Shown here: positions 1 to 64,000 of the stretch, one piece after another
Layout of the letters: each line of letters starts with the position of its first letter
Numbering within the stretch: position 1 is the first letter of the stretch
NCBI GenBank assembly: GCA_028284195.1
Contig: JANQSE010000002.1
Coordinates: forward strand, 186,001-250,000
Length of the DNA stretch: 64,000 bases
Reading direction: 5' to 3'
Origin: Balneola sp.
GTDB lineage: Bacteria; Bacteroidota; Rhodothermia; Balneolales; Balneolaceae
Program-made: the position numbers and the translations under genes
The notes under the pieces: generated by a model
What the model was told of the DNA's origin: nothing
Seen by the model: only the letters and a program-made list of their open reading frames with translations
The model's database searches: none

Positions 1-108
1 TGCTTTTGGTTACAAACTGAGCAATCAATCAGTTGTTGCACCAATGAGAGGGTTTGGCTATCATCTTCAATTATTTTTTTAAAAACCACATTAATTAAAT
101 CTTTCTTT

Positions 109-1638
109 ATGTCGAATGTAGTAGAAAACACCGAAGAATTACGATTCGGACATCCTAAAGGACTCTTTTATTTATTCTTTGCTGAGTTGTGGGAGCGATT
201 CAGTTTTTACGGAATGCGTGCTTTATTAACTCTCTATATGGTTAATGAAGTGTTTGAAGCTTTGGCAACAAGAGATATTGCCGCTGCTGCTGTGTACGCA
301 TCTTATGGTTCTTTAGTGTATGCTTCTACAGTAATTGGTGGCCGTGTTTCTGATACCATTCTTGGTATGCGTCAATCGATTTTCTTAGGCGGGATTCTTA
401 TGGCATTGGGTCATTTTGTTCTTGCAATACCCGGTAATATTACCTTTTTCCTGGCACTTGCCTTCATCGTAGTTGGAAACGGGTTTTTCAAACCTAATAT
501 TTCAACATTTGTTGGTTCCTTATATAAAGATGGCGATCCTAAAAAAGATTCGGGATTTACCATTTTCTATATGGGTATAAATATTGGTGGTTTTGTTGCT
601 CCTTTATTATGTGGCTGGTTGGGACGTGAATATGGCTGGCATTATGGTTTCGGTTTGGCAGGAATTGGGATGTTAACCGGTTTAGCCTTCTTTTGGAGCG
701 GTATTAAGAAAAGCGTATTTGGAGATAACGGGCTCCCCCCAGATATGGAAGTTTACGAGAAGAAAGTATTGGGGATCCCACAAAAGTACTTTGTTCCCAT
801 TTTGGCCTTTCTTTCTGCTCCGGTAATTGCCTATTTGCTTTCGGCTTACCAGGATATTGGAGGAGGAACTACTTTCCTGGGTGAACAAAACATTGTAAAT
901 CTTCTTTTTAAAGTTATTGGCGTTGGGATACTGCTTTATCTTGGTTACATCATTTATCAATCTACTCCCGACGAACGAAAAAAGTTAATTGTTGCTATTT
1001 TTATTACACTTTTCATGACCATATTCTGGGGATTTCATGAGCTTTCAGGAAGTGTAATTACGTTGTTTGCTGCAAGAAATGTCAACCTTGTTTGGATTGA
1101 TGCTGCTCAAACCAATGCATTAAATTCCATGTGGATTATTATTCTCTCCATACCCGTCTCTATGCTATGGGGTTATCTTTCCCGAAAAAATAAGAACCCC
1201 AGAACTCCTTATAAGTTTGCAACGGGTTTAGCTTTGGCCGGAATAAGTTTTTATGTACTGGCATTAAGTGGAAACAGTGTCGATGAAAACGGAATGGTTC
1301 CCTTCTCATACTTAATGATTATGTACTTCCTTCTTTCGGTTGGGGAGTTGTTTATGTCTCCGGTTGGCTTATCCAAAATCACAGACTTGTCTCCCAAAAG
1401 GATTGTCGCATTTATGATGGGTATTTGGTTCCTGTCCTCGGCCTATGCGTTTCAGGTAGTAGGATTTATTGGGAAACAATTAGCCATCGAAAGTACAGAT
1501 ACAAATGTCGGTGGGCTTCAAACACTTGATGTATATCTTGGTGGCTTCGACCTTATTGCAAAATATGCACTTGGAGCTTCTATAATAGTGTTTCTGTTAT
1601 CACCTCTATTAAAAAGAATGATGGGCAACGTGCACTAG
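109..1638 (+). CDS. POT/PTR family proton-dependent oligopeptide transporter
   Basis: Inner-membrane symporter expected to import di- and tripeptides with protons. The 509-residue protein is almost entirely hydrophobic helices, consistent with 12-14 membrane segments. The family's first helix motif is present as ELWERFSFYG (about residues 26-35), followed by a GGRVSDTILG loop and the second family signature FYMGINIGG near residue 155. The length is normal for bacterial POT proteins. The ATG at 109 is the only good start, and the N-terminus before helix 1 is short as in relatives. It is a single-gene unit closed by a clear terminator at 1661-1695. Family assignment is firm; substrate specificity is inferred from the family only. 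Confidence 0.92.
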   Translation: MSNVVENTEELRFGHPKGLFYLFFAELWERFSFYGMRALLTLYMVNEVFEALATRDIAAAAVYASYGSLVYASTVIGGRVSDTILGMRQSIFLGGILMALGHFVLAIPGNITFFLALAFIVVGNGFFKPNISTFVGSLYKDGDPKKDSGFTIFYMGINIGGFVAPLLCGWLGREYGWHYGFGLAGIGMLTGLAFFWSGIKKSVFGDNGLPPDMEVYEKKVLGIPQKYFVPILAFLSAPVIAYLLSAYQDIGGGTTFLGEQNIVNLLFKVIGVGILLYLGYIIYQSTPDERKKLIVAIFITLFMTIFWGFHELSGSVITLFAARNVNLVWIDAAQTNALNSMWIIILSIPVSMLWGYLSRKNKNPRTPYKFATGLALAGISFYVLALSGNSVDENGMVPFSYLMIMYFLLSVGELFMSPVGLSKITDLSPKRIVAFMMGIWFLSSAYAFQVVGFIGKQLAIESTDTNVGGLQTLDVYLGGFDLIAKYALGASIIVFLLSPLLKRMMGNVH

Positions 1639-1660
1639 CAAAGTCTATAATCACAAGCCC

Positions 1661-1695
1661 AAAAGCTTCTTTCTTTTCAGGAAGAAGCTTTTTTT
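1661..1695 (+). terminator. Rho-independent terminator after the peptide transporter
   Basis: An 11-bp perfect stem (1661-1671 with 1682-1692) around a 10-nt loop runs into a T tract, 22 bp after the transporter stop codon. It separates this gene from mnmE. Confidence 0.85.
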
Positions 1696-1724
1696 GTTTG
1701 ATTAAACCATGAGTATCTTTTGCT

Positions 1725-3098
1725 ATGTCAAATATTCAACAGAAACCTCCCATTGCCGCTATTGCTACTCCCATTGGTGAAGGTGGAATCGCTGTAATCA
1801 GAGTTTCGGGGAAAAATTCCATTGCCATCATGAACAACGCTTTTCGAGGTAAGGACCTTGCGAAGCAGGATTCTCATACTATTCATTTCGGAAAAATTAT
1901 AGACAAAGAAGGTTTACCCGTTGATGAAGTTTTGATATCTGTATTTCACTCCCCGAAATCTTATACAGGAGAAGAGGCTATTGAAATTTCCTGCCATGGC
2001 GGGGTATTGATAACTCAAAAAGTACTGGAAACTATTTTAGCATTAGGAATTAAAGCAGCTGAAGCAGGAGAATTTACTCAGCGTGCTTTTTTGAATGGCA
2101 AGCTAGGATTAGATCAGGCAGAAGCAGTAGCTGACATCATTCATGCAAAAAGTATAAAGGCAATAGATGCGGCGCATCAGCAACTGGAAGGGAAATTAGG
2201 TGAACATGTGCAAAAGTTCCGCCAGCAGATTATTGATGCTACCGCTATGGTCGAACTTGAACTCGATTTTACAGAAGAAGATGTGGAGTTCGCAAACAAA
2301 GAGCAGCTGCAGAAGCTTTTAAAGAATGTAAACCAAGAACTTTCAAATTTACTTGATACGTACGAAACGGGCAGGCTTATAAAAGACGGAATAAAAACCG
2401 TTTTGATTGGCAAACCAAACGCAGGTAAATCGACACTACTAAATACGTTGGTGGGAATTGAAAGAGCTATTGTTACTGATATTGCTGGTACAACACGGGA
2501 TACAATTGATGTAGACTGGAATTATAACGGATTATTATTCAAACTCATTGACACAGCAGGGCTAAGAGAAACACAGGACATAGTGGAAGCTGAAGGAGTA
2601 AAGCGGTCGCAAAAAGCTTTTCAGCAAGCTGACCTTATTGTTTATTTGAAGGATCTTTCTCAGGCATTTGATGAAGAAGAACGAAAAAAGATTGCACATT
2701 TTCAGAAACAAGCAGGAGATACACCTTTTACTTTGATTGGTACAAAAGTTGATATAGAAGCAAAAAAGGAATGGAGAATTGAATTTGACCTGAAAATCTC
2801 AGCTGCAGAAAATGAGAACATATCCGCCCTGAAAGAACTTCTAAAAAATCGGGCTTTAGAAAATAAACATTATGATGCCTCCAGCCTCTTGGTTACCTCA
2901 TCTCGTCATAGAGATGTACTCCAAAAAGCACAAGAGCATGTACAGGCGGCACTAAATGGATTGGAACAAAATATTACTGGAGACTTCCTCGCTATCGACC
3001 TGCGCGCGGCACTGAATGAACTAGGGGCAGTTACCGGAGAAATTACAAATGAACATATCCTTGACTCTATTTTTTCCCGGTTTTGTATTGGGAAATAA
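1725..3098 (+). CDS. mnmE: tRNA uridine-5-carboxymethylaminomethyl(34) synthesis GTPase MnmE
   Basis: MnmE works with MnmG to modify the wobble uridine (U34) of several tRNAs using a folate-derived C1 unit. The 457-residue protein has the usual order: N-terminal folate-binding domain (opening with PPIAAIATPIGEGGIAVIR), helical domain, inserted Ras-like G domain and C-terminal helix. G1 is GKPNAGKS near residue 229, G2 GTTRDTID, G3 DTAG near 276, and G4 is TKVD where most GTPases have NKxD. The C-terminal FCIGK carries the catalytic cysteine. Its length matches the family. It appears monocistronic and shares a bidirectional terminator with secG. Confidence 0.97.
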   Translation: MSNIQQKPPIAAIATPIGEGGIAVIRVSGKNSIAIMNNAFRGKDLAKQDSHTIHFGKIIDKEGLPVDEVLISVFHSPKSYTGEEAIEISCHGGVLITQKVLETILALGIKAAEAGEFTQRAFLNGKLGLDQAEAVADIIHAKSIKAIDAAHQQLEGKLGEHVQKFRQQIIDATAMVELELDFTEEDVEFANKEQLQKLLKNVNQELSNLLDTYETGRLIKDGIKTVLIGKPNAGKSTLLNTLVGIERAIVTDIAGTTRDTIDVDWNYNGLLFKLIDTAGLRETQDIVEAEGVKRSQKAFQQADLIVYLKDLSQAFDEEERKKIAHFQKQAGDTPFTLIGTKVDIEAKKEWRIEFDLKISAAENENISALKELLKNRALENKHYDASSLLVTSSRHRDVLQKAQEHVQAALNGLEQNITGDFLAIDLRAALNELGAVTGEITNEHILDSIFSRFCIGK

Positions 3099-3099
3099 A

Positions 3100-3127
3100 A
3101 AAGCCCAATTCTTTTGAATTGGGCTTT
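3100..3127. terminator. Bidirectional terminator between mnmE and secG
   Basis: A perfect 12-bp inverted repeat (3100-3111 with 3116-3127) with a TTTT loop starts 2 bp after the mnmE stop and lies 30 bp from the convergent secG stop. A-rich sequence on its left and T-rich on its right let it serve both genes. Confidence 0.8.
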
Positions 3128-3156
3128 CAGGTATTTTCAGTTCAATTATCTAAAGA

Positions 3157-3561
3157 TCAGTTGTTGTTTTCTTCTCCAGAATCATCAGACCCTGAACCAG
3201 TGTCATTATTATTACCCTGAATTGGAACAGCTGATTGAGTTTGGGATGGAGTATTTAAATCCTGAATAGGCGCACCACCATCCTGTAAAATACTTCGTTG
3301 AGGGGAACTTCCGGTTCTATCAATAGCAAAATTTGCTAAAATGCACAGTACTAAAAAAGCTCCACCAAAAATACCAGTAGCTTTAGAAAGTAAATCGGCA
3401 GTTCTGCGTGCACCTAATCCGGAATTTCCCGCCAAGGCCCCGCCTCCACCACCACTAATTCCCGATAAACCTGATCCTTGACCACTTTGTAAAAGCACTA
3501 CTAAAATAAGCAGCGCACAAATTATGGTAATAACTACCACTAAAATATTATATAAAAGCAT
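3157..3561 (-). CDS. secG: Preprotein translocase subunit SecG
   Basis: SecG is the small accessory subunit of the SecYEG protein-export channel. From the ATG at 3561 (first residues MLLYNILVVVITI) the protein has 134 residues: a first membrane helix, the family motif LLQSGQGSGLSG, a glycine-rich loop GISGGGGGALAG, a second helix near residues 60-80, then a long hydrophilic tail rich in Q, N, G, S and D. The tail is longer than in E. coli SecG but common in the FCB group. A longer reading from 3591 adds 10 polar residues before helix 1 and is less likely. It is convergent with mnmE. Confidence 0.93.
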   Translation of the reverse strand: MLLYNILVVVITIICALLILVVLLQSGQGSGLSGISGGGGGALAGNSGLGARRTADLLSKATGIFGGAFLVLCILANFAIDRTGSSPQRSILQDGGAPIQDLNTPSQTQSAVPIQGNNNDTGSGSDDSGEENNN

Positions 3562-3656
3562 GATGAACGTTTGATTTTTTCGGAACGTCAAAGATATTCA
3601 TATTTCAGTATTATCCCAACTATGTAAATGTCATCGCAGAAGGTTATTATTGGTTT

Positions 3657-4583
3657 ATGGAAGATTTTTTTAACAGTGTAGCAGAATTTTTGCAAAGCTC
3701 TCCTGAACTTGCTATTCAGATCATTAAAACACTAGTTATAATTCTGGTTTTATGGATTATTAGATCACTCACGCTCAGAATTGTCAACAAAAAGGTTGAA
3801 AGCAAAAAAACAGTTTATAAATGGCGGAAGAATCTAACGTATGTTACGGCAGTTTTAGGGATTATTCTTGTCTCTCAAATATGGTTTAGTGCTTTAGATA
3901 ATCTATCTACCTACTTTGGGTTATTATCAGCAGGTATTGCCATTGCACTAAAAGATCCGATTACAGACCTTGTAGCCTGGTTGTTCATTATTTGGAGAAA
4001 GCCGTTTGATGTAGGAGACAGAATTGAGCTGGGACAATCCAAGGGGGATGTGATTGACATACGTCCATTTAAGTTCACTATTCTGGAAATTGGCAATTGG
4101 GTTGATGCAGATCAAAGCACCGGCCGTGTAATACACATTCCCAATCACAAAGTATTTTCTGAGCACATGGCCAATTACACTAGTGATTTTGAGTTTATAT
4201 GGAACGAGATTGGAATTATGGTAACTTTTGAGAGTGATTGGAAAAAAGCAAAAGAGATTTTGGATGAAATAGCACATGATGAATCAAAGGACTTTATAGA
4301 ACGGGCGAAGCAACAGATTAAAAATGCAGCCAAATCATACTTAATTGAGTACCGATACCTAACACCTATCGTTTATACCGATGTAAAAGATAGTGGTGTA
4401 ATGTTATCCATCCGGTATCTCACAGACCCAAGAAGGCGCAGAGGTACGGCTCAGGCAATTTGGGAACGTGCGTTAGATGAGTTTGCGAACCATGATGCTA
4501 TTGATTTGGCATACCCTACTATCCGTGTGTTCAATAATCCGAAAGAGGGTAAAGAAGGAACCAAGCCTAAGGCCGAGGCTTAA
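3657..4583 (+). CDS. MscS-family mechanosensitive ion channel
   Basis: Small-conductance mechanosensitive channel, which releases solutes on hypo-osmotic shock. The 308-residue protein has N-terminal membrane helices (about residues 18-40 and 62-85), the pore-lining glycine/alanine-rich helix 3 (LLSAGIAIALKDPITDLVAWLF), then the beta domain beginning FDVGDRIELG and an alpha/beta C-terminal domain. The start at 3657 is an ATG shortly before the first helix. Its stop overlaps the stop of the convergent SRAP-like gene by about 4 bp. The family is confident; gating properties cannot be read from sequence. Confidence 0.9.
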   Translation: MEDFFNSVAEFLQSSPELAIQIIKTLVIILVLWIIRSLTLRIVNKKVESKKTVYKWRKNLTYVTAVLGIILVSQIWFSALDNLSTYFGLLSAGIAIALKDPITDLVAWLFIIWRKPFDVGDRIELGQSKGDVIDIRPFKFTILEIGNWVDADQSTGRVIHIPNHKVFSEHMANYTSDFEFIWNEIGIMVTFESDWKKAKEILDEIAHDESKDFIERAKQQIKNAAKSYLIEYRYLTPIVYTDVKDSGVMLSIRYLTDPRRRRGTAQAIWERALDEFANHDAIDLAYPTIRVFNNPKEGKEGTKPKAEA

Positions 4584-5239
4584 TCGTCCTCTTCACGTAA
4601 CTTTGGGATGGCCTGGATAAGCTCTTTAGAGTTTTGAGCAGGATCGTTTACTAATTCGGGTACCCGGTATACAGCTAAATCGGGGATCAATTCTGTGGTT
4701 TTAAATTGAGATTGGAGTATGTTTTTTTCGCCGTTCAGTATCCATTGATTAAAATTTTCCGGATCTAAAATACACGGCATAAAAGGCTCTAAAGGCTGAA
4801 GTAATACATTTGCTGTTTTTATGATAGAAGCAAATTCCAGTACAGTGCCTCTTTTTTTTGAAGTTACCCTACGGTAAAGCCCGGCAATTCCCAAAACCCT
4901 TCTTGATAACATGCGAATGTAAAATGGATATTGATCTTCCACTGATTGTTTCCATAAATAGAACCCGCTGGCAGGTATTACACAAGGCAAAAGTTCTAAG
5001 TCTTTAACAACGGGCGAGTTTTCTAATACATCCTCAAATGCAAAATTAACAATCTTCTGTTTGTCATTAATTCCCCAGATAGCAGATGAAATTTCGATTT
5101 TATCATTCTTATATATAATTGGTACAGCAGAACCCGGAAAGATATTATAAGAAGGATCAAATAAGGATTGGGAAGTAGATTCTACCCCAAACATTTTCTC
5201 CACGGTCTCCTTTTCTGCATGTAAAGCGTATCTTTTCAT
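4580..5239 (-). CDS. Degenerate SRAP-family (YedK/HMCES-like) protein
   Basis: SRAP proteins shield abasic sites in single-stranded DNA by a covalent link through Cys2. This 219-residue protein aligns along the SRAP fold: YNIFPG for the usual YNVAPG, an IWG strand, VNFAFED for INARxET, PASGFYLW for xADGFYEW, YPFYI for QPYFI, and FMPCIL for RRPLVL. However, the N-terminus reads MKRYAL instead of MCGRF, the Glu of the FEW motif is Leu, and the His of IHDRxP is Glu. Three of the four catalytic residues are therefore absent; only the Asn is retained. The ATG at 5239 is preferred; extension to 5293 brings in no N-terminal cysteine. It is divergent from the CPBP gene. Confidence 0.75.
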   Translation of the reverse strand: MKRYALHAEKETVEKMFGVESTSQSLFDPSYNIFPGSAVPIIYKNDKIEISSAIWGINDKQKIVNFAFEDVLENSPVVKDLELLPCVIPASGFYLWKQSVEDQYPFYIRMLSRRVLGIAGLYRRVTSKKRGTVLEFASIIKTANVLLQPLEPFMPCILDPENFNQWILNGEKNILQSQFKTTELIPDLAVYRVPELVNDPAQNSKELIQAIPKLREEDD

Positions 5240-5298
5240 AGTGATGAAATTAGTTTTGAAAGCTATATTACCCGCTGTTTTGTAAAACGTCAATATCT

Positions 5299-6216
5299 AT
5301 GAATATTCTATTTAATACAGAAGAAAATCGATTTCGTGCAGGTGTTCGAATTACGGTTTTCATTCTTCTGTTCATATTGTTTGTGATACCTTCTTCATTG
5401 GTTGATCAAAGATGGGTTTCTTATTTATTGCTTTCTTTAGGATGCTTTTTCGTCGCATTTCTTGCTATTAAAGGATTAGACAAGCGAAATCTTTCGGATA
5501 TCGGTTTGCTGGTAAATAAGCAGTGGTTTATTGAGCTTGGGCTTGGAATTCTGCTAGCATTTATTGCTCAGACATTTATTTTTAGCACCGAAGTTGGTTT
5601 CGGCTGGTTAGAAATAAATGGTTTTGGCTGGGAAAGAACGGGCTCAGAGTATTGGTTAAGGTCGTTTGCAGGCTACTTTCTAATGATGCTTTCAGTGGGT
5701 TTTTACGAAGAACTGCTTTTTCGGGGGTATCCGTTAATAAATTTAACTGAAGGTTTTACTGTTGGTAATATTACCCCTGAAAAAGCTGCCTGGTTTGCGT
5801 CAATACTTACCTCTGTTCTTTTTGGCGTAGCTCATGCCTCAAACCCGAATGCCAATTTTATTTCCACATTTAATATTGTGTTGGCAGGTTTGATGCTATC
5901 GGTACCCATTTTGTTAACAGGAAGGCTAGCATTTTCAATAGGCATTCACTTTTCATGGAATTGGGTGATGGGGGGAATTTATGGACTACCTGTAAGCGGT
6001 TTGGATGGCAGGCGTTCGCTACTTCAAACAATAGAAACAGGTCCCGATTTTTGGACTGGGGGCAGATTTGGCCCGGAAGCCGGCATGCTGGGAATTTTAG
6101 CAATGCTGCTAATTTTAGTGTTGATTCTTGTGTACGTAAAAAAGCAGAATAATGGAAGATTGACACTTCATGAAAGCTTCAGGAGAAAATACCAGCCAAT
6201 TGAAATAGATACATAG
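5299..6216 (+). CDS. CPBP family intramembrane glutamic endopeptidase (Abi/Rce1-like)
   Basis: Polytopic membrane protein of the CAAX-processing/bacteriocin-processing family. All three family motifs are intact: EELLFRG near residue 137 (EExxxR), the FxxxH motif as FGVAH near residue 178, and HFSWNW near residue 217. About eight hydrophobic segments surround them and the 305-residue length is typical. Substrates of bacterial members outside bacteriocin or surface-protein maturation are mostly unknown. The gene is divergent from the SRAP-like gene and 52 bp upstream of dinB in the same direction, so the two might be cotranscribed, although a palindrome separates them. Confidence 0.85.
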   Translation: MNILFNTEENRFRAGVRITVFILLFILFVIPSSLVDQRWVSYLLLSLGCFFVAFLAIKGLDKRNLSDIGLLVNKQWFIELGLGILLAFIAQTFIFSTEVGFGWLEINGFGWERTGSEYWLRSFAGYFLMMLSVGFYEELLFRGYPLINLTEGFTVGNITPEKAAWFASILTSVLFGVAHASNPNANFISTFNIVLAGLMLSVPILLTGRLAFSIGIHFSWNWVMGGIYGLPVSGLDGRRSLLQTIETGPDFWTGGRFGPEAGMLGILAMLLILVLILVYVKKQNNGRLTLHESFRRKYQPIEIDT

Positions 6217-6245
6217 TTTATAATCGTTTTGTTCTTATTCTTTGA

Positions 6246-6270
6246 CATAATATGTATAATACATGTTATG
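6246..6270. promoter_or_regulatory. 25-bp near-perfect palindrome at the dinB start codon (candidate operator)
   Basis: Arms of 12 bp (6246-6257 and 6259-6270) pair around a single central base with one mismatch; the core is TAATATGTAT-A-ATACATGTTA. It ends on the ATG of dinB. A dyad of this size at the start of a DNA-damage polymerase gene is a good candidate for a repressor site, possibly LexA, but it does not match a LexA motif I can name for this group. Confidence 0.5.
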
Positions 6271-7389
6271 ATTGAACAAGAATATATCAGGAAAATCATC
6301 CATATTGATATGGATGCTTTCTATGCTGCGGTTGAACAAAGAGATAACCCTGGGTTACGCGGCAAGGCGGTTATTGTTGGCGGATCGCCCAATGGCCGCG
6401 GAGTGGTTTCTACCGCCAGTTACGAAGCTCGAAAATATGGTGTACACTCTGCAATGCCATGCTCGCAAGCGGCGAGGTTATGCCCACATGCAATTTTTGT
6501 TAAAGGCCGGTTTGATGCTTATAAAGAGGCCTCTAAGCAGGTCAGGGAAATATTTTTTGAATACACTTATTTGGTAGAACCGCTTTCGTTAGATGAAGCA
6601 TTTTTAGATGTAACAGAAAATCACAAAGGGATGAGATCGGCCACGTTGGTTGCAAAAGAAATTTTAGAGAAGATCCGGGAAAAAACTCAATTAACTGCTT
6701 CGGCAGGGGTTTCGTACTGTAAGTTTATTGCAAAAGTTGCATCAGACGTTAATAAGCCAAATGGCTTAACATTGATACCACCTGAAGAAGCGGAAGCTTT
6801 TTTAGAAGAAATGGACATAAAAAAATTCTTTGGTGTTGGGAAAGCCACCCAGAAAAAAATGCACGCATTAGGAATAAAAACCGGCGCCGATTTGAAAGCA
6901 TGGAGTGAAATTGATCTGGTAAAAGCATTTGGGAAGTCCGGCCGGTATTACTATAAAATTTGCAGAGGAATTGATAACAGGGAAGTAAAACCTCATCGGA
7001 TAAGAAAATCGTACGGTAAAGAACGAACCTTTTCTGATGATAAAAAAGACCTTGCCTGGATCAATACTTTTTTGGATGAATTGGCTGGGTCTATATCTGA
7101 TGGAATGAAGAAAATAAATGCAAAGGGAAAAACAGTTACTCTAAAAGTACGTTACAAAAACTTTGATACGGTAACCCGTAGCCAATCTCTGGTAAACTAC
7201 ACCAATGATTATCATCAAATATCAGCAATGGCGCGTCAGCTTTTAGAAAGCACTGATGCCGGAAACCGAAAAGTTCGGTTGTTGGGCATTTCACTTTCCA
7301 ATCTGGATTTAACCGAAGAGCATTATTACGAACAGTTAGAGTTAGAATTCAATAAAAGTCTAACATTTGATTCAGTTTCTCTTTCCTAA
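6268..7389 (+). CDS. dinB: DNA polymerase IV (Y family)
   Basis: Translesion polymerase able to copy past damaged template bases. From the ATG at 6268 the protein has 373 residues. The catalytic IDMDAFYAAVEQRD motif is near the N-terminus and the second acidic motif SLDEAFLD near residue 108. The SAGVSYCKFIAKVASDVNKPNG stretch, helix-hairpin-helix thumb region (FFGVGKATQKKMHALGI) and C-terminal little-finger domain follow. QLELEF near the C-terminus resembles a beta-clamp-binding peptide. A longer reading from a TTG at 6229 adds 13 hydrophobic residues that are not part of the family. The start codon is covered by a 25-bp palindrome, suggesting repression until damage. Confidence 0.95.
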   Translation: MIEQEYIRKIIHIDMDAFYAAVEQRDNPGLRGKAVIVGGSPNGRGVVSTASYEARKYGVHSAMPCSQAARLCPHAIFVKGRFDAYKEASKQVREIFFEYTYLVEPLSLDEAFLDVTENHKGMRSATLVAKEILEKIREKTQLTASAGVSYCKFIAKVASDVNKPNGLTLIPPEEAEAFLEEMDIKKFFGVGKATQKKMHALGIKTGADLKAWSEIDLVKAFGKSGRYYYKICRGIDNREVKPHRIRKSYGKERTFSDDKKDLAWINTFLDELAGSISDGMKKINAKGKTVTLKVRYKNFDTVTRSQSLVNYTNDYHQISAMARQLLESTDAGNRKVRLLGISLSNLDLTEEHYYEQLELEFNKSLTFDSVSLS

Positions 7390-7454
7390 AGTAATAGTAG
7401 TTGTTATTTGGCTAATCATAAAGGAAAAGATTCAAATAAACCTGTTTATTGAAT

Positions 7455-7480
7455 AAAACTATTTTTCAATCTTTCTCGTC
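7455..7480 (+). promoter_or_regulatory. Possible ECF-type promoter ahead of the sigma operon
   Basis: AAAACT (7455-7460) is followed after 16 bp by CGTC (7477-7480). This resembles the -35 (xxAAC) and -10 (CGTC) elements that many ECF sigma factors use on their own operons. The match is weak in the -35 region and this is only a suggestion. Confidence 0.25.
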
Positions 7481-7504
7481 TTATAGCCGAAAACAACTTC
7501 GGGA

Positions 7505-8095
7505 TTGGAATTGCAAAACGATAAAATGGAAGATGCACGACTAGTACAGGATTTTTTGGGTGGAAATCACCAGGCATTTAATACGCTGGTTAATCGGTGG
7601 CAAAGTAAAATACACCACTTTGCATACCGATATTTCGCCAGTAGTGATGATGCCGCTGAGATCACTCAAAAAACGTTTATTAAAGCATATCAAAAGCTGG
7701 ATACGTTGGACGATGTTCATAAATTCAGCTCCTGGATTTATCGAATTGCAAACAATCTTTGTTTAGATGAGTTGAAGCGGGTAGGTCGGAAAAGAGCAAT
7801 TTCGTACGAAGCACTTAAAGTTGCCCCGCAAACCAAAACGGCTTCAGCCGCTGACGAAAAGTTGTTGCGAAACGAAGGGTTAGTTCTTTTGCATAAAGCA
7901 TTACTTCAACTACCAAACGAACAACGGGTAGTAGTGATAATGAAAGAATACGAAGGACTCACGTTTCCCGAAATAGCAGAAATATTAAACGAACCTATAA
8001 ACACCGTAAAGTCAAGAATGTATTATGGATTGAGAGCCCTCAAAAAGACTTTTGATTCATGGAATATCAATAAAGAGGTTTTTAATTATGAATAA
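7505..8095 (+). CDS. ECF-family RNA polymerase sigma factor
   Basis: Alternative sigma factor expected to redirect RNA polymerase to a small stress or envelope regulon. Region 2 lies at about residues 20-90 (YFASSDDAAEITQKTFIKAYQ and the WIYRIANNLCLDELKR helix), and region 4 at about 135-190 with a helix-turn-helix containing LTFPEIAEILNEPINTVKSRM. The 196-residue length is typical. The start may be this TTG or, more likely on content, the ATG at 7526 (MEDARLVQ). The stop overlaps the next gene (ATGAATAA at 8088), so the sigma factor and its presumed anti-sigma factor are translationally coupled. Confidence 0.9.
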   Translation: MELQNDKMEDARLVQDFLGGNHQAFNTLVNRWQSKIHHFAYRYFASSDDAAEITQKTFIKAYQKLDTLDDVHKFSSWIYRIANNLCLDELKRVGRKRAISYEALKVAPQTKTASAADEKLLRNEGLVLLHKALLQLPNEQRVVVIMKEYEGLTFPEIAEILNEPINTVKSRMYYGLRALKKTFDSWNINKEVFNYE

Positions 8096-8768
8096 GGAAC
8101 AAGCTCGATTATTACTCATGGATTACATGTATGGCGAATTGGATGATACCAGGCAGCAAGAGTTGCTTGCGTTCATCAACCAGCATGAAGATCTGAAACA
8201 AGAATTCGAAGAATTAACTGAAGCTAAATCTGTGCTTCATCATCTGCCGGTTCAGAGCCCTGCTGAACAGATTGTGATTATGGAGCCCTCCAAAACTAAA
8301 TCACCGGAAGGCATTTGGCAATTATTGCTCCAGGCTTTAATCCCTAAAAACGCATTTACCCAAACCGGGTTTGGGATAGCGGTACTCGCATTTGTGTTTG
8401 TAGTAACCGGAGCACTTACCGGATTGAATGTAACGTATAGTGATTCCGGAGTTCAACTTGGTTTTGGCGAACAACCTCAGGTTGAGCCTACATTCACCGC
8501 TGCCCAGGTGGAGCAAATTGTACAACAGGTTCAACGTGATAATATCGCATTGGTACAGCAGGTAGTTGCAGATGCACAAGAGCAGCAAAACATACAATTA
8601 CAAGACTCTTTTGCAGCCTTTGCCAGCTATGTAGAAGACCAAAGAACCACAGATCTTAAACTTATAAATACTGGTTTAACCAGCCTTCAGGAAAATACTT
8701 ATAACCGGTTTAGACAAAACGAACAGGTATTAGGCGAAATAATAGAAACTGTTAGTTACAGAAATTAA
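8088..8768 (+). CDS. Putative membrane-bound anti-sigma factor
   Basis: Start is taken at the ATG at 8088, overlapping the sigma-factor stop; a longer frame from 8052 lies inside the sigma gene. The 226-residue product has an N-terminal cytoplasmic part (LMDYMYGELDDTRQQELLAFI) with the composition of an anti-sigma zinc-finger-like fold but without the zinc-binding H-C-C residues. One membrane helix follows near residues 95-117, then an extracytoplasmic half rich in Q, E and V (AAQVEQIVQQVQRDN) that is probably a coiled coil. Position and topology suggest it sequesters the preceding sigma factor. No family name can be assigned with confidence. Confidence 0.7.
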   Translation: MNKEQARLLLMDYMYGELDDTRQQELLAFINQHEDLKQEFEELTEAKSVLHHLPVQSPAEQIVIMEPSKTKSPEGIWQLLLQALIPKNAFTQTGFGIAVLAFVFVVTGALTGLNVTYSDSGVQLGFGEQPQVEPTFTAAQVEQIVQQVQRDNIALVQQVVADAQEQQNIQLQDSFAAFASYVEDQRTTDLKLINTGLTSLQENTYNRFRQNEQVLGEIIETVSYRN

Positions 8769-8785
8769 AACAAGGACACATCATC

Positions 8786-9919
8786 ATGAAACGACTACAA
8801 AAAATCATACTCACACTATTACTTATACTACTGGCTTCTCCAGCTATGTTTGCACAAAACTTTGATGCAGACCGAATGAACAGAGACATAACCATTCTCG
8901 AAAATGTGCTCAGCGAACTTTTTAAAGTGGACATGTTAAATTCATCCAATTCCCGAATTTATGTTTCAGGATCATCCACTAATGTGAAGGGGGCATACTT
9001 ACCTGACTATGGAGTGATTTTTATGGTGCCAAGAGTAGGTTCGCATCGACTATTAAGGACAAACTATAACAATGACCAAGTTGACATAACCTTTTATTAT
9101 GGAGATGAGGACAAGAGTGAGGTAAACGAAGAGAACATCATACTTCGATCAAAAGAATTTCTTCGTGATTATGCCCCGACCATAGGCCAGCTAAAGCCAA
9201 ATGAGAAGATAATGATTGTTTATGGAGCATCGGGAAACAGAAGCAACAATTTCTATGTTTCTTTTGATCTGGGAATCAAAAATTCTGACAAGGAAGAGAA
9301 GATACCGATACTTTCAGTAGTAGTTGACAAAAAGCAGTTGAGTGATTACCGGTCAGGAAAACTTTCTGAAAGCAACCTTAATAGCCGTATCTCTGTTGCT
9401 AAAAATGCAAAGAAAGAATACCTGGACTTAAAAGTGTTAGGCAATATTTTTGAGACAGCACTTGGCGAAGGAGAAGGCAACGAGTTTCATTTAGTTAACA
9501 GAAACTCTTTAAGCTATTTATACCTGGAAAACTTCGGTGCTATTTATACACTCACTGTTCATAAGGGGCATGGAAGAAACACTCAGTTAGTAGGTACTAT
9601 TTCTTCTCAATCAAGAAACGATATTGCTGAAGTTAGCCAGCGATTAAAGGAACAAGAAGAAGAAATGAATAAAACTGTGCAGGCTGAATACGACAAGCTT
9701 ATTAGCAGAATGAAAGAGTTTATTATTGATTATGGAAGAACATTGAGCTCTGTAAAGCAAAATCAACATTTATTAGTTACGGTGAATATCTCAGGAAGAT
9801 TTGAAGACATTCCTGACCGGGTTGATTTCCAGGTAAAAAGATCAGTGCTTGATCAGGTTGACAAAGGTTCTATGAACAGGCAACAAGCACTAAATCAGGT
9901 AATGGTTACCGAGTATTAA
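8786..9919 (+). CDS. Secreted protein of unknown function in the ECF sigma operon
   Basis: A 377-residue protein with a standard signal peptide (hydrophobic residues about 6-22, likely cleavage after MFAQ). I do not recognise a named domain. The mature part is rich in beta-strand-like segments (DYGVIFMVPR, NKSGASGNRS-like loops) and has a charged, probably coiled stretch near residues 280-320 (SQRLKEQEEEMNKTVQAEYDKL). It starts 17 bp after the anti-sigma gene and ends before a terminator, so it is the third gene of the operon. It could be an envelope component whose state is sensed by the anti-sigma factor, or simply a regulon member. Confidence 0.65.
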   Translation: MKRLQKIILTLLLILLASPAMFAQNFDADRMNRDITILENVLSELFKVDMLNSSNSRIYVSGSSTNVKGAYLPDYGVIFMVPRVGSHRLLRTNYNNDQVDITFYYGDEDKSEVNEENIILRSKEFLRDYAPTIGQLKPNEKIMIVYGASGNRSNNFYVSFDLGIKNSDKEEKIPILSVVVDKKQLSDYRSGKLSESNLNSRISVAKNAKKEYLDLKVLGNIFETALGEGEGNEFHLVNRNSLSYLYLENFGAIYTLTVHKGHGRNTQLVGTISSQSRNDIAEVSQRLKEQEEEMNKTVQAEYDKLISRMKEFIIDYGRTLSSVKQNQHLLVTVNISGRFEDIPDRVDFQVKRSVLDQVDKGSMNRQQALNQVMVTEY

Positions 9920-9948
9920 AATTCCAATAAGAAGCAAAATCATATCAT

Positions 9949-9983
9949 AACCGCACCTGGTTGAATCCGGGTACGGTTTTTTA
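9949..9983. terminator. Terminator after the ECF sigma operon
   Basis: A 12-bp stem (9949-9960 with 9967-9978) with one mismatch and one G-T pair, loop TTGAAT, is followed by a T run. It lies between the convergent operon end at 9919 and the stop of the LVIVD-repeat gene. Confidence 0.75.
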
Positions 9984-11342
9984 GTTCAAGTTCGGCTTTA
10001 GAATAAATAACCCATCGCTGATATCACTAACTACTATTACATTATTTCTAAAGTAAGGGTAATTACTCCACGTGCCCGAGAAGGAATTAGCATCAGAATT
10101 TGGCTGAGTATCAAAAAAAGCAGCAAGTGAAAGGTTTGCCGAGCTGATATCATCCATTTTTAAAATGCGAAGCCCCGAATTATAGTTGGTTGCAAAAATG
10201 TGATCTCCTTTTATATATAAATTGTGATCGATGGAAAATGAATTGTGTGTGTAATAATCCACAAATTGTGGGTTATCCAAATCACGTACATCAAAGATAT
10301 AGGTCTTTGTAGCTCTTCCAAGATTTACTTCATCAAGCTCGTCATTCATCACAAAGTAGGACTTATCTTCGGTTAACCATCCCTGATGGGCATAATGCAT
10401 ATTGGGTTCGGTAGCAAAGCCAAGAGTTACTATGCTGTCTTTATCTGTTACATCAGCAATGACTAAAGACATTTCTGCTGCATTAAAGCATATTTCTTTC
10501 CCTTGATAATCAGGGTCCGGGCCGGCGTAAATAATACATTGTGCATCGTGAATATAAGCCGAATTAGCTCTTCTTCGAGGCGGGGTTGTATCTTCATAGC
10601 AGCCTGCAAAAACAGGATTTTTTGGATCATTTACATCAATAATGTGCAGCCCGGCAGTATTACAGACTTCAGCGTTTGTTGCACCTACAACATAAGCAAA
10701 TCCGGTTTCTTCATTAATTACAATGTTATGAGAGTTTGCCAACCGGGTATATAGTGCATCATGTTGAAAGGTTAAAAACTCACCATTATAATCCCTGAGC
10801 TTTGTCAGGTCAAAAACCTGAACGCCATGTGCCTGGGCATCGCTTCCAATAAAAAGATGATTGTTATATACCTTATGATCCCGCCAGGCAGTTCCTTGAG
10901 TTAGCGACTTAGCATATCCGGTATCACCTATGCCAATGGTGCATGCTTCATAATTTGGGTCAGTAAGGGTTTTATATTTTGCGTTCAAGTTACTTTCATC
11001 AAGCTTACCAACTACAATTGGTTCATCCGGTTTGGTTACATCAACAAAAGTTATACCATCTGTTAACCCCACCAGTGCATAATCTTTTTCAGTTTCCGGA
11101 TCCGTCCAACCCCAGATATCATTCAATTGGGTTCCACGAAGTTCCTGTGGGGTTAGTATAGCATATACATCCACATTATTGCAGGGGTAAATTCCCATGG
11201 CTAAACCATCTGTACATTCTTTCCCTGCCGGTGCAGGCGGAAGAGTAACCGGGTCTTCCTCAGGATCTGATGAATTGGTGGTACAACTCAGCAAGGAGCA
11301 TGAAAGAAGAATAAATGAGAGGCTTTTTTTCATAGTATTCAA
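9981..11342 (-). CDS. LVIVD-repeat lipoprotein, choice-of-anchor B type
   Basis: Surface or periplasmic lipoprotein of 453 residues. The signal peptide ends in a lipobox (LLSC) near residue 19, followed by an acidic spacer. The mature part has recurring beta-propeller-like LVIVD units such as FVDVTKPDEPIVVG, HIIDVNDPKNPVFAGC and IFDVRDLDNPQFVDYY. The overall pattern, including NSHNIVINEETGFAYVVG, matches proteins annotated as 'choice-of-anchor B'. These are thought to be extracellular scaffold or binding proteins; no enzyme activity is known. The gene stands alone, divergent from the TIGR03546-like gene. Confidence 0.8.
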   Translation of the reverse strand: MNTMKKSLSFILLSCSLLSCTTNSSDPEEDPVTLPPAPAGKECTDGLAMGIYPCNNVDVYAILTPQELRGTQLNDIWGWTDPETEKDYALVGLTDGITFVDVTKPDEPIVVGKLDESNLNAKYKTLTDPNYEACTIGIGDTGYAKSLTQGTAWRDHKVYNNHLFIGSDAQAHGVQVFDLTKLRDYNGEFLTFQHDALYTRLANSHNIVINEETGFAYVVGATNAEVCNTAGLHIIDVNDPKNPVFAGCYEDTTPPRRRANSAYIHDAQCIIYAGPDPDYQGKEICFNAAEMSLVIADVTDKDSIVTLGFATEPNMHYAHQGWLTEDKSYFVMNDELDEVNLGRATKTYIFDVRDLDNPQFVDYYTHNSFSIDHNLYIKGDHIFATNYNSGLRILKMDDISSANLSLAAFFDTQPNSDANSFSGTWSNYPYFRNNVIVVSDISDGLFILKPNLN

Positions 11343-11403
11343 TTTTTTATAAGCACAAAGTTAATTTAATACGAATTCATTAACCTAACTAACAAATTTA
11401 AAT

Positions 11404-11411
11404 TATATTTG
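11404..11411 (+). promoter_or_regulatory. Candidate Bacteroidota-style -7 element
   Basis: TATATTTG fits the TAnnTTTG pattern of Bacteroidota promoters and sits 33 bp before the ATG at 11444 in the divergent intergenic region. No convincing -33 TTTG is visible, so the call is weak. Confidence 0.3.
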
Positions 11412-11443
11412 GAACGTTAGCCGCTACAAATTATTCATACATT

Positions 11444-11971
11444 ATGTTGCTTATACTCAAATACATCGCAAAATTACTGAAGGCCCTTGCTTCAGAAGCT
11501 TCTCCTAATCAACTAGCAGGTGGTTTTATTTTAGGAATGATTATTGGCATGACTCCGGTAATGTCCATCCATAACCTGGTGATTCTGGTATTAGTAATTA
11601 TTCTGAAAGTGAATATTGGGATGGTGATTCTTGCTTTTTTAGTATTTAGCGGGATTGCATATTTAGCAGATCCTTTATTTCACAGCTTTGGAGGTTGGCT
11701 GCTCGAAATGGAAAGTATGCAAACAATCTGGACAAATATGTATAACAACGAATTTTGGGCAACAACTAAATTCTATAATACAGTAGTGCTTGGTAGTTTA
11801 ATTACAGCAGTCATTTTATGTTTACCCGGTTTCCCGCTAACTAGAGTTGGGGTGATTCAGTACAGAAAGCATATTCACGAAAGGGTGATGAAAACGAAGT
11901 TGGTGAAAGCGTTAAAAGGAAGTAAGCTGTACTCTATTTATCAAACTGTAAATAAAGTGAGGGGTAAATAA
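11444..11971 (+). CDS. TIGR03546/DUF2062-type membrane protein
   Basis: A 175-residue protein with three or four membrane segments. It starts with a short amphipathic helix, then SPNQLAGGFILGMIIGMTPV, which fits the DUF2062-like TIGR03546 family, and ends with a basic cytoplasmic tail. Members are reported beside TIGR03545 proteins, and the next gene fits that partner, with only 2 bp between them. Function is unknown. Genetic linkage suggests the two form one envelope complex. Start at 11444 is an ATG directly before the conserved region. Confidence 0.7.
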   Translation: MLLILKYIAKLLKALASEASPNQLAGGFILGMIIGMTPVMSIHNLVILVLVIILKVNIGMVILAFLVFSGIAYLADPLFHSFGGWLLEMESMQTIWTNMYNNEFWATTKFYNTVVLGSLITAVILCLPGFPLTRVGVIQYRKHIHERVMKTKLVKALKGSKLYSIYQTVNKVRGK

Positions 11972-11973
11972 TT

Positions 11974-13809
11974 ATGAGAGTTAAAGGGATCGTGTTTTTA
12001 TTGATTGTTGCAGTACTTGTTTTTTTGATAAGCTGGATAAGTGTTGATTCTATGATAGAGGAAGAGATTGAATATCAGGCAAGCATAGCTAACGGTGCTT
12101 TAGTTGAGATTGATGGGTTGGATATTGACATCATTGATTTGAAAGTTCGTTGGGATAAGCTGCAGGTGACTAATCCTGAAAATACAATGTCCAACACTTT
12201 TGAAACCGGAGAAATGGAATTGGATTTTTTGTTTTGGCCAACCTGGTGGGAGCGTGTTATAGTAGAGGATGTGGTATTAAAAGGCCTTAAGATGGATACA
12301 GAGCGTGAAACAGATGGGTATTTTGAAATTCCTGAAGGAGAAGAAGATCCAGATGCAGAAGCCGGTTTTGTTGCAGAAGTAATTGGGGATGTAACTTCAG
12401 AAATATCTCAAAATGCAAAAATGCAATTTACAGATATCAAAACAGATTTAAATGTCGATAGCCTTATGGCTGAACTAGATTTGCGGGCACCCGAAAAGAT
12501 TGATTCTCTGAAAAACGGAATAGAGCAAAATTACCAAAAGTGGGATAGTACCTTTGCCAATACAGGGATTGATAAAGAAATTGCTTCCATCGAGAAAGCC
12601 ATTAATGCTATTGATGTGAAAAGCATGAAAGATCCGAAAAAGGCAATTGCTGCGATCAAAGATGTTCAAAAAATGGCTAAGCAAGTTGATTCGTTAAAAG
12701 CTAATGCGGAGGGAATAAAGAAAGGCTTTCAGGAAGATCTTAGTAGTGCAAAATTCAGTACTGGAAATATTGACAAGTGGATTGAAGAAGACTACAGGCA
12801 GGCTATGGATATGGCAAAACTACCTACAATAGATGCGGGAAATATTGCACAATCCATTTTTGGCAAAAACCTGGTAGCAGATTATGCCGGTTATATGGAA
12901 TATGTAGCCATTGCCAGAAAATATGGAAGCCAACGTACTAATGGAGAAGACGAAGAAAAAATTGAACGCTATGAAGGCAAGGATTATAAATTCAGTGATA
13001 AATATGATTGGCCAAAACTTTGGATCCAAAACATTAACCTTTCCGGTGAAACAAAAACAGCTATTAAAATAGCGGGGCAAATAACGAACATCAGCAGCGA
13101 TCAAAAGAAAACTAAAGAACCCATTAAGTTTAATATTGGTGGTAAAGATGATGGTAACAGAGAAATGAAATTAACCGGAGAATTTAATTACCTGGGGGAA
13201 GAACCAACCGAGGCTATTAACTTCAGTTATAATGGCTTTAGTTTAGCAGGTACAAAAATTTCACCGTCCGAATTACTTCCATATCCATTAAACGAAGGGG
13301 CAGGAGAAGTATCTGCATCTGTATCAATTGTAGATAAACGATTCGATAGTGAGATTGATTATTCAATGAAAGGGTTGAGCTTTAATTTTGGAGAAAACCT
13401 GCCTCAAGGGCAAGTTCAGCAGTTGATTAGAGATGCAGTTTCGGATGCCAGTCAAATAGATGTTAGTGCTTTGATTGATAATGTGAACGGCCCGCTTGAC
13501 GTAAAGATACGCTCTAATCTGGACGATCTTTTCGTAAATGCTTTAAAAGGTACAGTTAGTAAAGAAGTTGATCAGGCTCGCCAAAAAATTGAATCAGAAG
13601 TTCAAAACCGTATTGGCAACCGAAAAGAAGAGCTACTTGTTTTCAAAAAAGAAAAAGAAGCAGAGATAAGAAAAAAAAGTGAGCAGCTTGAAAACCGTGT
13701 TAACGATGTAGCAAAAAAGGCAGAGAGCAAGAAGAAAGAGTTAGAAAAGAAAAAGAAAGAGCTTGAAGACGCATTAAAAAATAAACTGAAAGATAAGATT
13801 GGGTTTTAG
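11974..13809 (+). CDS. TIGR03545-type large envelope protein with AsmA-like character
   Basis: A 611-residue protein: one N-terminal membrane helix (residues about 5-22), then a long extracytoplasmic part. The first 120 residues (DGLDIDIIDLKVRWDKLQV, METGEMELDFLFWPTWWERV) resemble the beta strands of AsmA/TamB-like lipid-transfer proteins. The middle is helical and lysine/aspartate rich, and the last 100 residues are a highly charged coiled coil (about residues 540-611). Two bases separate it from the TIGR03546-like gene. I infer an envelope or lipid-handling role; the pair has no demonstrated function that I know of. Confidence 0.65.
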   Translation: MRVKGIVFLLIVAVLVFLISWISVDSMIEEEIEYQASIANGALVEIDGLDIDIIDLKVRWDKLQVTNPENTMSNTFETGEMELDFLFWPTWWERVIVEDVVLKGLKMDTERETDGYFEIPEGEEDPDAEAGFVAEVIGDVTSEISQNAKMQFTDIKTDLNVDSLMAELDLRAPEKIDSLKNGIEQNYQKWDSTFANTGIDKEIASIEKAINAIDVKSMKDPKKAIAAIKDVQKMAKQVDSLKANAEGIKKGFQEDLSSAKFSTGNIDKWIEEDYRQAMDMAKLPTIDAGNIAQSIFGKNLVADYAGYMEYVAIARKYGSQRTNGEDEEKIERYEGKDYKFSDKYDWPKLWIQNINLSGETKTAIKIAGQITNISSDQKKTKEPIKFNIGGKDDGNREMKLTGEFNYLGEEPTEAINFSYNGFSLAGTKISPSELLPYPLNEGAGEVSASVSIVDKRFDSEIDYSMKGLSFNFGENLPQGQVQQLIRDAVSDASQIDVSALIDNVNGPLDVKIRSNLDDLFVNALKGTVSKEVDQARQKIESEVQNRIGNRKEELLVFKKEKEAEIRKKSEQLENRVNDVAKKAESKKKELEKKKKELEDALKNKLKDKIGF

Positions 13810-13901
13810 ATTTTTATGAAAGGCTCTTCACTCGGAAGGCGCTGAAAAAGATCAAAATTCACGGTGCAAGAATACTACTTGTCGTTGAAACACTGTAAAC
13901 A

Positions 13902-13932
13902 AAAAAGGCCATGAATAACATGGCCTTTTTAA
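13902..13932. terminator. Terminator between the TIGR03545-like gene and the PKD/exonuclease gene
   Basis: A perfect 12-bp stem (13902-13913 with 13919-13930) with an AATAA loop is flanked by A on the left and T on the right. It lies between two convergent genes and can serve both. Confidence 0.85.
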
Positions 13933-13946
13933 AGACAGATATAAAG

Positions 13947-16900
13947 TTATTTGGCCAGTAACATTTTTTTCGAATACAGTTTACCAGCTACATTTAATCT
14001 GTAAATATACAAACCGGTAGATAGATTAGATGCATCGAAAGTAACCGTATGTATTCCGGCTGATCGTTGTCCATCTACTAACCTGGCCACTTCTTGCCCC
14101 AGCATATTGTACACCGAGATGGTTACATTCGCTGTTTCTTTAAGTTCATAACGAATGTTTGTTGAAGGGTTAAACGGGTTGGGATAATTCTGTAACAGAT
14201 CAGTCTGCTCGGGTAGTTCATCAAAGAGATTTTCGGATGAGGCTACAACTTTAGCTGAGCTTTGAGTGCCAAATACCATATAAGCAACTTGTTCTGTAGT
14301 ATGGCTTCTTTCACTGTTAGAGATCTGATCTTCATCAAATGCTACACTCAGATTTGAGGAAGAAACAGCCGAAGTTCCATATAGTAACGGCCAGCCGCCA
14401 TCATTGCCATCCATAGCGGCAGCACTTACAATTGCTCCTTCAGAAGAGCTTAACCCTGAAACTGAATAGTTATAAGGCGGTGCATTAGTCACGGATTTTA
14501 CAATATCAGCTCCCAAAGCAGCCGAATAAGGAGTGTTATCAATAGACCCTGATCCTGCTTCTATTACCAAATATCCAATGGTTTCATTAGCTCTGGTTTT
14601 ATCTGAATCTTCACCTACATGCTTTCCTATTTTTAAGTTCGATGAATTGGGAGCTGAAGTTCTTGATCCTCCACGAGCCCAGAAAACGGACCAATCAGAG
14701 TCATTGGCAGTCATTACCTGGCCTAAAACAACCGGTGAAGAATAGCTGTTGGTGTAAGATTGAGTTTGTGCATTCCATGAACCTTTGTAATCGGTGGTTG
14801 TAGAATTGACTTTAACGGCTTCCATCTTCACTCCATCAGAAGCGTCAGTGTAAACACCTTCTTCCAATGCAACATAGTGTACAGTATAACCGCTAAGTGA
14901 GGTATTACCTGGATTTTGAACCCGTAGCTCGAAACTATTACCGGAAGCATTACGGATTCTTGTTACTGCCGGATTGTCTCCATTGTCATATAGCGGTGTA
15001 GCAATAACCACCATAGAAGTATAGGTATCACTTAAAGTTACAGTTTGCCATGAAGAGCTTACTCCTGTTATTACACCTTGTGCAAATTTAATAGCAGATG
15101 TGTTTGTAACGGGATCAATAGTTGCAGTGGTTTGGACTGTATTTGTAGCACCATCATTATCGGTTACAGTAAGTGATACAGTATAGCTGCCCGATGTGCT
15201 GTACGTATGAGTGGGATTGGCTTGTGTGCTTGTATTCCCATCACCAAAATCCCAGCTATAAGAGGCAATAGTTCCATCACTATCGCTTGAGCCTGAACTG
15301 CTAAAAGTAACAGGAGAGCTTTCAGTTCCGGTATAAGTGCCATTTATTACAGCAACTGGTGGTACATTTGGCGCAGGTTGTGTTTGCGGGTTTCCATTTC
15401 CCGCAGCAACAGACCAATCTGAAAAGGTATCACTATCTGTTGCAGGATTGGTCCGATAGATAGAGCTTCCGGTTGAAGCTGTCGGCGCAGAAGTACTTCC
15501 CCATCCACTTGGAATACCTGAAGAAGCACCGCCTTCCCAGGCAACTTCATCTACTGTCTGAGCAGCAGCATTTTTCAAAATCAGTGCATCACCTGAATTG
15601 TTTAATGCAGGAACAGAGCCGTAAACATCCGCGTCATAAGAATACAAAGCATTGAAGCCTGTACTATTAACAGCTACGGTTAAATAAGTACCATTAAGAA
15701 CTACAGTATTCGAAGGGAAAGTATAAGTAGATCCCGTACCGTTATTATCGGTGATAGTCCAGCCCGAAACATCAACATCAGCTCCTGTGCTGTTATAAAT
15801 TTCGATCCATTCTTCCTGGGAATCTGTTCCGGGAGTGTCATAAAATATTTCGCTGAATAGTACTCCAGCTCCTGCTACGTTTGTTACTGTGACTGAAGCT
15901 GTTGCCATATCTGTCGCACCGAGATTATCAGTAATTGTTAGTTGAGCAGTATATGATCCCGCAGCATTATAAGTATGCGAAGGGTTAGCCTGGCTGCTGG
16001 TATTTCCATCACCAAAGTTCCAGCTATATGTGGCAATAGTTCCGTCACTGTCAGAAGACCCCGCACTGCTGAATTGAATTCCGGTTCCGGTATTGCCCGA
16101 ATATGGACCATTAGCCACAGCAACAGGTGGTGTATTGGTAGGTTGAGTTTGTGGATTTCCATTACCTGAAGCGGTATTCCAGTCAGAGAAAGAATCTGTA
16201 TCTGTAGTAATGCTGGCTCTTACTATGCTGTTCCCAGTTGAAGCTGAAGGAGCAGACGTGCTTCCCCAACCACTTGGCACTCCAGCAGATGCGCCACCTT
16301 CCCATGCCACAGCATCAATTAATGTGCTGGTATTATCCAAAAGCAGCAGAGCGTCGCCCCCATTATTTAGTGCAGGAATAGAACCGTAAACATCTGCATC
16401 ATACGCGTAAAGGGCATTAAAGCCAGTGCTGTTTTTTGCGATAGTTAAATACGTTCCGGCTTTAATATCTGTACCATTAGGAATAGTAAAAGAAGAGCCT
16501 GATCCATTATTATCAGTGATTGTCCATCCTGATAAATCTACTAATGAGGAAGTACCGTTATAGATTTCAATCCATTCTTCCTGAGAGTCAGTACCGGGCG
16601 TATCATAAAAGATTTCACTGAAAATTACTCCGGTGCCTGAACCTGTTCCAGTGGAGATAGTAACTGACGCAAAATCTGTATTCGTGGCTCCATCATCATC
16701 GGTTATTGTTAAGCTTGCTGTATAAGAACCATCTGCTGCATAGGTGTATGAAGGATTAGCCTGGCTACTGGTATTTCCATCACCAAAATCCCAATTATAG
16801 GAAACAACAGTTCCATCACTGTCGCTTGAGCCTGAACTGCTGAAAGTTATCGCGCTTGTGGTAGATCCGTTATATGGCCCATTAGCTTCTGCCAATGGTG

Positions 16901-17888
16901 GGGTGTTTCCTCCGCCGCTGCCGTTTAAACTAACAAAGTCGGCATATACCGGAAGGTGATCAGAGGCATCATGAAGCGCCTGAGCCACAGTCGCGGATAC
17001 TGCGGTATTTGTGCCATTTAGAATAGAAGTGTCAAAGTGATTGCCATCGTTACCGAAAGCAGTATAAGTTCCCGAAACCATATCAACTTTTGAGTTATCG
17101 TTGATTCCAAAAGAGGTAAGAATAAAATCAAAGCGGTCGTCTAATCCACCTGTAGCTCCACCTCCGAATTGAGTAGTTCTCGGACTCTGCGTATGTACAC
17201 TTGCAAAAGCAGGGTTTATATGCCAGTCACCAACTCCGCCTGATGATGCCAATGGGTCTTCTGCCCGTCCATCATTATCTGATTCATTTGCAATGAATTT
17301 TTGATAAGCAGGTTCATTACTGTCATACATATTAAAATCACCAACTATAATGAATTCAGTTCCCGCAGGAAGGTTGTTCAGGTGATTTCTTAGAATGGTT
17401 ACTTCATCTAATCTTTTTTGCTCGTTTGTAGAACCTGAGCTGGCTTTTAAGTGTGCACTATAAAACCGGATTTCGTTAGCACCAATTTGCATTACGTATT
17501 CAGAAAATTCCCGTAAAGCGGTTGGAATTTCATTCTGAGAAGTTAACGTTCCGATGGATGTTCTGTAGAATAACATGTTATCGGTGTCGGTGCCATTAAC
17601 AAATGTGGCACGGGAATATTGATTTCCTCCGGCATTTAAAGCAGATAAAATAAGATCGGCTCCGGCAGCGTCAACAATTTCCTGCATTAAAAGAATGTCA
17701 GGGTTTGCTGCTTGTAGTACAGTTTGGAATGCAGCCTGACGGTCTGTGTCGGTTCCGTCCAGCTTTAATCCATTATAGGTCATCACACGGAAGTTAACAT
17801 CCTGTGCAAATGCAAACGAAGAGAGTAGAAATATAAACAGAGCAGAAGTACTCAGATATTTTCTAAGAGAAATAGCGGATAAACGCAT
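13947..17888 (-). CDS. Secreted exonuclease/endonuclease/phosphatase protein with PKD, lamin-tail and type IX sorting domains
   Basis: A 1313-residue modular exoprotein. Order: signal peptide (1-28); an exonuclease/endonuclease/phosphatase fold (about 30-320) with ILLMQEI, IIVGDFNMYD and SDHLPVYADF; PKD domain 1 (about 325-410, WDFGDGNTSS); lamin-tail domain 1 (about 419-575, QEEWIEIYN); PKD 2 (about 584-665); lamin-tail 2 (about 672-830); PKD 3 (about 839-925); a beta domain (about 930-1200); and a C-terminal type IX sorting domain (about 1226-1313, QNYPNPFNPS). The catalytic residues look intact, suggesting extracellular nucleic-acid or phosphoester degradation. A clear GGAGG lies 4 bp before the ATG. 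The 5' leader is unusually structured. Confidence 0.88.
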   Translation of the reverse strand: MRLSAISLRKYLSTSALFIFLLSSFAFAQDVNFRVMTYNGLKLDGTDTDRQAAFQTVLQAANPDILLMQEIVDAAGADLILSALNAGGNQYSRATFVNGTDTDNMLFYRTSIGTLTSQNEIPTALREFSEYVMQIGANEIRFYSAHLKASSGSTNEQKRLDEVTILRNHLNNLPAGTEFIIVGDFNMYDSNEPAYQKFIANESDNDGRAEDPLASSGGVGDWHINPAFASVHTQSPRTTQFGGGATGGLDDRFDFILTSFGINDNSKVDMVSGTYTAFGNDGNHFDTSILNGTNTAVSATVAQALHDASDHLPVYADFVSLNGSGGGNTPPLAEANGPYNGSTTSAITFSSSGSSDSDGTVVSYNWDFGDGNTSSQANPSYTYAADGSYTASLTITDDDGATNTDFASVTISTGTGSGTGVIFSEIFYDTPGTDSQEEWIEIYNGTSSLVDLSGWTITDNNGSGSSFTIPNGTDIKAGTYLTIAKNSTGFNALYAYDADVYGSIPALNNGGDALLLLDNTSTLIDAVAWEGGASAGVPSGWGSTSAPSASTGNSIVRASITTDTDSFSDWNTASGNGNPQTQPTNTPPVAVANGPYSGNTGTGIQFSSAGSSDSDGTIATYSWNFGDGNTSSQANPSHTYNAAGSYTAQLTITDNLGATDMATASVTVTNVAGAGVLFSEIFYDTPGTDSQEEWIEIYNSTGADVDVSGWTITDNNGTGSTYTFPSNTVVLNGTYLTVAVNSTGFNALYSYDADVYGSVPALNNSGDALILKNAAAQTVDEVAWEGGASSGIPSGWGSTSAPTASTGSSIYRTNPATDSDTFSDWSVAAGNGNPQTQPAPNVPPVAVINGTYTGTESSPVTFSSSGSSDSDGTIASYSWDFGDGNTSTQANPTHTYSTSGSYTVSLTVTDNDGATNTVQTTATIDPVTNTSAIKFAQGVITGVSSSWQTVTLSDTYTSMVVIATPLYDNGDNPAVTRIRNASGNSFELRVQNPGNTSLSGYTVHYVALEEGVYTDASDGVKMEAVKVNSTTTDYKGSWNAQTQSYTNSYSSPVVLGQVMTANDSDWSVFWARGGSRTSAPNSSNLKIGKHVGEDSDKTRANETIGYLVIEAGSGSIDNTPYSAALGADIVKSVTNAPPYNYSVSGLSSSEGAIVSAAAMDGNDGGWPLLYGTSAVSSSNLSVAFDEDQISNSERSHTTEQVAYMVFGTQSSAKVVASSENLFDELPEQTDLLQNYPNPFNPSTNIRYELKETANVTISVYNMLGQEVARLVDGQRSAGIHTVTFDASNLSTGLYIYRLNVAGKLYSKKMLLAK
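15370..16950 (-). repeat. Tandem PKD plus lamin-tail duplication inside the exonuclease gene
   Basis: Two copies of a unit of roughly 765 bp (about 255 residues), with a third PKD copy, are still similar at DNA level. Examples are the SEIFYDTPGTDSQEEWIEIYN segments near 16630 and 15865, and three near-identical FGDGNTSSQANPS segments. This suggests recent internal duplication. Confidence 0.75.
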
Positions 17889-18011
17889 ATCGCCTCCAAA
17901 ATTAATTAGTTAAGAATTGGAAATAGGGCGACCTGCGAGTGGTGACAGCCAATTTCGGTTGGCGGGTGGATACTCCTTGACCCAAATTTCAAGGATTACA
18001 CAAGTGGGTCA
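17889..18011 (-). promoter_or_regulatory. Structured 5' leader of the exonuclease gene (unassigned)
   Basis: This 302-bp gap between divergent genes holds, next to the exonuclease start, a GC-richer stretch with several inverted repeats. A GCCAA/TTGGC hairpin lies at 17948-17963. TCCTTGA/TCAAGGA pairs 17974-17980 with 17989-17995. TGACCCA/TGGGTCA pairs 17978-17984 with 18005-18011. The last two compete for the same bases, as in switching RNAs. I cannot match it to a named riboswitch. The remaining 18012-18189 is AT-rich and I see nothing definite in it. Confidence 0.4.
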
Positions 18012-18189
18012 TAAAATAATAGAACCAAGTAAATGTAAAATCAAGTAAAGTTATCCACAGAAAAAATGTGGATTACATTGTTAAGTATTTATAAATATTT
18101 AATCTTTAGAAATTATAAAGATGTTTTGTTTTTATGGATTTGTGATGAGACTGTAGTTTGCAGACCTTTATCATCAAACAAAAAAGGTT

Positions 18190-18780
18190 ATGAAATTTAA
18201 GTGGTGGTTTATTCCTTTCGGATTACTTGCAGTGTACGCAATTGTGTTTCCATTCTTTTTCAGAAACCCTGAATACCCAATGTTCTTTACAGTGTATTCT
18301 GTATTTAATGGCACATTAGAGCATCAGGCGATTGATGGTAATAAAGAGAAATTACAAGAGAATTATAAGGCAGTAACTTTGGGTAGCCTGGCTCCTGATT
18401 TTATTTTGTCTGGTATGAATGGCAAGAAAGTTTCTTTATCAGATTTTGAAGGGAAAACCGTGTTACTGATGTTTTGGGCATCGTGGTGTCCAACTTGTCG
18501 CGGAGAAAATAAAGAGCTTACCGGGCTTTATCCTGAATACAAAGATCAGGGTTTTGAAATAGTTGGCATTTCCTTGGATCGCAGTAAAACCAATTGGGAA
18601 AAAGCTGTGGAAAAAGATGGAGTAGCCTGGGTGCAGCTTTCGGATTTACAAGGAACCGAATCACCTGTTGCTACTGAATACGGGGTGTATGCCACCCCGG
18701 CTACTTTTTTGATTGATAGTGCTGGTGTGGTGATTGGGAAAGATGTGAGAAGTGAAGAGTTGGATAATTATTTAAGGTAG
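18190..18780 (+). CDS. TlpA-like membrane-anchored thioredoxin/redoxin
   Basis: A 196-residue protein with one N-terminal membrane helix (about residues 4-24) and a periplasmic thioredoxin fold of the AhpC/TSA-redoxin/TlpA type. The active site is WASWCPTCRGE (near residue 100) and the cis-proline loop is VYATPATFLID. It is expected to reduce periplasmic disulfides, for example in cytochrome c maturation. The start at 18190 is the first ATG and gives a normal membrane anchor. The last 13 bp overlap the end of the convergent RAYT gene. Confidence 0.88.
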   Translation: MKFKWWFIPFGLLAVYAIVFPFFFRNPEYPMFFTVYSVFNGTLEHQAIDGNKEKLQENYKAVTLGSLAPDFILSGMNGKKVSLSDFEGKTVLLMFWASWCPTCRGENKELTGLYPEYKDQGFEIVGISLDRSKTNWEKAVEKDGVAWVQLSDLQGTESPVATEYGVYATPATFLIDSAGVVIGKDVRSEELDNYLR

Positions 18781-19373
18781 AATTTATCTTGATCCCAATT
18801 TTTGGGATTGGTTTGGATGTATTCTGATATTCTCTGATAAGACCCTTGGTCTCGGATGATATGATCATAAAATCTGGGTTGCCATCGAAAATCGCGACGG
18901 ATCTTTCGTGCGTTTTTGGTTACCCCAATTTTAAATCCCCTGACAATTGATGCCAGGTTGTTTGATTGCGGGCCAAATTGATTTTGTGATTTTTGTTTTG
19001 AATTGCGTAGAGGCGCAATACCTTGCGCCTCCCTAGGGGTTTTAATTATATCGTCATTTTGAGACGCAAAATGTTGCGCCTCTACGGATTCATCATTTGA
19101 TTTATCAATCAAAACAATTCCATGAACATGATTTGGCATAACAATGAATTCGCCCAACTGAACAAATGGAAAATGATCCGGGATTTCGTTCCAACATCGA
19201 TTTACAATTTTTCCTATATCCGAAAAAATCATTTTTTGATCGGAAATTTCCCCAAAGAAAGGTTTCCGGTTTTGGGTACAAATAGTTACAAAATAGGCGC
19301 CATTCCAACTATAGTTCCAGGACTTCAACCGGGATGTTTCAGTGCGGTATTTGTTTTTGAATTTTCCAGACAT
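18768..19373 (-). CDS. REP-associated tyrosine transposase (RAYT, TnpA_REP type)
   Basis: Single-copy-type HUH transposase related to IS200/IS605 enzymes, thought to move or process REP palindromes. The 201-residue protein has the HUH motif MPNHVHGIV near residue 80 and the catalytic tyrosine in QRISEYIQTNPKNW near residue 184. RLKSWNYSWNGAYFVTICTQ at the N-terminus is typical. It is about 20-40 residues longer than many relatives because a central insert (residues about 95-125) is encoded by REP-like palindromes in frame. There are no terminal inverted repeats of an IS around it. It lies 5 bp downstream of the REC-TrxR gene and overlaps the end of the tlpA-like gene. Confidence 0.88.
   Translation of the reverse strand: MSGKFKNKYRTETSRLKSWNYSWNGAYFVTICTQNRKPFFGEISDQKMIFSDIGKIVNRCWNEIPDHFPFVQLGEFIVMPNHVHGIVLIDKSNDESVEAQHFASQNDDIIKTPREAQGIAPLRNSKQKSQNQFGPQSNNLASIVRGFKIGVTKNARKIRRDFRWQPRFYDHIIRDQGSYQRISEYIQTNPKNWDQDKFYLK
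19006..19086. repeat. Pair of REP-like palindromes inside the RAYT gene
   Basis: Palindrome A has a perfect 9-bp stem (19010-19018 with 19023-19031, loop TACC). Palindrome B has a 9-bp stem with one mismatch (19061-19069 with 19074-19082, loop AATG). The outer ends form a perfect 13-bp inverted repeat, CGTAGAGGCGCAA (19006-19018) with its complement at 19074-19086. GTAGAGRCGCAA-type palindromes are a known REP form in this part of the tree. Both copies are translated in the same frame (EAQHFAS and EAQGIAPLR). Confidence 0.7.
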
Positions 19374-19378
19374 TCATA

Positions 19379-21046
19379 TCACAAATTTGAATCGGCTAAG
19401 TATTCGTGCACATACTTAATGCTCATGGCTCCTTCGCCTACGGCAGAGGCAACCCGGTTCATGGCCCCGGCACGAACGTCTCCTGCTGCAAAAACTCCGG
19501 GCGCACAAGATTCAAGTAAATAAGGTTGACGTTCCAGCTTCCACACTTTGGAGTATTTATCGTACTTCTGCAGATCACGGCCGGTCTCAATAAATCCACG
19601 ATCATTCTTGATCACATTATCGTGAATCCAATCGGTATAAGGCCGGGCTCCTATAAAAATGAACAAACCATCTGCTTCTACATCGTATTCGGTATCAGAT
19701 TGATTATCAAATAAGGTTAACCCTTCTAAGTGACCATTTCCGTTCGCCCCTGCTATTTCTCTATGCCCAATTACTTCAATATTTTCGGCACCCTTAATCT
19801 GATCAATCAGGTACGATGACATGCTTGAAACCAAAGAATTTCTTCGGATGGTGATATACACATTTTTAGCAAATGTGGAGAGATACATGGCTGCCTGCCC
19901 TGCCGAATTACCTCCACCTACAACATAAACCTGTTTGTCTTTAAAGGCATGAGCTTCCGTCATTGCGGCGCCATAATAGATGCCTGCTCCGGTGTAATCA
20001 GAAATGCCCCTGCTTTCCAGCTTCCGGTAATTCACTCCGGTGGTAACTACTACAGCTTTAGCATTAATTTCACTTCCATCTGCCATGCAAACCGTTTTGT
20101 ACTGGTCGTTAAGTTTGATATCAACTACTTCTTGCGGGGATAAAAACTCTACACCAAAACGAGTGGCCTGTGTGATGGCTCTTCGGGCCAGATCGGAACC
20201 ACTCAATCCTTTCGGGAAGCCTAAATAATTTTCGATTCGTGAACTTGTACCTGCTTGTCCACCGGGAGCTCTTTTTTCAATCAATAATGTTTTTAAACCT
20301 TCAGATCCACCATAAACAGCAGCAGCTAACCCGGCAGGACCAGCACCTATGATAGCGACATCATACACATTTTCTGAAGCCGAAGGGCTGCGCCCTAATT
20401 TTTTAGCAATCTGAATGGGAGTAGGGTTGCATATATGTTCTCCATCTTCGAAGAAAATAGCAGGGAGATCTTTTTGATCTATTCCTGAATCCTGAAGAAG
20501 CTCGCTTGCTTTTTCACTTTCTTCTATGTCCAGCCATCTGAAAGGAATCAGGTTCCCGGACAGATAGTCTTTAACCACATGTGATTTTGGCGAATACTGA
20601 TACCCAGCCAATTTGATTCCTGTGAATTCCGGTTTAAAGCCAGCCTGCCACTCATCCAGTAAGTCATCCAGGATAGGATATAACTTCTCCGTTGGAGGAT
20701 CCCAAGGTTTTAACAAGTAATAGTCGAGTTGAACTTCATTAATGGCACGAATCGCAGCATCTGTATCAGAGTAGGCGGTTAGAAGCACCCGTTTTGCTTC
20801 AGGAAATATTTTTCTTGCTTGCTCTAAAAACTCAACTCCAATCATCTCAGGCATGCGTTGATCAGATAAAAACAGGGCTACGGTTTCCCCTTTTTTCTTT
20901 AGCTCCGGTAAACTTTCTAACGCTTCTTTGGGGGACTGGGTGCTCATTACACGGTAATCCTGCCGGTAATTGCTTCGTAAATCCCGGTTTATTGCCCGAA
21001 GTACCTGGGCATCATCATCAATTGCGAATATTATTGGTTTGTTCAT
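19379..21046 (-). CDS. Fused response regulator / Grx-like / thioredoxin-reductase-like flavoprotein
   Basis: From the ATG at 21046 the protein has 555 residues. A receiver domain (about 3-125) has the acidic pocket IDDD, phospho-acceptor SDQRMPEM, LLTAYSD and LKPWD. A glutaredoxin-like region (about 135-215, SPKSHVVKDYL, LPAIFF) has no CxxC. The TrxR-like part (about 228-550) has FAD-binding IIGAGPAGLAAA, NADP-binding VVGGGNSAGQAA and FAAGDVR, but the CxxC of true thioredoxin reductases is absent, as in ferredoxin/flavodoxin-NADP reductase-like members. It is probably a phosphorylation-controlled NAD(P)H flavoprotein paired with the upstream histidine kinase. A frame from 21094 is possible but adds no domain. 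Confidence 0.85.
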   Translation of the reverse strand: MNKPIIFAIDDDAQVLRAINRDLRSNYRQDYRVMSTQSPKEALESLPELKKKGETVALFLSDQRMPEMIGVEFLEQARKIFPEAKRVLLTAYSDTDAAIRAINEVQLDYYLLKPWDPPTEKLYPILDDLLDEWQAGFKPEFTGIKLAGYQYSPKSHVVKDYLSGNLIPFRWLDIEESEKASELLQDSGIDQKDLPAIFFEDGEHICNPTPIQIAKKLGRSPSASENVYDVAIIGAGPAGLAAAVYGGSEGLKTLLIEKRAPGGQAGTSSRIENYLGFPKGLSGSDLARRAITQATRFGVEFLSPQEVVDIKLNDQYKTVCMADGSEINAKAVVVTTGVNYRKLESRGISDYTGAGIYYGAAMTEAHAFKDKQVYVVGGGNSAGQAAMYLSTFAKNVYITIRRNSLVSSMSSYLIDQIKGAENIEVIGHREIAGANGNGHLEGLTLFDNQSDTEYDVEADGLFIFIGARPYTDWIHDNVIKNDRGFIETGRDLQKYDKYSKVWKLERQPYLLESCAPGVFAAGDVRAGAMNRVASAVGEGAMSIKYVHEYLADSNL

Positions 21047-21069
21047 TATTATTGTTGAGTGATTAATGA

Positions 21070-21104
21070 TTAGTGTTAAGTGGCTTGCTCTCACTTAGCA
21101 CTAA
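21070..21104. repeat. Hairpin between the histidine kinase and REC-TrxR genes
   Basis: A 13-bp stem with one mismatch (21070-21082 with 21092-21104), 9-nt loop, sits in the 76-bp gap. There is no U run on either side, so it is not a standard terminator. It may be a dispersed palindrome or an mRNA stability element setting kinase/regulator ratios. Confidence 0.4.
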
Positions 21105-21122
21105 GAGTTCAACATTTAAAAA

Positions 21123-22523
21123 TTATTTGAGTGGAAAACATAGCTCAAAAACTGTTTTTCCTGGTTCTGATTTAACATCAATTCTTCCGCCATGTTTTTC
21201 GACAATCTTGTGAACTACATCCAACCCTAATCCGGTGCCTTCTCCCACATCTTTTGTTGTGAAAAAAGGATCAAAGATTTTGGGGATAACATCTTCAGGG
21301 ATTCCGGCACCATTGTCCTGAAAATAAAGAAACAGGTCCCCATTTTTTGATTCAGCACGTACGTTAATTTCTCCTGATTCCTCGACGGCATCGATGGCAT
21401 TATCAAGTATATTGGTCCATACCTGGTTTAACTCGCTTACATATCCACAGAATTCGGGTAAATCAGAAGGAATCTGAAGATCAATAGTAACCTGCTTTTT
21501 TTTGGCTTTATGATTGAGCATTGTAATGGTACTTTTTAGAAGTTTCTTCAAATCCACGATTTCTTTATCGGTGCCGCGATCCATATGCGAATATGTTTTC
21601 ACAGAAGAAACCAAATCAGAAATACGCCGGGCAGAGTCTTCAATTTCTTCTACCATTTTTTCAGTAGTTAGCACATCTTCAATCCATCCTAAAACCGGAG
21701 GCAGATATTCATCTGAGACATTTTCTCTTACAAATTCCAGATCATCTGTATCAAAACAAAATTCGGCGAATGTTTCAGAATATTCAAAACCATTTTCTAC
21801 CCCGTGGTCTTCCATCCAATCAGTAAGTTCATCTTCAAGTACTGTTCGTTCCATTAAAGATTGCTGATTGGAAGATCCTTTGTTGGCTTTTTTAAATACA
21901 AGGTCGTTTACGGCATCTACCTGTTCGTTAGTCAGCCGCACGTTCATTACAGCTTTGAACTTATCGGGTGTTTGAGAAAGCCGGTTCTTTAATTCTGTAG
22001 CACCTCGAACCATTGCCGAAGCCGGGTTATTTAACTCATGTGCTAATCCGGCAGAAAGCTTTCCTAGGGCAACCAGTTTTTCGTTTTGCTGCTGTTGAGA
22101 AGTAAAACTTCTTATTCGATCTGAAAGGTTATGTACCAATGCCTCGATTAATTCATAGTGTTTGGTGATTTCAACAAACAGGCTTTCATGGGTTTCGAGT
22201 ATGGTAGCGTCTTCCATCACTATTAAATGTGCCAGTGTGGATTGCATTCTTGAAAAAGGAAGCCTGCCTGATATATCGCCGGTGCCAAAATCACCAACAT
22301 TTGTGAACGAATTGCCGCGAGGAAGTTGAATACGAATAAGGCCATCCAGTATGATGAACATTTTTGTGATCTCTACTCCTGGTTCTATGATTTTTTCATC
22401 GGGTGCATAGGTGCAGATTTCTGAATTCTCCACCAGCCAAGCCAGTTGATCTAGAGGCACATTCTCGAATTGAGAGAAACTCTTAAGGGTTTGAACAGCA
22501 TATTCCTGAACGGTAGTACTCAT
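21123..22523 (-). CDS. Cyclic-nucleotide-binding-domain sensor histidine kinase
   Basis: A soluble 466-residue kinase without membrane helices. An N-terminal Crp/cNMP-type domain (about 15-135; IIEPGVEITKMFIILDGLIRI) is followed by the dimerisation/H-box LGKLSAGLAHELNNPASA near residue 160, an unusually long insert (about 190-280), and an ATPase domain (about 320-466) with N box NILDNAIDAV, G1 DNGAGIP and G2 GTGLGLDVV. It presumably phosphorylates the receiver of the REC-TrxR protein encoded next. The ligand of the cNMP fold is unknown. Its ATG overlaps the UBP zinc-finger stop (ATGA), implying translational coupling. Confidence 0.9.
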   Translation of the reverse strand: MSTTVQEYAVQTLKSFSQFENVPLDQLAWLVENSEICTYAPDEKIIEPGVEITKMFIILDGLIRIQLPRGNSFTNVGDFGTGDISGRLPFSRMQSTLAHLIVMEDATILETHESLFVEITKHYELIEALVHNLSDRIRSFTSQQQQNEKLVALGKLSAGLAHELNNPASAMVRGATELKNRLSQTPDKFKAVMNVRLTNEQVDAVNDLVFKKANKGSSNQQSLMERTVLEDELTDWMEDHGVENGFEYSETFAEFCFDTDDLEFVRENVSDEYLPPVLGWIEDVLTTEKMVEEIEDSARRISDLVSSVKTYSHMDRGTDKEIVDLKKLLKSTITMLNHKAKKKQVTIDLQIPSDLPEFCGYVSELNQVWTNILDNAIDAVEESGEINVRAESKNGDLFLYFQDNGAGIPEDVIPKIFDPFFTTKDVGEGTGLGLDVVHKIVEKHGGRIDVKSEPGKTVFELCFPLK

Positions 22524-22771
22524 AGCATTTCATTGTGGATGTAACAGTAGCGCCAATCTTCTCCGGGTTCAACAGAGCGAATAATGGGATGATCGTTTCT
22601 CATGTAATGTTTTCGGGCGTGTTTATTCTTTGATGAATCGCAGCAGCCCACATACCCGCAGGTCATGCACATTCGTAAATGAACCCAGGCATGGCCCTGC
22701 TGAACACATGTTTCACATTCGTGAAATTCGGGTTCCAAAACTTCGATCATGTTTTCATGTTCGCAGGGCAT
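22520..22771 (-). CDS. UBP-type zinc finger protein
   Basis: An 83-residue protein consisting only of a zinc finger of the ubiquitin-carboxyl-terminal-hydrolase type (ZnF-UBP), better known from eukaryotic USP and HDAC6 proteins. Metal-ligand pattern seen: C-x-H near the start, ECETC, HLRMCMTCGYVGCCD, then HARKHYMRNDHPI. The pocket region ends EPGEDWRYCY, like the tryptophan-containing loop that binds a free C-terminal glycine in the eukaryotic family. There is no ubiquitin here, so the ligand is unknown; a C-terminal peptide is a reasonable guess. It overlaps the kinase gene by 4 bp and follows the DsbA-like gene by 5 bp. Confidence 0.85.
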   Translation of the reverse strand: MPCEHENMIEVLEPEFHECETCVQQGHAWVHLRMCMTCGYVGCCDSSKNKHARKHYMRNDHPIIRSVEPGEDWRYCYIHNEML

Positions 22772-22776
22772 AATTC

Positions 22777-23298
22777 CTATATTTTATTTTCTCGGATAAA
22801 TTCTTTGATAGCATTATAACTTAAATCACCTTTGTACTTCTTTTCGTTCATAAAAAAAGTAGGGGTATCATTTACTCCGTGTTTCACACCGCTTCTGAAA
22901 TCATGCTGAACCCATTTTAAAAAAGAATGAGCTTCCAGATCGACAGAAAACTTTCTGAAATCCAGATTAAGTGTTTGTGCAAAATCATCCAGCAGCTCTC
23001 TGTTCAGGTTTTGGTTGTTTTCAAAAAGCAGATCATGCATTTCCCAGAATCTGTCCTGATCTCCGGCACAAAGAGCAGCTTCTGCACATATCTCGGCATT
23101 AGGATGTTTCTTTTTAATGGGGAAATGGCGAAATACAAATTGCAGGTTCGGATCGTCTTTGAGGAATTTTTGAGCAAACCTGTAACCCAGCCTGCTAAAA
23201 GGGCATTCGTAATCGCCGTATTCAATGAGAATGTTTTGCGAAGAGGGATTTCCTTTCCGGTGTTCTTCGTTTCTGATATGTAAGCTGTAATCGGGCAT
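22777..23298 (-). CDS. DsbA-like thioredoxin-fold protein with a CPFS (monothiol) active site
   Basis: A 173-residue protein with the DsbA/FrnE-type thioredoxin fold: strand LIEYGDYECPFSR, the inserted helical domain (AEICAEAALCAGDQDRFWEMHDLLF) and the cis-proline loop VNDTPTFF. No signal peptide is present, so it is probably cytoplasmic. The usual CxxC is CPFS, leaving a single active-site cysteine. Similar domains accompany or are fused to Na+/H+ antiporters, and an antiporter gene lies upstream here. A candidate 42-residue ORF stops 1 bp before its ATG. A role as redox-responsive partner is an inference. Confidence 0.82.
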   Translation of the reverse strand: MPDYSLHIRNEEHRKGNPSSQNILIEYGDYECPFSRLGYRFAQKFLKDDPNLQFVFRHFPIKKKHPNAEICAEAALCAGDQDRFWEMHDLLFENNQNLNRELLDDFAQTLNLDFRKFSVDLEAHSFLKWVQHDFRSGVKHGVNDTPTFFMNEKKYKGDLSYNAIKEFIRENKI

Positions 23299-23299
23299 T

Positions 23300-23428
23300 T
23301 TAAAAAGACAGGCGGTAGCGATGAGTCCACCCAGTCATAAATTGAGCTGCATCAAAAATGTGTGGATCCATCATTCCACTCTGGATGACTGTAATTTTGT
23401 TTTGAATAGATGTATAAATAGTGTTCAT
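23300..23428 (-). CDS. Candidate small protein (42 residues) coupled to the DsbA-like gene
   Basis: A short reading frame starting ATG at 23428 (MNTIYTSIQNKITVIQSG...) and ending ...HRYRLSF, with TAA followed by a single A and the ATG of the DsbA-like gene. No membrane segment or known domain. The one-base spacing to the next start is the arrangement expected for a translated upstream gene or leader peptide. The rest of the 283-bp gap (23429-23581) has an imperfect hairpin around 23507-23521 and nothing else I can name. Confidence 0.45.
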   Translation of the reverse strand: MNTIYTSIQNKITVIQSGMMDPHIFDAAQFMTGWTHRYRLSF

Positions 23429-23581
23429 CGTCAGGGTTCTTTACAAAAATCCTGGTTTTAACCTCTCCTGATTTTGAAATTGTTCGGAACTAGTAAATAG
23501 TGCCTCCGCTCCTGAATCAGGAGGGGATAGAGGGAAGGTAAAAGTAAGGCTTTTATTCAATTTGGTTGATTTCTATTTCAA

Positions 23582-25165
23582 TTAATCCAATATGGCTTCC
23601 TGCATATCAAGATCCAGAGACATTGAACCATCGATTTTTTCACTGATACTGATCTCAGCAAGTTTTCTTCCAGCCTGGATCAAAGGTAAACACACCGCAT
23701 TTGCACCTGCCTCTTTCAATGCCTGATGTTCTTCATCCCGCATGGTGAGTGCATAAATATCGGCGGTATATTTATTCTCGCGAAGCATTTTTGTTGCGGA
23801 AACTTTCGTATCTGGGTTTGGCATAGCAAGCATTACTGCTTTTACATCTTCCAGATCTATGTTTTCCCAAAGTTCTGCATCCTGTGCATCACCATAAACA
23901 ACTCTGCGTTTTTTTTTAAGATTCTCTTCAATTCTTGCGGGGTCAACATCCATTCCGGTAACCCTGTATTCCCGTTCTTTGAGATAGTCGTAAGCAGATG
24001 AACCGGCCTGACCCATTCCAATAATCAAATACTCTGCACCTCCAAGATTTACTACCTGTTGTCCCGGATGCTTAACATTGCGCTCGAAAGGAATAAGCGA
24101 ATGTTCGTATTTTTTCCAGAGTGCGTTTGCTTTGGATGAAAGCGGAGCATTGAGGGTATAAGAAACGGCAGTAAGTAAAGCGAAAACGATAATCACGGAA
24201 TCAGGAATAAAACCAGCTGATGCAGCCACCATTCCTGCGATCAAAGTAAATTCACTAAATGAACTTAAAGTAACGGTAACCATGTAAGAATTTCTCGAAC
24301 GCAATTTGAACAGTATCAGCAAAAAGAAGAATAGAAGCGCCTTTATGGGAAGGATAGCAAATAAGGCTCCGGCAAAAATCAGATCGTTAAGAGCAGGAAG
24401 TCCCGCAAGGCCAACTTCTAGGAAAAACCCGACAAGAAATGCTTCTTTTAAACCCCAGAGTTTTTCAGAAAGCTCGTCAGACTGTTGTGTTCCCGATAAT
24501 AAAGCTCCGGCAACTAATGCTCCAAGCTCAGAAGAAAGCCCGAGTACATCGAACAGAGCCGCTCCTCCCATTGCCAGTAATAAACCATAAAGAAGCTGCA
24601 AATCTTCATGCCCACTCGCAGTAAGAAGTTTGAATAACAATGGACGAAGAAGAGGAAGTCCTAATAATGCAAAGCTCCAAAGTGAAGGAATGCCTCCACC
24701 TGTTAGAGCTAGCACAGTTATAGCTACTAAATCCTGAAGAATAAGTATACCAATAGAAACCCTGGCGTGATAAGCACCTAATTCACCTCTTGCTTCCAGA
24801 GTTTTTGCGGCCAAAACGGTACTTGAGAATCCAAGCAACGTTCCAATGATTAACCCTTCAATGAACGTATATCCAAACGCCATGGAGATACCCAGAAAAA
24901 TTCCGGCAGATATAATGAGATGAATGCTTCCTGCTCCGAATACTTCGGGGCGCAGTATGTTTTTTAATCGCAAATGCAGCCCTACGGTAAACAGCAGAAA
25001 GATGACCCCATAGTGACCGATCGTGTGCAGAAGCCCATTTTCATCGGTAATACCAAAAGCAGAAAGGATTACACCAGCAATTAAATAACCAATTAACGGG
25101 GGAAGCTTTAATTGCTTAACACCCATTCCTAAAACATAAGCGATACCCAGCCAGAGAATTTCCAT
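23582..25165 (-). CDS. CPA2-family cation:proton antiporter with RCK/TrkA-N domain (KefB-like)
   Basis: A 527-residue membrane protein: about 12 hydrophobic helices (residues 1-360, with GFSSTVLAAKTL and SELGALVAGALLSGT typical of the Na+/H+ exchanger fold) followed by a cytoplasmic NAD-binding RCK_N domain (about 375-500, LIIGMGQAGSSAYDYL with the GxGxxG fold and VYGDAQD). KefB/KefC-type systems expel K+ in exchange for protons and are gated by glutathione adducts in proteobacteria. Here it lies first in a minus-strand run with redox-type genes. The ion is not determined by sequence. The ATG at 25165 leads directly into helix 1. Confidence 0.88.
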   Translation of the reverse strand: MEILWLGIAYVLGMGVKQLKLPPLIGYLIAGVILSAFGITDENGLLHTIGHYGVIFLLFTVGLHLRLKNILRPEVFGAGSIHLIISAGIFLGISMAFGYTFIEGLIIGTLLGFSSTVLAAKTLEARGELGAYHARVSIGILILQDLVAITVLALTGGGIPSLWSFALLGLPLLRPLLFKLLTASGHEDLQLLYGLLLAMGGAALFDVLGLSSELGALVAGALLSGTQQSDELSEKLWGLKEAFLVGFFLEVGLAGLPALNDLIFAGALFAILPIKALLFFFLLILFKLRSRNSYMVTVTLSSFSEFTLIAGMVAASAGFIPDSVIIVFALLTAVSYTLNAPLSSKANALWKKYEHSLIPFERNVKHPGQQVVNLGGAEYLIIGMGQAGSSAYDYLKEREYRVTGMDVDPARIEENLKKKRRVVYGDAQDAELWENIDLEDVKAVMLAMPNPDTKVSATKMLRENKYTADIYALTMRDEEHQALKEAGANAVCLPLIQAGRKLAEISISEKIDGSMSLDLDMQEAILD

Positions 25166-25326
25166 GTTGAGAAATTATAATGTTTGCCGAAGGTCTTTCT
25201 TCGGAAGAATTATGAACACTGAATTGTAGTGAATTAATTCATTATTCATAATCGTGAATTCAAAATTCTTTGAACTTTATAATCTGTTGCTTTGACAGAG
25301 CTATATGTAAAGAAGCTTTATTTAGA

Positions 25327-26055
25327 TTATTGGTTTTGAACCAGAAATTCGTTGGTAGCAAAAGTTTTCGAAAGCTTTTTAAGAAGCGTATTAGTTAAAG
25401 AGGCTATATTTTTTTGTTTGAGTTCCTCAACATTCTTTTCATGATTGATTTTTACGAACCGGTCGTACGATTTGGCTTTAGCCCGAAAGGATGTGTAGAT
25501 ATATCCATTTCTGACATCTATCAAGTGAACATCAAGGTAGCTGGTAACCTCAAGTGTATTTCCTTTCATAAATAACATAGGAGCCAGCGCAAAATAAGTA
25601 ACGCCTAACAGATTCGAATCTGAAGTAACTTTGTGCCCTGTACCAAAAAATAAAATCAAATCGCTATGAGATCTTGCTGCGATAGTTCTCAGTTTTTTTG
25701 GGTCTGTAGCCGGAGGTGATGAATATGAATAATGCCAGGGATTTCTTAATCGGGAGTAGTACTTTCCACCTTCAACCAAAGCAGGAGAAAGGTGAGTTAC
25801 AGCGCGTATTTCCTTAAACTTTTTTAGAGAATCAGAAATTGCCAACGATTCGAATCCGGCATCATATATTGTAAGTTTAATGGGAAGTTTTATCTGAGGG
25901 TTTTGTTTAAAGGCTTCCTGAATGGTACTGTCTGTGTATTGGAATCCCTGAGGGTCGCTTTCATAAGTGGATATTGCCGGCATATAGCCGGAGGAAGCAC
26001 ATTGTATGGTCAAAAAAGAATAGATAAGCAGCAAAAGAAAAAGGGTACTCTTCAT
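25327..26055 (-). CDS. Predicted lipoprotein, unknown function
   Basis: From the ATG at 26055 the 242-residue protein begins with a hydrophobic signal peptide and lipobox (TIQC, Cys near residue 20), so it is likely anchored in the outer membrane or periplasm. No named domain is recognised. The visible pattern is alpha/beta with ARSHSDLILFFGTG and a strand-rich second half (TSYLDVHLIDVRNGYIYTSF), somewhat like small periplasmic proteins in which 'DVRNG' precedes a membrane-exposed strand. A start 7 codons earlier (26076) is also possible. It is divergent from the M48 gene, with no neighbours that suggest function. Confidence 0.65.
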   Translation of the reverse strand: MKSTLFLLLLIYSFLTIQCASSGYMPAISTYESDPQGFQYTDSTIQEAFKQNPQIKLPIKLTIYDAGFESLAISDSLKKFKEIRAVTHLSPALVEGGKYYSRLRNPWHYSYSSPPATDPKKLRTIAARSHSDLILFFGTGHKVTSDSNLLGVTYFALAPMLFMKGNTLEVTSYLDVHLIDVRNGYIYTSFRAKAKSYDRFVKINHEKNVEELKQKNIASLTNTLLKKLSKTFATNEFLVQNQ

Positions 26056-26057
26056 GT

Positions 26058-26225
26058 ATGATAATTTTGTTAACAAAATTCTTTTCTAACGCTATATCAG
26101 GTAAAGAGTTCCCAGGGGCTGGCAGCTATGTGGCCAATCGAAATTTATATCTGTTTAAAAAACGCTTTGAGTTTGGGAATTGGCGCGGCAAGATTATTAA
26201 AACTGTGTATTTTAACCCTCGCTGA
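26058..26225 (+). CDS. Possible small ORF (55 residues) upstream of the M48 protease gene
   Basis: An ATG frame beginning MIILLTKFFSN and ending IIKTVYFNPR fills the 189-bp divergent intergenic region and stops 19 bp before the M48 start. It has a hydrophobic N-terminus and an aromatic/basic C-terminus. There is no ribosome-binding site or homology I can name, and a frame of this size can arise by chance, so it is only a candidate. Confidence 0.2.
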   Translation: MIILLTKFFSNAISGKEFPGAGSYVANRNLYLFKKRFEFGNWRGKIIKTVYFNPR

Positions 26226-26244
26226 ATAATTATTTGAAGACTAC

Positions 26245-27477
26245 ATGAACATTTACGCCATTGTTATTCTGGCAGCTATTGCTGTTGACTTTATACTCGA
26301 TATCGTATCGAATCAACTTAACCTGAAGGCACTGCGCAAAGAAGTACCCGAAGAATTTGAGGATATTTATGATGAGGAGACGTATACCAAATCTCAGGAA
26401 TATACGTGGGCAGGAACACGCTTTGGTTTTGTTACCGGAACATTCGATGCAGGGCTTTTATTGGCTTTCTGGTTTTCAGGCGGGTTTAATATGCTGGATC
26501 AGTGGATAAGAAGCTGGGAGTTCAGCGAATTGGTAACGGGTATTTTGTTCATCTTCATACTCATCGTTGCTAAATCCGTTATCTCACTGCCATTTGGTAT
26601 ATATTCCACTTTCGTGATCGAAGAGCGATTCGGTTTCAACAAAACTACTGCCAAAACCTTTGTTGTTGATTTACTGAAAGGGTTGATGTTGAGTATCATT
26701 ATTGGGATTCCTGTTCTTGCAGGAATACTCGCATTCTTTATGTACACCGGAGAGCTTGCCTGGCTTTATGCCTGGAGTGCCATTACGTTGTTTACGCTTA
26801 TTATGCAGTATGTAGCACCTACATGGATTATGCCTCTTTTCAATACATTCACTCCGCTCGAAGACGGGGAATTACGAACGGCGATCGAAGAATACACAAA
26901 GAAGGTTAACTTTCCGTTGCAGGGGCTGTTTGTAATTGATGGCTCTAAAAGATCGAGTAAATCGAATGCATTCTTTACAGGGTTTGGGAAAAACAAACGA
27001 GTAGCTTTGTACGATACACTTATAGAAAATCACACAAATGATGAGTTGGTTGCCGTGCTGGCTCATGAAATTGGGCATTACAAGAAAAAACACATCATCA
27101 AAGGAATGATTCTAAGTGTGATACAAACCGGAGTAATGTTATTTGTTTTATCCATTTTTTTAAATGATGAAGGGTTGTTCAATGCCTTTTATATGGATGA
27201 AATGTCGGTATATGCCGGACTTATTTTTTTTAGTATGCTGTACGCTCCAATTAATATGGTGCTTTCTATTTATATGCAGATTTTCTCAAGAAAGCATGAA
27301 TATGAAGCCGATGCATATGCCGCTGAAACAACCGGCAAACCCGGAGATATGATTTCGACGCTTAAAAAACTGTCAAAAGATAATCTTTCAAATCTTACTC
27401 CTCATCCGTTTTATGTATTTTTGAATTATTCTCACCCTACGGTTTTGGAACGCATTAAAGCAATTAAACGGCTGTAA
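26245..27477 (+). CDS. M48 family metallopeptidase (CAAX protease / Ste24-like)
   Basis: Membrane zinc protease of 410 residues, homologous to Ste24/CAAX prenyl protease 1. Several N-terminal membrane helices, then ERFGFNKTT, the zinc site LAHEIGHYKKKH (HExxH near residue 273), the next helix pair, and the third ligand in HEYEADAYAAE (near residue 352). The C-terminal NYSHPTVLERIKAI is typical of the family. In bacteria these enzymes are linked to envelope protein quality control; there is no isoprenylation system here. The start at 26245 gives the standard N-terminus. Confidence 0.92.
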   Translation: MNIYAIVILAAIAVDFILDIVSNQLNLKALRKEVPEEFEDIYDEETYTKSQEYTWAGTRFGFVTGTFDAGLLLAFWFSGGFNMLDQWIRSWEFSELVTGILFIFILIVAKSVISLPFGIYSTFVIEERFGFNKTTAKTFVVDLLKGLMLSIIIGIPVLAGILAFFMYTGELAWLYAWSAITLFTLIMQYVAPTWIMPLFNTFTPLEDGELRTAIEEYTKKVNFPLQGLFVIDGSKRSSKSNAFFTGFGKNKRVALYDTLIENHTNDELVAVLAHEIGHYKKKHIIKGMILSVIQTGVMLFVLSIFLNDEGLFNAFYMDEMSVYAGLIFFSMLYAPINMVLSIYMQIFSRKHEYEADAYAAETTGKPGDMISTLKKLSKDNLSNLTPHPFYVFLNYSHPTVLERIKAIKRL

Positions 27478-27552
27478 AGTTCTTGGACACCGCTTATAAA
27501 AATCGGTTTCAAGAAAGGATTATCGTATTTTCTGCCTCCTAATTTTCAGGAT

Positions 27553-28476
27553 TTGATAAAAAAGTACTTTACTGATTTTACTCTTATCGCAGTTGCAATA
27601 ATCTGGGCGTTAAATTTCAGTGTGGTCAAAATAGCACTCACTGAATTTGATCCATATAGTTTTAATGCTCTCCGGTTTTGCATGGCATTTGGATTGTTAT
27701 ACATTGCCGCACGAAGAAAAGGCTATTCCCTGAAAGTAAACAAAGAGCACCTTTGGGTATTAATTGGAATAGGCTTGGTTGGCAATCTTTTGTATCAGAT
27801 TTTATTTATTGTGGGCATCAACTTAACTAAAGCAGCTAATGCTTCTGTAATGTTGGGAACTATACCTATTTGGGTTGCTTTACTGTCTCAGTTTTTTACG
27901 GAGGAAAAACTTACTGCCTTAAAATCTGTTGGGGTACTTTTCGCATTTACCGGAGTAGCACTGATCGTGGCAGGCGGCAGTAATGAGCTTTCGTTTGAAT
28001 CCGAAACCTTTTTAGGGGATATCATAACCATTCTTTCCGCCATTGTATGGGCAGTTTATACGATACTTTCGAAGAAATACCTGAAATTTTACAACTCTAC
28101 TCAGTTTTCTGCTTTTATGGCGATGGTTGGGTTTGTGTGCCTGTCTTTAGTTGGCTTGCCGTCTCTTGTTCAGCTGGAGTGGAGTTCCATATCAACCACG
28201 GCTTATGGAGGGCTGGTTTACAGTGGTTTGCTTTCGGTTGGTGTAGCGTACTTAATATGGAACAATGGTATTGTGAAAATAGGGGCCGTTCGTACTGCAA
28301 CATATCAAAATCTGGTGCCTGTTTTAGGGCTGGTATTTGGGGTAATCATTTTGGATGAAGAACTCACGCTATTTCAATATATTGGGGCGTTTTCAGTAAT
28401 TGCAGGAATTGTAATGGCCAGAATTCCGGGTAATTATAAATCAATAAGTACAAACCGACCTGATGTTGCTAAATAA
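27553..28476 (+). CDS. EamA/DMT-family transporter
   Basis: Drug/metabolite transporter superfamily protein of 307 residues with ten predicted membrane helices in two EamA repeats (about 10-140 and 155-290; motifs IWALNFSVVKIAL and ILSAIVWAVYTILSKKY). These proteins export or import small metabolites or amino acids; the substrate cannot be read from sequence. The start is a TTG at 27553, which places the first helix normally; no ATG lies upstream in frame. The final 14 bp overlap the first gene of the polysaccharide locus, so the two could be cotranscribed. Confidence 0.85.
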   Translation: MIKKYFTDFTLIAVAIIWALNFSVVKIALTEFDPYSFNALRFCMAFGLLYIAARRKGYSLKVNKEHLWVLIGIGLVGNLLYQILFIVGINLTKAANASVMLGTIPIWVALLSQFFTEEKLTALKSVGVLFAFTGVALIVAGGSNELSFESETFLGDIITILSAIVWAVYTILSKKYLKFYNSTQFSAFMAMVGFVCLSLVGLPSLVQLEWSSISTTAYGGLVYSGLLSVGVAYLIWNNGIVKIGAVRTATYQNLVPVLGLVFGVIILDEELTLFQYIGAFSVIAGIVMARIPGNYKSISTNRPDVAK

Positions 28477-30187
28477 ATTTTACAGACGTTGCCTATATGC
28501 TTTATGTATAGTACTGGCTCCTTCTTTTGCTGTATCACAACAGAACGGTAGCAGGCAAGCAGAGGGTGATTTTAATCTTGATCTCACAAAGGTATTACAA
28601 GGTGTTTATTTTCAAGACCCGTTGGGAATACAACTGGCAAACCGAAGCATCCCGTTAGAAGGAGTTATAGACCCATTAACATATGTGTTGGGTTCAAATG
28701 ATCTGATTTCTGTTGAACTGGATGGAGCACAAAAAATTATGATGAGAGGCGTGCTAGTTAATCCTCAGGGCGATGTTGTTTTACCTTCCATTGGAGCTGT
28801 ACATGTGGCGAATCTTACCATACCCAAAGCAGAAGAAAAAATAAAAGAACAGGCAGATAAAGTTTTTAATAACTCATCAATAAAAATATCTGTCGAAAGT
28901 CCAAGGCCTGTCATCATTCATATTACAGGTGGTGTGCCATTTCCAGGTAAATACTTAGCGCTTCCTCAATCGAGGGTTGACCAGGCCATTTACCAATCAG
29001 TAACAAGTGGAAACCGTGACTTAACGAAATCAGTTAACAACTCCAGCAGTTTTTTAGGAAGCCCGGAATACTCATATAGAGATATTCTTATTGAGCGAAT
29101 GGATGGTTCTGTAATTGAGGCTGATTTAGTAACCTATTTCAGGACCGGTGATTTTTCATCCAATCCATATGTAAAAGATGGAGATTTGATAACAATTCGC
29201 AAGCTCAGCAGGGAGGCTCCAAAAATAAGTATCTCAGGAGCAGTAAAATATGAATTTGAAACAGAATACAAGAAAAGCGATACACCAAAAGGATTGCTAA
29301 ATATTGCAGGCGGTTTTATTGAAGAAGCAGATCAGTCAAAATTGCTTGTATTCCGAAGAAGTGTTTCCGGAGTTGAAAGAATTGAAATTGAACCGGAAAA
29401 CTGGGATAGCTTTGAGTTGCTGCCCAATGACAGAGTAGTAGCTTCTTTAAATAGAGGCGTAGATAAGTCAGCATCTGCCTGGGTGTATGGAGAGGTAGAA
29501 ACACCAGGTAATTTCCCAATTGTAAGTGGAGAAACTTCGGCGCTGGAGCTGCTTGAACTTACCGGAGGAGTTACCAAAAACGCATTACAGAGTGCTGCTT
29601 ATTTAACCAGAAATAGCGACCAAAAAAATAGCATACCAAATGATTTTAATACGGATTTGCTGAAACGCACATCCGATCAGTTTCTGCAGGGCCTTGAATA
29701 TTTAGATGCCGAGACTAAAATAAGCCAGAACAAAGTATTTATCGATTTAGATGACAGAGCTCAGCTTGAAAGTTTAAAACTTTTTGATGGGGATCGATTA
29801 TATATACCCAGAGATCCACAAACAGTTTTTGTATTTGGCCAGGTTAACAACCCGGGGCTTTTTCCTTTTACCCCAAACTCAAATATTCCTGTTGAAGAAT
29901 ATATTTCGAAAGCCGGAGGTTTTGCCCTTTCCGCAGATAAGGACAGAGTGTTTGTAATAAAAGCCGGTAATTCTACCTGGTTTAATCCATCAGATACAGA
30001 GCTTGAATCAGGGGACAAAATATTTGTTGACCGGCTGCCTGTTGAAGAGTTAAATGCTCTTCGGGCGTATGAAATTCAAAGGCAACAGCTCAGAAACCAA
30101 CGAACACAATTAATATTGACTGCAATAACTACTATCACAGGAATTATTACTACCTATCTGGCCATAGAAAACTTCAGGAGACAATAA
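28463..30187 (+). CDS. SLBB-domain polysaccharide export protein (Wza-like)
   Basis: Outer-membrane polysaccharide export protein, 574 residues. Signal peptide (residues about 8-25, LYALCIVLAPSFAVSQ), a poly-export domain (about 70-150, LTYVLGSNDLISVEL), then several SLBB units (for example KISISGAVKYEFET and VYGEVETPGNFPIVSG, VFVFGQVNNPGLFPF) and a C-terminal hydrophobic helix (about 545-568). No lipobox cysteine is obvious, unlike Wza. It starts 14 bp inside the EamA gene and opens the exopolysaccharide/O-antigen locus, with Wzz directly after. Confidence 0.88.
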   Translation: MLLNKFYRRCLYALCIVLAPSFAVSQQNGSRQAEGDFNLDLTKVLQGVYFQDPLGIQLANRSIPLEGVIDPLTYVLGSNDLISVELDGAQKIMMRGVLVNPQGDVVLPSIGAVHVANLTIPKAEEKIKEQADKVFNNSSIKISVESPRPVIIHITGGVPFPGKYLALPQSRVDQAIYQSVTSGNRDLTKSVNNSSSFLGSPEYSYRDILIERMDGSVIEADLVTYFRTGDFSSNPYVKDGDLITIRKLSREAPKISISGAVKYEFETEYKKSDTPKGLLNIAGGFIEEADQSKLLVFRRSVSGVERIEIEPENWDSFELLPNDRVVASLNRGVDKSASAWVYGEVETPGNFPIVSGETSALELLELTGGVTKNALQSAAYLTRNSDQKNSIPNDFNTDLLKRTSDQFLQGLEYLDAETKISQNKVFIDLDDRAQLESLKLFDGDRLYIPRDPQTVFVFGQVNNPGLFPFTPNSNIPVEEYISKAGGFALSADKDRVFVIKAGNSTWFNPSDTELESGDKIFVDRLPVEELNALRAYEIQRQQLRNQRTQLILTAITTITGIITTYLAIENFRRQ

Positions 30188-30193
30188 AGAACT

Positions 30194-31342
30194 ATGGATT
30201 CTTCATTCAGATCACCTTCCTCAACTGATGTTGCCAGATATTTAATAAGAAACTGGAAGATCCTATTTGGCTTACCTTTTGTTGTTTCGGTTATTGTCGC
30301 GATATATACTTTGTTTATTCCCAATAAATATCAATCCACAGCAAATTTATTGCCCAGCCAAAGGCCTGCCTTAGGGTTAGATCTATTTTCGGAAGATGGA
30401 GGGCTTTCATCTATCGCTAATTCTGTTCTTGGAGGCAGCTCAGACGAAGCGAACAGATATATTGTATTACTTTCCAGTTACTCGACAAGCAGTACGATTG
30501 TTGAGAAATTCAATCTTACCGAAGCATACGATGTAGCTGAAGCAGACGACCCTATTGGAGAGGCAATAGATATCTTATCAGAACGAAGTACCTTTGAGAA
30601 TATGGAAGAAGGGAATTTCGTTATCTCCGTTCTTGATGAAGATCCGGTTCGGGCAAAAGAAATGGCTGACTATTACGTGCAATTATTAAATCAGCTGAAT
30701 TCCAACATTGTTTCGCAAGATGCTCGGTTATACAGAGAGTTTCTTGAGAAGCGATACAATCAGTTAGTTACAGATGTTGACAGCTTACAAAGCAGGTTTG
30801 TGGTTTTTCAAAAGAAGTACGGGGTGTTTGAATTACCAGAGCAAGTGAAAGAATATTTTGGCCTTGTAGGAGTATTGACTGCCCGGCAATTGGAAGCAGA
30901 AGTAGAACTTGAGATACTTTCGAAAAATGTGAGCACTTCAAGTATGGCATATAAAACCTTAGAGGATCAATACAACACAATAACTACAAAACTCGAAGAG
31001 CTGTACTCTGATGAAGACCCGCAAAACCTGATTTTAAATTTCAACGATCTGGCATCCATTGGCTCAGAATACTATGAGTTATTCTTTGAACTGGAAGTGC
31101 AGCAGGAAATCCAAAAATTCCTGCTTCCTTTATACGAACAAGCTAAAATGGAAGAAGCCAAATCACTGCCCATCGTTACAGTAGTTGATGCACCCAGGGT
31201 ACCGGTAAAAAAGGCAGAGCCTCGCCGGTCCATCATAGTAATTCTATCAGGAATATCTGCATTCATTCTTGTATTGGTGTATTTGGTGGCTCGCAATTCT
31301 TATGTTGCTAACAAAGAGTATTTTGATTCTCTTAAAAGCTAA
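30194..31342 (+). CDS. Wzz/chain-length determinant family protein
   Basis: Polysaccharide co-polymerase of 382 residues that sets chain length at the inner membrane. Two membrane helices (about 23-43 and 350-370) bracket a periplasmic domain with long helices (about 170-280). The first part contains NKYQSTANLLPSQ as in Wzz proteins. The second helix is preceded by a proline-rich VVDAPRVPVKKAEPRRS stretch, as in the family. No C-terminal tyrosine-kinase domain is fused. Starts 6 bp after the SLBB gene. Confidence 0.88.
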   Translation: MDSSFRSPSSTDVARYLIRNWKILFGLPFVVSVIVAIYTLFIPNKYQSTANLLPSQRPALGLDLFSEDGGLSSIANSVLGGSSDEANRYIVLLSSYSTSSTIVEKFNLTEAYDVAEADDPIGEAIDILSERSTFENMEEGNFVISVLDEDPVRAKEMADYYVQLLNQLNSNIVSQDARLYREFLEKRYNQLVTDVDSLQSRFVVFQKKYGVFELPEQVKEYFGLVGVLTARQLEAEVELEILSKNVSTSSMAYKTLEDQYNTITTKLEELYSDEDPQNLILNFNDLASIGSEYYELFFELEVQQEIQKFLLPLYEQAKMEEAKSLPIVTVVDAPRVPVKKAEPRRSIIVILSGISAFILVLVYLVARNSYVANKEYFDSLKS

Positions 31343-31345
31343 TAA

Positions 31346-32728
31346 ATGGTTTATGCTTCCAGTCATATTAGTTTTAGGGAAGCCTTTCTTCTGTTGCTTG
31401 GGTGTTGTTTTCTTTTACTTGGAGTGCATTACTATTTTGGGATTTTAGGTATTGTTACAGTTCTATGTTTGGGATTGCTGGCAGCGGCATTACCGGTATT
31501 GAAATTAATTAAAGGGTCGTTTTTACTGGTCTACTTCTTGGCATCAGTATTAATCTTAGATACTAGAGAAGGTATTCATCTACTTGAAATTCCATTTTTT
31601 TTATTAAGCTCATTGCTTATCCTAAATGTGTATTATCTAATACTAATAGGTTCTGCAAAGTTAGAAAACAGCTTAGATAATGCATTTCTTCTCCTTCATT
31701 TTCTCATTCCTTATGCTATAATCTTAGGAGTTTTAAACGGAGCAGAAATTTATAAAGCCATAAGTGAAATAAAGTACTTTCTAGGTATTTATACTTATTT
31801 CCCTCTAAGAAAATATTTTCAGTTTGAGACTTTTAAAAAAACCTTAGGGGTTGTTTTAGCATTAGTACTTATTTATGTATTACTCAGAAACTTTTACTAT
31901 TACAGAGAAATTATAACTCAGGCTCTACTGCCTTGGCAGGCAGAAAATGCACGTGTAGCAGCAAATGAGTTGATAATCGTTTTAGGATGCGGGATTACTT
32001 TTTCTGCACTTGCTCTATCAAAGAAGAAGCATATACTTGTAATAACCTTTCCTTTATTTATTCTTTTTTTAGGATCTCTGATAATTACTCAAAGTAGAGG
32101 GTTTTGGATTGCTACCTTAATTAGTTTCTGTTCGATATTCTTTTTTACTCCTTTAACAGGTAAAAAAAGAATATTCAACATATTTCTATTCTTATTATCT
32201 ATAAGTGCAATTGCGATTTATTTATTCGATAGTGATCTATTATTCTTAGTTCTCAACGCTTTATTGGAAAGGTTTCAATCAATTGGTTCAGGAACTAAAG
32301 AAAACTCTTTATATGATCGTTGGCTTGAATCAAAAACGGTATTTGAGTTGATCACAAAAAACCCAATTGCGGGTTATGGTTTTGGGATAGAGTTCACAAG
32401 GAAAGACATTTTCTATGATATATTTATTAAGACAAGTTATGTCCATAATGGATATCTGGCAATATTATATAAGTTTGGAATTTTAGGACTTATATCGACC
32501 ATTTATATATGGCTTAAGAGCATTAACATGGCAGTAAAAATGCTACCAATTACAAAAAGTGAGGTAGTCAAAATTATATTGCTGTCTATCATAGGAACAA
32601 TTACTGGAATGACTATCGTAAATTTGACTAGCCCTCAATTCTTGTATTTTGAAGCCACATTAATAACTACACTATTTTGTGCTTACTTGAACACATTGCA
32701 AGACAAACAAAACATATCTGGCAATTAA
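31346..32728 (+). CDS. O-antigen ligase/polymerase (Wzy/WaaL family)
   Basis: A very hydrophobic 460-residue protein with about 11-12 membrane helices and one larger periplasmic loop (about residues 310-370), as in O-antigen polymerases and ligases. TQSRGFWIATLISF and NPIAGYGFGIEF match the family pattern, in which an arginine and a histidine (YVHNGYL) in the loop are important. Sequence cannot separate polymerase from ligase; the position between Wzz and Wzx favours polymerase. It overlaps the likely start of wzx (ATTAA at 32724-32728). Confidence 0.82.
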   Translation: MVYASSHISFREAFLLLLGCCFLLLGVHYYFGILGIVTVLCLGLLAAALPVLKLIKGSFLLVYFLASVLILDTREGIHLLEIPFFLLSSLLILNVYYLILIGSAKLENSLDNAFLLLHFLIPYAIILGVLNGAEIYKAISEIKYFLGIYTYFPLRKYFQFETFKKTLGVVLALVLIYVLLRNFYYYREIITQALLPWQAENARVAANELIIVLGCGITFSALALSKKKHILVITFPLFILFLGSLIITQSRGFWIATLISFCSIFFFTPLTGKKRIFNIFLFLLSISAIAIYLFDSDLLFLVLNALLERFQSIGSGTKENSLYDRWLESKTVFELITKNPIAGYGFGIEFTRKDIFYDIFIKTSYVHNGYLAILYKFGILGLISTIYIWLKSINMAVKMLPITKSEVVKIILLSIIGTITGMTIVNLTSPQFLYFEATLITTLFCAYLNTLQDKQNISGN

Positions 32729-34166
32729 AAATAGAATACTACATAATACCAGTTGGCTATTTTTTGCTAATCTAATTGTTAAGCCTTTTTGGTTTGTATT
32801 TTTGATCTTCTCCACCAGAATACTTGGCCCCGAAAATTTTGGAATTTTTGCTTATTCAATTTCTCTTATTGGGCTTTTACTGGCTTTTTTTGAATTTGGT
32901 ATTTCCATTCTTTCAACCAAGGTAATTTCATCAAAAGAAAACACAAGAGAAGAGTTTATCAGATATGCCTTTGGCCTGCGATTAATTTCGTACTTAGTTG
33001 CTTTGATGTTGTTAGTGTTTTTATATCAAACTACATCATTGCTTAAACACCAGCTAATAGTTTATACTTTATTTATATATGGTATTAGCAACTCCTTGAC
33101 TATTTTTTTTCGGTCTGTTTTCCGTGGGTATGAGGTCATGAAAAAAGAAGCTCTTTCCATTATTATTGATCGTACAATAGTTATTTCTCTTTGCTGTACT
33201 GTTTTATTTATTTCTCCCAGTTTAGAGCTTTTTGTTGTTACCTATTCAATCGCTTTTTTTGCTAGCGCTGCTATTACTTTTTTCTTTTTTAAAGATCAAG
33301 TAATCAATTGGCTTCCATCTTTTGATCTAAAAGAGATCAACCTCAGAGTTATTAAACCTGGTTCTGTTTTTGCGGTAATGAATATTTTACTCATCGCAAG
33401 AACAAACATTCCAAGCTTAATACTTGAAAATTTTTCGAGCAGTGTACAAGTAGGGTTTTTTAACTCCGGGTATCGCCTACTAACATCATACTTACTTATA
33501 CCAACAGTTTTTGTCACTCCTATCTACCCAATATTTGTACGTTTACATAACCGCAAGAAACTTCTTTCAAAACTAATTAACAACAGTTCAAGATTAATAC
33601 TTGCGATAACCTCCTTTTTGGTTCTTCCCTTTTTCTTTCTAAAAGAAGAGTTCACCCTATTTTTATATGGACAGGAGTATATTGACGCTAGCCACACGAT
33701 TGGCATTTTACTGTTTTGTATGTTTGCAATGGGGCTTACTGTTATATTTGGTTCTTTAATTAGTGCTTCTGATCACCAAAAAACAGCTAATAAAGCTATT
33801 GCTATTGAGGTGATTCTGGGTATTGTTATATTTTTTATAGGTATCAAAAGTTCTGCCGCAAATGGAGCCGCGCTTGCAGCGTTAATTATGGAATGTATAA
33901 TGGCATTAGTTTTAATTTATGTTTCAAGGCGTCTTTTCGAAATCGACGTGCTTTTCAAATTGGTTTTAAAATTTTTGTTGGTAATGGCTATTTCTTATAC
34001 AACAATGCTTTTTGTACTAGATAAATTAAAATTCGAAATCTTTCTACTTGATGCATTCCTGGCAACGGGGATACTACTTTTAGTACATCTAATAGTTGGT
34101 ACTATTTCAAAAGAAGATTTTAAAAGACTTAGTAGAATTTTCTATAAACTGAAAGAAAGGGTGTGA
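32724..34166 (+). CDS. Polysaccharide flippase (Wzx/MOP family)
   Basis: Lipid-linked oligosaccharide flippase with about 12-14 membrane helices; LARTNIPSLILENF-type loops and the N-terminal TSWLFFANLIV...STRILGPENFGIFAYS are typical. The first canonical start codon in frame (TTG at 32802) would cut off half of the first helix. Reading back, family-like sequence continues to an ATT at 32724 (KNRILHNTSW), or a CTG at 32718, before a TGA at 32688; no ATG, GTG or TTG is available. I use ATT, which overlaps the wzy stop, giving 480 residues. Family is confident; the exact start is not. Confidence 0.8.
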   Translation: MKNRILHNTSWLFFANLIVKPFWFVFLIFSTRILGPENFGIFAYSISLIGLLLAFFEFGISILSTKVISSKENTREEFIRYAFGLRLISYLVALMLLVFLYQTTSLLKHQLIVYTLFIYGISNSLTIFFRSVFRGYEVMKKEALSIIIDRTIVISLCCTVLFISPSLELFVVTYSIAFFASAAITFFFFKDQVINWLPSFDLKEINLRVIKPGSVFAVMNILLIARTNIPSLILENFSSSVQVGFFNSGYRLLTSYLLIPTVFVTPIYPIFVRLHNRKKLLSKLINNSSRLILAITSFLVLPFFFLKEEFTLFLYGQEYIDASHTIGILLFCMFAMGLTVIFGSLISASDHQKTANKAIAIEVILGIVIFFIGIKSSAANGAALAALIMECIMALVLIYVSRRLFEIDVLFKLVLKFLLVMAISYTTMLFVLDKLKFEIFLLDAFLATGILLLVHLIVGTISKEDFKRLSRIFYKLKERV

Positions 34167-34170
34167 CAAA

Positions 34171-35325
34171 ATGAAAACCCTTTTGGTACATCCCCAGTTT
34201 TCAAAAATTGGTGGAGCTGAAAAAGTAGCACTAAAAATATTAGAACTCCTTATTACTGAATTTGACATTGACGTAACAATTCTTACCAATACAGAATTTG
34301 ATTCGCAAAAAATCGAATTACAAACCGGGATTTTTATCGATCCAAAAAAAATAAATGTACAAATCCTCCAGCTTCCTTCAGTAATTAAAAATGGGTTATT
34401 TCATACTAAAATCGCACTTCTTCATAGAAAAGCTAAAGAACTTGCTCCTCAATTCTCTTACTTAGTAAGTACATATAATGAGTTAGATTTTGGGCGAAAA
34501 GCATTGCAATATATACATCATCCAATGTTGGCTCCAAATAAGTTACTAAGTGAAAATCACCTGGTAACCAGAAAAAAGTATTTGTTAAGAGGAGCTTTTG
34601 AGTTGTATAGAAGAGCAAATAACATAGTAGCTGATCGAAGTTTTTCGAATATCTCAAAAAACATTACTGCTACTAATTCAACATTTATAAAAAATATTTA
34701 TAAGAAAATTTATAATGCTGAAAGCAAGGTTATTTACCCTTCAATTATTGATGATGATATAAAGATTAATAAAAGTGTTCAAAAAAAAAGGCAGATACTA
34801 ACTGTAAGCCGGTTCTCTCCGTTGAAAAATGTGCACTCTCTTCTTAGAGTATTTGACGATATTCATAAAATGAGTTTTGACTTTAAGTTTGTAATCGCAG
34901 GCCAAATAGAAGATGTAGATTATTTTAATTTCGTTAAAAAAGAAGCACTTAATAAAGAATATGATGTGATGATTGTGCCAGATTGTTCCAGAAATAAGAT
35001 TCTTAGCCTGTATAATGAAAGTGAGTATTACATAAACCCTAAAAAGCATGAGCATTTTGGAATTGCCGTTCTTGAAGCTGTAAAACATGGCTGTATCCCT
35101 TTAATTCACGCAAGTGGAGGAAGTATAGAAATTGTTCCCGAACAAGACGTACAATTTCTTGACCTATTAGAAGTCCCTCAAATAGTATGGCAAATTGATT
35201 CACAGCCTTCTATTAAAGAACAAATATTGAAATCGCTTAAGAATCATACCTCTGAATTTTCTGAATACAGATTTAGAACTGAAATGCACCAACTAATCAG
35301 CCACTATATCAGAATCGTTAATTAA
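34171..35325 (+). CDS. GT4-type glycosyltransferase 1
   Basis: GT-B-fold transferase of 384 residues using a nucleotide sugar to extend the polysaccharide repeat unit. N-terminal acceptor domain beginning TLLVHPQFSKIGGAEKVAL (glycine-rich start of the GT-B fold), C-terminal GT4 domain with ILTVSRFSPLKNVHSLLR (near residue 210), a glutamate-rich EHFGIAVLEAVKHGCIPL (near 291) that matches the EX7E motif region. The donor sugar is not predictable. Starts 4 bp after wzx with an ATG and an AAAGGG-like ribosome-binding site. Confidence 0.83.
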   Translation: MKTLLVHPQFSKIGGAEKVALKILELLITEFDIDVTILTNTEFDSQKIELQTGIFIDPKKINVQILQLPSVIKNGLFHTKIALLHRKAKELAPQFSYLVSTYNELDFGRKALQYIHHPMLAPNKLLSENHLVTRKKYLLRGAFELYRRANNIVADRSFSNISKNITATNSTFIKNIYKKIYNAESKVIYPSIIDDDIKINKSVQKKRQILTVSRFSPLKNVHSLLRVFDDIHKMSFDFKFVIAGQIEDVDYFNFVKKEALNKEYDVMIVPDCSRNKILSLYNESEYYINPKKHEHFGIAVLEAVKHGCIPLIHASGGSIEIVPEQDVQFLDLLEVPQIVWQIDSQPSIKEQILKSLKNHTSEFSEYRFRTEMHQLISHYIRIVN

Positions 35326-35350
35326 TAAGTTCAACGTACGATCAATTTAA

Positions 35351-36565
35351 TTGCCGGTAGCTTTAGAAACTATGTTTAAAATAGAAGTTGCAAATAAACA
35401 ATTTAGAGGATTTTTAAGGCATCTTTTTAATACCTCGTTCTCGAAATTTACTTTTAAAAAAAGTACTCTTTCTGAAGAAAGTTTCTTTGAAAAAAAAGGA
35501 TTTATAGAAAAATTCTTCACCAGTTTCTGGAAAAGCAAACTTGCTGATATGCTGGGTTTAATTCAGGTAATAAAAAAAACTAACTCAACATCTGATTTGA
35601 TGTTTAGTTACAATCGCCTTGTTCATACCAATAATGTACCCTATATCATCTATCTCGAAAACCCCACAGCACTATTTCATTATCGCTTAAACAGAGCAAA
35701 ATATAAGAGAGGCAAAAAATTGATTGAAAATGGCATTTTTGATAAAAACTTAAAGGCTATTGTATGTATGTCTAGGGCTTGTAGTAGTACTTTCCAGAAA
35801 GTTATTGGTGTAGATAAAATGCCGGAAGACTTAAATATTTATCAAAACTATCCTCTGGTTCCCGATAATCCATATGTAACAGAAAAGGTAATAAGTGAAA
35901 GAGTTTCAAACTCTATTACTAATTTTCTTTTTATTTCTTCTGAATTTGAATTGAAAGGTGGGTATGAGCTATTGAAAGCGATCAAAAATTTAGAAATAGA
36001 AAACAAAAATTTTCATTTAAGGATTATCACTGATAAAAGTACCATTTCGAAAAAGTCCAAAGAGATACTTGTTTCTTTTGATAAAACCCAGATTGAGCTA
36101 TTACCTTTTTCTCTTTCTTTTTCACAGCTTCAACAAATAATGGCAAGATCTCATGCCCTAATTCATCCCACGTTTAAAGATAGTTTTGGGCTAACAATTC
36201 TTGAAGCTATAAAATCAGGTTTGCCAGTAATAGGTACAAACTTATATGCAATTCCTGAAATGGTGTGGGAAGGTAAGAACGGGTTCCTTACTAAACCTTC
36301 TATTCAATATTTTGATGAAGAGAACTTACCAAATAAGCTAATTTGGGGAAAAGATAAGGATATAATAAATCGGGAGATCGATCAAAATTTAGTTCAGTTT
36401 TTGAGTAAAAAAATGGAGTTTTATGTATTAGATAAAAATTTGCTTTATGAACATTCCCTTTTTTCTTTCAAAAAATCTCAACTACCTCCTTTCTCGCAGG
36501 ATTTTATCAAACAGAAGTGGACTCAGGTTTTTAATGAATCTTTAACAGGTAAAAACATTGAGTAA
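35351..36565 (+). CDS. GT4-type glycosyltransferase 2
   Basis: A 404-residue GT-B-fold transferase. The N-terminal part is basic and less typical; the C-terminal half has FLFISSEFELKGGYELLKAI (near 198) and DSFGLTILEAIKSGLPVIGTN (near 277), the EX7E signature of GT4. The start is unclear: this TTG, or the ATG at 35372 seven codons later (MFKIEVANKQ). Donor and acceptor are unknown. It overlaps the next gene by 8 bp (the TTG at 36558). Confidence 0.8.
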   Translation: MPVALETMFKIEVANKQFRGFLRHLFNTSFSKFTFKKSTLSEESFFEKKGFIEKFFTSFWKSKLADMLGLIQVIKKTNSTSDLMFSYNRLVHTNNVPYIIYLENPTALFHYRLNRAKYKRGKKLIENGIFDKNLKAIVCMSRACSSTFQKVIGVDKMPEDLNIYQNYPLVPDNPYVTEKVISERVSNSITNFLFISSEFELKGGYELLKAIKNLEIENKNFHLRIITDKSTISKKSKEILVSFDKTQIELLPFSLSFSQLQQIMARSHALIHPTFKDSFGLTILEAIKSGLPVIGTNLYAIPEMVWEGKNGFLTKPSIQYFDEENLPNKLIWGKDKDIINREIDQNLVQFLSKKMEFYVLDKNLLYEHSLFSFKKSQLPPFSQDFIKQKWTQVFNESLTGKNIE

Positions 36566-37667
36566 AAAGGATGTCTTAATTGTTGATCTTATCGGATCGA
36601 TTCCAATATACACAGCATATTTTGCAAGGGCTGTTCATAAACATGGATTGAAGATTAATGTAATAAGTCCATTTAAGAACGATGAGCTTTCACAACTTAC
36701 TCAATTGAAGAAATACTATAAATCAACATTTGATCATTATGCAATTGGAAGTAATACAAAACTTGCTAAGCTTTTTTCCTGGATTTTAAACGGATTTTTG
36801 CTCATTTGGAATTCAAATCGTTATAAAATTATTCATATTACATGGCTTTCTCTTCTCACAGCAAATAATTTTGATTACTACCTATTAAAATGGTTGATAC
36901 GCATCAATAGCAAAATATTTATCACTATTCATCAACCATACGAACATGATAATTATGAAAATTCTTACAGGAAGCGTCTTATAAAAATTGCCGCCCTTAA
37001 TCCTTTTTTTGTAGTTCATTCAAAAAGTACAAAAAAAGATTTGCTGAAAGATTTTCCTCTGAAAAAAGATAAGATTATTATTATTCCTCACGGACCGCTT
37101 TATCAAAATTATAAAAGTGATATATCACATAAATCAGAAAAACTGATCATATCAATGATTGGTACTATAAAACCTTACAAGAGGGTGGAGGATGCATTAA
37201 AAGCATCAAAAATTCTTAAAAGTGAAGGTATAAATTTTAAGTTGCTTATAGCCGGAAAAGGGGAAGTGGGATATGTTAATTCGCTGGTGGAAAAATCACG
37301 AAAACTGAATATTGAGAATTGTGTCGAAATAGTGAACAGATTTTTAACTCAGGATGAGGTTATTTTCTATAATAAAAGCTCTAATTGTATCCTTGCTCCA
37401 TATGAAAGAATTTCACAAAGCGGGGCTGTAGTAACGGCATTATCATTAGGAGCTCCTGTAATCGGATATAGTATTGGAGGAATTCCAGAATTAGTTTCGC
37501 ATAAAAAAAACGGGTATCTGGCCGAACATAAAGATGTAAGTGATTTGGTTAATGGCATTAAATGGGTTATTAAAACTCCGAAATCAAAAATCAAATCTGG
37601 AATAGAAGAAAGGTTAAAGGAAAATAGTTGGGAAAAGGCAGTTAAAACTCTAAGAGAGTTTTACTAG
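36558..37667 (+). CDS. GT4-type glycosyltransferase 3
   Basis: A 369-residue transferase with the same two-domain plan: N-terminal Rossmann region starting DVLIVDLIGSIPIYTAYFAR, and a C-terminal GT4 domain with ISMIGTIKPYKRVEDALKA (near 196) and SQSGAVVTALSLGAPVIGYSIGG (near 288). The EX7E first glutamate is not obvious: the motif region reads YERISQSGAVV, with E in YER. The start is a TTG (36558) overlapping the stop of the previous gene; no ATG gives a complete N-terminus. It is the last plus-strand gene of the locus, convergent with a GT2 gene 4 bp away. Confidence 0.8.
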   Translation: MSKKDVLIVDLIGSIPIYTAYFARAVHKHGLKINVISPFKNDELSQLTQLKKYYKSTFDHYAIGSNTKLAKLFSWILNGFLLIWNSNRYKIIHITWLSLLTANNFDYYLLKWLIRINSKIFITIHQPYEHDNYENSYRKRLIKIAALNPFFVVHSKSTKKDLLKDFPLKKDKIIIIPHGPLYQNYKSDISHKSEKLIISMIGTIKPYKRVEDALKASKILKSEGINFKLLIAGKGEVGYVNSLVEKSRKLNIENCVEIVNRFLTQDEVIFYNKSSNCILAPYERISQSGAVVTALSLGAPVIGYSIGGIPELVSHKKNGYLAEHKDVSDLVNGIKWVIKTPKSKIKSGIEERLKENSWEKAVKTLREFY

Positions 37668-37671
37668 TCGG

Positions 37672-38742
37672 TTACCAGCCTACTTTTCTAAAGATTTTAT
37701 GTTTTACCAATTGATAAAGAAATCCACTAAAATGTCCTAATTGCATTAAAATGATGCATAATGATACTGAAAATACACGTGCTACTCCCCCCGGTTTTTT
37801 ATCAGCACCCCTCCAGATCTCAAATTCAAACCTTGTTTTGTTTCTATAAACTACATTTACAGCTTCTATTAATAAAACCATCAATAACAAACTGACAACC
37901 CATGCGGAATAAATATTTGCATCCATGATAAGATTAGTAGTAAATACAATTAGTAAAAACGTAAGAAACAAAAAAGGAGAAAGTGACCTAACTTGGTTTT
38001 TAGATCCGTGAAGTATATTTGTTAAATATCTACCTCTACCATATCTAAAATATTGTTTAAATAAATCTTTAAATGTGCTTCTTGGATAATACCAACTTTT
38101 TATTCTTGGACTTATAAAAATGGTCTCTGAACTAAACACTTTCATAAGCCTCAGGTTCAGTTCAGCATCCTGATTAGTAACATTTACAGTATTGAAACCA
38201 TTTAATTTTTTTAGATCTTTTGTCCAGAAACAACCCAGGAATACTGTATCTCCAAATCCTTCGTATGTAGGGTCCATGTATTTAGCACCACCATTACCTA
38301 GAAAGCTGTTTACTGCAAGTGCTATTCCTGATTGTACTAAATCTTTCGCTTTATATCTTTGTGCTCCACCAACATTTCTTGCTTTACTATTCTCTAAAGT
38401 ATTAACACATTCGCATACATAGTCATCATCATATTCACAGTGCGCATCTGCACGTAGAAATATTTCTCCTTCTGTAATTTCCATTATCCGATTTAATGCA
38501 AAAGATTGGTACTTGTCAGGATTATCAATCATCCTTACTCTTGGGTCTTTTTGAGAGTAGCTTTCAACGATTTCTCTCGTTCTATCTGTGCTACCGCCAT
38601 CAGCTACACAAATCTGAATAATATTCGGATATTTATTATTGACGAAAACATTCAGAACATCACTGATATGCTCTTCCTCATTAAGTGCTGGTATTGCAAC
38701 CGTAACTGTTGGCCGTGATATGTCGCTTTCTTTATTAATAAT
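37672..38742 (-). CDS. GT2-family (ExoA-like) glycosyltransferase with a non-canonical or broken start
   Basis: Membrane-associated GT-A transferase like succinoglycan ExoA. From the first ATG (38532) only 286 residues are coded and the nucleotide-binding N-terminus is missing, but the frame is open 70 codons further and contains it: VTVAIPALNEEEH and VADGGSTDRTREIVE. Downstream are the DXD-region LRADAHCEYDDD, GFGDTVFLGCFW and two to four membrane helices (about 250-350). Upstream of 38742 there is an in-frame TGA, and a TTG (38760) five codons before it. Either ATT at 38742 is the start or the gene has a nonsense change near its beginning. It follows pyrB on the same strand. Confidence 0.72.
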   Translation of the reverse strand: MINKESDISRPTVTVAIPALNEEEHISDVLNVFVNNKYPNIIQICVADGGSTDRTREIVESYSQKDPRVRMIDNPDKYQSFALNRIMEITEGEIFLRADAHCEYDDDYVCECVNTLENSKARNVGGAQRYKAKDLVQSGIALAVNSFLGNGGAKYMDPTYEGFGDTVFLGCFWTKDLKKLNGFNTVNVTNQDAELNLRLMKVFSSETIFISPRIKSWYYPRSTFKDLFKQYFRYGRGRYLTNILHGSKNQVRSLSPFLFLTFLLIVFTTNLIMDANIYSAWVVSLLLMVLLIEAVNVVYRNKTRFEFEIWRGADKKPGGVARVFSVSLCIILMQLGHFSGFLYQLVKHKIFRKVGW

Positions 38743-38775
38743 TCAGTGGTAATTAGCCAAGGAATATATAAAAGA

Positions 38776-39726
38776 CTACACTCTATTCCCGCCACTTAAC
38801 AGATAAAGAACAGCCATTCTCACTGCTACTCCATTCGTAACCTGGTTCAGAATAATGGCACGATCACTATCAGCAACTTCGCTTTCCATTTCCACTCCGC
38901 GATTGATGGGGCCGGGGTGCATGATCTTAAAATCGGGGTACTTTTCAAGATGCTTCTGTTTAATTCCAAATCGTTCATGGTACTCCCTAAGAGATGGGAA
39001 AAGCTCCGTTCCTTTTCCCTGGCGTTCTAGCTGGATGCGTAATGCCATGGCAATATCGCACCAGGAAAGGGCCTCGTTCAGGTTATGCGAAACGGTTACG
39101 CCAAGATCGGTAACAAAAACTGGCATCAATGTTTTAGGGCCGCAAATAACAACTTCTGCTCCCAGTTTTGTTAATCCGGTTATGTTAGATCGTACCACCC
39201 GGCTGTGGGAGATATCACCAATAATGGCAATTTTTTTGCCTTTCAGGTCAGGATGGATTTGTTGCATCGTAAACATATCCAGCAATGCCTGGGTTGGGTG
39301 TTCATGAGCCCCGTCACCAGCATTTAAAATAGCTGCATCCACGCACTGAGTTAGAAAATATGGAACACCGGGGCTCTCATGCCTTACCACAACCATATCA
39401 ATTTTCATGGAACTGATATTCTGGATGGTGTCTTTTAGCGATTCTCCCTTTTTTGCAGATGAATTACTTGCTGAGAAGTTTACAACATCGGCACCCATTC
39501 TTTTCTGGGCCAATTCAAAAGAAAGCCGTGTACGGGTGCTGTTCTCATAGAACAAATTTACTATGGTTTTGTCACGAAGCGTTGGCACTTTAGGAACTGG
39601 CCGGTCTAAAATTTCCCGGAAATATTTGGCCTGTTCCAGAACATATTTAATGTCATCACTGGAATATTCTGCCAGCCCCAGCAGATGCTTTTGTGTGAAA
39701 TTATAATGCTCTAAATCCACACTCAT
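38776..39726 (-). CDS. pyrB: Aspartate carbamoyltransferase catalytic subunit
   Basis: Second step of pyrimidine synthesis: carbamoyl phosphate plus aspartate to carbamoyl aspartate. 316 residues, the usual length. Carbamoyl-phosphate site ENSTRTRLSFELAQKRMGA (near 58), KGESLKDT, HPTQALLDMFT (near 142), and the aspartate-binding region IMHPGPINRGVE (near 272). No pyrI gene follows, so the enzyme is presumably of the unregulated or non-PyrI class. The ATG overlaps the pyrR stop by 4 bp (ATGA). Confidence 0.96.
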   Translation of the reverse strand: MSVDLEHYNFTQKHLLGLAEYSSDDIKYVLEQAKYFREILDRPVPKVPTLRDKTIVNLFYENSTRTRLSFELAQKRMGADVVNFSASNSSAKKGESLKDTIQNISSMKIDMVVVRHESPGVPYFLTQCVDAAILNAGDGAHEHPTQALLDMFTMQQIHPDLKGKKIAIIGDISHSRVVRSNITGLTKLGAEVVICGPKTLMPVFVTDLGVTVSHNLNEALSWCDIAMALRIQLERQGKGTELFPSLREYHERFGIKQKHLEKYPDFKIMHPGPINRGVEMESEVADSDRAIILNQVTNGVAVRMAVLYLLSGGNRV

Positions 39727-40271
39727 TGTTTTTCTTTCTCCATGTTAACAAGGTAAACAGCGTCTTCGCCATCCAGCTCTTTTACTTTTACCCGCACTTC
39801 TTCATGTTCATGAGTAGGCACATATAATCCGGTAAAATCAGGGGCGATAGGCAACTCCCTGTGCCCGCGATCTACCATGCAGCAAAACTGGATTTTACGA
39901 GGGCGGCCGTAGGCCATTAGTGCATCCATTGCCGAGCGTACCGTTCGGCCGGTATAGAGCACGTCATCTACAAGTACGATATCCCGGTCATAAAGATCAA
40001 AAGGAATTTCAGTAACCTGAACTCCCGGCATTTTAAGTTTGGTGCGGAAATCATCCCGGTAAAAAGTAACATCTAACACCCCAAAATCGATATCCAGTTT
40101 GAGGTCTTGTTTAACCTGTTCTACCACTTTGCGGGCAATATGCACACCACGGGTTTGCATTCCTATAATTGCCAGCCGGGAAGGGTCATCATAAGGCTCG
40201 AGGAACTGGTGGGCAAATCGCTGGTAAGTGCGATTCAGGTCTTCCTCTGTCATGATCAATGCTTTCTGCAA
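39723..40271 (-). CDS. pyrR: Bifunctional PyrR: pyrimidine operon regulator / uracil phosphoribosyltransferase
   Basis: PyrR binds pyr mRNA in a UMP-dependent way and also converts uracil and PRPP to UMP. 182 residues with the phosphoribosyl-pyrophosphate motif VLVDDVLYTGRTVRSAMDAL (near 95) and the N-terminal GMQTRGVHIARK. Lies immediately upstream of pyrB and overlaps it. I could not find a clear PyrR anti-terminator hairpin in the region 40272-40333 upstream, so its regulation here is not visible from sequence. Confidence 0.94.
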   Translation of the reverse strand: MQKALIMTEEDLNRTYQRFAHQFLEPYDDPSRLAIIGMQTRGVHIARKVVEQVKQDLKLDIDFGVLDVTFYRDDFRTKLKMPGVQVTEIPFDLYDRDIVLVDDVLYTGRTVRSAMDALMAYGRPRKIQFCCMVDRGHRELPIAPDFTGLYVPTHEHEEVRVKVKELDGEDAVYLVNMEKEKQ

Positions 40272-40333
40272 TGGACCTTTTTAATTTGATTCGCCCAAAT
40301 TTACGCTTCATTTAATTCAAATCACAAACTTTT

Positions 40334-40447
40334 GTGAAATCAGATTTGCAAGAAGAGGCTTCCTTTCCTTTCGCTGCTATTCTCCCTATTATTGGAGCCC
40401 TTGAAAAAGCATTTCCAGAAACACAAAAAATCATTATTGATTTATGA
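40334..40447 (+). CDS. Candidate small ORF (37 residues) overlapping the sucC start
   Basis: A GTG-initiated frame (MKSDLQEEASFPFAAILPII...) ends IIIDL-stop at 40447, where the TGA overlaps the ATG of sucC (ATGA, 40444-40447). The composition looks coding: acidic/amphipathic start, hydrophobic centre, no rare run. The ATGA overlap is the same coupling seen at pyrR-pyrB and BlaI-M56. It could be a leader peptide, the 3' remnant of a longer gene, or chance. Confidence 0.35.
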   Translation: MKSDLQEEASFPFAAILPIIGALEKAFPETQKIIIDL

Positions 40448-41649
40448 AAATCCACGAGTATCAGGCAAAAGAAATTTTAAAGAAATACGATGTTGCAGTA
40501 CCTGCTGGAATAGCGGCTACAACTGTTGAAGGAGCGGTTGAAGCCGCAAAGAAAATGAAAGAAGGAGGGGCTGAGCTCTTTGTAGTAAAAGCCCAGATAC
40601 ATGCCGGTGGCCGTGGAAAAGGCCGGACAAAAAAGAACAATGCCAAAGGTGTTATTCTTTGCAAAACAATTGACGAAGTAAAAGAAGCAGCAGAATCTTT
40701 GTTGGGCGACGTTCTGGTTACCATCCAAACCGGAGAAGAAGGGCAGTTGGTGCAGCGGCTGTATGTAACCGATGGTGTGGACATCAAAAAAGAATTTTAT
40801 TTAAGCGTTTTGCTTGACCGCGCAAAAAGCAAAAATGTGATCATGGCTTCTACCGAAGGTGGAGTTGAGATCGAGAAAGTAGCAGAAGAAACCCCTGAAA
40901 AGATTATTAAAGAATGGATTGAGCCGGGTATGCCGCTACAAGTAAACCAGGCCCGGCGAATCGCATTTGCTTTGGGCTTGGAAGGTGCTGCACTTAAAAA
41001 GTGCATTAAATTCATTATGGCATTGTACCGTGCCTATGAAGAGACTGATTCTGACATGTTCGAGATTAATCCGTTGATCGTAACTCCGGATGACGAGATT
41101 TATGCGTTGGATGCTAAAGTTACATTTGATGGGAATGCATTGTACCGCCACCCTGATTTAGCTGAACTAAAAGATGAAGCAGAAGAAGATCCGTTTGAGT
41201 TGGAAGCATCTAAATACGACCTGAATTATATCAAACTGGATGGAAATGTGGGTTGTATGGTGAATGGTGCCGGACTTGCAATGGCTACGATGGACATTAT
41301 TAAGTTGTCGGGCGGTGAGCCCGCTAACTTTCTTGATGTTGGTGGCGGAGCGAATGTGGAGACAGTGAAAAATGGGTTCCGCATTATTCTTGAAGATCCG
41401 AATGTCCAGGCCATTCTTATCAATATTTTTGGTGGAATTGTACGTTGTGACCGTGTCGCAAACGGCGTAATTGAAGCTGTAAAGGATCCTGAAATTGCAA
41501 GTAAAGTTGAAAATGTGCCAATCATTGTTCGCCTTCAGGGAACCAATGCCGCTGAAGCAAAAAAAATTATTGATAATTCTGGTTTGAATGTAATTTCAGC
41601 GGTATTACTCAAGGAAGCGGCAGAAGCTGTTTCAGAAGTGTTGGCGTAA
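40444..41649 (+). CDS. sucC: Succinyl-CoA ligase (ADP-forming) subunit beta
   Basis: TCA-cycle enzyme: succinyl-CoA plus ADP and phosphate to succinate, CoA and ATP. The 401-residue protein opens with MKIHEYQAKEILKKY, the family's standard start, and has the ATP-grasp region (IHAGGRGKGRTKKN near 56) and C-terminal NIFGGIVRCDRVANGV (near 327) and VRLQGTNAAEAKKII. It is some 13 residues longer than E. coli SucC because of acidic insertions near residue 240. No sucD follows in this window; TamB is convergent at 41768. Assignment is firm. Confidence 0.96.
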   Translation: MKIHEYQAKEILKKYDVAVPAGIAATTVEGAVEAAKKMKEGGAELFVVKAQIHAGGRGKGRTKKNNAKGVILCKTIDEVKEAAESLLGDVLVTIQTGEEGQLVQRLYVTDGVDIKKEFYLSVLLDRAKSKNVIMASTEGGVEIEKVAEETPEKIIKEWIEPGMPLQVNQARRIAFALGLEGAALKKCIKFIMALYRAYEETDSDMFEINPLIVTPDDEIYALDAKVTFDGNALYRHPDLAELKDEAEEDPFELEASKYDLNYIKLDGNVGCMVNGAGLAMATMDIIKLSGGEPANFLDVGGGANVETVKNGFRIILEDPNVQAILINIFGGIVRCDRVANGVIEAVKDPEIASKVENVPIIVRLQGTNAAEAKKIIDNSGLNVISAVLLKEAAEAVSEVLA

Positions 41650-41767
41650 AAAGTTTTGCTTTGCCTATTGTTTTCTTTGGGCAGGTTTAACAGTTATATA
41701 AGTGCATTGCATCTATATCGGTTTTAGCGTTGCTGAGTAGCTTGATGTATGGCGGCAATATGAGTTC

Positions 41768-44700
41768 TCAATAATCAAACTGCCACCTAAGGTCGATCCC
41801 ACGACGGTTTGAATCTTCTCCCTCGGTAAGAATTAAATCCAGATTTTTTGATAAGGCGTATTCCAGGATAAATAGTGTCTTTGGATCGGAGCTGGTAATT
41901 TCGTTTAGGATTGCGAAGAACGTTTTTTCATTCAAATACCATCCTGTTTTAACCGATGTACCGGTTTCATTTCCAACACGGGTATTATCAATTTGAACTA
42001 CATCAACACCCAGCCGACGTGTTGCTAAAGCTTCTACTTCATCCAATAAAGCACCTGTAAATAAATCGGTAGGTGATGCCCCTCCTTGATTTGTGAAAGC
42101 ATTTTGCCACGGGTCCAAAACATAGCAAGGACGATTAAATAAAGTGTAGCATACAATATCCTGTTGCTCCATTTGTGGGGTACTTTCGAAGCTAAACTCA
42201 GGATTTTTTGCAGTTCCTTTAACAATGTAGTGCAGAGTTATTTCTTCTGTACCTTTACGTAACGAAGGATTATATGCACTCCTAACATTTAATTCTGGAT
42301 TATCAGCCGGGCCGCTGAATGCCATATTTGCTTCTTCCAGGTCAAAGTGTTTGCCAAGGGGGCGGAGGTAGCCACTTATTCCCTCTAGTGTTCCAAATAA
42401 GAAAAGATCATCCTTAGATTTTTTTTGTGCATCAAGCGATCCTGTAATTTCTACTTCCATGTCCAGATATCGGCGGTTTCGTACAAAGAAGTTTTTATCT
42501 ATTGAAAGTTCCATATCTATATTCAATGAATCATAAAAGCTGTAAGATGGAGCTTTTTCTCCTTCAAGCTGTACGTCTTCAATGACTTTGTCTCCAAAAT
42601 TATCCAGTACTATAAAACCATTTTTTATGGCAAGTTTACCGCTGGCGGTAGGAGAATAAGCATGCCCCGAAAGCTTAGAATTTAAATCTACGACCACATT
42701 ATATTCATTGGTATTAGCAAGCTTAAACTGGTTAGCACTCGCGTTAATGTTCACTGTTTCTGGATATAAGCCGGCAAGTTGTATTGAGCCATTCGCTTTA
42801 AAAGTCCCTTTTCCACTATTCATTTTGAGGTTGCTCACCTGAATTTCCTCACCTCGAAATTCGAGGCGAGACTGAATATCATCTAAAGTAATTCCAGCAA
42901 CCGGAACGGTTAACGATGATTCTGTAAGATCAAGATATCCTTGTGCGTTTAAATTATTTTTAGTTCTAGTAACGCTTAGCTCTCCATTCAATACGCCATT
43001 AAGCTTTTGAGTATAGTCTTTATTTAAAAAATCATTGAATACAGAAAGGTTAAAATTTTCTGTTTTTATGTTAGCTAAAATGGGGCTGTTTTCATCCACT
43101 GTATTAACTTCAAAAGTTTTGAAGTTGTATGAGAAAGGGACTTCTAGTTCGATATCTGCGGCCTTTTGGGAAGCGGTTAATACTTCTGTTTTAATGGATA
43201 CAAGTTCTTTTGTGTGGTTATAGGTAAAAGTGGCGAGTACAGAATCGAGAGGAATGTTTGATAGAACAGGTTGTTGAATATGTAATTTGCCGTCGAAGTT
43301 TGGTTGGGCAGCTGTGCCAGAGAGTGTGCTTTTGAAACTAACTATCCCTTCTGTTTTGGTGATTTCAAAACGATTTAGTAAAGGTTGGAGACGTTCCATG
43401 GTAGTGGGAAATATTTCAAGCTGGCCGCTCACAGGTTCTTCAAAGAATGTATTAGGGAATTTTTTAGGATCGCCGATATTGAAAGGAACATCAAGGTTTC
43501 CGGATACTATTTGTTTACCTCCCCAATTTATATCTGCGTTTGAGGTTAATCTTTCGTTTTTAATGTCAAAATCTAGTGTAAAGATGTCGGCTTGCAATCC
43601 TTCAAACTCAATATTTTCCAGAACAAGATTTCCGGCTCCTTTTAAGTTGTCGGCATCCCTGTCTATATACAGCTGCCCGGAGAGTACGCCATCAATAATA
43701 CGTTCATTAAGGATAATTTCCTGAAGTGTACCAAATTCAAAATTTTCGCCATTTAGCCGGGCTTTTTGTTTTACCGAATCTGCATAAGGAATTGATAGAG
43801 ATAAAAAAGCCCCGTTGGTTGAAGTTAATTCCAGGGAATCGGTTTGAATAGATTTGTCAATAAAAGAGATATTAAAATCGTGGAGTAAAGACAGTCGTTC
43901 ATTATTAGCAGTTAAATCCAGCTGTTTTATTGATAAGCTAGCGTCAGTATTTTCCGTATTTAAGGAGTAATTGCCACTACTAAGAATTTGGCCTGCTTCA
44001 TTACCTTGTATATCCATCGAGTATGTTCCTGAAACGGAATCTTCGGAACGTGTTGATTCTGTAGCAAAATGTACATCCTGCAGAGTTGTTCCTTGAATTT
44101 GAGGTTTAGAAATGGTGAGCTCGAACCGGCCTTCTTCCTGTTCTTTGAAATCAACATTAACAGTACCTGAAATTTTGTTTGCCAAGAACAGGTCATCCAC
44201 AATAATGTTGTCCAGATCAAACTCAGCAACGCATTGAAGAAATCCTTGTTCACTTTCTTTGATATCAACATTAGCAATACCTGTTCCTTGTAGAGTTTCG
44301 AGATTTACCAGAGGAGCAAATGGCTGGGTGTTTTTAATTTCAAGGTTCAGGGAAAGAACATTCTCGGGGTCTTTTTTATTAAGAATGTTTTTTCTTCCGC
44401 TAAAACTACCTGAAGCAATATCACTTATAAGTTCGGCATCATGGATTTGCAGGATCCCTTTCTTAATCTCAAAAGCGGCATTAAGTTTTTTAAGTTCAGC
44501 ACCATTGATAAAGCTGGAATCCATTTTTGCAAAACCATCGGCTTCCAGTGTTGCCAAATTTGATCCTGAACCTTTACCATAAACTTCAAAACCAATAGAT
44601 GTTGGAAAATCCTCTACCATGTCAAGCTCATTGATATTGAAATCATCAGACGAAAGCACAAAATCGTAAGAAGGCCGTTCTGAGTTATAATTGGCTATGG

Positions 44701-46309
44701 ATGCCTGAAAATTTAAATTGGAATTTTTTATTTGTGCGAACCCATCGGCCAAAACAGAATCTTTATTTATCGTACCTTTTAAACGGAAGAGTTTTAGGGG
44801 TTGTTTTTCTATAGCTATATGATGAACCAGTCCAATGCGTTTATAAAAGTTATAGTTTTTAAGCTGATTTTGGTGATTATATTGTATGGGTGAATTTGAT
44901 ATTCTGAATGCCCAGGGTTTTTCAGAAAGCTTAAATCCGGAACCATTTACGCTTCCTCTTAAAGATAAATTACTTTTTGGAGCTTCGTCTGCCCAGTGAG
45001 CTGCATTAAAGTCCTGAAGCACAAACCCGATATCCCAGGAAGTAGTATCTGAAAAGATATTTCGGATTTGGGAATTGGTGGTCAGCCGTTCATCCCGGAG
45101 GGTAGTTGCGTCAAGGTTTGCAAGCACTTCGCCTTCTATATATGTACCGCTGCCAAAAAAGCGACGCAAGTTATAATCCTCATATCGTATTCCCTCGATG
45201 GTAAATCCCCAGGTTATATCTGCTTTTTTATAATTGCTTGTAAGTATTCCGTCCATGGTAGCATGGAACAAACCAGTTTGAATATCTAATGAATTGTTAG
45301 TAAGTGCAGCCAGGTTCAAGTTGTTTCCGGTTACTCCAAATCTTGTTAGTGTAGGTGTACCAGATAGGTCCAGATTGGCTACCGCAACAAGTTCATCAAT
45401 AAAAATTCCGTCCAGGTTTAACTCTAACTCTAAGCTATCCACACTACCACCAGCTTTAAGGGAAACAGTAAATTCTTCTGGTGGTATATCTTGGCTGAGG
45501 TAAGCATTGATATCCAGGCTGGAAAGAGGGGTTAGTTTTGTGTGGGCATTTACCAGAGAATCTTTGGTATCGAAAAACCCGTTTGCTTCCAGTATAGATT
45601 GTCCGGTGCTAACCATCAACTGTTGAAGAGAAATGGTTGAGTTTTCATAACCACCGGAAGTTTTTATCTGGATAGGCTCAGGTAATCTGCCTTCCTGTAA
45701 CAAAAAACTAAGATTGGAAAGTGAAGCTTCCACCTCATCGGCAAATAAAAGCCCGGCTGTAAGTGTTACATTGTTTATTGCTAATGAGGTATCAGGCAGA
45801 AAAGTGGGGGAGCTTATTTTAATTTTTGAACCAGATACCTGTATTTCATTTATGCTGAATCTAAAACCAGATTTTTGGCTGGAAGTACCTGGCTTGACAA
45901 CTTCCTGAATATTAAATGTAGGAGCAGAATTTTTATCAGTCGGATTTTCTTCAGCGAAAACAGATGCGTTTTGAACCAGTAATTTCTCAATTTCAAAAAC
46001 TCCAAAAAAATAGCTAAGTAAATCGTATTCAATTTTGAGAGTATCAAAACTAATTAATGTATCTGGGTTACTAACCAAAGTATTAATGAGTTGAACTTCT
46101 TTCCATAAATCTCCCTTGAGTGTTTCAATTGATAGGTGAGTGTTAAGGTTTTGACGGGCAATTTCTTCGATCTTATTTTTGGCAAAGTCTTGAACAAATG
46201 TAGTTTTTAAAGAAAGCCGTACTGCAGCTAAGAACAAAACAGCTAATGCGAACGCCCAGAGGGTTGCTTTTAAAAAGCGAGTATTGGTATGTGCTGATGG
46301 GTTGTTCAT
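41768..46309 (-). CDS. tamB: TamB-like translocation/assembly module protein
   Basis: A 1513-residue inner-membrane-anchored periplasmic protein. One N-terminal membrane helix (about 12-30), followed by over a thousand residues of repeating short beta strands, as in AsmA/TamB lipid-channel proteins. The C-terminal region (about 1130-1500) is the conserved TamB/DUF490 domain: FLFGTLEGISGYLRPLGK, DLEEANMAFSG, YNPSLRKGTEEITLHYIVKG. It acts with TamA in envelope protein insertion or phospholipid transport between membranes. It starts 1 bp into the tamA stop (TAATG), so the two are translationally coupled. Confidence 0.92.
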   Translation of the reverse strand: MNNPSAHTNTRFLKATLWAFALAVLFLAAVRLSLKTTFVQDFAKNKIEEIARQNLNTHLSIETLKGDLWKEVQLINTLVSNPDTLISFDTLKIEYDLLSYFFGVFEIEKLLVQNASVFAEENPTDKNSAPTFNIQEVVKPGTSSQKSGFRFSINEIQVSGSKIKISSPTFLPDTSLAINNVTLTAGLLFADEVEASLSNLSFLLQEGRLPEPIQIKTSGGYENSTISLQQLMVSTGQSILEANGFFDTKDSLVNAHTKLTPLSSLDINAYLSQDIPPEEFTVSLKAGGSVDSLELELNLDGIFIDELVAVANLDLSGTPTLTRFGVTGNNLNLAALTNNSLDIQTGLFHATMDGILTSNYKKADITWGFTIEGIRYEDYNLRRFFGSGTYIEGEVLANLDATTLRDERLTTNSQIRNIFSDTTSWDIGFVLQDFNAAHWADEAPKSNLSLRGSVNGSGFKLSEKPWAFRISNSPIQYNHQNQLKNYNFYKRIGLVHHIAIEKQPLKLFRLKGTINKDSVLADGFAQIKNSNLNFQASIANYNSERPSYDFVLSSDDFNINELDMVEDFPTSIGFEVYGKGSGSNLATLEADGFAKMDSSFINGAELKKLNAAFEIKKGILQIHDAELISDIASGSFSGRKNILNKKDPENVLSLNLEIKNTQPFAPLVNLETLQGTGIANVDIKESEQGFLQCVAEFDLDNIIVDDLFLANKISGTVNVDFKEQEEGRFELTISKPQIQGTTLQDVHFATESTRSEDSVSGTYSMDIQGNEAGQILSSGNYSLNTENTDASLSIKQLDLTANNERLSLLHDFNISFIDKSIQTDSLELTSTNGAFLSLSIPYADSVKQKARLNGENFEFGTLQEIILNERIIDGVLSGQLYIDRDADNLKGAGNLVLENIEFEGLQADIFTLDFDIKNERLTSNADINWGGKQIVSGNLDVPFNIGDPKKFPNTFFEEPVSGQLEIFPTTMERLQPLLNRFEITKTEGIVSFKSTLSGTAAQPNFDGKLHIQQPVLSNIPLDSVLATFTYNHTKELVSIKTEVLTASQKAADIELEVPFSYNFKTFEVNTVDENSPILANIKTENFNLSVFNDFLNKDYTQKLNGVLNGELSVTRTKNNLNAQGYLDLTESSLTVPVAGITLDDIQSRLEFRGEEIQVSNLKMNSGKGTFKANGSIQLAGLYPETVNINASANQFKLANTNEYNVVVDLNSKLSGHAYSPTASGKLAIKNGFIVLDNFGDKVIEDVQLEGEKAPSYSFYDSLNIDMELSIDKNFFVRNRRYLDMEVEITGSLDAQKKSKDDLFLFGTLEGISGYLRPLGKHFDLEEANMAFSGPADNPELNVRSAYNPSLRKGTEEITLHYIVKGTAKNPEFSFESTPQMEQQDIVCYTLFNRPCYVLDPWQNAFTNQGGASPTDLFTGALLDEVEALATRRLGVDVVQIDNTRVGNETGTSVKTGWYLNEKTFFAILNEITSSDPKTLFILEYALSKNLDLILTEGEDSNRRGIDLRWQFDY

Positions 46310-48294
46310 TAAAAAGCCTGCCCTATACTAAAATGTAAGCCCCATCTGCGCCAGACATTGCTTTTACTGGTATCATTTTGGAATATATTCAGGTCAGCAT
46401 CGGTTGGGTTTAGTTTGTGTGCAATATCTATTCTGATAGGGCCAATTGGTGAGTTATACCGAACCCCGCCTCCTAGCCCATATTGAATAGGTCGTTCGCT
46501 TGTAGTTTTAATTGTTCTCCAGACTTGTCCGCCATCCAGGAAAGCAGCAAGACTCAATCCTTTTAAAAACCGATCTACATTTTGGCGAAGTTCAAAGTTA
46601 AAACTAAAGGTTGCTTTGCCTCCGGTTGGCACATAACCACTAAACGAACCATTTTCTTGATCAAAAACCGGTTCTTTAGGCCCCAACTGTCGTCCGGTCC
46701 AGCCTCGTACCTGGCTGGAACCACCGTTATAGAACCGGATGTCGGCAGGTAATGAATCTTGCTTTGCGTAATAAATTGAACCACCCGAAACCCGCGCAGC
46801 TGCAAATAGGTTGTCGGTAATTTTTTTATAGCCTCTTAGATCAATAGAAGCTTTTTGAAAAGAAAAGGTGGCTTCATTGAGCAATCCGGAAAGTTCGAGA
46901 AAAGGCTGAATGATAAATCCATTTCCACCGCTGGGAAGCCCTTGAGAAGCATAGAAATTTATTTTAAAGGAAGATATGTTGTAATTCAAAACACTATCAG
47001 GGCTTACAATAGAATTCCCAAACTCGTCTCTGCCAACATCAAATTCGCGGTTAAGGGTAAAATTGTAAGAGAAAGTGCCTGTCACTGATTTATTATAATT
47101 ATATCCAAAACTGTTTTGGATACCTCCGGTGGCAATCGAATAATTTTTCTCGATCCTTCTTTGAACAAATGGCGACAAAGTGATATTGCTTTTTGTATTG
47201 TATATATAGGGAAAGAGATAATCTGCCCCAAGTCTTAAATCATAAGCAGAAACTCTGGTTGAAGCAGTAAAGCGCTCTCCTTTTCCACGCATGTTTCTGT
47301 ATGTCCATGAAGCTTGCGTTCGTAACAGTTTATATGAGTTTGTAAAAGTTAGCCTTCCTTTAAACCGGTCATAGTTTCCTATTCCGATTGTAGCTCTTAC
47401 CGATCGAAGCGTTCGCTCCCGTACTCGTAATAACACATTAAGGGTGGAGTCTTGTTCTTGTTGCGGTATAGAAACCAGTGCAAACCGGAATAAATGATGG
47501 TTAAAAAGTTCGCGTTGTGCATCTCGCATATGCCTGTCATTAAAATAAGTATCCTTTTCAATTCCTGTTTCTCTGCGGATGTATTTGGCATCGAGGGTGG
47601 TTTCACCTTCGACCTGGATAGAATCGAAAGTAGCACGCGGGCCGGGATAGGTAAGCATGAACACATTGGCAAGTTTAGCTGTAGAATCTACATTGGCTTG
47701 TATTTCAGAATAGGCATATGGATACCCAAGATTCCTCAGAATTTGAGAAATATCGTTTTCCACATTTGATTTAAGAACGGGTTGAAAGACGCTTCCTTTT
47801 TTGTAAAGCAACCGGTTTAGTTGACGAGTAAAATCACTGCTATTAAATATTACAAGGCTGTCTTTTTTTGATGCTTTTGTAATTATCTGAACAGAATCTA
47901 TTCTTATGGGAGCATTTTCTAACACCGTAAAAACAAGTTCCTTTTTCCATTCCCTGTTTTTTGATTTTAGCTTATATGTTACTTCTACCTCGTTATATCC
48001 TCTTCGTTGGTAAAAACGTTTAATTCTGATGGCATCTCTTCGTATTTCTGATATAGAAGCGTAATACCCTTTTTCATTGAAAAATGTGATTTTTTTCCAG
48101 ATTGATGGAGCTTCATTGGCAATATAATTTTTAATGACGATATCAGAATATTGCCTGTTACCTTCAATTTTAACATTCCAGATCCGGTCAGGTTTTCCTT
48201 CATTTTTTTGTGCCAGTAAGCTATTTTCCGGAATACTGAATAAGCACAAAAAGATTATGTAAATTCCGATATGTTTTTGAAAAAAAGGTTTCAA
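46309..48294 (-). CDS. tamA: TamA-like outer-membrane protein (BamA/Omp85 superfamily)
   Basis: A 661-residue Omp85 protein with a signal peptide (about 7-28), POTRA domains (about 35-310, for example IWNVKIEGNRQYSDIVI and ATFDSIQVEGETTLDAKYI), and a C-terminal beta-barrel (about 320-661) containing RYNSPIGPIRIDIAHKL and ending HFSIGQAF, with a terminal aromatic. GSSQVRGW matches the conserved barrel motif near residue 540. It pairs with the downstream TamB, with which it overlaps by 1 bp. The start at 48294 gives a normal signal peptide. Confidence 0.9.
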   Translation of the reverse strand: MKPFFQKHIGIYIIFLCLFSIPENSLLAQKNEGKPDRIWNVKIEGNRQYSDIVIKNYIANEAPSIWKKITFFNEKGYYASISEIRRDAIRIKRFYQRRGYNEVEVTYKLKSKNREWKKELVFTVLENAPIRIDSVQIITKASKKDSLVIFNSSDFTRQLNRLLYKKGSVFQPVLKSNVENDISQILRNLGYPYAYSEIQANVDSTAKLANVFMLTYPGPRATFDSIQVEGETTLDAKYIRRETGIEKDTYFNDRHMRDAQRELFNHHLFRFALVSIPQQEQDSTLNVLLRVRERTLRSVRATIGIGNYDRFKGRLTFTNSYKLLRTQASWTYRNMRGKGERFTASTRVSAYDLRLGADYLFPYIYNTKSNITLSPFVQRRIEKNYSIATGGIQNSFGYNYNKSVTGTFSYNFTLNREFDVGRDEFGNSIVSPDSVLNYNISSFKINFYASQGLPSGGNGFIIQPFLELSGLLNEATFSFQKASIDLRGYKKITDNLFAAARVSGGSIYYAKQDSLPADIRFYNGGSSQVRGWTGRQLGPKEPVFDQENGSFSGYVPTGGKATFSFNFELRQNVDRFLKGLSLAAFLDGGQVWRTIKTTSERPIQYGLGGGVRYNSPIGPIRIDIAHKLNPTDADLNIFQNDTSKSNVWRRWGLHFSIGQAF

Positions 48295-48385
48295 CTACAC
48301 CTGCTCTGGCTTTTCATACGTATGATTTTACTTGATAAAAACTGATCTCAATTTTATAACTAATCAAAGGTACAAACTGTTTCAT

Positions 48386-49648
48386 ATGAAGTTTTTTTGG
48401 CTGCCTGTGCTGTTGCTTATCGTAGGTTTAAATTGTACATCTTCGAAGGAATTTACAGGCTTTTCTTACGATCCTCCCGATGTTACAAATACTAAAGATA
48501 GGGAAGTAAAACCGCAATACAGAAGAATTATTGGAACGGGACAGCCTGTTGTTTGGGTATCTAACAACTTTGAAGGTGCAAGGCTTAGTAATTTTTATGC
48601 AGTTAATGATTCTACATTCGAAGCATTTATAGAGCCGGAGAATTTTCCTATTAACAACAGCCCTTGGTATGCTTTTAAAATATGGAGTGATACTGTAAGA
48701 ACTATTTCGTTACGGCTTAACTATAAGGACGCGCGGCACCGATATATTCCCAAAATAAAAATAGATGAAAAGTTCACCCCGATAGATATTGAGCAAGCAA
48801 TATACGATTCCGTTGGAAAAACACTGGAATTCAAGCTTAAGGTTGATCCCAAACCGAAGCTGGTGAGTGCTCAAATAATTACCGATAACGAATTTTTTGA
48901 TAAATGGCTTTCCAAAATAACCAAAAAGCCTTTTGTGAATATTGAACAAATTGGGATATCTAATCTTGGTAATTCAATAAAAGAAATAAGTATTAACGAA
49001 GTGCTCAACGATAAAGAAGCCGGTGTTTTAGTAATAATGAGCCGGCAGCATCCGCCTGAAGTATCGGGTTTTTTAGCTTCCCTGTTTTTTATAGAGGAGC
49101 TAAGTGCAGAAAGTGAACTGGCAGAAAATTTCAGATCAGAGTTTAAAGTAAGGATGTTTCCATTAATCAATCCGGATGGGGTGTTAAACGGGCACTGGAG
49201 GCATAACGCCGCAGGAGTAGACTTGAACCGTGATTGGGAGAATTTTAATCAGCCCGAAACACGAGCGGTAAGAGACGCTCTGTTACCGATCTTAAAAACC
49301 CCTAAAAGGAAAGTGTTTTACGGGATCGATTTTCATTCAACCAACGAAAATATATTCTATCCGATAGAGGAAAGTGTTAAAACATACCCTGATAATTTTA
49401 CACAAAAGTGGATTTCATTTATCGAATCCGATAATTCTGATATTGAATTTGCAACAGAAGAATTTGATACTAGTTCGCCCATTTTTAAGAATTGGATATT
49501 TAGAACTTTTGGAGCCGATGCGGTTACCTTCGAGGTTTATGATGAGCTTGATATAAAAACCATAGAGAAAATTTCACGCTCAGCGGCACAAAGCCTGATG
49601 AGGCTGCTTTTGGGAGAAAAGTCAAAAACAAGATTTAATAAAAACTAA
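48386..49648 (+). CDS. M14-family zinc carboxypeptidase-like lipoprotein
   Basis: From the ATG at 48386 the protein has 420 residues, with a signal peptide and lipobox (VGLNC, Cys near residue 17). The M14 zinc site is present as RQHPPEVSG (H and E ligands) and DFHSTNENIF (second histidine). NPDGVLNGHWRHNAAGVDLNRDW matches the substrate-binding Asn-Arg signature, and FEVYDEL supplies the catalytic glutamate. A long N-terminal beta-rich domain (about 20-190) precedes the catalytic domain. The family cleaves C-terminal residues or peptidoglycan peptides. A longer frame from 48332 lacks a signal peptide and is less likely. Confidence 0.85.
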   Translation: MKFFWLPVLLLIVGLNCTSSKEFTGFSYDPPDVTNTKDREVKPQYRRIIGTGQPVVWVSNNFEGARLSNFYAVNDSTFEAFIEPENFPINNSPWYAFKIWSDTVRTISLRLNYKDARHRYIPKIKIDEKFTPIDIEQAIYDSVGKTLEFKLKVDPKPKLVSAQIITDNEFFDKWLSKITKKPFVNIEQIGISNLGNSIKEISINEVLNDKEAGVLVIMSRQHPPEVSGFLASLFFIEELSAESELAENFRSEFKVRMFPLINPDGVLNGHWRHNAAGVDLNRDWENFNQPETRAVRDALLPILKTPKRKVFYGIDFHSTNENIFYPIEESVKTYPDNFTQKWISFIESDNSDIEFATEEFDTSSPIFKNWIFRTFGADAVTFEVYDELDIKTIEKISRSAAQSLMRLLLGEKSKTRFNKN

Positions 49649-49683
49649 CTTTTTTAAATGCTAATTTTTTTTAAACTTGGAAC

Positions 49684-50142
49684 ATGGAAGGAATTAAACT
49701 ACTAAGAGAAGGGCTTAACAACTGGAAACTTCGCCTAGTTTTAAGTGCAATACTTTGCATTATGGGGCTTGCTGGTTTGGTTAGCATGATTTTAGGACTT
49801 TTTATGAGCCTAAGTGTTTATGATAAATCCATTGTGGCGATTGCAATTTGGATGGTGGGCATACCTGCATATCTGATCTTAAGCGGCCTTGCAAAGATCA
49901 CCCCGCAAACCATTGCACAATTTATCAACGAAAATAATGACAATGTTGAAGGGGATATACAGGTATTATTACAGAATGTTGACGAGCTGGATGAAGAGAG
50001 CAAAACTCAGCAACAAAAATTGATCAAGTTTTTCAACGAAACTCCTTTATACAAATTCCTGCCGGATAGACCTGTTAAACAAGCCTATGTTCTCATGCTC
50101 ATTTCGATGATGATGAGCTTTGGTATCTGGGTTATTTCTTGA
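49684..50142 (+). CDS. Small membrane protein, unknown function
   Basis: A 152-residue protein with three or four hydrophobic segments: two near the N-terminus (about 17-45 and 53-70) and one at the C-terminus (about 130-150). A hydrophilic linker in between is rich in E, N and D (LLQNVDELDEESKTQQQKLI). No family recognised. It stands alone 36 bp after the M14 gene and about 80 bp before prfC, in the same direction. TAAACTTG just before the ATG resembles a -7 element. Confidence 0.55.
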   Translation: MEGIKLLREGLNNWKLRLVLSAILCIMGLAGLVSMILGLFMSLSVYDKSIVAIAIWMVGIPAYLILSGLAKITPQTIAQFINENNDNVEGDIQVLLQNVDELDEESKTQQQKLIKFFNETPLYKFLPDRPVKQAYVLMLISMMMSFGIWVIS

Positions 50143-50221
50143 TAGCATTCGGCTAATATTATATAGGTAAAAAAGTGGCATAAACTGTATTTTTTAGCCA
50201 ACCTTATAAAAAAGAAACTTC

Positions 50222-51832
50222 ATGTCCCCAACGGCAACAGCCGACTCAACAATTTCTAAAGAAGCAAAAAGACGACGCACGTTCGCCATTATTTCGCACC
50301 CCGATGCGGGTAAAACCACACTTACCGAAAAGTTACTTCTATATGGCGGAGCTATTCATGAAGCAGGCTCTGTTCGTGCCCGTAAAGCTTCGCACCATGC
50401 AGCTTCAGACTGGATGGCCATCGAAAAAGAGCGAGGCATTTCTGTTACTTCATCGGTAATGCGTTTCGAGAAAGACGGAATTAAATATAACCTGCTGGAT
50501 ACTCCGGGGCACAAAGATTTCTCAGAGGATACATTAAGAACACTGGTTGCAGCCGATTCAGGGCTCATGGTGATTGATGTGGCAAAGGGAGTTGAGGAAC
50601 AAACAGAAAAATTGTTTGAAGTGTGTAAGCTCCGTGAGGTTCCCGTTATAACCTTTGTGAATAAATGCGACCGGCCGGGTATGGATCCACTTGAGGTATT
50701 AAGTAATGTGGAGGAGAAGCTTGGCATCGAAGCTGTTCCAGCCAGCTGGCCATTAGGTTACGGGCAAAAATTTCAGGGTATTTATGATGTTATCGGAAAC
50801 AAGGTTCATGTATATGAAAAAGCCGACCATGGTGCTAAGAAGGCAATCACCGAAACATTGGATATAGAAGCCGCTTTAGAACAAAGTAACCTCTCGGATG
50901 CTGAAAAGGATGCTTTTCGGGAAGAAATTATGCTGATTGAAGATATGTACCCGAACATGGATAAAGAGCTCTATAATTCCGGTAAAGTTACTCCGGTTTT
51001 TTTTGGTTCGGCACTGAACAATTTTGGGCTGGATGTATTTCTGAATTATTTCCACCAGCTTGCACCATCTCCCCAAGGGTATGAAAAGGCAGAAGGTGGT
51101 GAACGAAGCATTGACGATGCTTTCTCAGGATTCATCTTCAAAATGCAGGCAAATATGAATCCGGGACACCGCGATTGTGCCGCCTTCATTCGGGTTGCCT
51201 CCGGAAAATTTCAGCGTGGTCAGAATGTAACCATTTCTCACTCCGGGAAAAAAATCAAAATGGCTACTCCGCACACTTTGATGGGAGATGAGCGCCAGCT
51301 CATGGAAGAGGCTTATCCGGGTGATATTGTTTCTATTTTTAATCCGGGAGATTTCAGAATCGGTACTACAATTTTTGAAAAAAATGATGTCCGTTTTGAT
51401 GTGATCCCTTTGTTCACTCCTGAACACTTCCAGAAAGTAGCTACTAAAGATCCTTTCAAAAGAAAGCAACTCCGGGAAGGGTTAAAACAGCTTTCTGAGG
51501 AAGGTGTGGTTCACGTATTTGAAGTACCAAATGGAGTTGGAAATGAATTACTTCTGGGGACGGTGGGTGTGCTTCAGTTTGAAGTGGTAGAACACCGAAT
51601 GCAGGAAGAGTACAGTGTTGAGTTGGTAAAAACGCCAGTAGCTTATTATTGCGCGCGCTGGTTGCCCAATGATAAGCCTGAAGTGACTGAAAAACTGGAG
51701 GCAAGTTATTCAACTCATGTAACCAAAGACATGGAAGAAAACCCTATTGTGTTATTTGATTCCATGTACGCCCTGAATCAGGCTGAAGAAAAGGTTGGAG
51801 CAGAAAATCTGTTTAAGTTTAAGCAGGGATAA
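50222..51832 (+). CDS. prfC: Peptide chain release factor 3
   Basis: GTPase that recycles RF1/RF2 after termination. 536 residues, the usual length. G1 HPDAGKTTL (near residue 22), G2 in the GISVTSSVM switch region, G3 DTPGHKDF (near 97), and G4 NKCDRPG (near 148). The EF-Tu-like domain 2 (about 310-400) and the RF3-specific C-terminal domain (VVEHRMQEEY) follow. Its start is an ATG preceded by AAGAAAC. It is a single-gene unit; a terminator belonging to the convergent M56 operon lies just downstream. Confidence 0.96.
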   Translation: MSPTATADSTISKEAKRRRTFAIISHPDAGKTTLTEKLLLYGGAIHEAGSVRARKASHHAASDWMAIEKERGISVTSSVMRFEKDGIKYNLLDTPGHKDFSEDTLRTLVAADSGLMVIDVAKGVEEQTEKLFEVCKLREVPVITFVNKCDRPGMDPLEVLSNVEEKLGIEAVPASWPLGYGQKFQGIYDVIGNKVHVYEKADHGAKKAITETLDIEAALEQSNLSDAEKDAFREEIMLIEDMYPNMDKELYNSGKVTPVFFGSALNNFGLDVFLNYFHQLAPSPQGYEKAEGGERSIDDAFSGFIFKMQANMNPGHRDCAAFIRVASGKFQRGQNVTISHSGKKIKMATPHTLMGDERQLMEEAYPGDIVSIFNPGDFRIGTTIFEKNDVRFDVIPLFTPEHFQKVATKDPFKRKQLREGLKQLSEEGVVHVFEVPNGVGNELLLGTVGVLQFEVVEHRMQEEYSVELVKTPVAYYCARWLPNDKPEVTEKLEASYSTHVTKDMEENPIVLFDSMYALNQAEEKVGAENLFKFKQG

Positions 51833-51834
51833 AT

Positions 51835-51859
51835 AAAAAGGGCCTGATTTCTCAGGCCT
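51835..51859 (-). terminator. Terminator of the BlaI-M56 operon
   Basis: Stem GGCCTGA/TCAGGCC (51841-51847 with 51852-51858), loop TTTC. Read on the minus strand it is followed by a U-rich tail (CTTTTTATTTA). It sits between the convergent stops of prfC and the last M56 gene. Confidence 0.7.
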
Positions 51860-51863
51860 CAAA

Positions 51864-53204
51864 TTAATTTCCGGATTTGATTCTGTTTTCCGGGGTTGGT
51901 GGTAACGGAGGTGGAGGCGGTGGCATTTTTGAACCATCAGTTTTTTTACTCTTCTTAACTATGACCCGATAAGCTGACCTTACTTTATTGTAAGAAGATT
52001 CAAGCTCTTTCTTTGATACATTCTTTGGATTTAAATCCATATAACGCTTTACTGCTATTTGATAGTTCTTTATAGAATTGTCTTTGGGCACCACTTTTTT
52101 AACTCTTGGAGGAGGTGGTGGAGGTAAGGTCATTGCTTTTGGAGGCGGCGGCGGCAAGGTCATTTCTTTTGGAGGAGGTGGAGGCATTAACCCTTTCTGT
52201 TTTTGGAGCTTTCTTATCAAACTGCGAAGCTTTTCAGAATCTGATTTAGTTAGTGATTTGCCATCATCTAGCTTAGTATTCAACTGATCCACCAATTCAC
52301 TAATCGATGCTTCTTTAATGTCCTGAGCACTCGTCTTTTCGCTAAAAGCAAATACAAGAGCTATTAATAGAGGAGCTATCATGAGCTTACGGGGCCAAAC
52401 CCGAAGCTTGTTGTGTTTAGTTGTCATCATTTGTAATCGTTTTTTTGTTAAGGATAAATTAAAACTACTGGTCATCATCGAGCTGCTATCCTGGTTCAGG
52501 TAAGACAGCACTAATTTTTTATAGAGAACGGGATTGCTGCTTTTTAACACTTCTTCGTCAGCAATGAATTCATGATTTAACTGAATGGCTTTTTTGTAGA
52601 AATAAAACACCGGATTAAACCAAAAAACTATTCTCAATATTTCGACAAAAAGAATATCTAATGAATGAAACTGCTTAATGTGTACCAGTTCATGAGCTAT
52701 AACGTTTGCATGAATAGCTCCCTTTTCAAATTTTTTCTTGTTTACAAAAAGTGCAGTGAAAAATGAATGAGGAACGATTTCATCTTCCACTAAAATAAAG
52801 CTCGTTTTATCCTTACTGATAGATCTGTTTCTTTTTATTGCTTTGATAAGCTTCGAAATATTGGACATGAAACGAATAATAAGAAACCCGGTAATACTGA
52901 TATAAGCGAACCACCATAAGAAACTTAAAGAAAGAGGATTTGAACCTGACGCCTCAGCAGAATCACTGAATGAAGAAGCAGTATAATCTGTAACAACAAA
53001 TTCATATACCTGCTCATTTAATTGCTTAACAGGAATAGTAATGGTTTGTTCTAAAGTGATAAAGGGAACCGTTAACCCAAAAACCAAACTAAATAACAAG
53101 AAGTACCGGTTGAACCGGTGCATTTTTTCACGCTCAAGAAATAGCACATAAATCCCAAGCAATATCGCCAGGCAAAGTCCGGATTTGATGAGGTAAAGTA
53201 TCAT
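51864..53204 (-). CDS. BlaR1-like M56 peptidase, copy 3, with proline-rich repeats
   Basis: A 446-residue member of the M56 family, membrane zinc proteases related to the BlaR1/MecR1 sensors. About four membrane helices (ending near residue 290), with a cytoplasmic protease domain between; zinc site HELVHIKQFHSLD (HExxH), and NHEFIADEEVLK for the third ligand. The extracytoplasmic part lacks a beta-lactam-sensing serine-active domain. It carries three 10-residue units of the form PPPPPK-MTL (about 340-375) and a proline-rich C-terminus. It is the last of three paralogs. The ATG is 2 bp after the previous stop. Confidence 0.85.
   Translation of the reverse strand: MILYLIKSGLCLAILLGIYVLFLEREKMHRFNRYFLLFSLVFGLTVPFITLEQTITIPVKQLNEQVYEFVVTDYTASSFSDSAEASGSNPLSLSFLWWFAYISITGFLIIRFMSNISKLIKAIKRNRSISKDKTSFILVEDEIVPHSFFTALFVNKKKFEKGAIHANVIAHELVHIKQFHSLDILFVEILRIVFWFNPVFYFYKKAIQLNHEFIADEEVLKSSNPVLYKKLVLSYLNQDSSSMMTSSFNLSLTKKRLQMMTTKHNKLRVWPRKLMIAPLLIALVFAFSEKTSAQDIKEASISELVDQLNTKLDDGKSLTKSDSEKLRSLIRKLQKQKGLMPPPPPKEMTLPPPPPKAMTLPPPPPPRVKKVVPKDNSIKNYQIAVKRYMDLNPKNVSKKELESSYNKVRSAYRVIVKKSKKTDGSKMPPPPPPLPPTPENRIKSGN
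52110..52190 (-). repeat. 30-bp repeats encoding proline-rich units in M56 copy 3
   Basis: Tandem imperfect units (about three) built of GGNGGN stretches alternating with AAGGTCATTTCTTTT-type spacers encode PPPPP-KEMTL repeats. Copy number is likely to vary between strains. Confidence 0.6.
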
Positions 53205-53206
53205 AA

Positions 53207-54745
53207 CTATTCACTCTCCCTTGTTTTTATAACCTCAATCGACTTTCCATTATCATAGCGTTCCTGCTCAAGGATATTTCCTTGTTCATCGTAAGAAGTC
53301 ATAATGCCGTGATATACAGGTGGATATTTATCACTTTTAGAATTATAGCTATTCTTTAATCGGCCATTCGCATAGTAATTTTTATAAACGGTTAAAGAAT
53401 CGTTGTTGAGAGGAGGATATATAATTTCATTACGTAAATTATTACGATAGAAGTCTTTTGTGTGAATAATCTGACCACTTTCATCATAGTCAAATTCTAC
53501 TCGTCCTAACTCTTTTCCTAAGCTATCATAGTAGGTAATTTTAAGAGCCCTGCCATCTTGCAGCACTCTTTCTGATAGCAAATAACCGTCATAGCTTGTC
53601 ATCGATACAGTGCCTGTCATCAATTCTCCCCTGCTGTTGTAATGCCTGAGGGCATTTATTTTTCTGGCACTTTTGGAATTTCTTAACCGATCAAGCTCAT
53701 TTGTTTTGAAATACAATGGCTCACTGAACTCAGCTCCTCCAAAAAAAGTTTGGTACTCTTCCCCGTTTATGTGAACCAGTTTAGGTTCAGTTAAATCTGT
53801 ACAAAACATTAAGCCCCAAGCCATCAAAAAAGTTAACACTGCCGCCTTTTTTGATGATGATTTTAGAAATGAATGCCTTTTCATCATCACTTTGAATCTT
53901 TTTTTGGTTAAAGAGTAATTGAAACTACTGCTAAGGCCTGTTTTATAGGATGGAAATACTGTTTCAAGCAGCAGTTTCTGATATGAAATCGAATCTTTTG
54001 TTTTGGTAATTACCGATTCATCAGCTAAAAATTCATGATTAACCTGAATGGCTTTTTTATAGAAATAGAATACAGGATTGAACCAAAAAACTATTCTGAT
54101 AACTTCTATAAATAATACATCCAGTGAGTGCCTCTGCTGAACATGAGTAAGCTCATGTTCCAGTATTTGATTAGAAATTTCTTTTGAACGATACTGATGC
54201 TTATTCACATAAATTGAGTTCAGAAATGTATATGGAGCTGCATCTTCTGAGAGTAAAACCACTTTTGCAGATTTATATAGTTCAAAGGGGTTGTTTTTTC
54301 TTTTTTGGTAAAAACTAAAAATTCCTATCCCCATTCTTCCAAAAAGAATTAATGTGACTAATGAATAAGCAGCAATTAAGAATTCTTTCAGGCTTGGGAA
54401 AAAGTTGGGTTCTTTTGCCTGAATGGAAGTCATCTCAAATGTTGGCTTTACATACAGACTTGATTCCTCTTCTTGATCGGCTTTCTTCGTAGTTTCTGTT
54501 ACCACATCCTCTATAAAGGTTGAGGCTCTGGCGGTCACACTATTAATAACATAAGCAGGTGTATCTGTAATTAATTTTTTTGTACTTGTTTGGAAACTCA
54601 GTAAAGGAATAGTCAATCCCGATACTAATGCAATTAACAAGAAGTACCGGTTGAACCGATGCATTTTTTCCCGTTCTAAAAACAGCAGATAAAACCCAAG
54701 TAATATCGCTAAGTAAAGCCCGGATTTGATCAAGTACAGAATCAT
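53207..54745 (-). CDS. BlaR1-like M56 peptidase, copy 2, with YwqK/MORN-like C-terminus
   Basis: A 512-residue M56 protein: helices at about 5-20, 35-55 and 125-145, zinc site HELTHVQQRHSLD (near 193) and NHEFLADESV, and a fourth helix near 292-310. The extracytoplasmic C-terminus (about 320-512) is built of repeats of the YwqK/MORN-variant type (YNSRGELMTGTV, YYDSLGKELGRVEF, YYANGRLKNSY, YDEQGNILEQERY). It is not a penicillin-binding domain. Its ATG overlaps the stop of copy 1 by 4 bp (ATGA). Confidence 0.83.
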   Translation of the reverse strand: MILYLIKSGLYLAILLGFYLLFLEREKMHRFNRYFLLIALVSGLTIPLLSFQTSTKKLITDTPAYVINSVTARASTFIEDVVTETTKKADQEEESSLYVKPTFEMTSIQAKEPNFFPSLKEFLIAAYSLVTLILFGRMGIGIFSFYQKRKNNPFELYKSAKVVLLSEDAAPYTFLNSIYVNKHQYRSKEISNQILEHELTHVQQRHSLDVLFIEVIRIVFWFNPVFYFYKKAIQVNHEFLADESVITKTKDSISYQKLLLETVFPSYKTGLSSSFNYSLTKKRFKVMMKRHSFLKSSSKKAAVLTFLMAWGLMFCTDLTEPKLVHINGEEYQTFFGGAEFSEPLYFKTNELDRLRNSKSARKINALRHYNSRGELMTGTVSMTSYDGYLLSERVLQDGRALKITYYDSLGKELGRVEFDYDESGQIIHTKDFYRNNLRNEIIYPPLNNDSLTVYKNYYANGRLKNSYNSKSDKYPPVYHGIMTSYDEQGNILEQERYDNGKSIEVIKTRESE

Positions 54746-56502
54746 AGCTTTTTCTTCAGTAGTTCAGTTGGCAAAGAAGGGAGCGGGGGTAACTCTCCGC
54801 TAATCCCGTATTTTTTCCTGAATGCAAACCATGTTGATCTTTCTCTTTTAAGTTCCTCAAAAGCCAAAGCTATTTGGTTTATATCTCCCTTCGGAAGTAC
54901 TCGCTGATATTCTAAGAGCGTATTTTTATATCTATTCTTGGCGTTTCTAACTCCAACATCTTTGGCTTTTTGGGTAAGAGGTATTTCTTTGTTACCCTCA
55001 AAGAGTTTCTGACTTTCAATATTTCCTAAGCTATTAAATTCTGTTATCAGGTTTAGGCTGTCATTCGGATTATCTTTGATAGCAATACTAGTTAGATCAA
55101 TTACACCCCAGGTTTCTTTTTCTTCATTAAAAGATTGAATACGAATAATATTAAAATTGTTATTCTTGTAAGCTATTGTAGTAATTCCCCACAGTTCATT
55201 TTCTGATGAGAACATAGTTGTGGATACTGTATCGCCTTGATATGTTTCCCTCACAATAGAGAGCCTTCCCTCAAGACCCTCAAGATTATAATAACGCGTT
55301 TTAGACAACAACTTACCATTCTCAATCTCTGATCTGGTGTCTATTTTTTCATCATCATCTTTATCGTATATAATCCACTCTCCCGTAAACGGATTTCCTT
55401 CTTCATCATAATATTTCCATTTATGATCGTATAAAGACTTATTCATCTCCTCATTTTTACTGAGGATTATTGAGTTGGAATTAAACCATGCCGAATTATA
55501 GGGCTCAGTAAATTTCACTCCATTTATTTCATATGTTAGCCTGTCCTGCGAAATTTTGGTACCGAAAACCAGAGCCAGAGATGCTATTATTGGTATCAAC
55601 ACAACTTTTCTTGAAAGCATGCTCTGCGTAGTGCTTTTCTTCACCATCATTATGAATCGCTTTTTGGTAAGTGCATAATTAAAACTGCTGGACAGGTTCG
55701 TTTTATAGCTTGGTAGTACACTTTCTATCAGCAACTTTTTATAAGAAACCGGGTCATTCGTTTTATCCAGCACCGATTGATCTGCTAAAAACTCATGATT
55801 AATCTGGATTGCTCTTTTATAGAAATAGAAAATGGGATTGAACCAAAAGATGATCCTAAGCAATTCCACAAAAAATACATCCAATGAATGCTTCTGTGTT
55901 GCATGTGTTAGTTCATGCTCAAAAATCTGATCGGCAATTTCCCCGGAGTGGTATTGGTCTTTATTTACAAAAATTGTATCCAAAAATGTATGCGGGGCTA
56001 TTGGTTCACCAATTAATACTAAACGTGCCGATTTATATGACAAGCTTCTATTCTTTTTTTCTTTTTCATAAAAACTATACAGTGCAAATCCCATTCGAAC
56101 AAAAAGGAATGAGCAAATCAATGTATATGCGATCAGGGAAAATCCTTTTAGAAAGTGAAAGGAGAAATTACGTGTATAAGCTATTTCACTGCTATTTAAT
56201 TCTCTTATTTGAGTAGAATTTGGTTTCAGCACCTTATTTCTATTTGAGGGATATTCTGCTACACTTTGTAGCCACTCTGTAGATGTTAACGCAACACTGC
56301 TCACTATTTCTGTAGGTGTTTCTGTAATCAGTTTATTCCTAACTACATCTACGGGAAACATTGGAACGGTTAATCCCACAACTAAAGCCGCTAACAAGAA
56401 TATTCTGTTAAACCGGTGCATCTTATGCCGCTCTAGTAGTACCAGATAAATAACTAACAGAATGGCTAAACAAAGTCCGGATTTGATCAAATAGGCAATC
56501 AT
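54742..56502 (-). CDS. BlaR1-like M56 peptidase, copy 1, with MORN-like C-terminus
   Basis: A 586-residue M56 protein with the same plan: N-terminal helices, zinc site HELTHATQKHSLD (near 205) and NHEFLADQSVLD, then a helix near 304-320. The extracytoplasmic part (about 330-586) has MORN-like units such as YYDEEGNPFTGEWIIYD and a helical tail. The three copies share the start MI-YLIKSGL-LAILL and the FNYALTKKRF segment, indicating duplication. It follows BlaI with an ATGA overlap. In the BlaR1 model these proteases degrade the repressor when a ligand is sensed. Ligands here are unknown. Confidence 0.85.
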   Translation of the reverse strand: MIAYLIKSGLCLAILLVIYLVLLERHKMHRFNRIFLLAALVVGLTVPMFPVDVVRNKLITETPTEIVSSVALTSTEWLQSVAEYPSNRNKVLKPNSTQIRELNSSEIAYTRNFSFHFLKGFSLIAYTLICSFLFVRMGFALYSFYEKEKKNRSLSYKSARLVLIGEPIAPHTFLDTIFVNKDQYHSGEIADQIFEHELTHATQKHSLDVFFVELLRIIFWFNPIFYFYKRAIQINHEFLADQSVLDKTNDPVSYKKLLIESVLPSYKTNLSSSFNYALTKKRFIMMVKKSTTQSMLSRKVVLIPIIASLALVFGTKISQDRLTYEINGVKFTEPYNSAWFNSNSIILSKNEEMNKSLYDHKWKYYDEEGNPFTGEWIIYDKDDDEKIDTRSEIENGKLLSKTRYYNLEGLEGRLSIVRETYQGDTVSTTMFSSENELWGITTIAYKNNNFNIIRIQSFNEEKETWGVIDLTSIAIKDNPNDSLNLITEFNSLGNIESQKLFEGNKEIPLTQKAKDVGVRNAKNRYKNTLLEYQRVLPKGDINQIALAFEELKRERSTWFAFRKKYGISGELPPLPSLPTELLKKKL

Positions 56503-56870
56503 GACTTCTTCTTTTTAATTTCCTGGTCGATAAGAGATTTTAATTCCTCCAGTTCTTTTTCAGACAGGTTGGTTTCAGATGTAAAAAAGGAGGCAAACTG
56601 GGATGCGGAGTTATTAAAGAACTTTTTAATCAAACCGTTTACGTGTTTCGAGAAGTAATCTGACTTCTTAACCAAAGCATAATACTCTCTGGAGCGACCG
56701 TATTGTTTATAATCTACAAATCCTTTTTCCTGCATTCGCTTTAGCAGGGTGGCTATAGTTGTGGGTGCCGGTTTGGGCTCGGAATACTCATCCAGCAAAT
56801 CTTTCATAAAAGCTTTTTTAAGCTTCCATAAATGCTGCATAAGGTCTTCTTCTGTTTGTGATAATGGCAT
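56499..56870 (-). CDS. BlaI/MecI-family transcriptional repressor
   Basis: A 123-residue winged-helix repressor: LSQTEEDLMQHLWKLKKA (first helices), PAPTTIATLLKRMQEKGFVDYK (recognition helix and wing) and a C-terminal dimerisation helix region ending EELKSLIDQEIKKK. The family normally represses its own operon and is cleaved by the partnered BlaR1-like protease. It heads a four-gene operon with three M56 genes, each junction overlapping or nearly so. Two palindromes at 56871-56907 lie directly upstream of its ATG, consistent with self-repression. Confidence 0.92.
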   Translation of the reverse strand: MPLSQTEEDLMQHLWKLKKAFMKDLLDEYSEPKPAPTTIATLLKRMQEKGFVDYKQYGRSREYYALVKKSDYFSKHVNGLIKKFFNNSASQFASFFTSETNLSEKELEELKSLIDQEIKKKKS

Positions 56871-56907
56871 ACTCTACAAGTTTAGAGTTATTTCTACAAA
56901 TGTAGAG
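56871..56907. promoter_or_regulatory. Two BlaI-type operator palindromes
   Basis: Site 1 (56871-56888, ACTCTACAAGTTTAGAGT) and site 2 (56893-56906, TCTACAAATGTAGA) share the core CTACAA-T-TAGAG and resemble the TACA-n-TGTA dyads bound by BlaI/MecI. Their centres are 20 bp apart (about two helical turns), so two dimers could sit on the same face. Site 1 touches the BlaI start codon. Confidence 0.72.
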
Positions 56908-56944
56908 CAAAAAATCACAAAATCAAACTCTGTTAAAAAAAATA

Positions 56945-57712
56945 CTAAATATGGGCTTTGGCATCTTCAGCTAAGGCAAGTACTGCCTTTTGGTACATCG
57001 AGCTTGGATTGTACCTGAGAATGGCTTTTTCAACGCTACCGGTTACTTTTTTGTAGTGTGCCAGAAAGTTCGCTACCGAATGGATATTGCTATTCATGTC
57101 ATACAGATCATTCCCTACAAACCACCGATTCAATGACCACGGAACAAATTGTGCATACGACATGGCTCCCGCATAACTGGACTTTAAAGCTAATACATCT
57201 TTATCGTGCTTTTCTGTCCATTTTAAAAGTTCTTCAAGTTGCGCCAAAGCGAATTTACTTCTGTAATCAGCAGCGATCATTGATACATAAGCATTAAAAG
57301 GATTGTATTTCCCTTTATGGAGTCCAAAGCCAGACTCAACTCCCAAAATCCCTATGATTACCTCTTTCGGGATGCCATATTCTTTTTCAGCTTTTTTGAG
57401 AGCTGTTTTGTGGGATTCTACAAATTCGGGGATATCATTCTTTTTCTTTTCGTAATTAAGAACCCGCTGATAATCTTCAAATCCTTCGATTTTAATTTCA
57501 ACGGCGCGTGTAAACTTTTTCTTTATCCCGTCAATCAGTTTAAACCGTTCGTCTTCAAAATAAGGTTTGATATCAATTCCTTTTTTCTCGAAATGGGTGA
57601 TCAGCTTGGTTTTATATTCTTCATCGGGATTCGAAAAAGAAAAAACAGCACTACTGAATGCAGTTATGAATAGAACAGAGAGAATCAGGTTTTTTAAGCT
57701 AAAATGTGTCAT
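56945..57712 (-). CDS. MltB-like lytic murein transglycosylase
   Basis: A 255-residue exported protein that should cleave glycan strands of peptidoglycan to anhydro-muropeptides. N-terminal signal peptide (about 8-25, LILSVLFITAFSSAVFS), then the SLT-like domain: catalytic glutamate in ILGVESGFG (near 147) and SYAGAMSYAQFVPWS (near 200), the counterpart of the GAMGxxQFMPS motif, plus YNPSSMY. It is shorter than E. coli MltB, lacking its C-terminal region. Located just upstream of the BlaI operon on the same strand; the operator sits between them, so the two are probably separate units. Confidence 0.85.
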   Translation of the reverse strand: MTHFSLKNLILSVLFITAFSSAVFSFSNPDEEYKTKLITHFEKKGIDIKPYFEDERFKLIDGIKKKFTRAVEIKIEGFEDYQRVLNYEKKKNDIPEFVESHKTALKKAEKEYGIPKEVIIGILGVESGFGLHKGKYNPFNAYVSMIAADYRSKFALAQLEELLKWTEKHDKDVLALKSSYAGAMSYAQFVPWSLNRWFVGNDLYDMNSNIHSVANFLAHYKKVTGSVEKAILRYNPSSMYQKAVLALAEDAKAHI

Positions 57713-57807
57713 AATGTGCCTTTAGTAGCGAATGCCAATGAGTATAATAAATTTGAATAAGAAATTAACGCCTGTTCATTTATTTTATTCAGGCTGGGCT
57801 GCGAAAC

Positions 57808-58434
57808 TTATTTAGTTTTTTTGTGAGCAAGAAGTAATTCAACGGTTTTATCAATTCGTCTTTTTCTGGTTTCTTCTTTTTTGGCATCATGTATCCATCC
57901 AACATATTCCCGCTTGTGGCTAAAAGCCAGGTTATGGAAGAATTGCTTTGCATCAGGATGAGCTTCTAATTTTTTTTGAAGGTCATTTGGTGGAATTACT
58001 GTTTTGGTTTTGCGATCTACCCCCGGTGGGTCCTGGCCAAATTTCGAAGGTTTTTTTGAGGTCCCCTTTTCAACCAGGCTCATTACCGACCAGTCTTTAT
58101 TGAGCGATATCAGTCGGTTTGGATTCAAACCAAATCCATTTACAATTTCCCAAATAATATCCCGGTTCAGATCAGAGCTTATAGAACCACTTTGTTTAGG
58201 ATAAGCTATCCAAAGCTTTCCATTTTCGTTTCGTTGAGAGGCATGTTGTGGGAGCAGTGCACCAAGTTCAATCTTGTTTTCGATAAAGACTATGACAGAA
58301 TCAAATTGTTCTTTTGAAGTAGAAACGGAAACATCAAGCCCATCAAACATCGGCTTAATGGTTAGAGGGCAGTTTAGTAGCAAAACTTTTTGGCTCTCTT
58401 TTATATTCAGTTTTTTGAGAAGTGTAAGGTCCAT
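57808..58434 (-). CDS. DUF3052-like plus YdeI/OmdA-type fusion protein
   Basis: A 208-residue protein. The first half (about 1-130) resembles DUF3052-type proteins: KLWIAYPKQSG followed by a charged DLNRDIIWEIVNGFGLNP. The second half (about 140-208, HPDAKQFFHNLAFSHKREYVGWIHDAKKEETRKRRIDK) matches the YdeI/OmpD-associated family, noted in literature as bacteriocin-protection or carrier-like. PPNDLQKKLEAHP at the join is the usual N-terminus of the YdeI part. Family matches are from recall of the motif, not a search. Function is unknown. It lies 28 bp after the 273-residue gene (58463-59284) on the same strand. Confidence 0.65.
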   Translation of the reverse strand: MDLTLLKKLNIKESQKVLLLNCPLTIKPMFDGLDVSVSTSKEQFDSVIVFIENKIELGALLPQHASQRNENGKLWIAYPKQSGSISSDLNRDIIWEIVNGFGLNPNRLISLNKDWSVMSLVEKGTSKKPSKFGQDPPGVDRKTKTVIPPNDLQKKLEAHPDAKQFFHNLAFSHKREYVGWIHDAKKEETRKRRIDKTVELLLAHKKTK

Positions 58435-58462
58435 AGTTTTTTGGTTTGATTTATCCTGAATC

Positions 58463-59284
58463 TTATGTGCTCCATTTTGAGGTTCTTTCTAAAAACTCAT
58501 CCACTATTTTCTGTTGGCCATCAGCCCTGGTAATTTCAGATAACCTCAACGCAGCTCCTTTTAATTTTTCAGGGAGCCATTCCCCGAACTTCAGTTTTGG
58601 TGCAGAAGAGTAATCAACTTTTCCATCTTTCTTCCATTGAGTAACATACAGGTAAGGCTCGTCAATCACAGAATCTGCAATAGCATAACCCACACTAAAG
58701 GACTGGGTGGCATTTCCGTCGTTATCAAACTTAAATGGGATGTATGTACCATGATCGAAATGATGTGGCCAGGTCCGTACCGGTGAAGCATGTTCATATT
58801 TTTTGGCAATTGCGTTACAAATCTGGTCAGCAAATGATCTGTGATTGCCCAGCTCTTGCAGAAGTTGAGTATCGATTTCCGGAAATGGTTTCCCGGAATC
58901 TGTTTCATGATCGGGGATATCATAATGAAGTTTCATTTCCAGATTCTCTGCATTCATCTGTTTTAGCTGCAGTGCCTGCTTTAGCCAGAGTAACCCTTCT
59001 TCCTTTGTTTTTCCAATGAGCTGGAGTGTAGCCAATTCGAAATTTTTTGGCCCGAATACCTTCAATGAAAATGAAGGAACATGTAAACCAACTTTTGCCC
59101 TATTGTTGATCAATCCTCCAAAAAAGCACTCAGAATCTTTTGCCCATTCCATATTAGTATGGCTGTCATCAGCTTGTTCTTCCAACAAATATTTTCCAGC
59201 AACAGCGATAAATTGAACAGCATGATGAAGTGCAGATTGAGCATGATTTATTTCATTCATCGAAAATTGTGAGGATATATTCAT
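58463..59284 (-). CDS. Conserved-looking protein of unknown function, coupled to the Rieske-GltS enzyme
   Basis: A 273-residue soluble protein. I do not recognise a family with confidence; the segment VRTWPHHFDHGTYIPF and the overall plan are vaguely like DUF5996-type proteins. Histidine-rich stretch HHFDHGT near residue 170, two tryptophan motifs (GEWLPEK, TQWKKDG). No signal peptide or membrane helix. Its ATG overlaps the stop of the Rieske-glutamate-synthase gene by 4 bp, so it is probably a partner or downstream factor. It is the second gene of the unit. Confidence 0.55.
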   Translation of the reverse strand: MNISSQFSMNEINHAQSALHHAVQFIAVAGKYLLEEQADDSHTNMEWAKDSECFFGGLINNRAKVGLHVPSFSLKVFGPKNFELATLQLIGKTKEEGLLWLKQALQLKQMNAENLEMKLHYDIPDHETDSGKPFPEIDTQLLQELGNHRSFADQICNAIAKKYEHASPVRTWPHHFDHGTYIPFKFDNDGNATQSFSVGYAIADSVIDEPYLYVTQWKKDGKVDYSSAPKLKFGEWLPEKLKGAALRLSEITRADGQQKIVDEFLERTSKWST

Positions 59285-60894
59285 TTTATAACCCCGGCAT
59301 ATTCAATGCCCGTTAAATAGTGCATATCTCTTTTCCAGGTTACAAGATCGTATGGAGAAAATTCCTCAAAAGAAGTATGACCGCAGGCGCGGGCTAAAAT
59401 TTTCATCAACTCTGTGGTGCCATGAAAGAAATTACTGAGCATAGCTGCGGATTTTTCGATTTCGAACCTGGCTCGTAATCCTCCTTTTTGAGTAGCAATG
59501 CCAACCGGGCAGTTATTGGTATTACAGGCCCTCATGCCGATACAGCCTATTGCTTGTATTGCCGAGTTTGAAACGGCTATTCCATCAGCACCCAGGGCAA
59601 GGGCTTTAGCAAAATCCGGCGCGGTTCGCAGGCCTCCTGTAATAATGAGGGTAACTTCATCGGATCCAACACCTTTGCTATTTAGGTAGTTTCGTGCTTT
59701 TGCAAGAGAGGGGATTGTTGGAATGGAAATATGATCCCGAAGTACAGTAGGGGCAGCTCCAGTGCCGCCGCCCCGGCCATCCAGTATGATATAATCGGCC
59801 TCTGCATCTAGCGCAAATTGGATGTTCTCTTCAATATGATTGGCGGAGAGTTTAAACCCAATAGGTATGCCACCGGTAAGTTCTCTTACTTCGTCACTCA
59901 TTTTTTTGAAGTCGTTGGGGGTAACAAGGTCATCAAATTTTGGGGGAGATATGGCTGACTTACCTTCTTCGAGCTCCCGAACCTCAGCAATTTTTCCTTT
60001 TACTTTCTCTCCGGGAAGATGCCCCCCAACTCCGGTTTTTGCACCCTGGCCTGCTTTAAAATGGAAAGCTTGTACTTTGGTGAGTTTATTCATGGAAAAG
60101 CCAAACCTGGCGGAAGCGAGTTCATAAAAATAGCGGGAGTTTTCGGCTTGTTCTTCCGGGAGCATTCCGCCCTCGCCTGAGCATATTCCGGTGCCGGCCA
60201 TTTCTGCTCCTTTGGCTAATGCAATTTTAGCCTCTTCAGAAAGAGAGCCAAAACTCATATCCGAAACAAAAAGTGGAATGTTGAGCTTAAGTGGTTTTTT
60301 TGCTTTTGGGCCGATTACTAATTCTGTGTTCACATCCACATCTTCGAATTGTGGAGAAGGAGATAACTGAGCTGTTTGAAATTGAATATCGTCCCAAACA
60401 GGGAGCATTTGTCTGCTTACTCCCATAGCATCAACCGGGCCGTGGGATCCCTCTTTCATTCTGGCGAGGGCAAGATGTTGAATCTGCCCGTTTAATGGTT
60501 CATCATCTGTTCCATGAATATCCTGATAATTACCCAGGTATTGATCGCGTTGATAAGGCTGCGGGTTTTTCTTTTCCCACTCCGCAATTTCATTTTCATC
60601 CACCCAAATTTTGCCATCCTCTACCCAGGAAGTAAAGCGGTGCAGTGATTCTTCATTGTTGTATTCACTTACTCCGGTTTTATATCGATAATCCCATCCA
60701 TGTACTCCACAAATAAGGTTTTCTCCATCGATATGCCCATCGGCCAGCAAAGCACCCCGGTGGTGGCATCTTCCAAATAGTACTGAATGTTCATCTCCAT
60801 ATCGAATTATTACAAGGTCAACATTAGCTACTAAAGCATACGCCGGGGACAGCTCATCAAGCTTGTTCCAGTCACAAATAGAAGTTGGGTTCAT
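59281..60894 (-). CDS. Rieske-fused, FMN-binding glutamate-synthase-family protein
   Basis: A 537-residue protein. An N-terminal Rieske [2Fe-2S] domain (about 10-105) has GRCHHRGALL (C-x-H) and ICGVHGWDYR (C-x-x-H). The C-terminal glutamate-synthase-like FMN barrel (about 150-520) has FVSDMSFGSLSEEAKIAL, GTGICSGEGGMLPEE, GRGGGTGAAPTVLRDH and the cysteine-rich C-IGMRACNTNNCPVGIAT cluster region. There is no amidotransferase domain. It probably performs an oxidoreductase step on an unknown substrate, with electrons delivered through the Rieske cluster. Translationally coupled to the gene at 58463. Confidence 0.88.
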   Translation of the reverse strand: MNPTSICDWNKLDELSPAYALVANVDLVIIRYGDEHSVLFGRCHHRGALLADGHIDGENLICGVHGWDYRYKTGVSEYNNEESLHRFTSWVEDGKIWVDENEIAEWEKKNPQPYQRDQYLGNYQDIHGTDDEPLNGQIQHLALARMKEGSHGPVDAMGVSRQMLPVWDDIQFQTAQLSPSPQFEDVDVNTELVIGPKAKKPLKLNIPLFVSDMSFGSLSEEAKIALAKGAEMAGTGICSGEGGMLPEEQAENSRYFYELASARFGFSMNKLTKVQAFHFKAGQGAKTGVGGHLPGEKVKGKIAEVRELEEGKSAISPPKFDDLVTPNDFKKMSDEVRELTGGIPIGFKLSANHIEENIQFALDAEADYIILDGRGGGTGAAPTVLRDHISIPTIPSLAKARNYLNSKGVGSDEVTLIITGGLRTAPDFAKALALGADGIAVSNSAIQAIGCIGMRACNTNNCPVGIATQKGGLRARFEIEKSAAMLSNFFHGTTELMKILARACGHTSFEEFSPYDLVTWKRDMHYLTGIEYAGVIK

Positions 60895-60948
60895 TTAAGG
60901 TTGGTTAATTTTAAAATTGGCACTGTAAAGAAGGGAAATAAAGAGCAA

Positions 60949-60986
60949 AAAAAAAGCCTTCCATGGGTTAATTATGGAAGGCTTAT
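60949..60986 (-). terminator. Terminator downstream of the 61059-61553 gene
   Basis: An 11-bp perfect stem (60956-60966 with 60976-60986), loop of 9 nt, followed on the minus strand by a long U run. It isolates the upstream orphan gene from the Rieske-GltS gene. Confidence 0.85.
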
Positions 60987-61058
60987 GTACAATACGAATT
61001 ATACATAATTTACAAAGTGATCTTTGAAGGACCTGCAAATCGGCGGGGTCAATTTAAG

Positions 61059-61553
61059 TTAAAGCCCCAGCAACTTTTTCCATTTTTGAATTTGTGCTTT
61101 TCTCTTGAGTGATTTTAACACCTCTTTAGGAAGCCCGCATTGTTTTTTTACTGTAACGATGTTTTTTTCAGGGTTTAAAATCCCCAGTTGGTTAATAAAT
61201 CTGATAAAGTTTTTACGCAGATATTTTTTCCTGTTTTTTTCAAGGCATTCAATAATGGGTTCCCATTTGCTGAGTTCCGGGGAATATTCAATGGCAAGCC
61301 CGTCTGCATCAGATACATTTTCACTATTCAGGCACAGTTCTAGCTGATGCTCCAGGTCTTTTGGTAAAGGTTCCGGTCGCAGTAATTTTGGCCCATTTAG
61401 TTCCAGTCCATTTTTTTTGTAGGGGAAAAAACTTTTCCAGAGTTCACCTGATTGTGGGTCGTGATAGAATACTTCGAATGTTTTCTCATTTTTGCGAAGC
61501 GGTATCATCTGATTAATCCTCTCAACCTGTTCGTGGTAATTTAGAACGTACAT
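61059..61553 (-). CDS. Protein of unknown function (164 residues)
   Basis: A 164-residue soluble, lysine- and leucine-rich protein without a signal peptide or membrane helix. It starts MYVLNYHEQVERINQMI and is rich in polar residues, with a basic C-terminal third (KKYLRKNFIRF, LKSLKRKAQIQKWKKLLGL). The charge pattern suggests nucleic-acid or membrane-surface interaction, but no domain is recognised. It is flanked by a tRNA-like pseudogene region upstream and its own terminator downstream. Base composition is like its neighbours. Confidence 0.55.
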   Translation of the reverse strand: MYVLNYHEQVERINQMIPLRKNEKTFEVFYHDPQSGELWKSFFPYKKNGLELNGPKLLRPEPLPKDLEHQLELCLNSENVSDADGLAIEYSPELSKWEPIIECLEKNRKKYLRKNFIRFINQLGILNPEKNIVTVKKQCGLPKEVLKSLKRKAQIQKWKKLLGL

Positions 61554-61625
61554 AGCATCGTTGTCTTTTACAGCTTATAAACTAATCAGGATGATATGTT
61601 CCAATTTTTAAGATAGAGATGATAG

Positions 61626-61712
61626 TCGGGGCGACAGGATTTTCCCACAGGGATGGCTTGGGCAGAACCTGCGACCCCTCGGCCTCTCGCGCTATGGTGT
61701 AGTCACGTCCCA
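61626..61712 (-). pseudogene. tRNA-Pro-like pseudogene with an expanded T-loop
   Basis: Read on the minus strand, a seven-base acceptor arm (TGGGACG at 61712-61706) pairs with CGCCCCG (61633-61627) at six of seven positions, counting one wobble. The variable loop GGGTC and T-stem GCAGG/CCTGT match a tRNA-Pro-type 3' half. The T-loop is 29 nt instead of 7, and the anticodon arm is only 11 nt and cannot form a stem. It is therefore not functional as a tRNA; it may be a decayed gene or an integration-site remnant. The rest of the 286-bp gap (61554-61839) shows nothing I can name. Confidence 0.5.
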
Positions 61713-61839
61713 ATGAACTGATTCAATTTTAAGATAAAGAACAAAAAAGAACAAAGAGGTTAAAACTCAAAATGGCCAGAACAGAAAAAAGCGAATTCCA
61801 TAATGTGCCCCATTCTTGTAGTTGATATGGTAAACAGGC

Positions 61840-64000
61840 CTATTTAATTAGTGTCATTCTTTTTACAGATGATAAATTTCCTGCTTTAATGCGGTAGATA
61901 TATATACCGGAAGCAAGGTTCGAAGCATTAAATTGTATAGAATGCCTTCCCTCTGCAAATCTTTGGTTTACCATCGTTGAAACTTTTTGGCCCAGCATGT
62001 TAAATACATCAATAGTTATTTGGCTGGATGTTGGAAGACTGAACGAAATAGTGGTGGTAGGGTTGAACGGGTTAGGATAATTCTGCTCCAGGTTGAAGGT
62101 TGAAGGAGTGGATAATTCTTCATCTTCATTAGATACTGCCATATTATCCAGTTCATATAAATAAATTGGAGTATCGCGATAGTTACGATCTGACGGTTGA
62201 TACCCAAGAAAGTTAAGCCTTCCATCACCATTGTAATCACCTACCAATGGGAAATATTGTACATTAAGAAAAGCCGGAGAAGGATGGAGTGGTAAATTAG
62301 CATTAGGTGAATTATATATGACCGTAGCCAAGTCGGTAGGCGAATCTCCTATTTCATATAAAACCGCATTTCTAAATCCACTTCCTGGTACAAATAATAA
62401 CTCATCGGCTCCATCTTCATTTAAATCCGCTACGGCTTTTAATAAAGCTCGTCCCGAAGCTTTGATGTACGTTTCTTCTCCAACAGTATTGGGTGTAAAA
62501 ACATATTCCGAACGGATGGGTATGGTTGTATCAGGTTGGCCCGTAAATCCGTTTTTACCAAAAAAATAGGATAAAGCACCAACACCTTCATCGAACGCTT
62601 CATTAGCATGACGAAGTGCTTTTGCTGCTATATCTTTTTTACCGTCCCCATCAAAGTCACCGCTGGCTATATTGTTTACTCCGCCAAAGAGCCGTTGTCG
62701 ATTTGTGATATTTGATGTGTCTGGCAACAATTCAAGATCAGGTCCTGTAAAACTAGGCAAGGCCGTATTTTGTCCATATAACACATAAATAACTCCACTT
62801 ATAAACGGATTTACTTCAGCTAATCGGCTGCTATAAAATCTTCCTGGATCTCCGATTACAAAATCATCAATACCATCATCGTTGAGGTCACCTATTCCTT
62901 GTATAACAGTTGCTCCCCAATTGGTGCTCCCGCCTGTTGGGTCTGGAAATTGAGCGTTTAAGTCAAGGGTGATTTCTGGAGATGAAGAAATAGTAGTACC
63001 ACCAAGCAGTATAAACACTTTTTCCTGTTCGTTGGAAGTTGGAACCGCGATACCCAGATCATCAAATCCATCATTGTTAATATCTCCTAAATTTGCCATC
63101 AGTTCTAATTTGTTTAACGCTGGTGAGAGCTCGGTTTGGCGAATAACATGATATGGAGTTACTAAATCTGAAAGACTGTAGAATCTTATTTCGGATTGAT
63201 GTTCATTCTGATTTTGTGCCTTCAAAAGAACGGCAATTGATTTGTTGTCGGTACTATTGAAATACCCAGCTTGCACAAAGCTGAAGTCAAGCGTGTCGGG
63301 GTTTTCGATTTCTATAACACCTGGAGACTGATCATTGAATCCATTCATGATAAGAAGTTGAGATTCGCCATTCATACTTTGGAAGATTGCGAAATTATCA
63401 GTTCCATTACCTTTCAGATCTGAAAGATGAAATAGCCGTCGTCTGAATTTAATAGAAAAATCAGCAGTATTTTGAGTAATAAGTTCAGCTTCGAAAGTAT
63501 TCGAACCATTCTGAGATTTAAAAACCACGTTGCCAAATTTTTCACGGGAAAAGATAGGCAGACTAAAAGTGTTAAACCCAGGTATAAAAATAGAATTCTC
63601 AGTATTTACCCCTAGAGAAAAATCAGAGCTAGGCAATATTTCTGAACTTGTAAATGATTTAATTGAAACTAGTGAGTTAGTAAGGCTGTCGTAGTTTATG
63701 ACTTCGATGTTTTGAGTATTGTGGAATAAAATTTCCCCTCTGCTGTCGCCAGTTATATCTCCAAGTAATGATGGCTTTTTACTGATGCTTTCAAAAGTAT
63801 TAGTGATTTGAATAGGTTCAGCAAATATAGAATCGGACACTGACAAACCTTTGAAAAAGTATGTGCCATCAAAAACAGTTTGAACAATTAGGTCAAGTGG
63901 GCCGTCTCCATCAAAGTCAGAAACCATTGAACTGTTCGGTATTAGTGGACCTCCTGGTACAATTTTCACTTCGGCTAGTGCAATACTATCAGGATTAACG
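61840..64000 (-). CDS. FG-GAP repeat secreted protein with type IX sorting domain (5' part beyond window)
   Basis: The C-terminal 720 residues of a larger exported protein; the frame is open to the last base of the window, and an internal GTG at 63969 is not a believable start. Repeated calcium-binding FG-GAP/integrin-alpha-like units appear: DFDGDGPLDLIVQ, DINNDGFDDLGIA, DLNDDGIDDFVIGDPG, DFDGDGKKDIAAKA and DYNGDGRLNFLG. A type IX sorting domain ends it (QNYPNPFNPTTT, VFNMLGQKVST, SGIYIYRIKAG). Such proteins are usually adhesins or scaffolds at the cell surface; the missing N-terminus may carry the signal peptide and any catalytic part. Confidence 0.85.
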   Translation of the reverse strand, partial: VNPDSIALAEVKIVPGGPLIPNSSMVSDFDGDGPLDLIVQTVFDGTYFFKGLSVSDSIFAEPIQITNTFESISKKPSLLGDITGDSRGEILFHNTQNIEVINYDSLTNSLVSIKSFTSSEILPSSDFSLGVNTENSIFIPGFNTFSLPIFSREKFGNVVFKSQNGSNTFEAELITQNTADFSIKFRRRLFHLSDLKGNGTDNFAIFQSMNGESQLLIMNGFNDQSPGVIEIENPDTLDFSFVQAGYFNSTDNKSIAVLLKAQNQNEHQSEIRFYSLSDLVTPYHVIRQTELSPALNKLELMANLGDINNDGFDDLGIAVPTSNEQEKVFILLGGTTISSSPEITLDLNAQFPDPTGGSTNWGATVIQGIGDLNDDGIDDFVIGDPGRFYSSRLAEVNPFISGVIYVLYGQNTALPSFTGPDLELLPDTSNITNRQRLFGGVNNIASGDFDGDGKKDIAAKALRHANEAFDEGVGALSYFFGKNGFTGQPDTTIPIRSEYVFTPNTVGEETYIKASGRALLKAVADLNEDGADELLFVPGSGFRNAVLYEIGDSPTDLATVIYNSPNANLPLHPSPAFLNVQYFPLVGDYNGDGRLNFLGYQPSDRNYRDTPIYLYELDNMAVSNEDEELSTPSTFNLEQNYPNPFNPTTTISFSLPTSSQITIDVFNMLGQKVSTMVNQRFAEGRHSIQFNASNLASGIYIYRIKAGNLSSVKRMTLIK

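Follow-up and report, generated by a model that had tools for sequence, protein, structure and literature searches.

A possible redox-gated antiporter system in Balneola sp. that combines a stand-alone ZnF-UBP domain, a histidine kinase and a thiol-free REC-Grx-TrxR flavoprotein

A run of minus-strand genes in Balneola sp. encodes thioredoxin-like domains that lack dithiols, along with a histidine kinase, a stand-alone ZnF-UBP domain and a KefC-like antiporter. The locus raises the question whether these genes constitute one functional unit, and what a flavoprotein devoid of redox cysteines could be doing beside an ion transporter. In the window, the whole stretch of 64,000 nucleotides that was analysed, the cluster genes and their motifs match a preliminary description of the locus, a small ORF excepted. 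The features are as follows.

23582-25165, minus strand: CPA2 (KefC/YbaL-like) monovalent cation/proton antiporter with a TrkA_N (RCK/KTN) domain (Pfam; KefC 8bxg)
23299-23581, no strand: stretch without counterpart in relatives, including the small ORF and a repeat-like piece (gene comparison)
22777-23298, minus strand: DsbA-like (Thioredoxin_4) protein, monothiol CPFS (Pfam)
22520-22771, minus strand: stand-alone ZnF-UBP of 83 residues (Pfam; 2ida; alignment of 81 sequences)
21123-22523, minus strand: histidine kinase with a degenerate cNMP-binding-like N-terminal domain (Pfam; residue check)
19379-21046 (ORF to 21094), minus strand: response regulator with REC, Grx/mycoredoxin-like and TrxR-like FAD/NAD(P)H domains (Pfam, alignments, PDB profile, AlphaFold2)

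Composition and conservation of the gene set

The first ATG of the REC-Grx-TrxR gene, at 21046, is a likelier start than the ORF end at 21094. The UBP gene shares 4 bases with the kinase gene, and a gap of 5 bases separates the DsbA-like gene from the UBP gene; promoter and terminator scans gave a signal near chance. The small ORF of 42 codons (23300-23428), previously listed as a member of the cluster, has been rejected as a gene, with matches at 0 of 80 loci. It lies inside a 283-base stretch that is missing in relatives, where the antiporter and DsbA-like genes touch, and the segment at about 23317-23390 resembles a short interspersed repeat of the same genome; the stretch is taken as an insertion with repeat-like DNA. 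The DsbA-like protein is indeed monothiol, as had been noticed earlier: CPFS is found in place of CxxC (CPYS or CPFS in relatives), and no signal peptide is evident by eye. Its gene is a lineage-specific addition.

Among 117 genomes of the order Balneolales the UBP protein is encoded in 17, the REC-Grx-TrxR protein in 17 and both in 15, and the two genes are adjacent in all 15 (Fisher 6e-15 for co-occurrence, uncorrected for relatedness). Outside the family the TrxR-like protein is also present in 18 of 19 genomes with UBP. The UBP gene, tied in this manner to a TrxR-like flavoprotein as expected of a ZF-UBP redox signalling system, lies within 2 kb of the TrxR-like gene in 27 of 28 cases. The distance from UBP to the antiporter is below 1 kb in 27 of 27 cases, with none at 1-10 kb, which provides an internal distance control. 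The module is a genuine gene set, conserved widely among bacteria. The proposal that its genes act as one unit is supported; it would have suffered had they rarely occurred together, and the neighbourhood survey revealed no such rarity.

Fusions of the UBP domain to the C-terminus of a CPA2 antiporter have been identified in 11 loci and occur in other phyla, and in Micromonospora the fused domain occupies the place of the antiporter's RCK domain. In three relatives (L096, L097 and L098) the antiporter-UBP fusion, the kinase and REC-Grx-TrxR form one operon. Along with the short distances, these fusions argue for the suspected link of the redox module to an antiporter. Against it, many REC-Grx-TrxR genes of other families have no antiporter or UBP gene close by, Acidobacteria and Cyanobacteria have UBP/kinase/TrxR sets with no antiporter nearby, and the cluster is without UBP in two Balneolales genomes (G007, G050). 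Gene order is silent on which protein signals to which.

Domains of the flavoprotein, the kinase and the zinc finger

The TrxR-like part of the flavoprotein has the motif GGGNSAGQAA and no CxxC. When 28 sequences were compared with E. coli TrxB by alignment, none of the 28 had CxxC in the NADPH domain, and the motif was found in 0 of 35 TrxR-like relatives (27 relatives and 8 in other families of the phylum); two invariant Tyr residues occupy its position. The FAD and NAD(P) Rossmann domains are present with invariant Gly motifs, and the family has no invariant Cys anywhere in the chain. Since CxxC is missing in the 27 and 8 relatives, and the genes are full length, sequencing error and pseudogene formation have been rejected as explanations, and the loss of cysteines noted earlier in the TrxR-like and Grx-like parts is a genuine family trait.

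The Grx assignment of the middle domain scores 18.8 bits for the single protein, below the Pfam cut-off of 22.9, and is significant for the family profile, which matches mycoredoxin 2LQO (E 1e-8). The fold is further indicated by the Trx-type order of strands and helices in the model. The active-site Cys of CxxC or CxxS type is lacking, the corresponding segment (SPKSHVVKDYL) having an SPxS-type motif. In an AlphaFold2 model of the entire chain (pLDDT 83.5, pTM 0.65) the nearest whole-chain fold is that of AhpF. The TrxR-like domain matches 3lzw and 5xhu.

The REC domain retains the acceptor Asp and the switch residues and the kinase has intact H, N and G boxes, as expected of a two-component pair. 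Phospho-signalling into an NAD(P)H flavoprotein, as proposed in the preliminary description, is supported. The N-terminal cNMP-like domain of the kinase is recognised by Pfam; in an alignment with E. coli CRP the PBC Arg-Ser, with the phosphate-binding Arg, is missing in 26 of 26 such domains, and the Balneolales kinases lack the PBC Glu also. Because of the missing Arg, sensing of cyclic nucleotides by this kinase is doubtful and is disfavoured at the residue level. In six loci (L019, L026, L051, L057, L066 and L104) a cNMP-like domain is fused straight to Grx-TrxR, the kinase and REC being absent.

This direct fusion of a sensor-like domain, the two invariant Tyr and the thiol-free chain would also suit a redox sensor of NAD(P)H/FAD that has no catalytic activity and exerts feedback on the kinase, with REC as its docking part, not an output receiver, and gene expression as the output. 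This is considered unlikely, for the module has no DNA-binding domain and the residues of phosphotransfer in both REC and kinase have been retained.

The zinc finger is assigned to zf-UBP with 46.7 bits (cut-off 22.7), and its family profile matches the solved relative 2ida (E 2e-34). The set of Cys/His zinc ligands is invariant across 81 sequences. In ZnF-UBP domains the pocket Arg after the CG motif binds the C-terminal carboxylate of ubiquitin. This Arg is replaced in 81 of 81 domains, the CGR/GR of USP16 and HDAC6 aligning with C-D-S in the bacterial proteins. The earlier suggestion that the domain recognises a free C-terminus is therefore disfavoured.

In the GCC motif of the domain an extra invariant Cys adjoins a presumed zinc ligand, and UBP is found beside or within transporters of the CPA2, CPA1, NhaA and MFS families and also beside DUF5996. 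Both observations would agree with a domain that senses zinc or thiol stress on behalf of membrane transporters, the spare Cys being the sensing residue and the TrxR-like protein, kinase and DUF5996 being alternative partners in unrelated uses. The joint gain and loss of UBP and REC-Grx-TrxR in Balneolales speaks against it and makes it distinctly improbable.

The antiporter and a putative signalling route

The antiporter is similar to KefC (8bxg, E 4e-25), while its scores for NCBIfam KefC, YbaL and KefB are below the cut-offs. It has a CPA2 membrane domain with KTN and the QD ion-site motif, which is a potassium motif (PMC11150392). The glutathione (GSH) ligands Q412 and R416 of KefC and its gate residue F441 (PMC10224563) are S, D and K at the aligned positions, and the KefC C-terminal domain is missing since the chain of 527 residues ends soon after TrkA_N, whose last residue is 494. 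A Kef system gated by glutathione and accompanied by unusual extra genes, which the fold, the motifs and KefC as nearest solved homologue might have suggested, is highly improbable in view of these replacements and this missing domain (PMC10224563). No KefF/KefG-type flavodoxin-like subunit is encoded upstream, among the genes at 18190-27477.

Directly upstream of the antiporter, an MhqO/esterase pair is present in 10 of 14 related loci. The MhqO-like dioxygenase of these relatives matches 3oaj (E 1e-71), and the pair would point to quinone stress. The link to electrophiles rests on relatives, as the window's own genome is without an MhqO homologue.

Such neighbours suit detoxification, and the flavoprotein could be a phosphorylation-controlled quinone or ferredoxin/flavodoxin reductase serving detoxification or electron transfer, with the antiporter and UBP as co-regulated stress genes, physically uncoupled from it. 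Ferredoxin/flavodoxin NADP reductases are among the TrxR-like flavoproteins that have no CxxC (PMC9137726, PMC10294844); the 3lzw and 5xhu matches agree with this, and in several phyla the pair of TrxR-like protein and kinase has no antiporter beside it. This is nevertheless rather unlikely, as antiporters with a covalently attached UBP share an operon with that pair and the distances are distributed much too narrowly for a loosely co-regulated set of genes.

We tentatively favour, at somewhat less than an even chance, a redox- or electrophile-gated cation/proton antiporter system, probably for K+, resembling KefC-KefF with different parts. The kinase would phosphorylate REC of the FAD/NAD(P)H flavoprotein, which would act without disulfide chemistry. 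Its state (NAD(P)H/FAD redox and phosphorylation) would be relayed to the antiporter via ZnF-UBP, a putative docking or gating domain on the cytosolic side that is a covalent part of the antiporter in other phyla. The system would probably open the exchanger in redox or electrophile stress, altering K+ efflux and cytoplasmic pH under quinones or electrophiles. We infer here the direction of signalling, the contacts of UBP with antiporter and flavoprotein, the ion and the stimulus. A wider version is fairly doubtful: that the thiol-free phosphorelay flavoprotein gates antiporters of several unrelated families by its NAD(P)H/FAD state, through a ZnF-UBP that became a transporter regulator after losing recognition of the ubiquitin tail.

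Comparison with known systems

KefC-KefF is alike in its CPA2 antiporter with KTN and QD motif, its cytosolic NAD(P)H flavoprotein partner and its electrophile context. It differs in having the GSH ligands and C-terminal GSH domain, and in a flavodoxin-like KefF where the present cluster has a TrxR-like FAD protein with an additional UBP and phosphorelay. KefF is a quinone-reducing subunit that KefC requires for its full activity, but the enzyme activity of KefF is not required for activation (PMC10224563), so a redox mechanism does not necessarily follow from the analogy. The cluster suggests a route by which NAD(P)H redox state may be coupled to K+/H+ exchange in cells without KefF-type subunits.

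AhpF has a Trx-fold domain followed by a TrxR module in the same order; it relays electrons via CxxC pairs, whereas REC-Grx-TrxR has none. In one locus (L020) an NhaA with a C-terminal Thioredoxin_4 domain adjoins UBP and Grx-TrxR. That domain belongs to the same DsbA-like family as the window's protein and differs in its CPHC dithiol, against the monothiol CPFS/CPYS here, where the antiporter is of CPA2 type.

Burroughs, Iyer and Aravind are said to have predicted in 2011 a "cyclic nucleotide-dependent redox signalling" by bacterial ZF-UBP proteins, reportedly with stand-alone ZF-UBP, cNMP-type domains, redox enzymes and conserved neighbourhoods, as found here. Because of this prediction the cluster is read as a well-resolved member of that predicted system. 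In contrast to the prediction as it is described, the phosphate-binding Arg is missing from the cNMP-like domains of the present loci. These loci also show a version with a phosphorelay, fusions to antiporters and neighbouring MhqO genes, which that paper may already list. Bacterial ZnF-UBP, an ancient relative of the ubiquitin-reading fold, thereby gains a concrete and testable candidate job as antiporter regulator, and the natural fusions of antiporter and UBP beside kinase and REC-Grx-TrxR name candidate contacts.

The earlier view that no such system had been described was too strong, both on this account and because REC-TrxR fusions have been catalogued as "Mycobacterium-like" response regulators, the combination being mentioned only in passing (PMC5847659). 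No paper describing the combinations of UBP, redox proteins, REC-TrxR, antiporter and MhqO was found in the open literature searched. The catalogued regulators (PMC5847659) are alike in having a receiver fused to a TrxR-like domain; the present family differs in its Grx-like middle domain and in the documented loss of all redox cysteines.

Composition of the cluster

The cluster extends on the minus strand of the window from 25165 to 19379, from an antiporter to a REC + Grx-like + TrxR-like fusion, and comprises the following genes.

23582-25165 (-): CPA2 antiporter with TrkA_N domain
22777-23298 (-): DsbA-like (Thioredoxin_4) protein with a CPFS motif
22520-22771 (-): stand-alone zf-UBP protein (UBP), 83 residues
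21123-22523 (-): histidine kinase with a cNMP-binding-like domain at the N-terminus
19379-21046 (-): REC + Grx-like + TrxR-like fusion (REC-Grx-TR)

The motifs reported in the preliminary description are correct. The small ORF of 42 codons that it had listed among the genes is carried by no relative and is ruled out as a gene. The antiporter and DsbA genes abut in relatives, and the window has 283 extra bases between them (23299-23581). A piece of this insertion (around 23317-23390) is repeat-like, with several short copies, 75-90% identical, found elsewhere in the genome and partly clustered near G000:C12:465171-465541 (G000 being the window's genome); piece and copies would make up a family of short interspersed repeats. 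Every Balneolales copy of the DsbA-like protein that was checked is monothiol, and 6 of the 11 Balneolales loci found with UBP lack its gene.

The REC-TrxR gene is followed downstream by a Y1 (IS200-like) transposase-like ORF (18768-19373) that scores under the Pfam cut-off, and a similar ORF also lies downstream of the cluster at L082, a locus of another Balneolales genome. At 13947-17888 a protein of 1313 residues is encoded, in which an endonuclease/exonuclease-like region at the N-terminus, PKD-like repeats and, at the C-terminus, what looks like a sorting signal for type IX secretion can be made out by eye.

Association of UBP with antiporters and TR proteins

Searching bacterial and archaeal genomes with the window's UBP protein has identified 80 loci in many phyla, the neighbours of which were labelled with profiles made from the window proteins; the nearest relatives at the cluster locus are Balneolaceae. 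All the 27 cation/proton antiporter genes at these 80 loci are fused to UBP or lie less than 1 kb from it, with none at 1-10 kb. TrxR-like genes lie within 2 kb of UBP in 27 of 28 cases and DUF5996 genes within 1 kb in 23 of 23. Among 117 genomes of the order, UBP is encoded in 17, REC-Grx-TR in 17 and both in 15, the two being neighbours in all 15 (Fisher 6e-15 for co-occurrence, a value that ignores relatedness). Among 394 genomes sampled from the phylum, 19 outside the family have UBP, and 18 of these 19 also encode the TR protein (Fisher 2e-17, using a conservative total), the two genes being kept together in only about half of those 18. Two Balneolales loci, L082 and L083 (genomes G007 and G050), retain antiporter, DsbA, kinase and REC-TR and have no UBP between DsbA and kinase; these are natural UBP deletions.

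Four recurrent arrangements have been recognised.

Recurrent arrangements of UBP loci (L numbers denote loci in other genomes)
(a) Antiporter, UBP, kinase and REC-Grx-TR as separate genes, DsbA-like gene optional: Balneolales
(b) One operon with an antiporter-UBP fusion, kinase and REC-Grx-TR: L096, L097 (gene order as in the window), L098
(c) UBP, kinase and REC-Grx-TR, without antiporter: Acidobacteria, Cyanobacteria, Ktedonobacter
(d) UBP adjoining a cNMP-Grx-TR fusion, kinase and REC not needed: L019, L026, L051, L057, L066, L104

CPA2 antiporters with UBP as C-terminal domain occur at 11 loci; in the Micromonospora fusion the Na_H_Exchanger domain (residues 11-372) is followed by UBP (419-484) at the usual place of the RCK domain. 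CPA1 and NhaA-type antiporters also adjoin UBP genes and one MFS transporter is fused to UBP. UBP is accordingly read best as a regulatory domain associated with antiporters, which pairs also with the TR flavoprotein.

Other associations include adjacent genes for Grx-TR, UBP and an NhaA-Thioredoxin_4 fusion in an actinobacterial MAG (L020:8689-12169). UBP is paired with DUF5996 at 23 of the 80 loci (e.g. L014:6229-7418, L022:5554-8449), 3 of these 23 also having a CPA1-type Na+/H+ exchanger; DUF5996 makes a second UBP partner system, apparently a separate one. At L099:4971-8471 an antiporter-UBP fusion is followed by two ORFs resembling, by eye, a retropepsin-like zinc protease and a RimK-like ATP-grasp protein.

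Active site and ligand-binding residues

Alignment with E. coli TrxB reveals no CxxC in any of the 28 TR proteins, that of the window included; its place is taken by YYGA or YYAA, in which the two Tyr residues are invariant. The TR family alignment has invariant glycine motifs for FAD and NAD(P) and no invariant cysteine at any position. CxxC is also absent in 8 further TR relatives, which belong to other families within the phylum. As judged from these alignments, thiol chemistry is gone from the TR chain and flavin chemistry is retained. The middle domain is of Grx type by profile (match to mycoredoxin, E 1e-8), with SPxS-type residues in place of the CGYC of mycoredoxin. The AlphaFold2 model of REC-Grx-TR (pLDDT 83.5, pTM 0.65) has AhpF as its closest whole-chain fold. 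In AhpF, too, a Trx-fold domain comes before the TrxR module, but AhpF works by dithiols that the window protein does not have.

The catalytic residues are intact in both kinase and REC. Alignment with CRP shows that the Arg-Ser of the phosphate-binding cassette is absent in all 26 cNMP-like domains, and the cassette Glu also in the Balneolales kinases, so that the label 'cyclic nucleotide-dependent' is not supported at the residue level. UBP retains its Cys/His set with one added invariant Cys (GCC). Every UBP sequence aligned has Asp or Ser in place of the Arg that in eukaryotes belongs to the CGR/GR motif and in USP5 and HDAC6 holds the C-terminal carboxylate of ubiquitin. The earlier proposal that UBP recognises a free C-terminus thereby loses its main support.

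Quinone-related neighbours and comparison with known systems

Among 14 Balneolales-type loci other than the window, 10 encode, directly upstream of the antiporter, an esterase and a homologue of MhqO, a hydroquinone dioxygenase (B. subtilis MhqO 3oaj, E 1e-71) (L082:9408-11089, L084:8765-10465 and others); the pair is nearby at 2 more and the MhqO homologue alone at 1. By analogy with the Bacillus mhqNOD operon we take the esterase to be MhqD-like. No MhqO homologue was found in the window's genome (2.68 Mb), which is smaller than those of its relatives. In E. coli, full activity of KefC depends on the quinone reductase KefF, the enzyme activity of which is not directly required (PMC10224563). 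Given these neighbours and the KefF-KefC precedent, the most economical reading of the cluster is a Kef-like, flavoprotein-gated antiporter, and quinones or electrophiles are the likely stress; the flavoprotein would gate the antiporter under such stress. The window antiporter shares the QD motif with KefC but lacks the KefC residues that bind glutathione (named in PMC10224563). We infer the direction of signalling and the protein contacts within the cluster.

Burroughs, Iyer and Aravind reportedly proposed in 2011 that bacterial ZF-UBP domains are part of a cyclic nucleotide-dependent redox signalling system. REC-TrxR fusions are already on record (PMC5847659). Because of this proposal and these fusions the window locus is classed as a well-resolved member of a kind of system that has so far been predicted. 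What may be new with respect to the 2011 proposal is the argument from individual residues against a chemistry of thiols, cyclic nucleotides or the ubiquitin tail, together with the operons linking antiporter-UBP fusions with a phosphorelay flavoprotein, and the link to MhqO.

Follow-up and report, generated by a model that had tools for sequence, protein, structure and literature searches.

One BlaI/MecI-family repressor gene and three tandem genes for BlaR1-like M56 metalloproteases form a compact operon in the window, i.e. the whole 64,000 nt stretch of Balneola sp. DNA that was analysed. The operon probably encodes a self-contained, autoregulated envelope sensor unit of the BlaR1/BlaI type, in which the penicillin-sensing domain is replaced by several interchangeable tails. 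The architecture, the residues, the operator, the phylogeny and the tail genes were read directly from the sequence. All coordinates are collected in Table 1.

Table 1. Features of the blaI-M56 operon and its surroundings (positions within the window)
Feature	Position	Strand	Remarks
M56-C	51864..53204	-	BlaR1-like membrane metalloprotease, 446 aa; PF05569 48.7 bits; AF2 model
Predicted autocleavage bond Ser247-Phe248, M56-C	52461..52466	-	aligned to BlaR1 Ser283-Phe284
HExxH of M56-C (residues 171-175)	52680..52694	-	sequence, HELVH
M56-B	53207..54745	-	BlaR1-like membrane metalloprotease, 512 aa; PF05569 51.6 bits; AF2 model
Predicted autocleavage bond Ser274-Phe275, M56-B	53921..53926	-	aligned to BlaR1 Ser283-Phe284
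HExxH of M56-B (residues 197-201)	54143..54157	-	sequence, HELTH
M56-A	54742..56502	-	BlaR1-like membrane metalloprotease, 586 aa; PF05569 52.8 bits; tail profile; tree
Predicted autocleavage bond Ser273-Phe274, M56-A	55681..55686	-	aligned to BlaR1 Ser283-Phe284
HExxH of M56-A (residues 196-200)	55903..55917	-	sequence, HELTH
blaI	56499..56870	-	BlaI/MecI-family repressor, 123 aa; PF03965 100.9 bits
Predicted cleavage bond Phe95-Phe96, BlaI	56583..56588	-	aligned to S. aureus BlaI Asn101-Phe102
Operator 2, one mismatch	56873..56886		20 bp downstream of operator 1, just before blaI start codon
Operator 1, TCTACANNTGTAGA	56893..56906		over predicted -7 box; conserved before blaI in relatives
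Predicted promoter TTTG-N19-TACATTTG	56897..56927	-	strict pattern in 15/22 blaI promoters
MltB-like lytic transglycosylase	56945..57712	-	upstream neighbour of blaI; PF13406 112.9 bits

In the ORF list, blaI, M56-A, M56-B and M56-C lie head to tail on the minus strand (span 56870-51864), and the operon has no further gene. The blaI/M56-A and M56-A/M56-B junctions are 4 nt ATGA overlaps, and the spacing from M56-B to M56-C is 2 nt. Genome-wide (E <= 0.001), PF05569 matched exactly three genes, M56-A, -B and -C, all above the curated cut-off of 31 bits, and PF03965 matched only the blaI of the operon. The initial annotation had described three tandem M56 under a single BlaI, junctions that overlap or nearly do, and an MltB-like gene upstream; the ORFs, the profile matches and the measured junctions agree with it. 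Whether the MltB-like gene is part of the system is uncertain (9 of 21 loci have a same-strand MltB close to the operon).

The second zinc motif ExxxD is present in all three M56 as NHEF(L/I)AD. The HExxH motif, stated earlier to be intact in each copy, was located in all of them, and the zinc ligands of both motifs are invariant in 20 of 20 Balneolaceae M56 from 15 loci. In the alignment, equivalents were found for BlaR1 His201/Glu202/His205/Glu242, Asp246, Tyr261, Ser283-Phe284 and Arg294. The LSHSFN...KRR of BlaR1 aligns with the LSSSFN...KKR of the family, and the SSFN and KKR motifs (predicted autocleavage bond and Arg294 equivalent) are found in M56-A, -B and -C. At the position of BlaR1 Asp210, the family invariably has His (His206 in M56-B). 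Asp210 is near-strictly conserved in BlaR1 according to PMC9834060, and the three proteins are therefore regarded as M56 receptors working like BlaR1, not as BlaR1 proper. The cores of the AF2 models of M56-B (pLDDT 74) and M56-C (pLDDT 79) align to BlaR1 cryo-EM structures with Z values of 13.5-15.6 and 13.8-15.8, respectively, and by these predicted models both would have the BlaR1 core fold. M56-B also gave Pfam matches to eCIS_core and a beta-propeller; these overlap with the protease region, and they were discarded as chance or zincin similarity.

The repressor aligns to MecI 1okr (E 8.1e-14), and FASFF, with the P1' Phe kept, occurs in 22 of 22 BlaI from 21 loci. Judged by this motif, BlaI would be cleaved by M56 before Phe96, and we infer that any of the three M56 may do the cutting. 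Since the residues that serve zinc binding, self-cleavage and domain swapping in BlaR1 are found in all three M56, except for Asp210, and the P1' Phe in BlaI, three receptors acting on one repressor are mechanistically credible.

The tail of M56-A is of the MORN type followed by a helical/proline-rich end, that of M56-B is of the MORN type, and that of M56-C is helical and proline-rich. The A and B tails are homologous (tail-profile E 5.8e-23 and 1.9e-44, respectively), and M56-C matches the MORN tail profile over the first 55 profile positions only. Hence, the three copies have two tail kinds between them, which corrects the initial assignment of a different outer part to each copy. No transpeptidase family was among the Pfam families listed up to E 0.01 for M56-A, -B or -C, in line with the earlier statement that a penicillin-binding domain is missing. 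The NCBIfam model blaR1_generic gave 26-30 bits for the three M56 vs a required 400.

The core identities were 51% (A/B), 40% (A/C) and 35% (B/C); over their first 50 residues, the three M56 are 73-85% identical. M56-A and M56-B are sisters in the tree (support 97/92), so a lineage-specific duplication accounts for part of the cluster: A and B arose by a young, local duplication, and M56-C is an older lineage. A phylogeny had been proposed to separate local duplication from separate origins; it gives local duplication for A/B, but not for C. One clade of A, B and C was disfavoured, although borderline (p-AU 0.047). The initial annotation named a single M56 in relatives together with recent identical copies as evidence against it. 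The core identities rule out a recent identical duplication, and the relatives carry one or two M56.

The arrangement is more than chance: of the 58 genomes surveyed, 15 keep a blaI-M56 of the same kind, and 14 of these 15 have an exact copy of the operator. Eleven of the 15 loci have a single M56, and eight have additional M56 genes or tail genes that stand alone. The core is kept and the tails vary (MORN_2 in 9 and ExbD/TolR in 6 of the 20 M56). Chryseobacterium edaphi and genome G175 each have a BlaI with two M56 behind it; no further locus with three M56 to one BlaI was seen among the loci compared. In G059, G078 and G081, what look like M56 pairs have a separate BlaI for each M56, so that among these and G175, only G175 shares one.

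Stand-alone tail genes lie behind blaI-M56 in 6 of the 15 loci. They comprise the autocleavage segment, the last transmembrane helix and the sensor, without the protease, and up to seven diverged ones stand in a row behind one blaI-M56 (locus L086). Their identity to the first alignment row is 23-69%, and the column of the Arg294 equivalent is invariant among them. In two relatives' genomes, the protease gene itself stops within ~2 residues of the predicted autocleavage point. By these gene boundaries, the sensor tail has been multiplied in relatives in the form of separate genes, with the break at the predicted BlaR1 autocleavage point. Outside Balneolaceae, the M56 ORFs of G246 and G059 (224 and 205 aa) were not counted as splits because they break near or within the catalytic part rather than at the autocleavage point. 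G031, G254 and G277 have orphan tail-like ORFs that start past the docking motif; these were left out of the count as well. The multiplied or detached outer parts suggest a mix-and-match receptor for the cell envelope.

The predicted promoter is presumably of the Bacteroidetes -33/-7 type. The TACANNTGTA-type candidate operators at 56873-56906 and the PF03965 match would place the repressor in the BlaI/MecI/CopY group. The operon copy of the palindrome TCTACANNTGTAGA is its sole perfect match in the genome. As the -7 box lies within this genome-unique palindrome, the operon looks closed and autoregulated. Six one-mismatch sites besides operator 2 are found in the genome, all inside ORFs, and two-mismatch sites number 123 vs 110 in the control. 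Of the 23 exact sites in relatives, 14 belong to blaI; the remaining 9 are no more than the control gave (12). No clear operator-marked target outside the operon was found in the genome-wide TCTACANNTGTAGA search with up to two mismatches, which would miss targets with weaker or single half-sites. The same search gave no wider regulon defined by the operator; a second perfect 12-mer in the genome falls inside a transporter gene.

In the preferred explanation, BlaI would occupy the -7 box site and the second site by the start codon and thus repress its own operon. Each M56 would be a BlaR1-like receptor with both termini outside and the zinc protease facing the cytoplasm; it would cut itself at the Ser-Phe bond, and the cut loop would hold the protease inactive. 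The outer tail would sense a ligand or change in the envelope or peptidoglycan, which frees the loop, and the protease would then cut BlaI and de-repress the operon. As the three receptors share a single repressor, each M56 by itself could open the switch (OR logic). The stand-alone tails of relatives would probably pair in trans with M56, like the swapped helix-9/last-TM/sensor part of BlaR1. More tentatively, the system may be a combinatorial receptor, assembled from parts because sensor subunits dock in trans: one BlaR1-like core with interchangeable subunits held by the domain-swapped helix, the gene having been broken at the self-cleavage point and the sensor half then multiplied. In the window, the same multi-input design would exist in unsplit form, as three full-length receptors, which might form mixed dimers and swap tails. 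The multi-input envelope sensor proposed initially is supported in part (no penicillin-binding domain, differing outer parts, one repressor, a tight operon), and what changes is that A and B are a young duplication and C an older lineage. As no clear regulated gene was found outside the operon, the downstream response is missing from this explanation.

For the same reason, the operon products may themselves be the output. M56 and tails would then be more than sensors: BlaI would control nothing else, and de-repression would flood the membrane with proteases and envelope-binding tails whose task is to repair or police the envelope. It is a plausible reading, held with less than even confidence and compatible with the sensor unit. 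The unique perfect palindrome, the one-mismatch sites within ORFs and the counts close to or below control all fit it. However, weaker or single half-site targets would escape the search, and a receptor self-inhibited by its cleavage loop looks regulatory. It is rather unlikely that a single M56 (probably one of A/B, or C) acts on BlaI while the rest took other substrates or drift, the cluster being a duplication under one promoter. The sister relationship of A and B and the single M56 of most related loci would agree with this, but all three M56 keep every tested catalytic and self-cleavage residue except for the family-wide Asp210-to-His change, M56-C is an old lineage kept intact, and multiplicity recurs by several routes in relatives. 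The His at the Asp210 position also counts against the sensor unit, as does the fact that one M56 could do all BlaI work; most relatives manage with one.

The MORN/YwqK-like tails could also serve in an arms race, as immunity proteins or decoys anchored in the membrane, with M56/BlaI only setting their dose. This would explain the long tandem arrays of diverged tails in relatives, such as the seven in L086, but we consider it improbable: the segment for docking to the protease (invariant Arg, KKR helix), for which an immunity protein would have no need, is retained in the tails, ExbD/TolR and proline-rich tails fill the same role, and no toxin gene was noticed nearby in an unsystematic look. 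A beta-lactam switch like bla/mec, suggested by the BlaI/M56 pairing and the conserved cleavage residues, is highly improbable and was rejected, as the initial annotation had done: the three M56 have MORN-like or helical/proline-rich tails instead of a transpeptidase domain, and the operon carries no other gene. Induction could still be indirect, via peptidoglycan damage.

The sensor unit resembles S. aureus BlaR1/BlaI and MecR1/MecI in the repressor family, the gluzincin M56 core, the outside-outside topology, the Ser-Phe bond (predicted here), the swapped Arg294 helix, the P1' Phe of the repressor and the palindromic operator. It differs in that there is no penicillin-binding sensor and no beta-lactamase or PBP2a target, that three receptors share one repressor, that His replaces Asp210, and that the tails of the family are MORN-like, ExbD/TolR-like or helical/proline-rich. 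Outside antibiotic resistance, the BlaR1/BlaI mechanism apparently works with varied sensor modules and more than one input. Naturally occurring genes that encode the two BlaR1 autocleavage fragments apart would make a standing question testable, i.e. whether self-cleavage is needed or a free loop end is enough, and also whether the domain-swapped half can act in trans. In the open-licence literature, covered mostly by titles and abstract starts, no paper on multi-M56 or split BlaR1 operons was found. BlaR of Mycobacterium tuberculosis BlaR/BlaI is an M56 protease without a penicillin sensor domain and is described in PMC9834060 only as lacking the sensor, whereas the M56 of the window have tail modules, and relatives encode such modules separately. 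In other Bacteroidota (Tenacibaculum, Chryseobacterium and others, L103-L131), direct homologues occur as BlaI-M56 pairs with overlapping or adjacent genes, but nearly always with one M56 per BlaI. Most Tenacibaculum loci have the same operator as the operon of the window.

In the window genome (2.68 Mb, 98.5% complete), the blaI of the operon is the sole match to PF03965, and the sole matches to PF05569 are M56-A, M56-B and M56-C (both at E ≤ 0.001), three BlaR1-like membrane metalloproteases, each with a core and an outer sensor tail. The four genes are joined by two 4-nt overlaps and one 2-nt gap, and no transpeptidase domain was found among their Pfam matches. A second, strongly Pfam-like BlaI–M56 pair is missing from the window genome (G000) and was present in all seven other sampled genomes of the genus (G001–G007).

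Coordinates and Pfam matches of the blaI–M56 operon
Gene	Position	Strand	Pfam match
blaI	56870-56499	minus	Penicillinase_R
M56-A	56502-54742	minus	Peptidase_M56, above cut-off
M56-B	54745-53207	minus	Peptidase_M56, above cut-off
M56-C	53204-51864	minus	Peptidase_M56, above cut-off

The predicted structure of M56-B (pLDDT 74.2) shows the core of BlaR1, its residues 1-278 aligning with 1-294 of BlaR1 (Z 13.5-15.6). The M56-C model (pLDDT 78.6) gave the same core alignment (Z 13.8-15.8). For BlaR1, PMC9834060 describes spontaneous autocleavage at Ser283|Phe284, a cut loop that remains in place and inhibits the active site, and an Arg294 that each chain receives from its partner by domain swapping. 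In the profile alignment, LSHSFN...KRR of BlaR1 lies over LSSSFN...KKR of the M56 family, and SSFN and KKR were found in all three proteins. However, Asp210 of BlaR1 corresponds to an invariant His in the family of the window and its relatives, which counts against full identity. The cleaved Asn101|Phe102 of BlaI aligns with Phe95|Phe96 of the window BlaI; FASFF was kept in 22 of 22 BlaI (21 loci).

An operon of this kind was found in 15 of 58 relatives; the G016 locus ends early at a contig edge. More than one M56 was encoded in four of the 15 loci (three in G000; two each in G002, G010 and G018). Stand-alone tail genes, which comprise the autocleavage segment, last TM helix and sensor without the protease, occurred in six (G010 two, G012 seven, G017 three, G018 one, G020 four and G028 one), and eight had extra M56, stand-alone tails or both. 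None of six loci added from tail-profile matches in a phylum sample, and hence biased (G193, G220, G262, G289, G293 and G301), had three M56. In a phylum sample of 148 genomes, 42 had a related M56. The initial annotation had set the operon apart from the usual single protease; multiple M56 do recur, and among these 148 genomes three under one BlaI were seen in the window genome alone.

The tail profile matched 23 of 296 genomes (E ≤ 1e-12), 18 of them Balneolaceae; in the five others it matched only the docking segment (the swapped helix region with the Arg294 equivalent) of M56-type frames, the frame being read for one of the five. The single M56 of Balneola sp. EhC07 (G007, L083:4342-7431) is 1029 aa long, a very long tail extending beyond its MORN part, and G301 carries two side-by-side convergent BlaI–M56 pairs (L191).

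Stand-alone tail genes begin a few codons ahead of the autocleavage point and keep the last TM helix and the Arg294 equivalent (an invariant column); 15 of 17 matched MORN_2 (E ≤ 0.1). The M56 genes of G017 and G220 (263 and 271 aa) stop at the autocleavage point or about two residues away and are followed by three or five tails. In G220, M56 and tail overlap by GTGA in different frames, so a simple sequencing error does not account for this split; in G017, stop and following start share a frame but are separated by extra codons. P1 was Lys, His, Asp or Glu in 25 of the 26 tails that could be scored (27 counted) versus 0 of 25 scorable full-length M56, or 0 of 28 with three that the search expression missed and that were read separately as Ser (Fisher 1e-13, overstated because the rows are related). 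Most MORN-type tails (L085, L086, L090 and others) carry a Cys where the last TM helix reaches its outer end (FC[TS]); the motif is lipobox-like, but Phe precedes the Cys.

Self-cleavage of BlaR1 yields two fragments, and both are together in the cryo-EM structure. Relatives with split genes appear to have a separate gene for each BlaR1-type fragment and to have multiplied the gene for the outer one. Several sensors are reached in the window genome through full-length copies that were retained. In the M56 tree (four long-branch rows of 48 left out), M56-A and M56-B were sisters (97/92) inside a Balneola group (99/100), and M56-C was separate; a single clade of all three was disfavoured (p-AU 0.047). 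The cluster thus brings together a recent duplication and an older paralogue; of the two origins that the initial annotation set out to be checked, local duplication fits M56-A and M56-B, and a separate origin is favoured for M56-C. ExbD-tailed M56 belonged to a single clade (98/97 when five rows were included and 100/96 for four).

Because the tails are of ExbD/TolR and MORN types and an MltB-like gene is linked, we infer an envelope signal. In nine of 21 loci, the MltB-like gene was on the same strand, located upstream, downstream or between tails. A conserved neighbourhood alone could explain this linkage, and a metzincin-like lipoprotein gene also recurs there. This small lipoprotein, with HExxHxxGL, lies downstream of the operon in relatives (L081-L084, L088 and L186; L088 and L186 judged on the first 60 residues) and was not seen downstream of the operon in the window.

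Two palindromes, spaced by 20 bp, lie in the 74-nt mltB–blaI gap. On the coding strand, the upstream palindrome reads TCTACATTTGTAGA and includes TACATTTG, with TTTG 19 nt upstream; this pair fits the Bacteroidetes -33/-7 consensus as a predicted promoter. The strict pattern was present in 15 of 22 blaI promoters (21 loci). TACANNTGTA is given in PMC7253601 as the earlier operator of the related CopR-CopY repressors. The operon site is the only perfect TCTACANNTGTAGA in the window genome. Apart from operator 2, the copy just before the blaI start, all six one-mismatch sites lie within ORFs, and two-mismatch sites were near control (123 versus 110). The 58 genomes yielded 23 exact sites, spread over 19 of them, against 12 control sites; 14 of the 23 lie directly ahead of blaI, and six of the other nine were inspected, five inside ORFs and one intergenic. 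From these site counts, no operator target beyond the operon is evident. G026 has an exact operator at the beginning of a lipoprotein-like ORF (L091:10802-11983) 1.5 kb upstream of blaI, and this ORF is a possible extra target.
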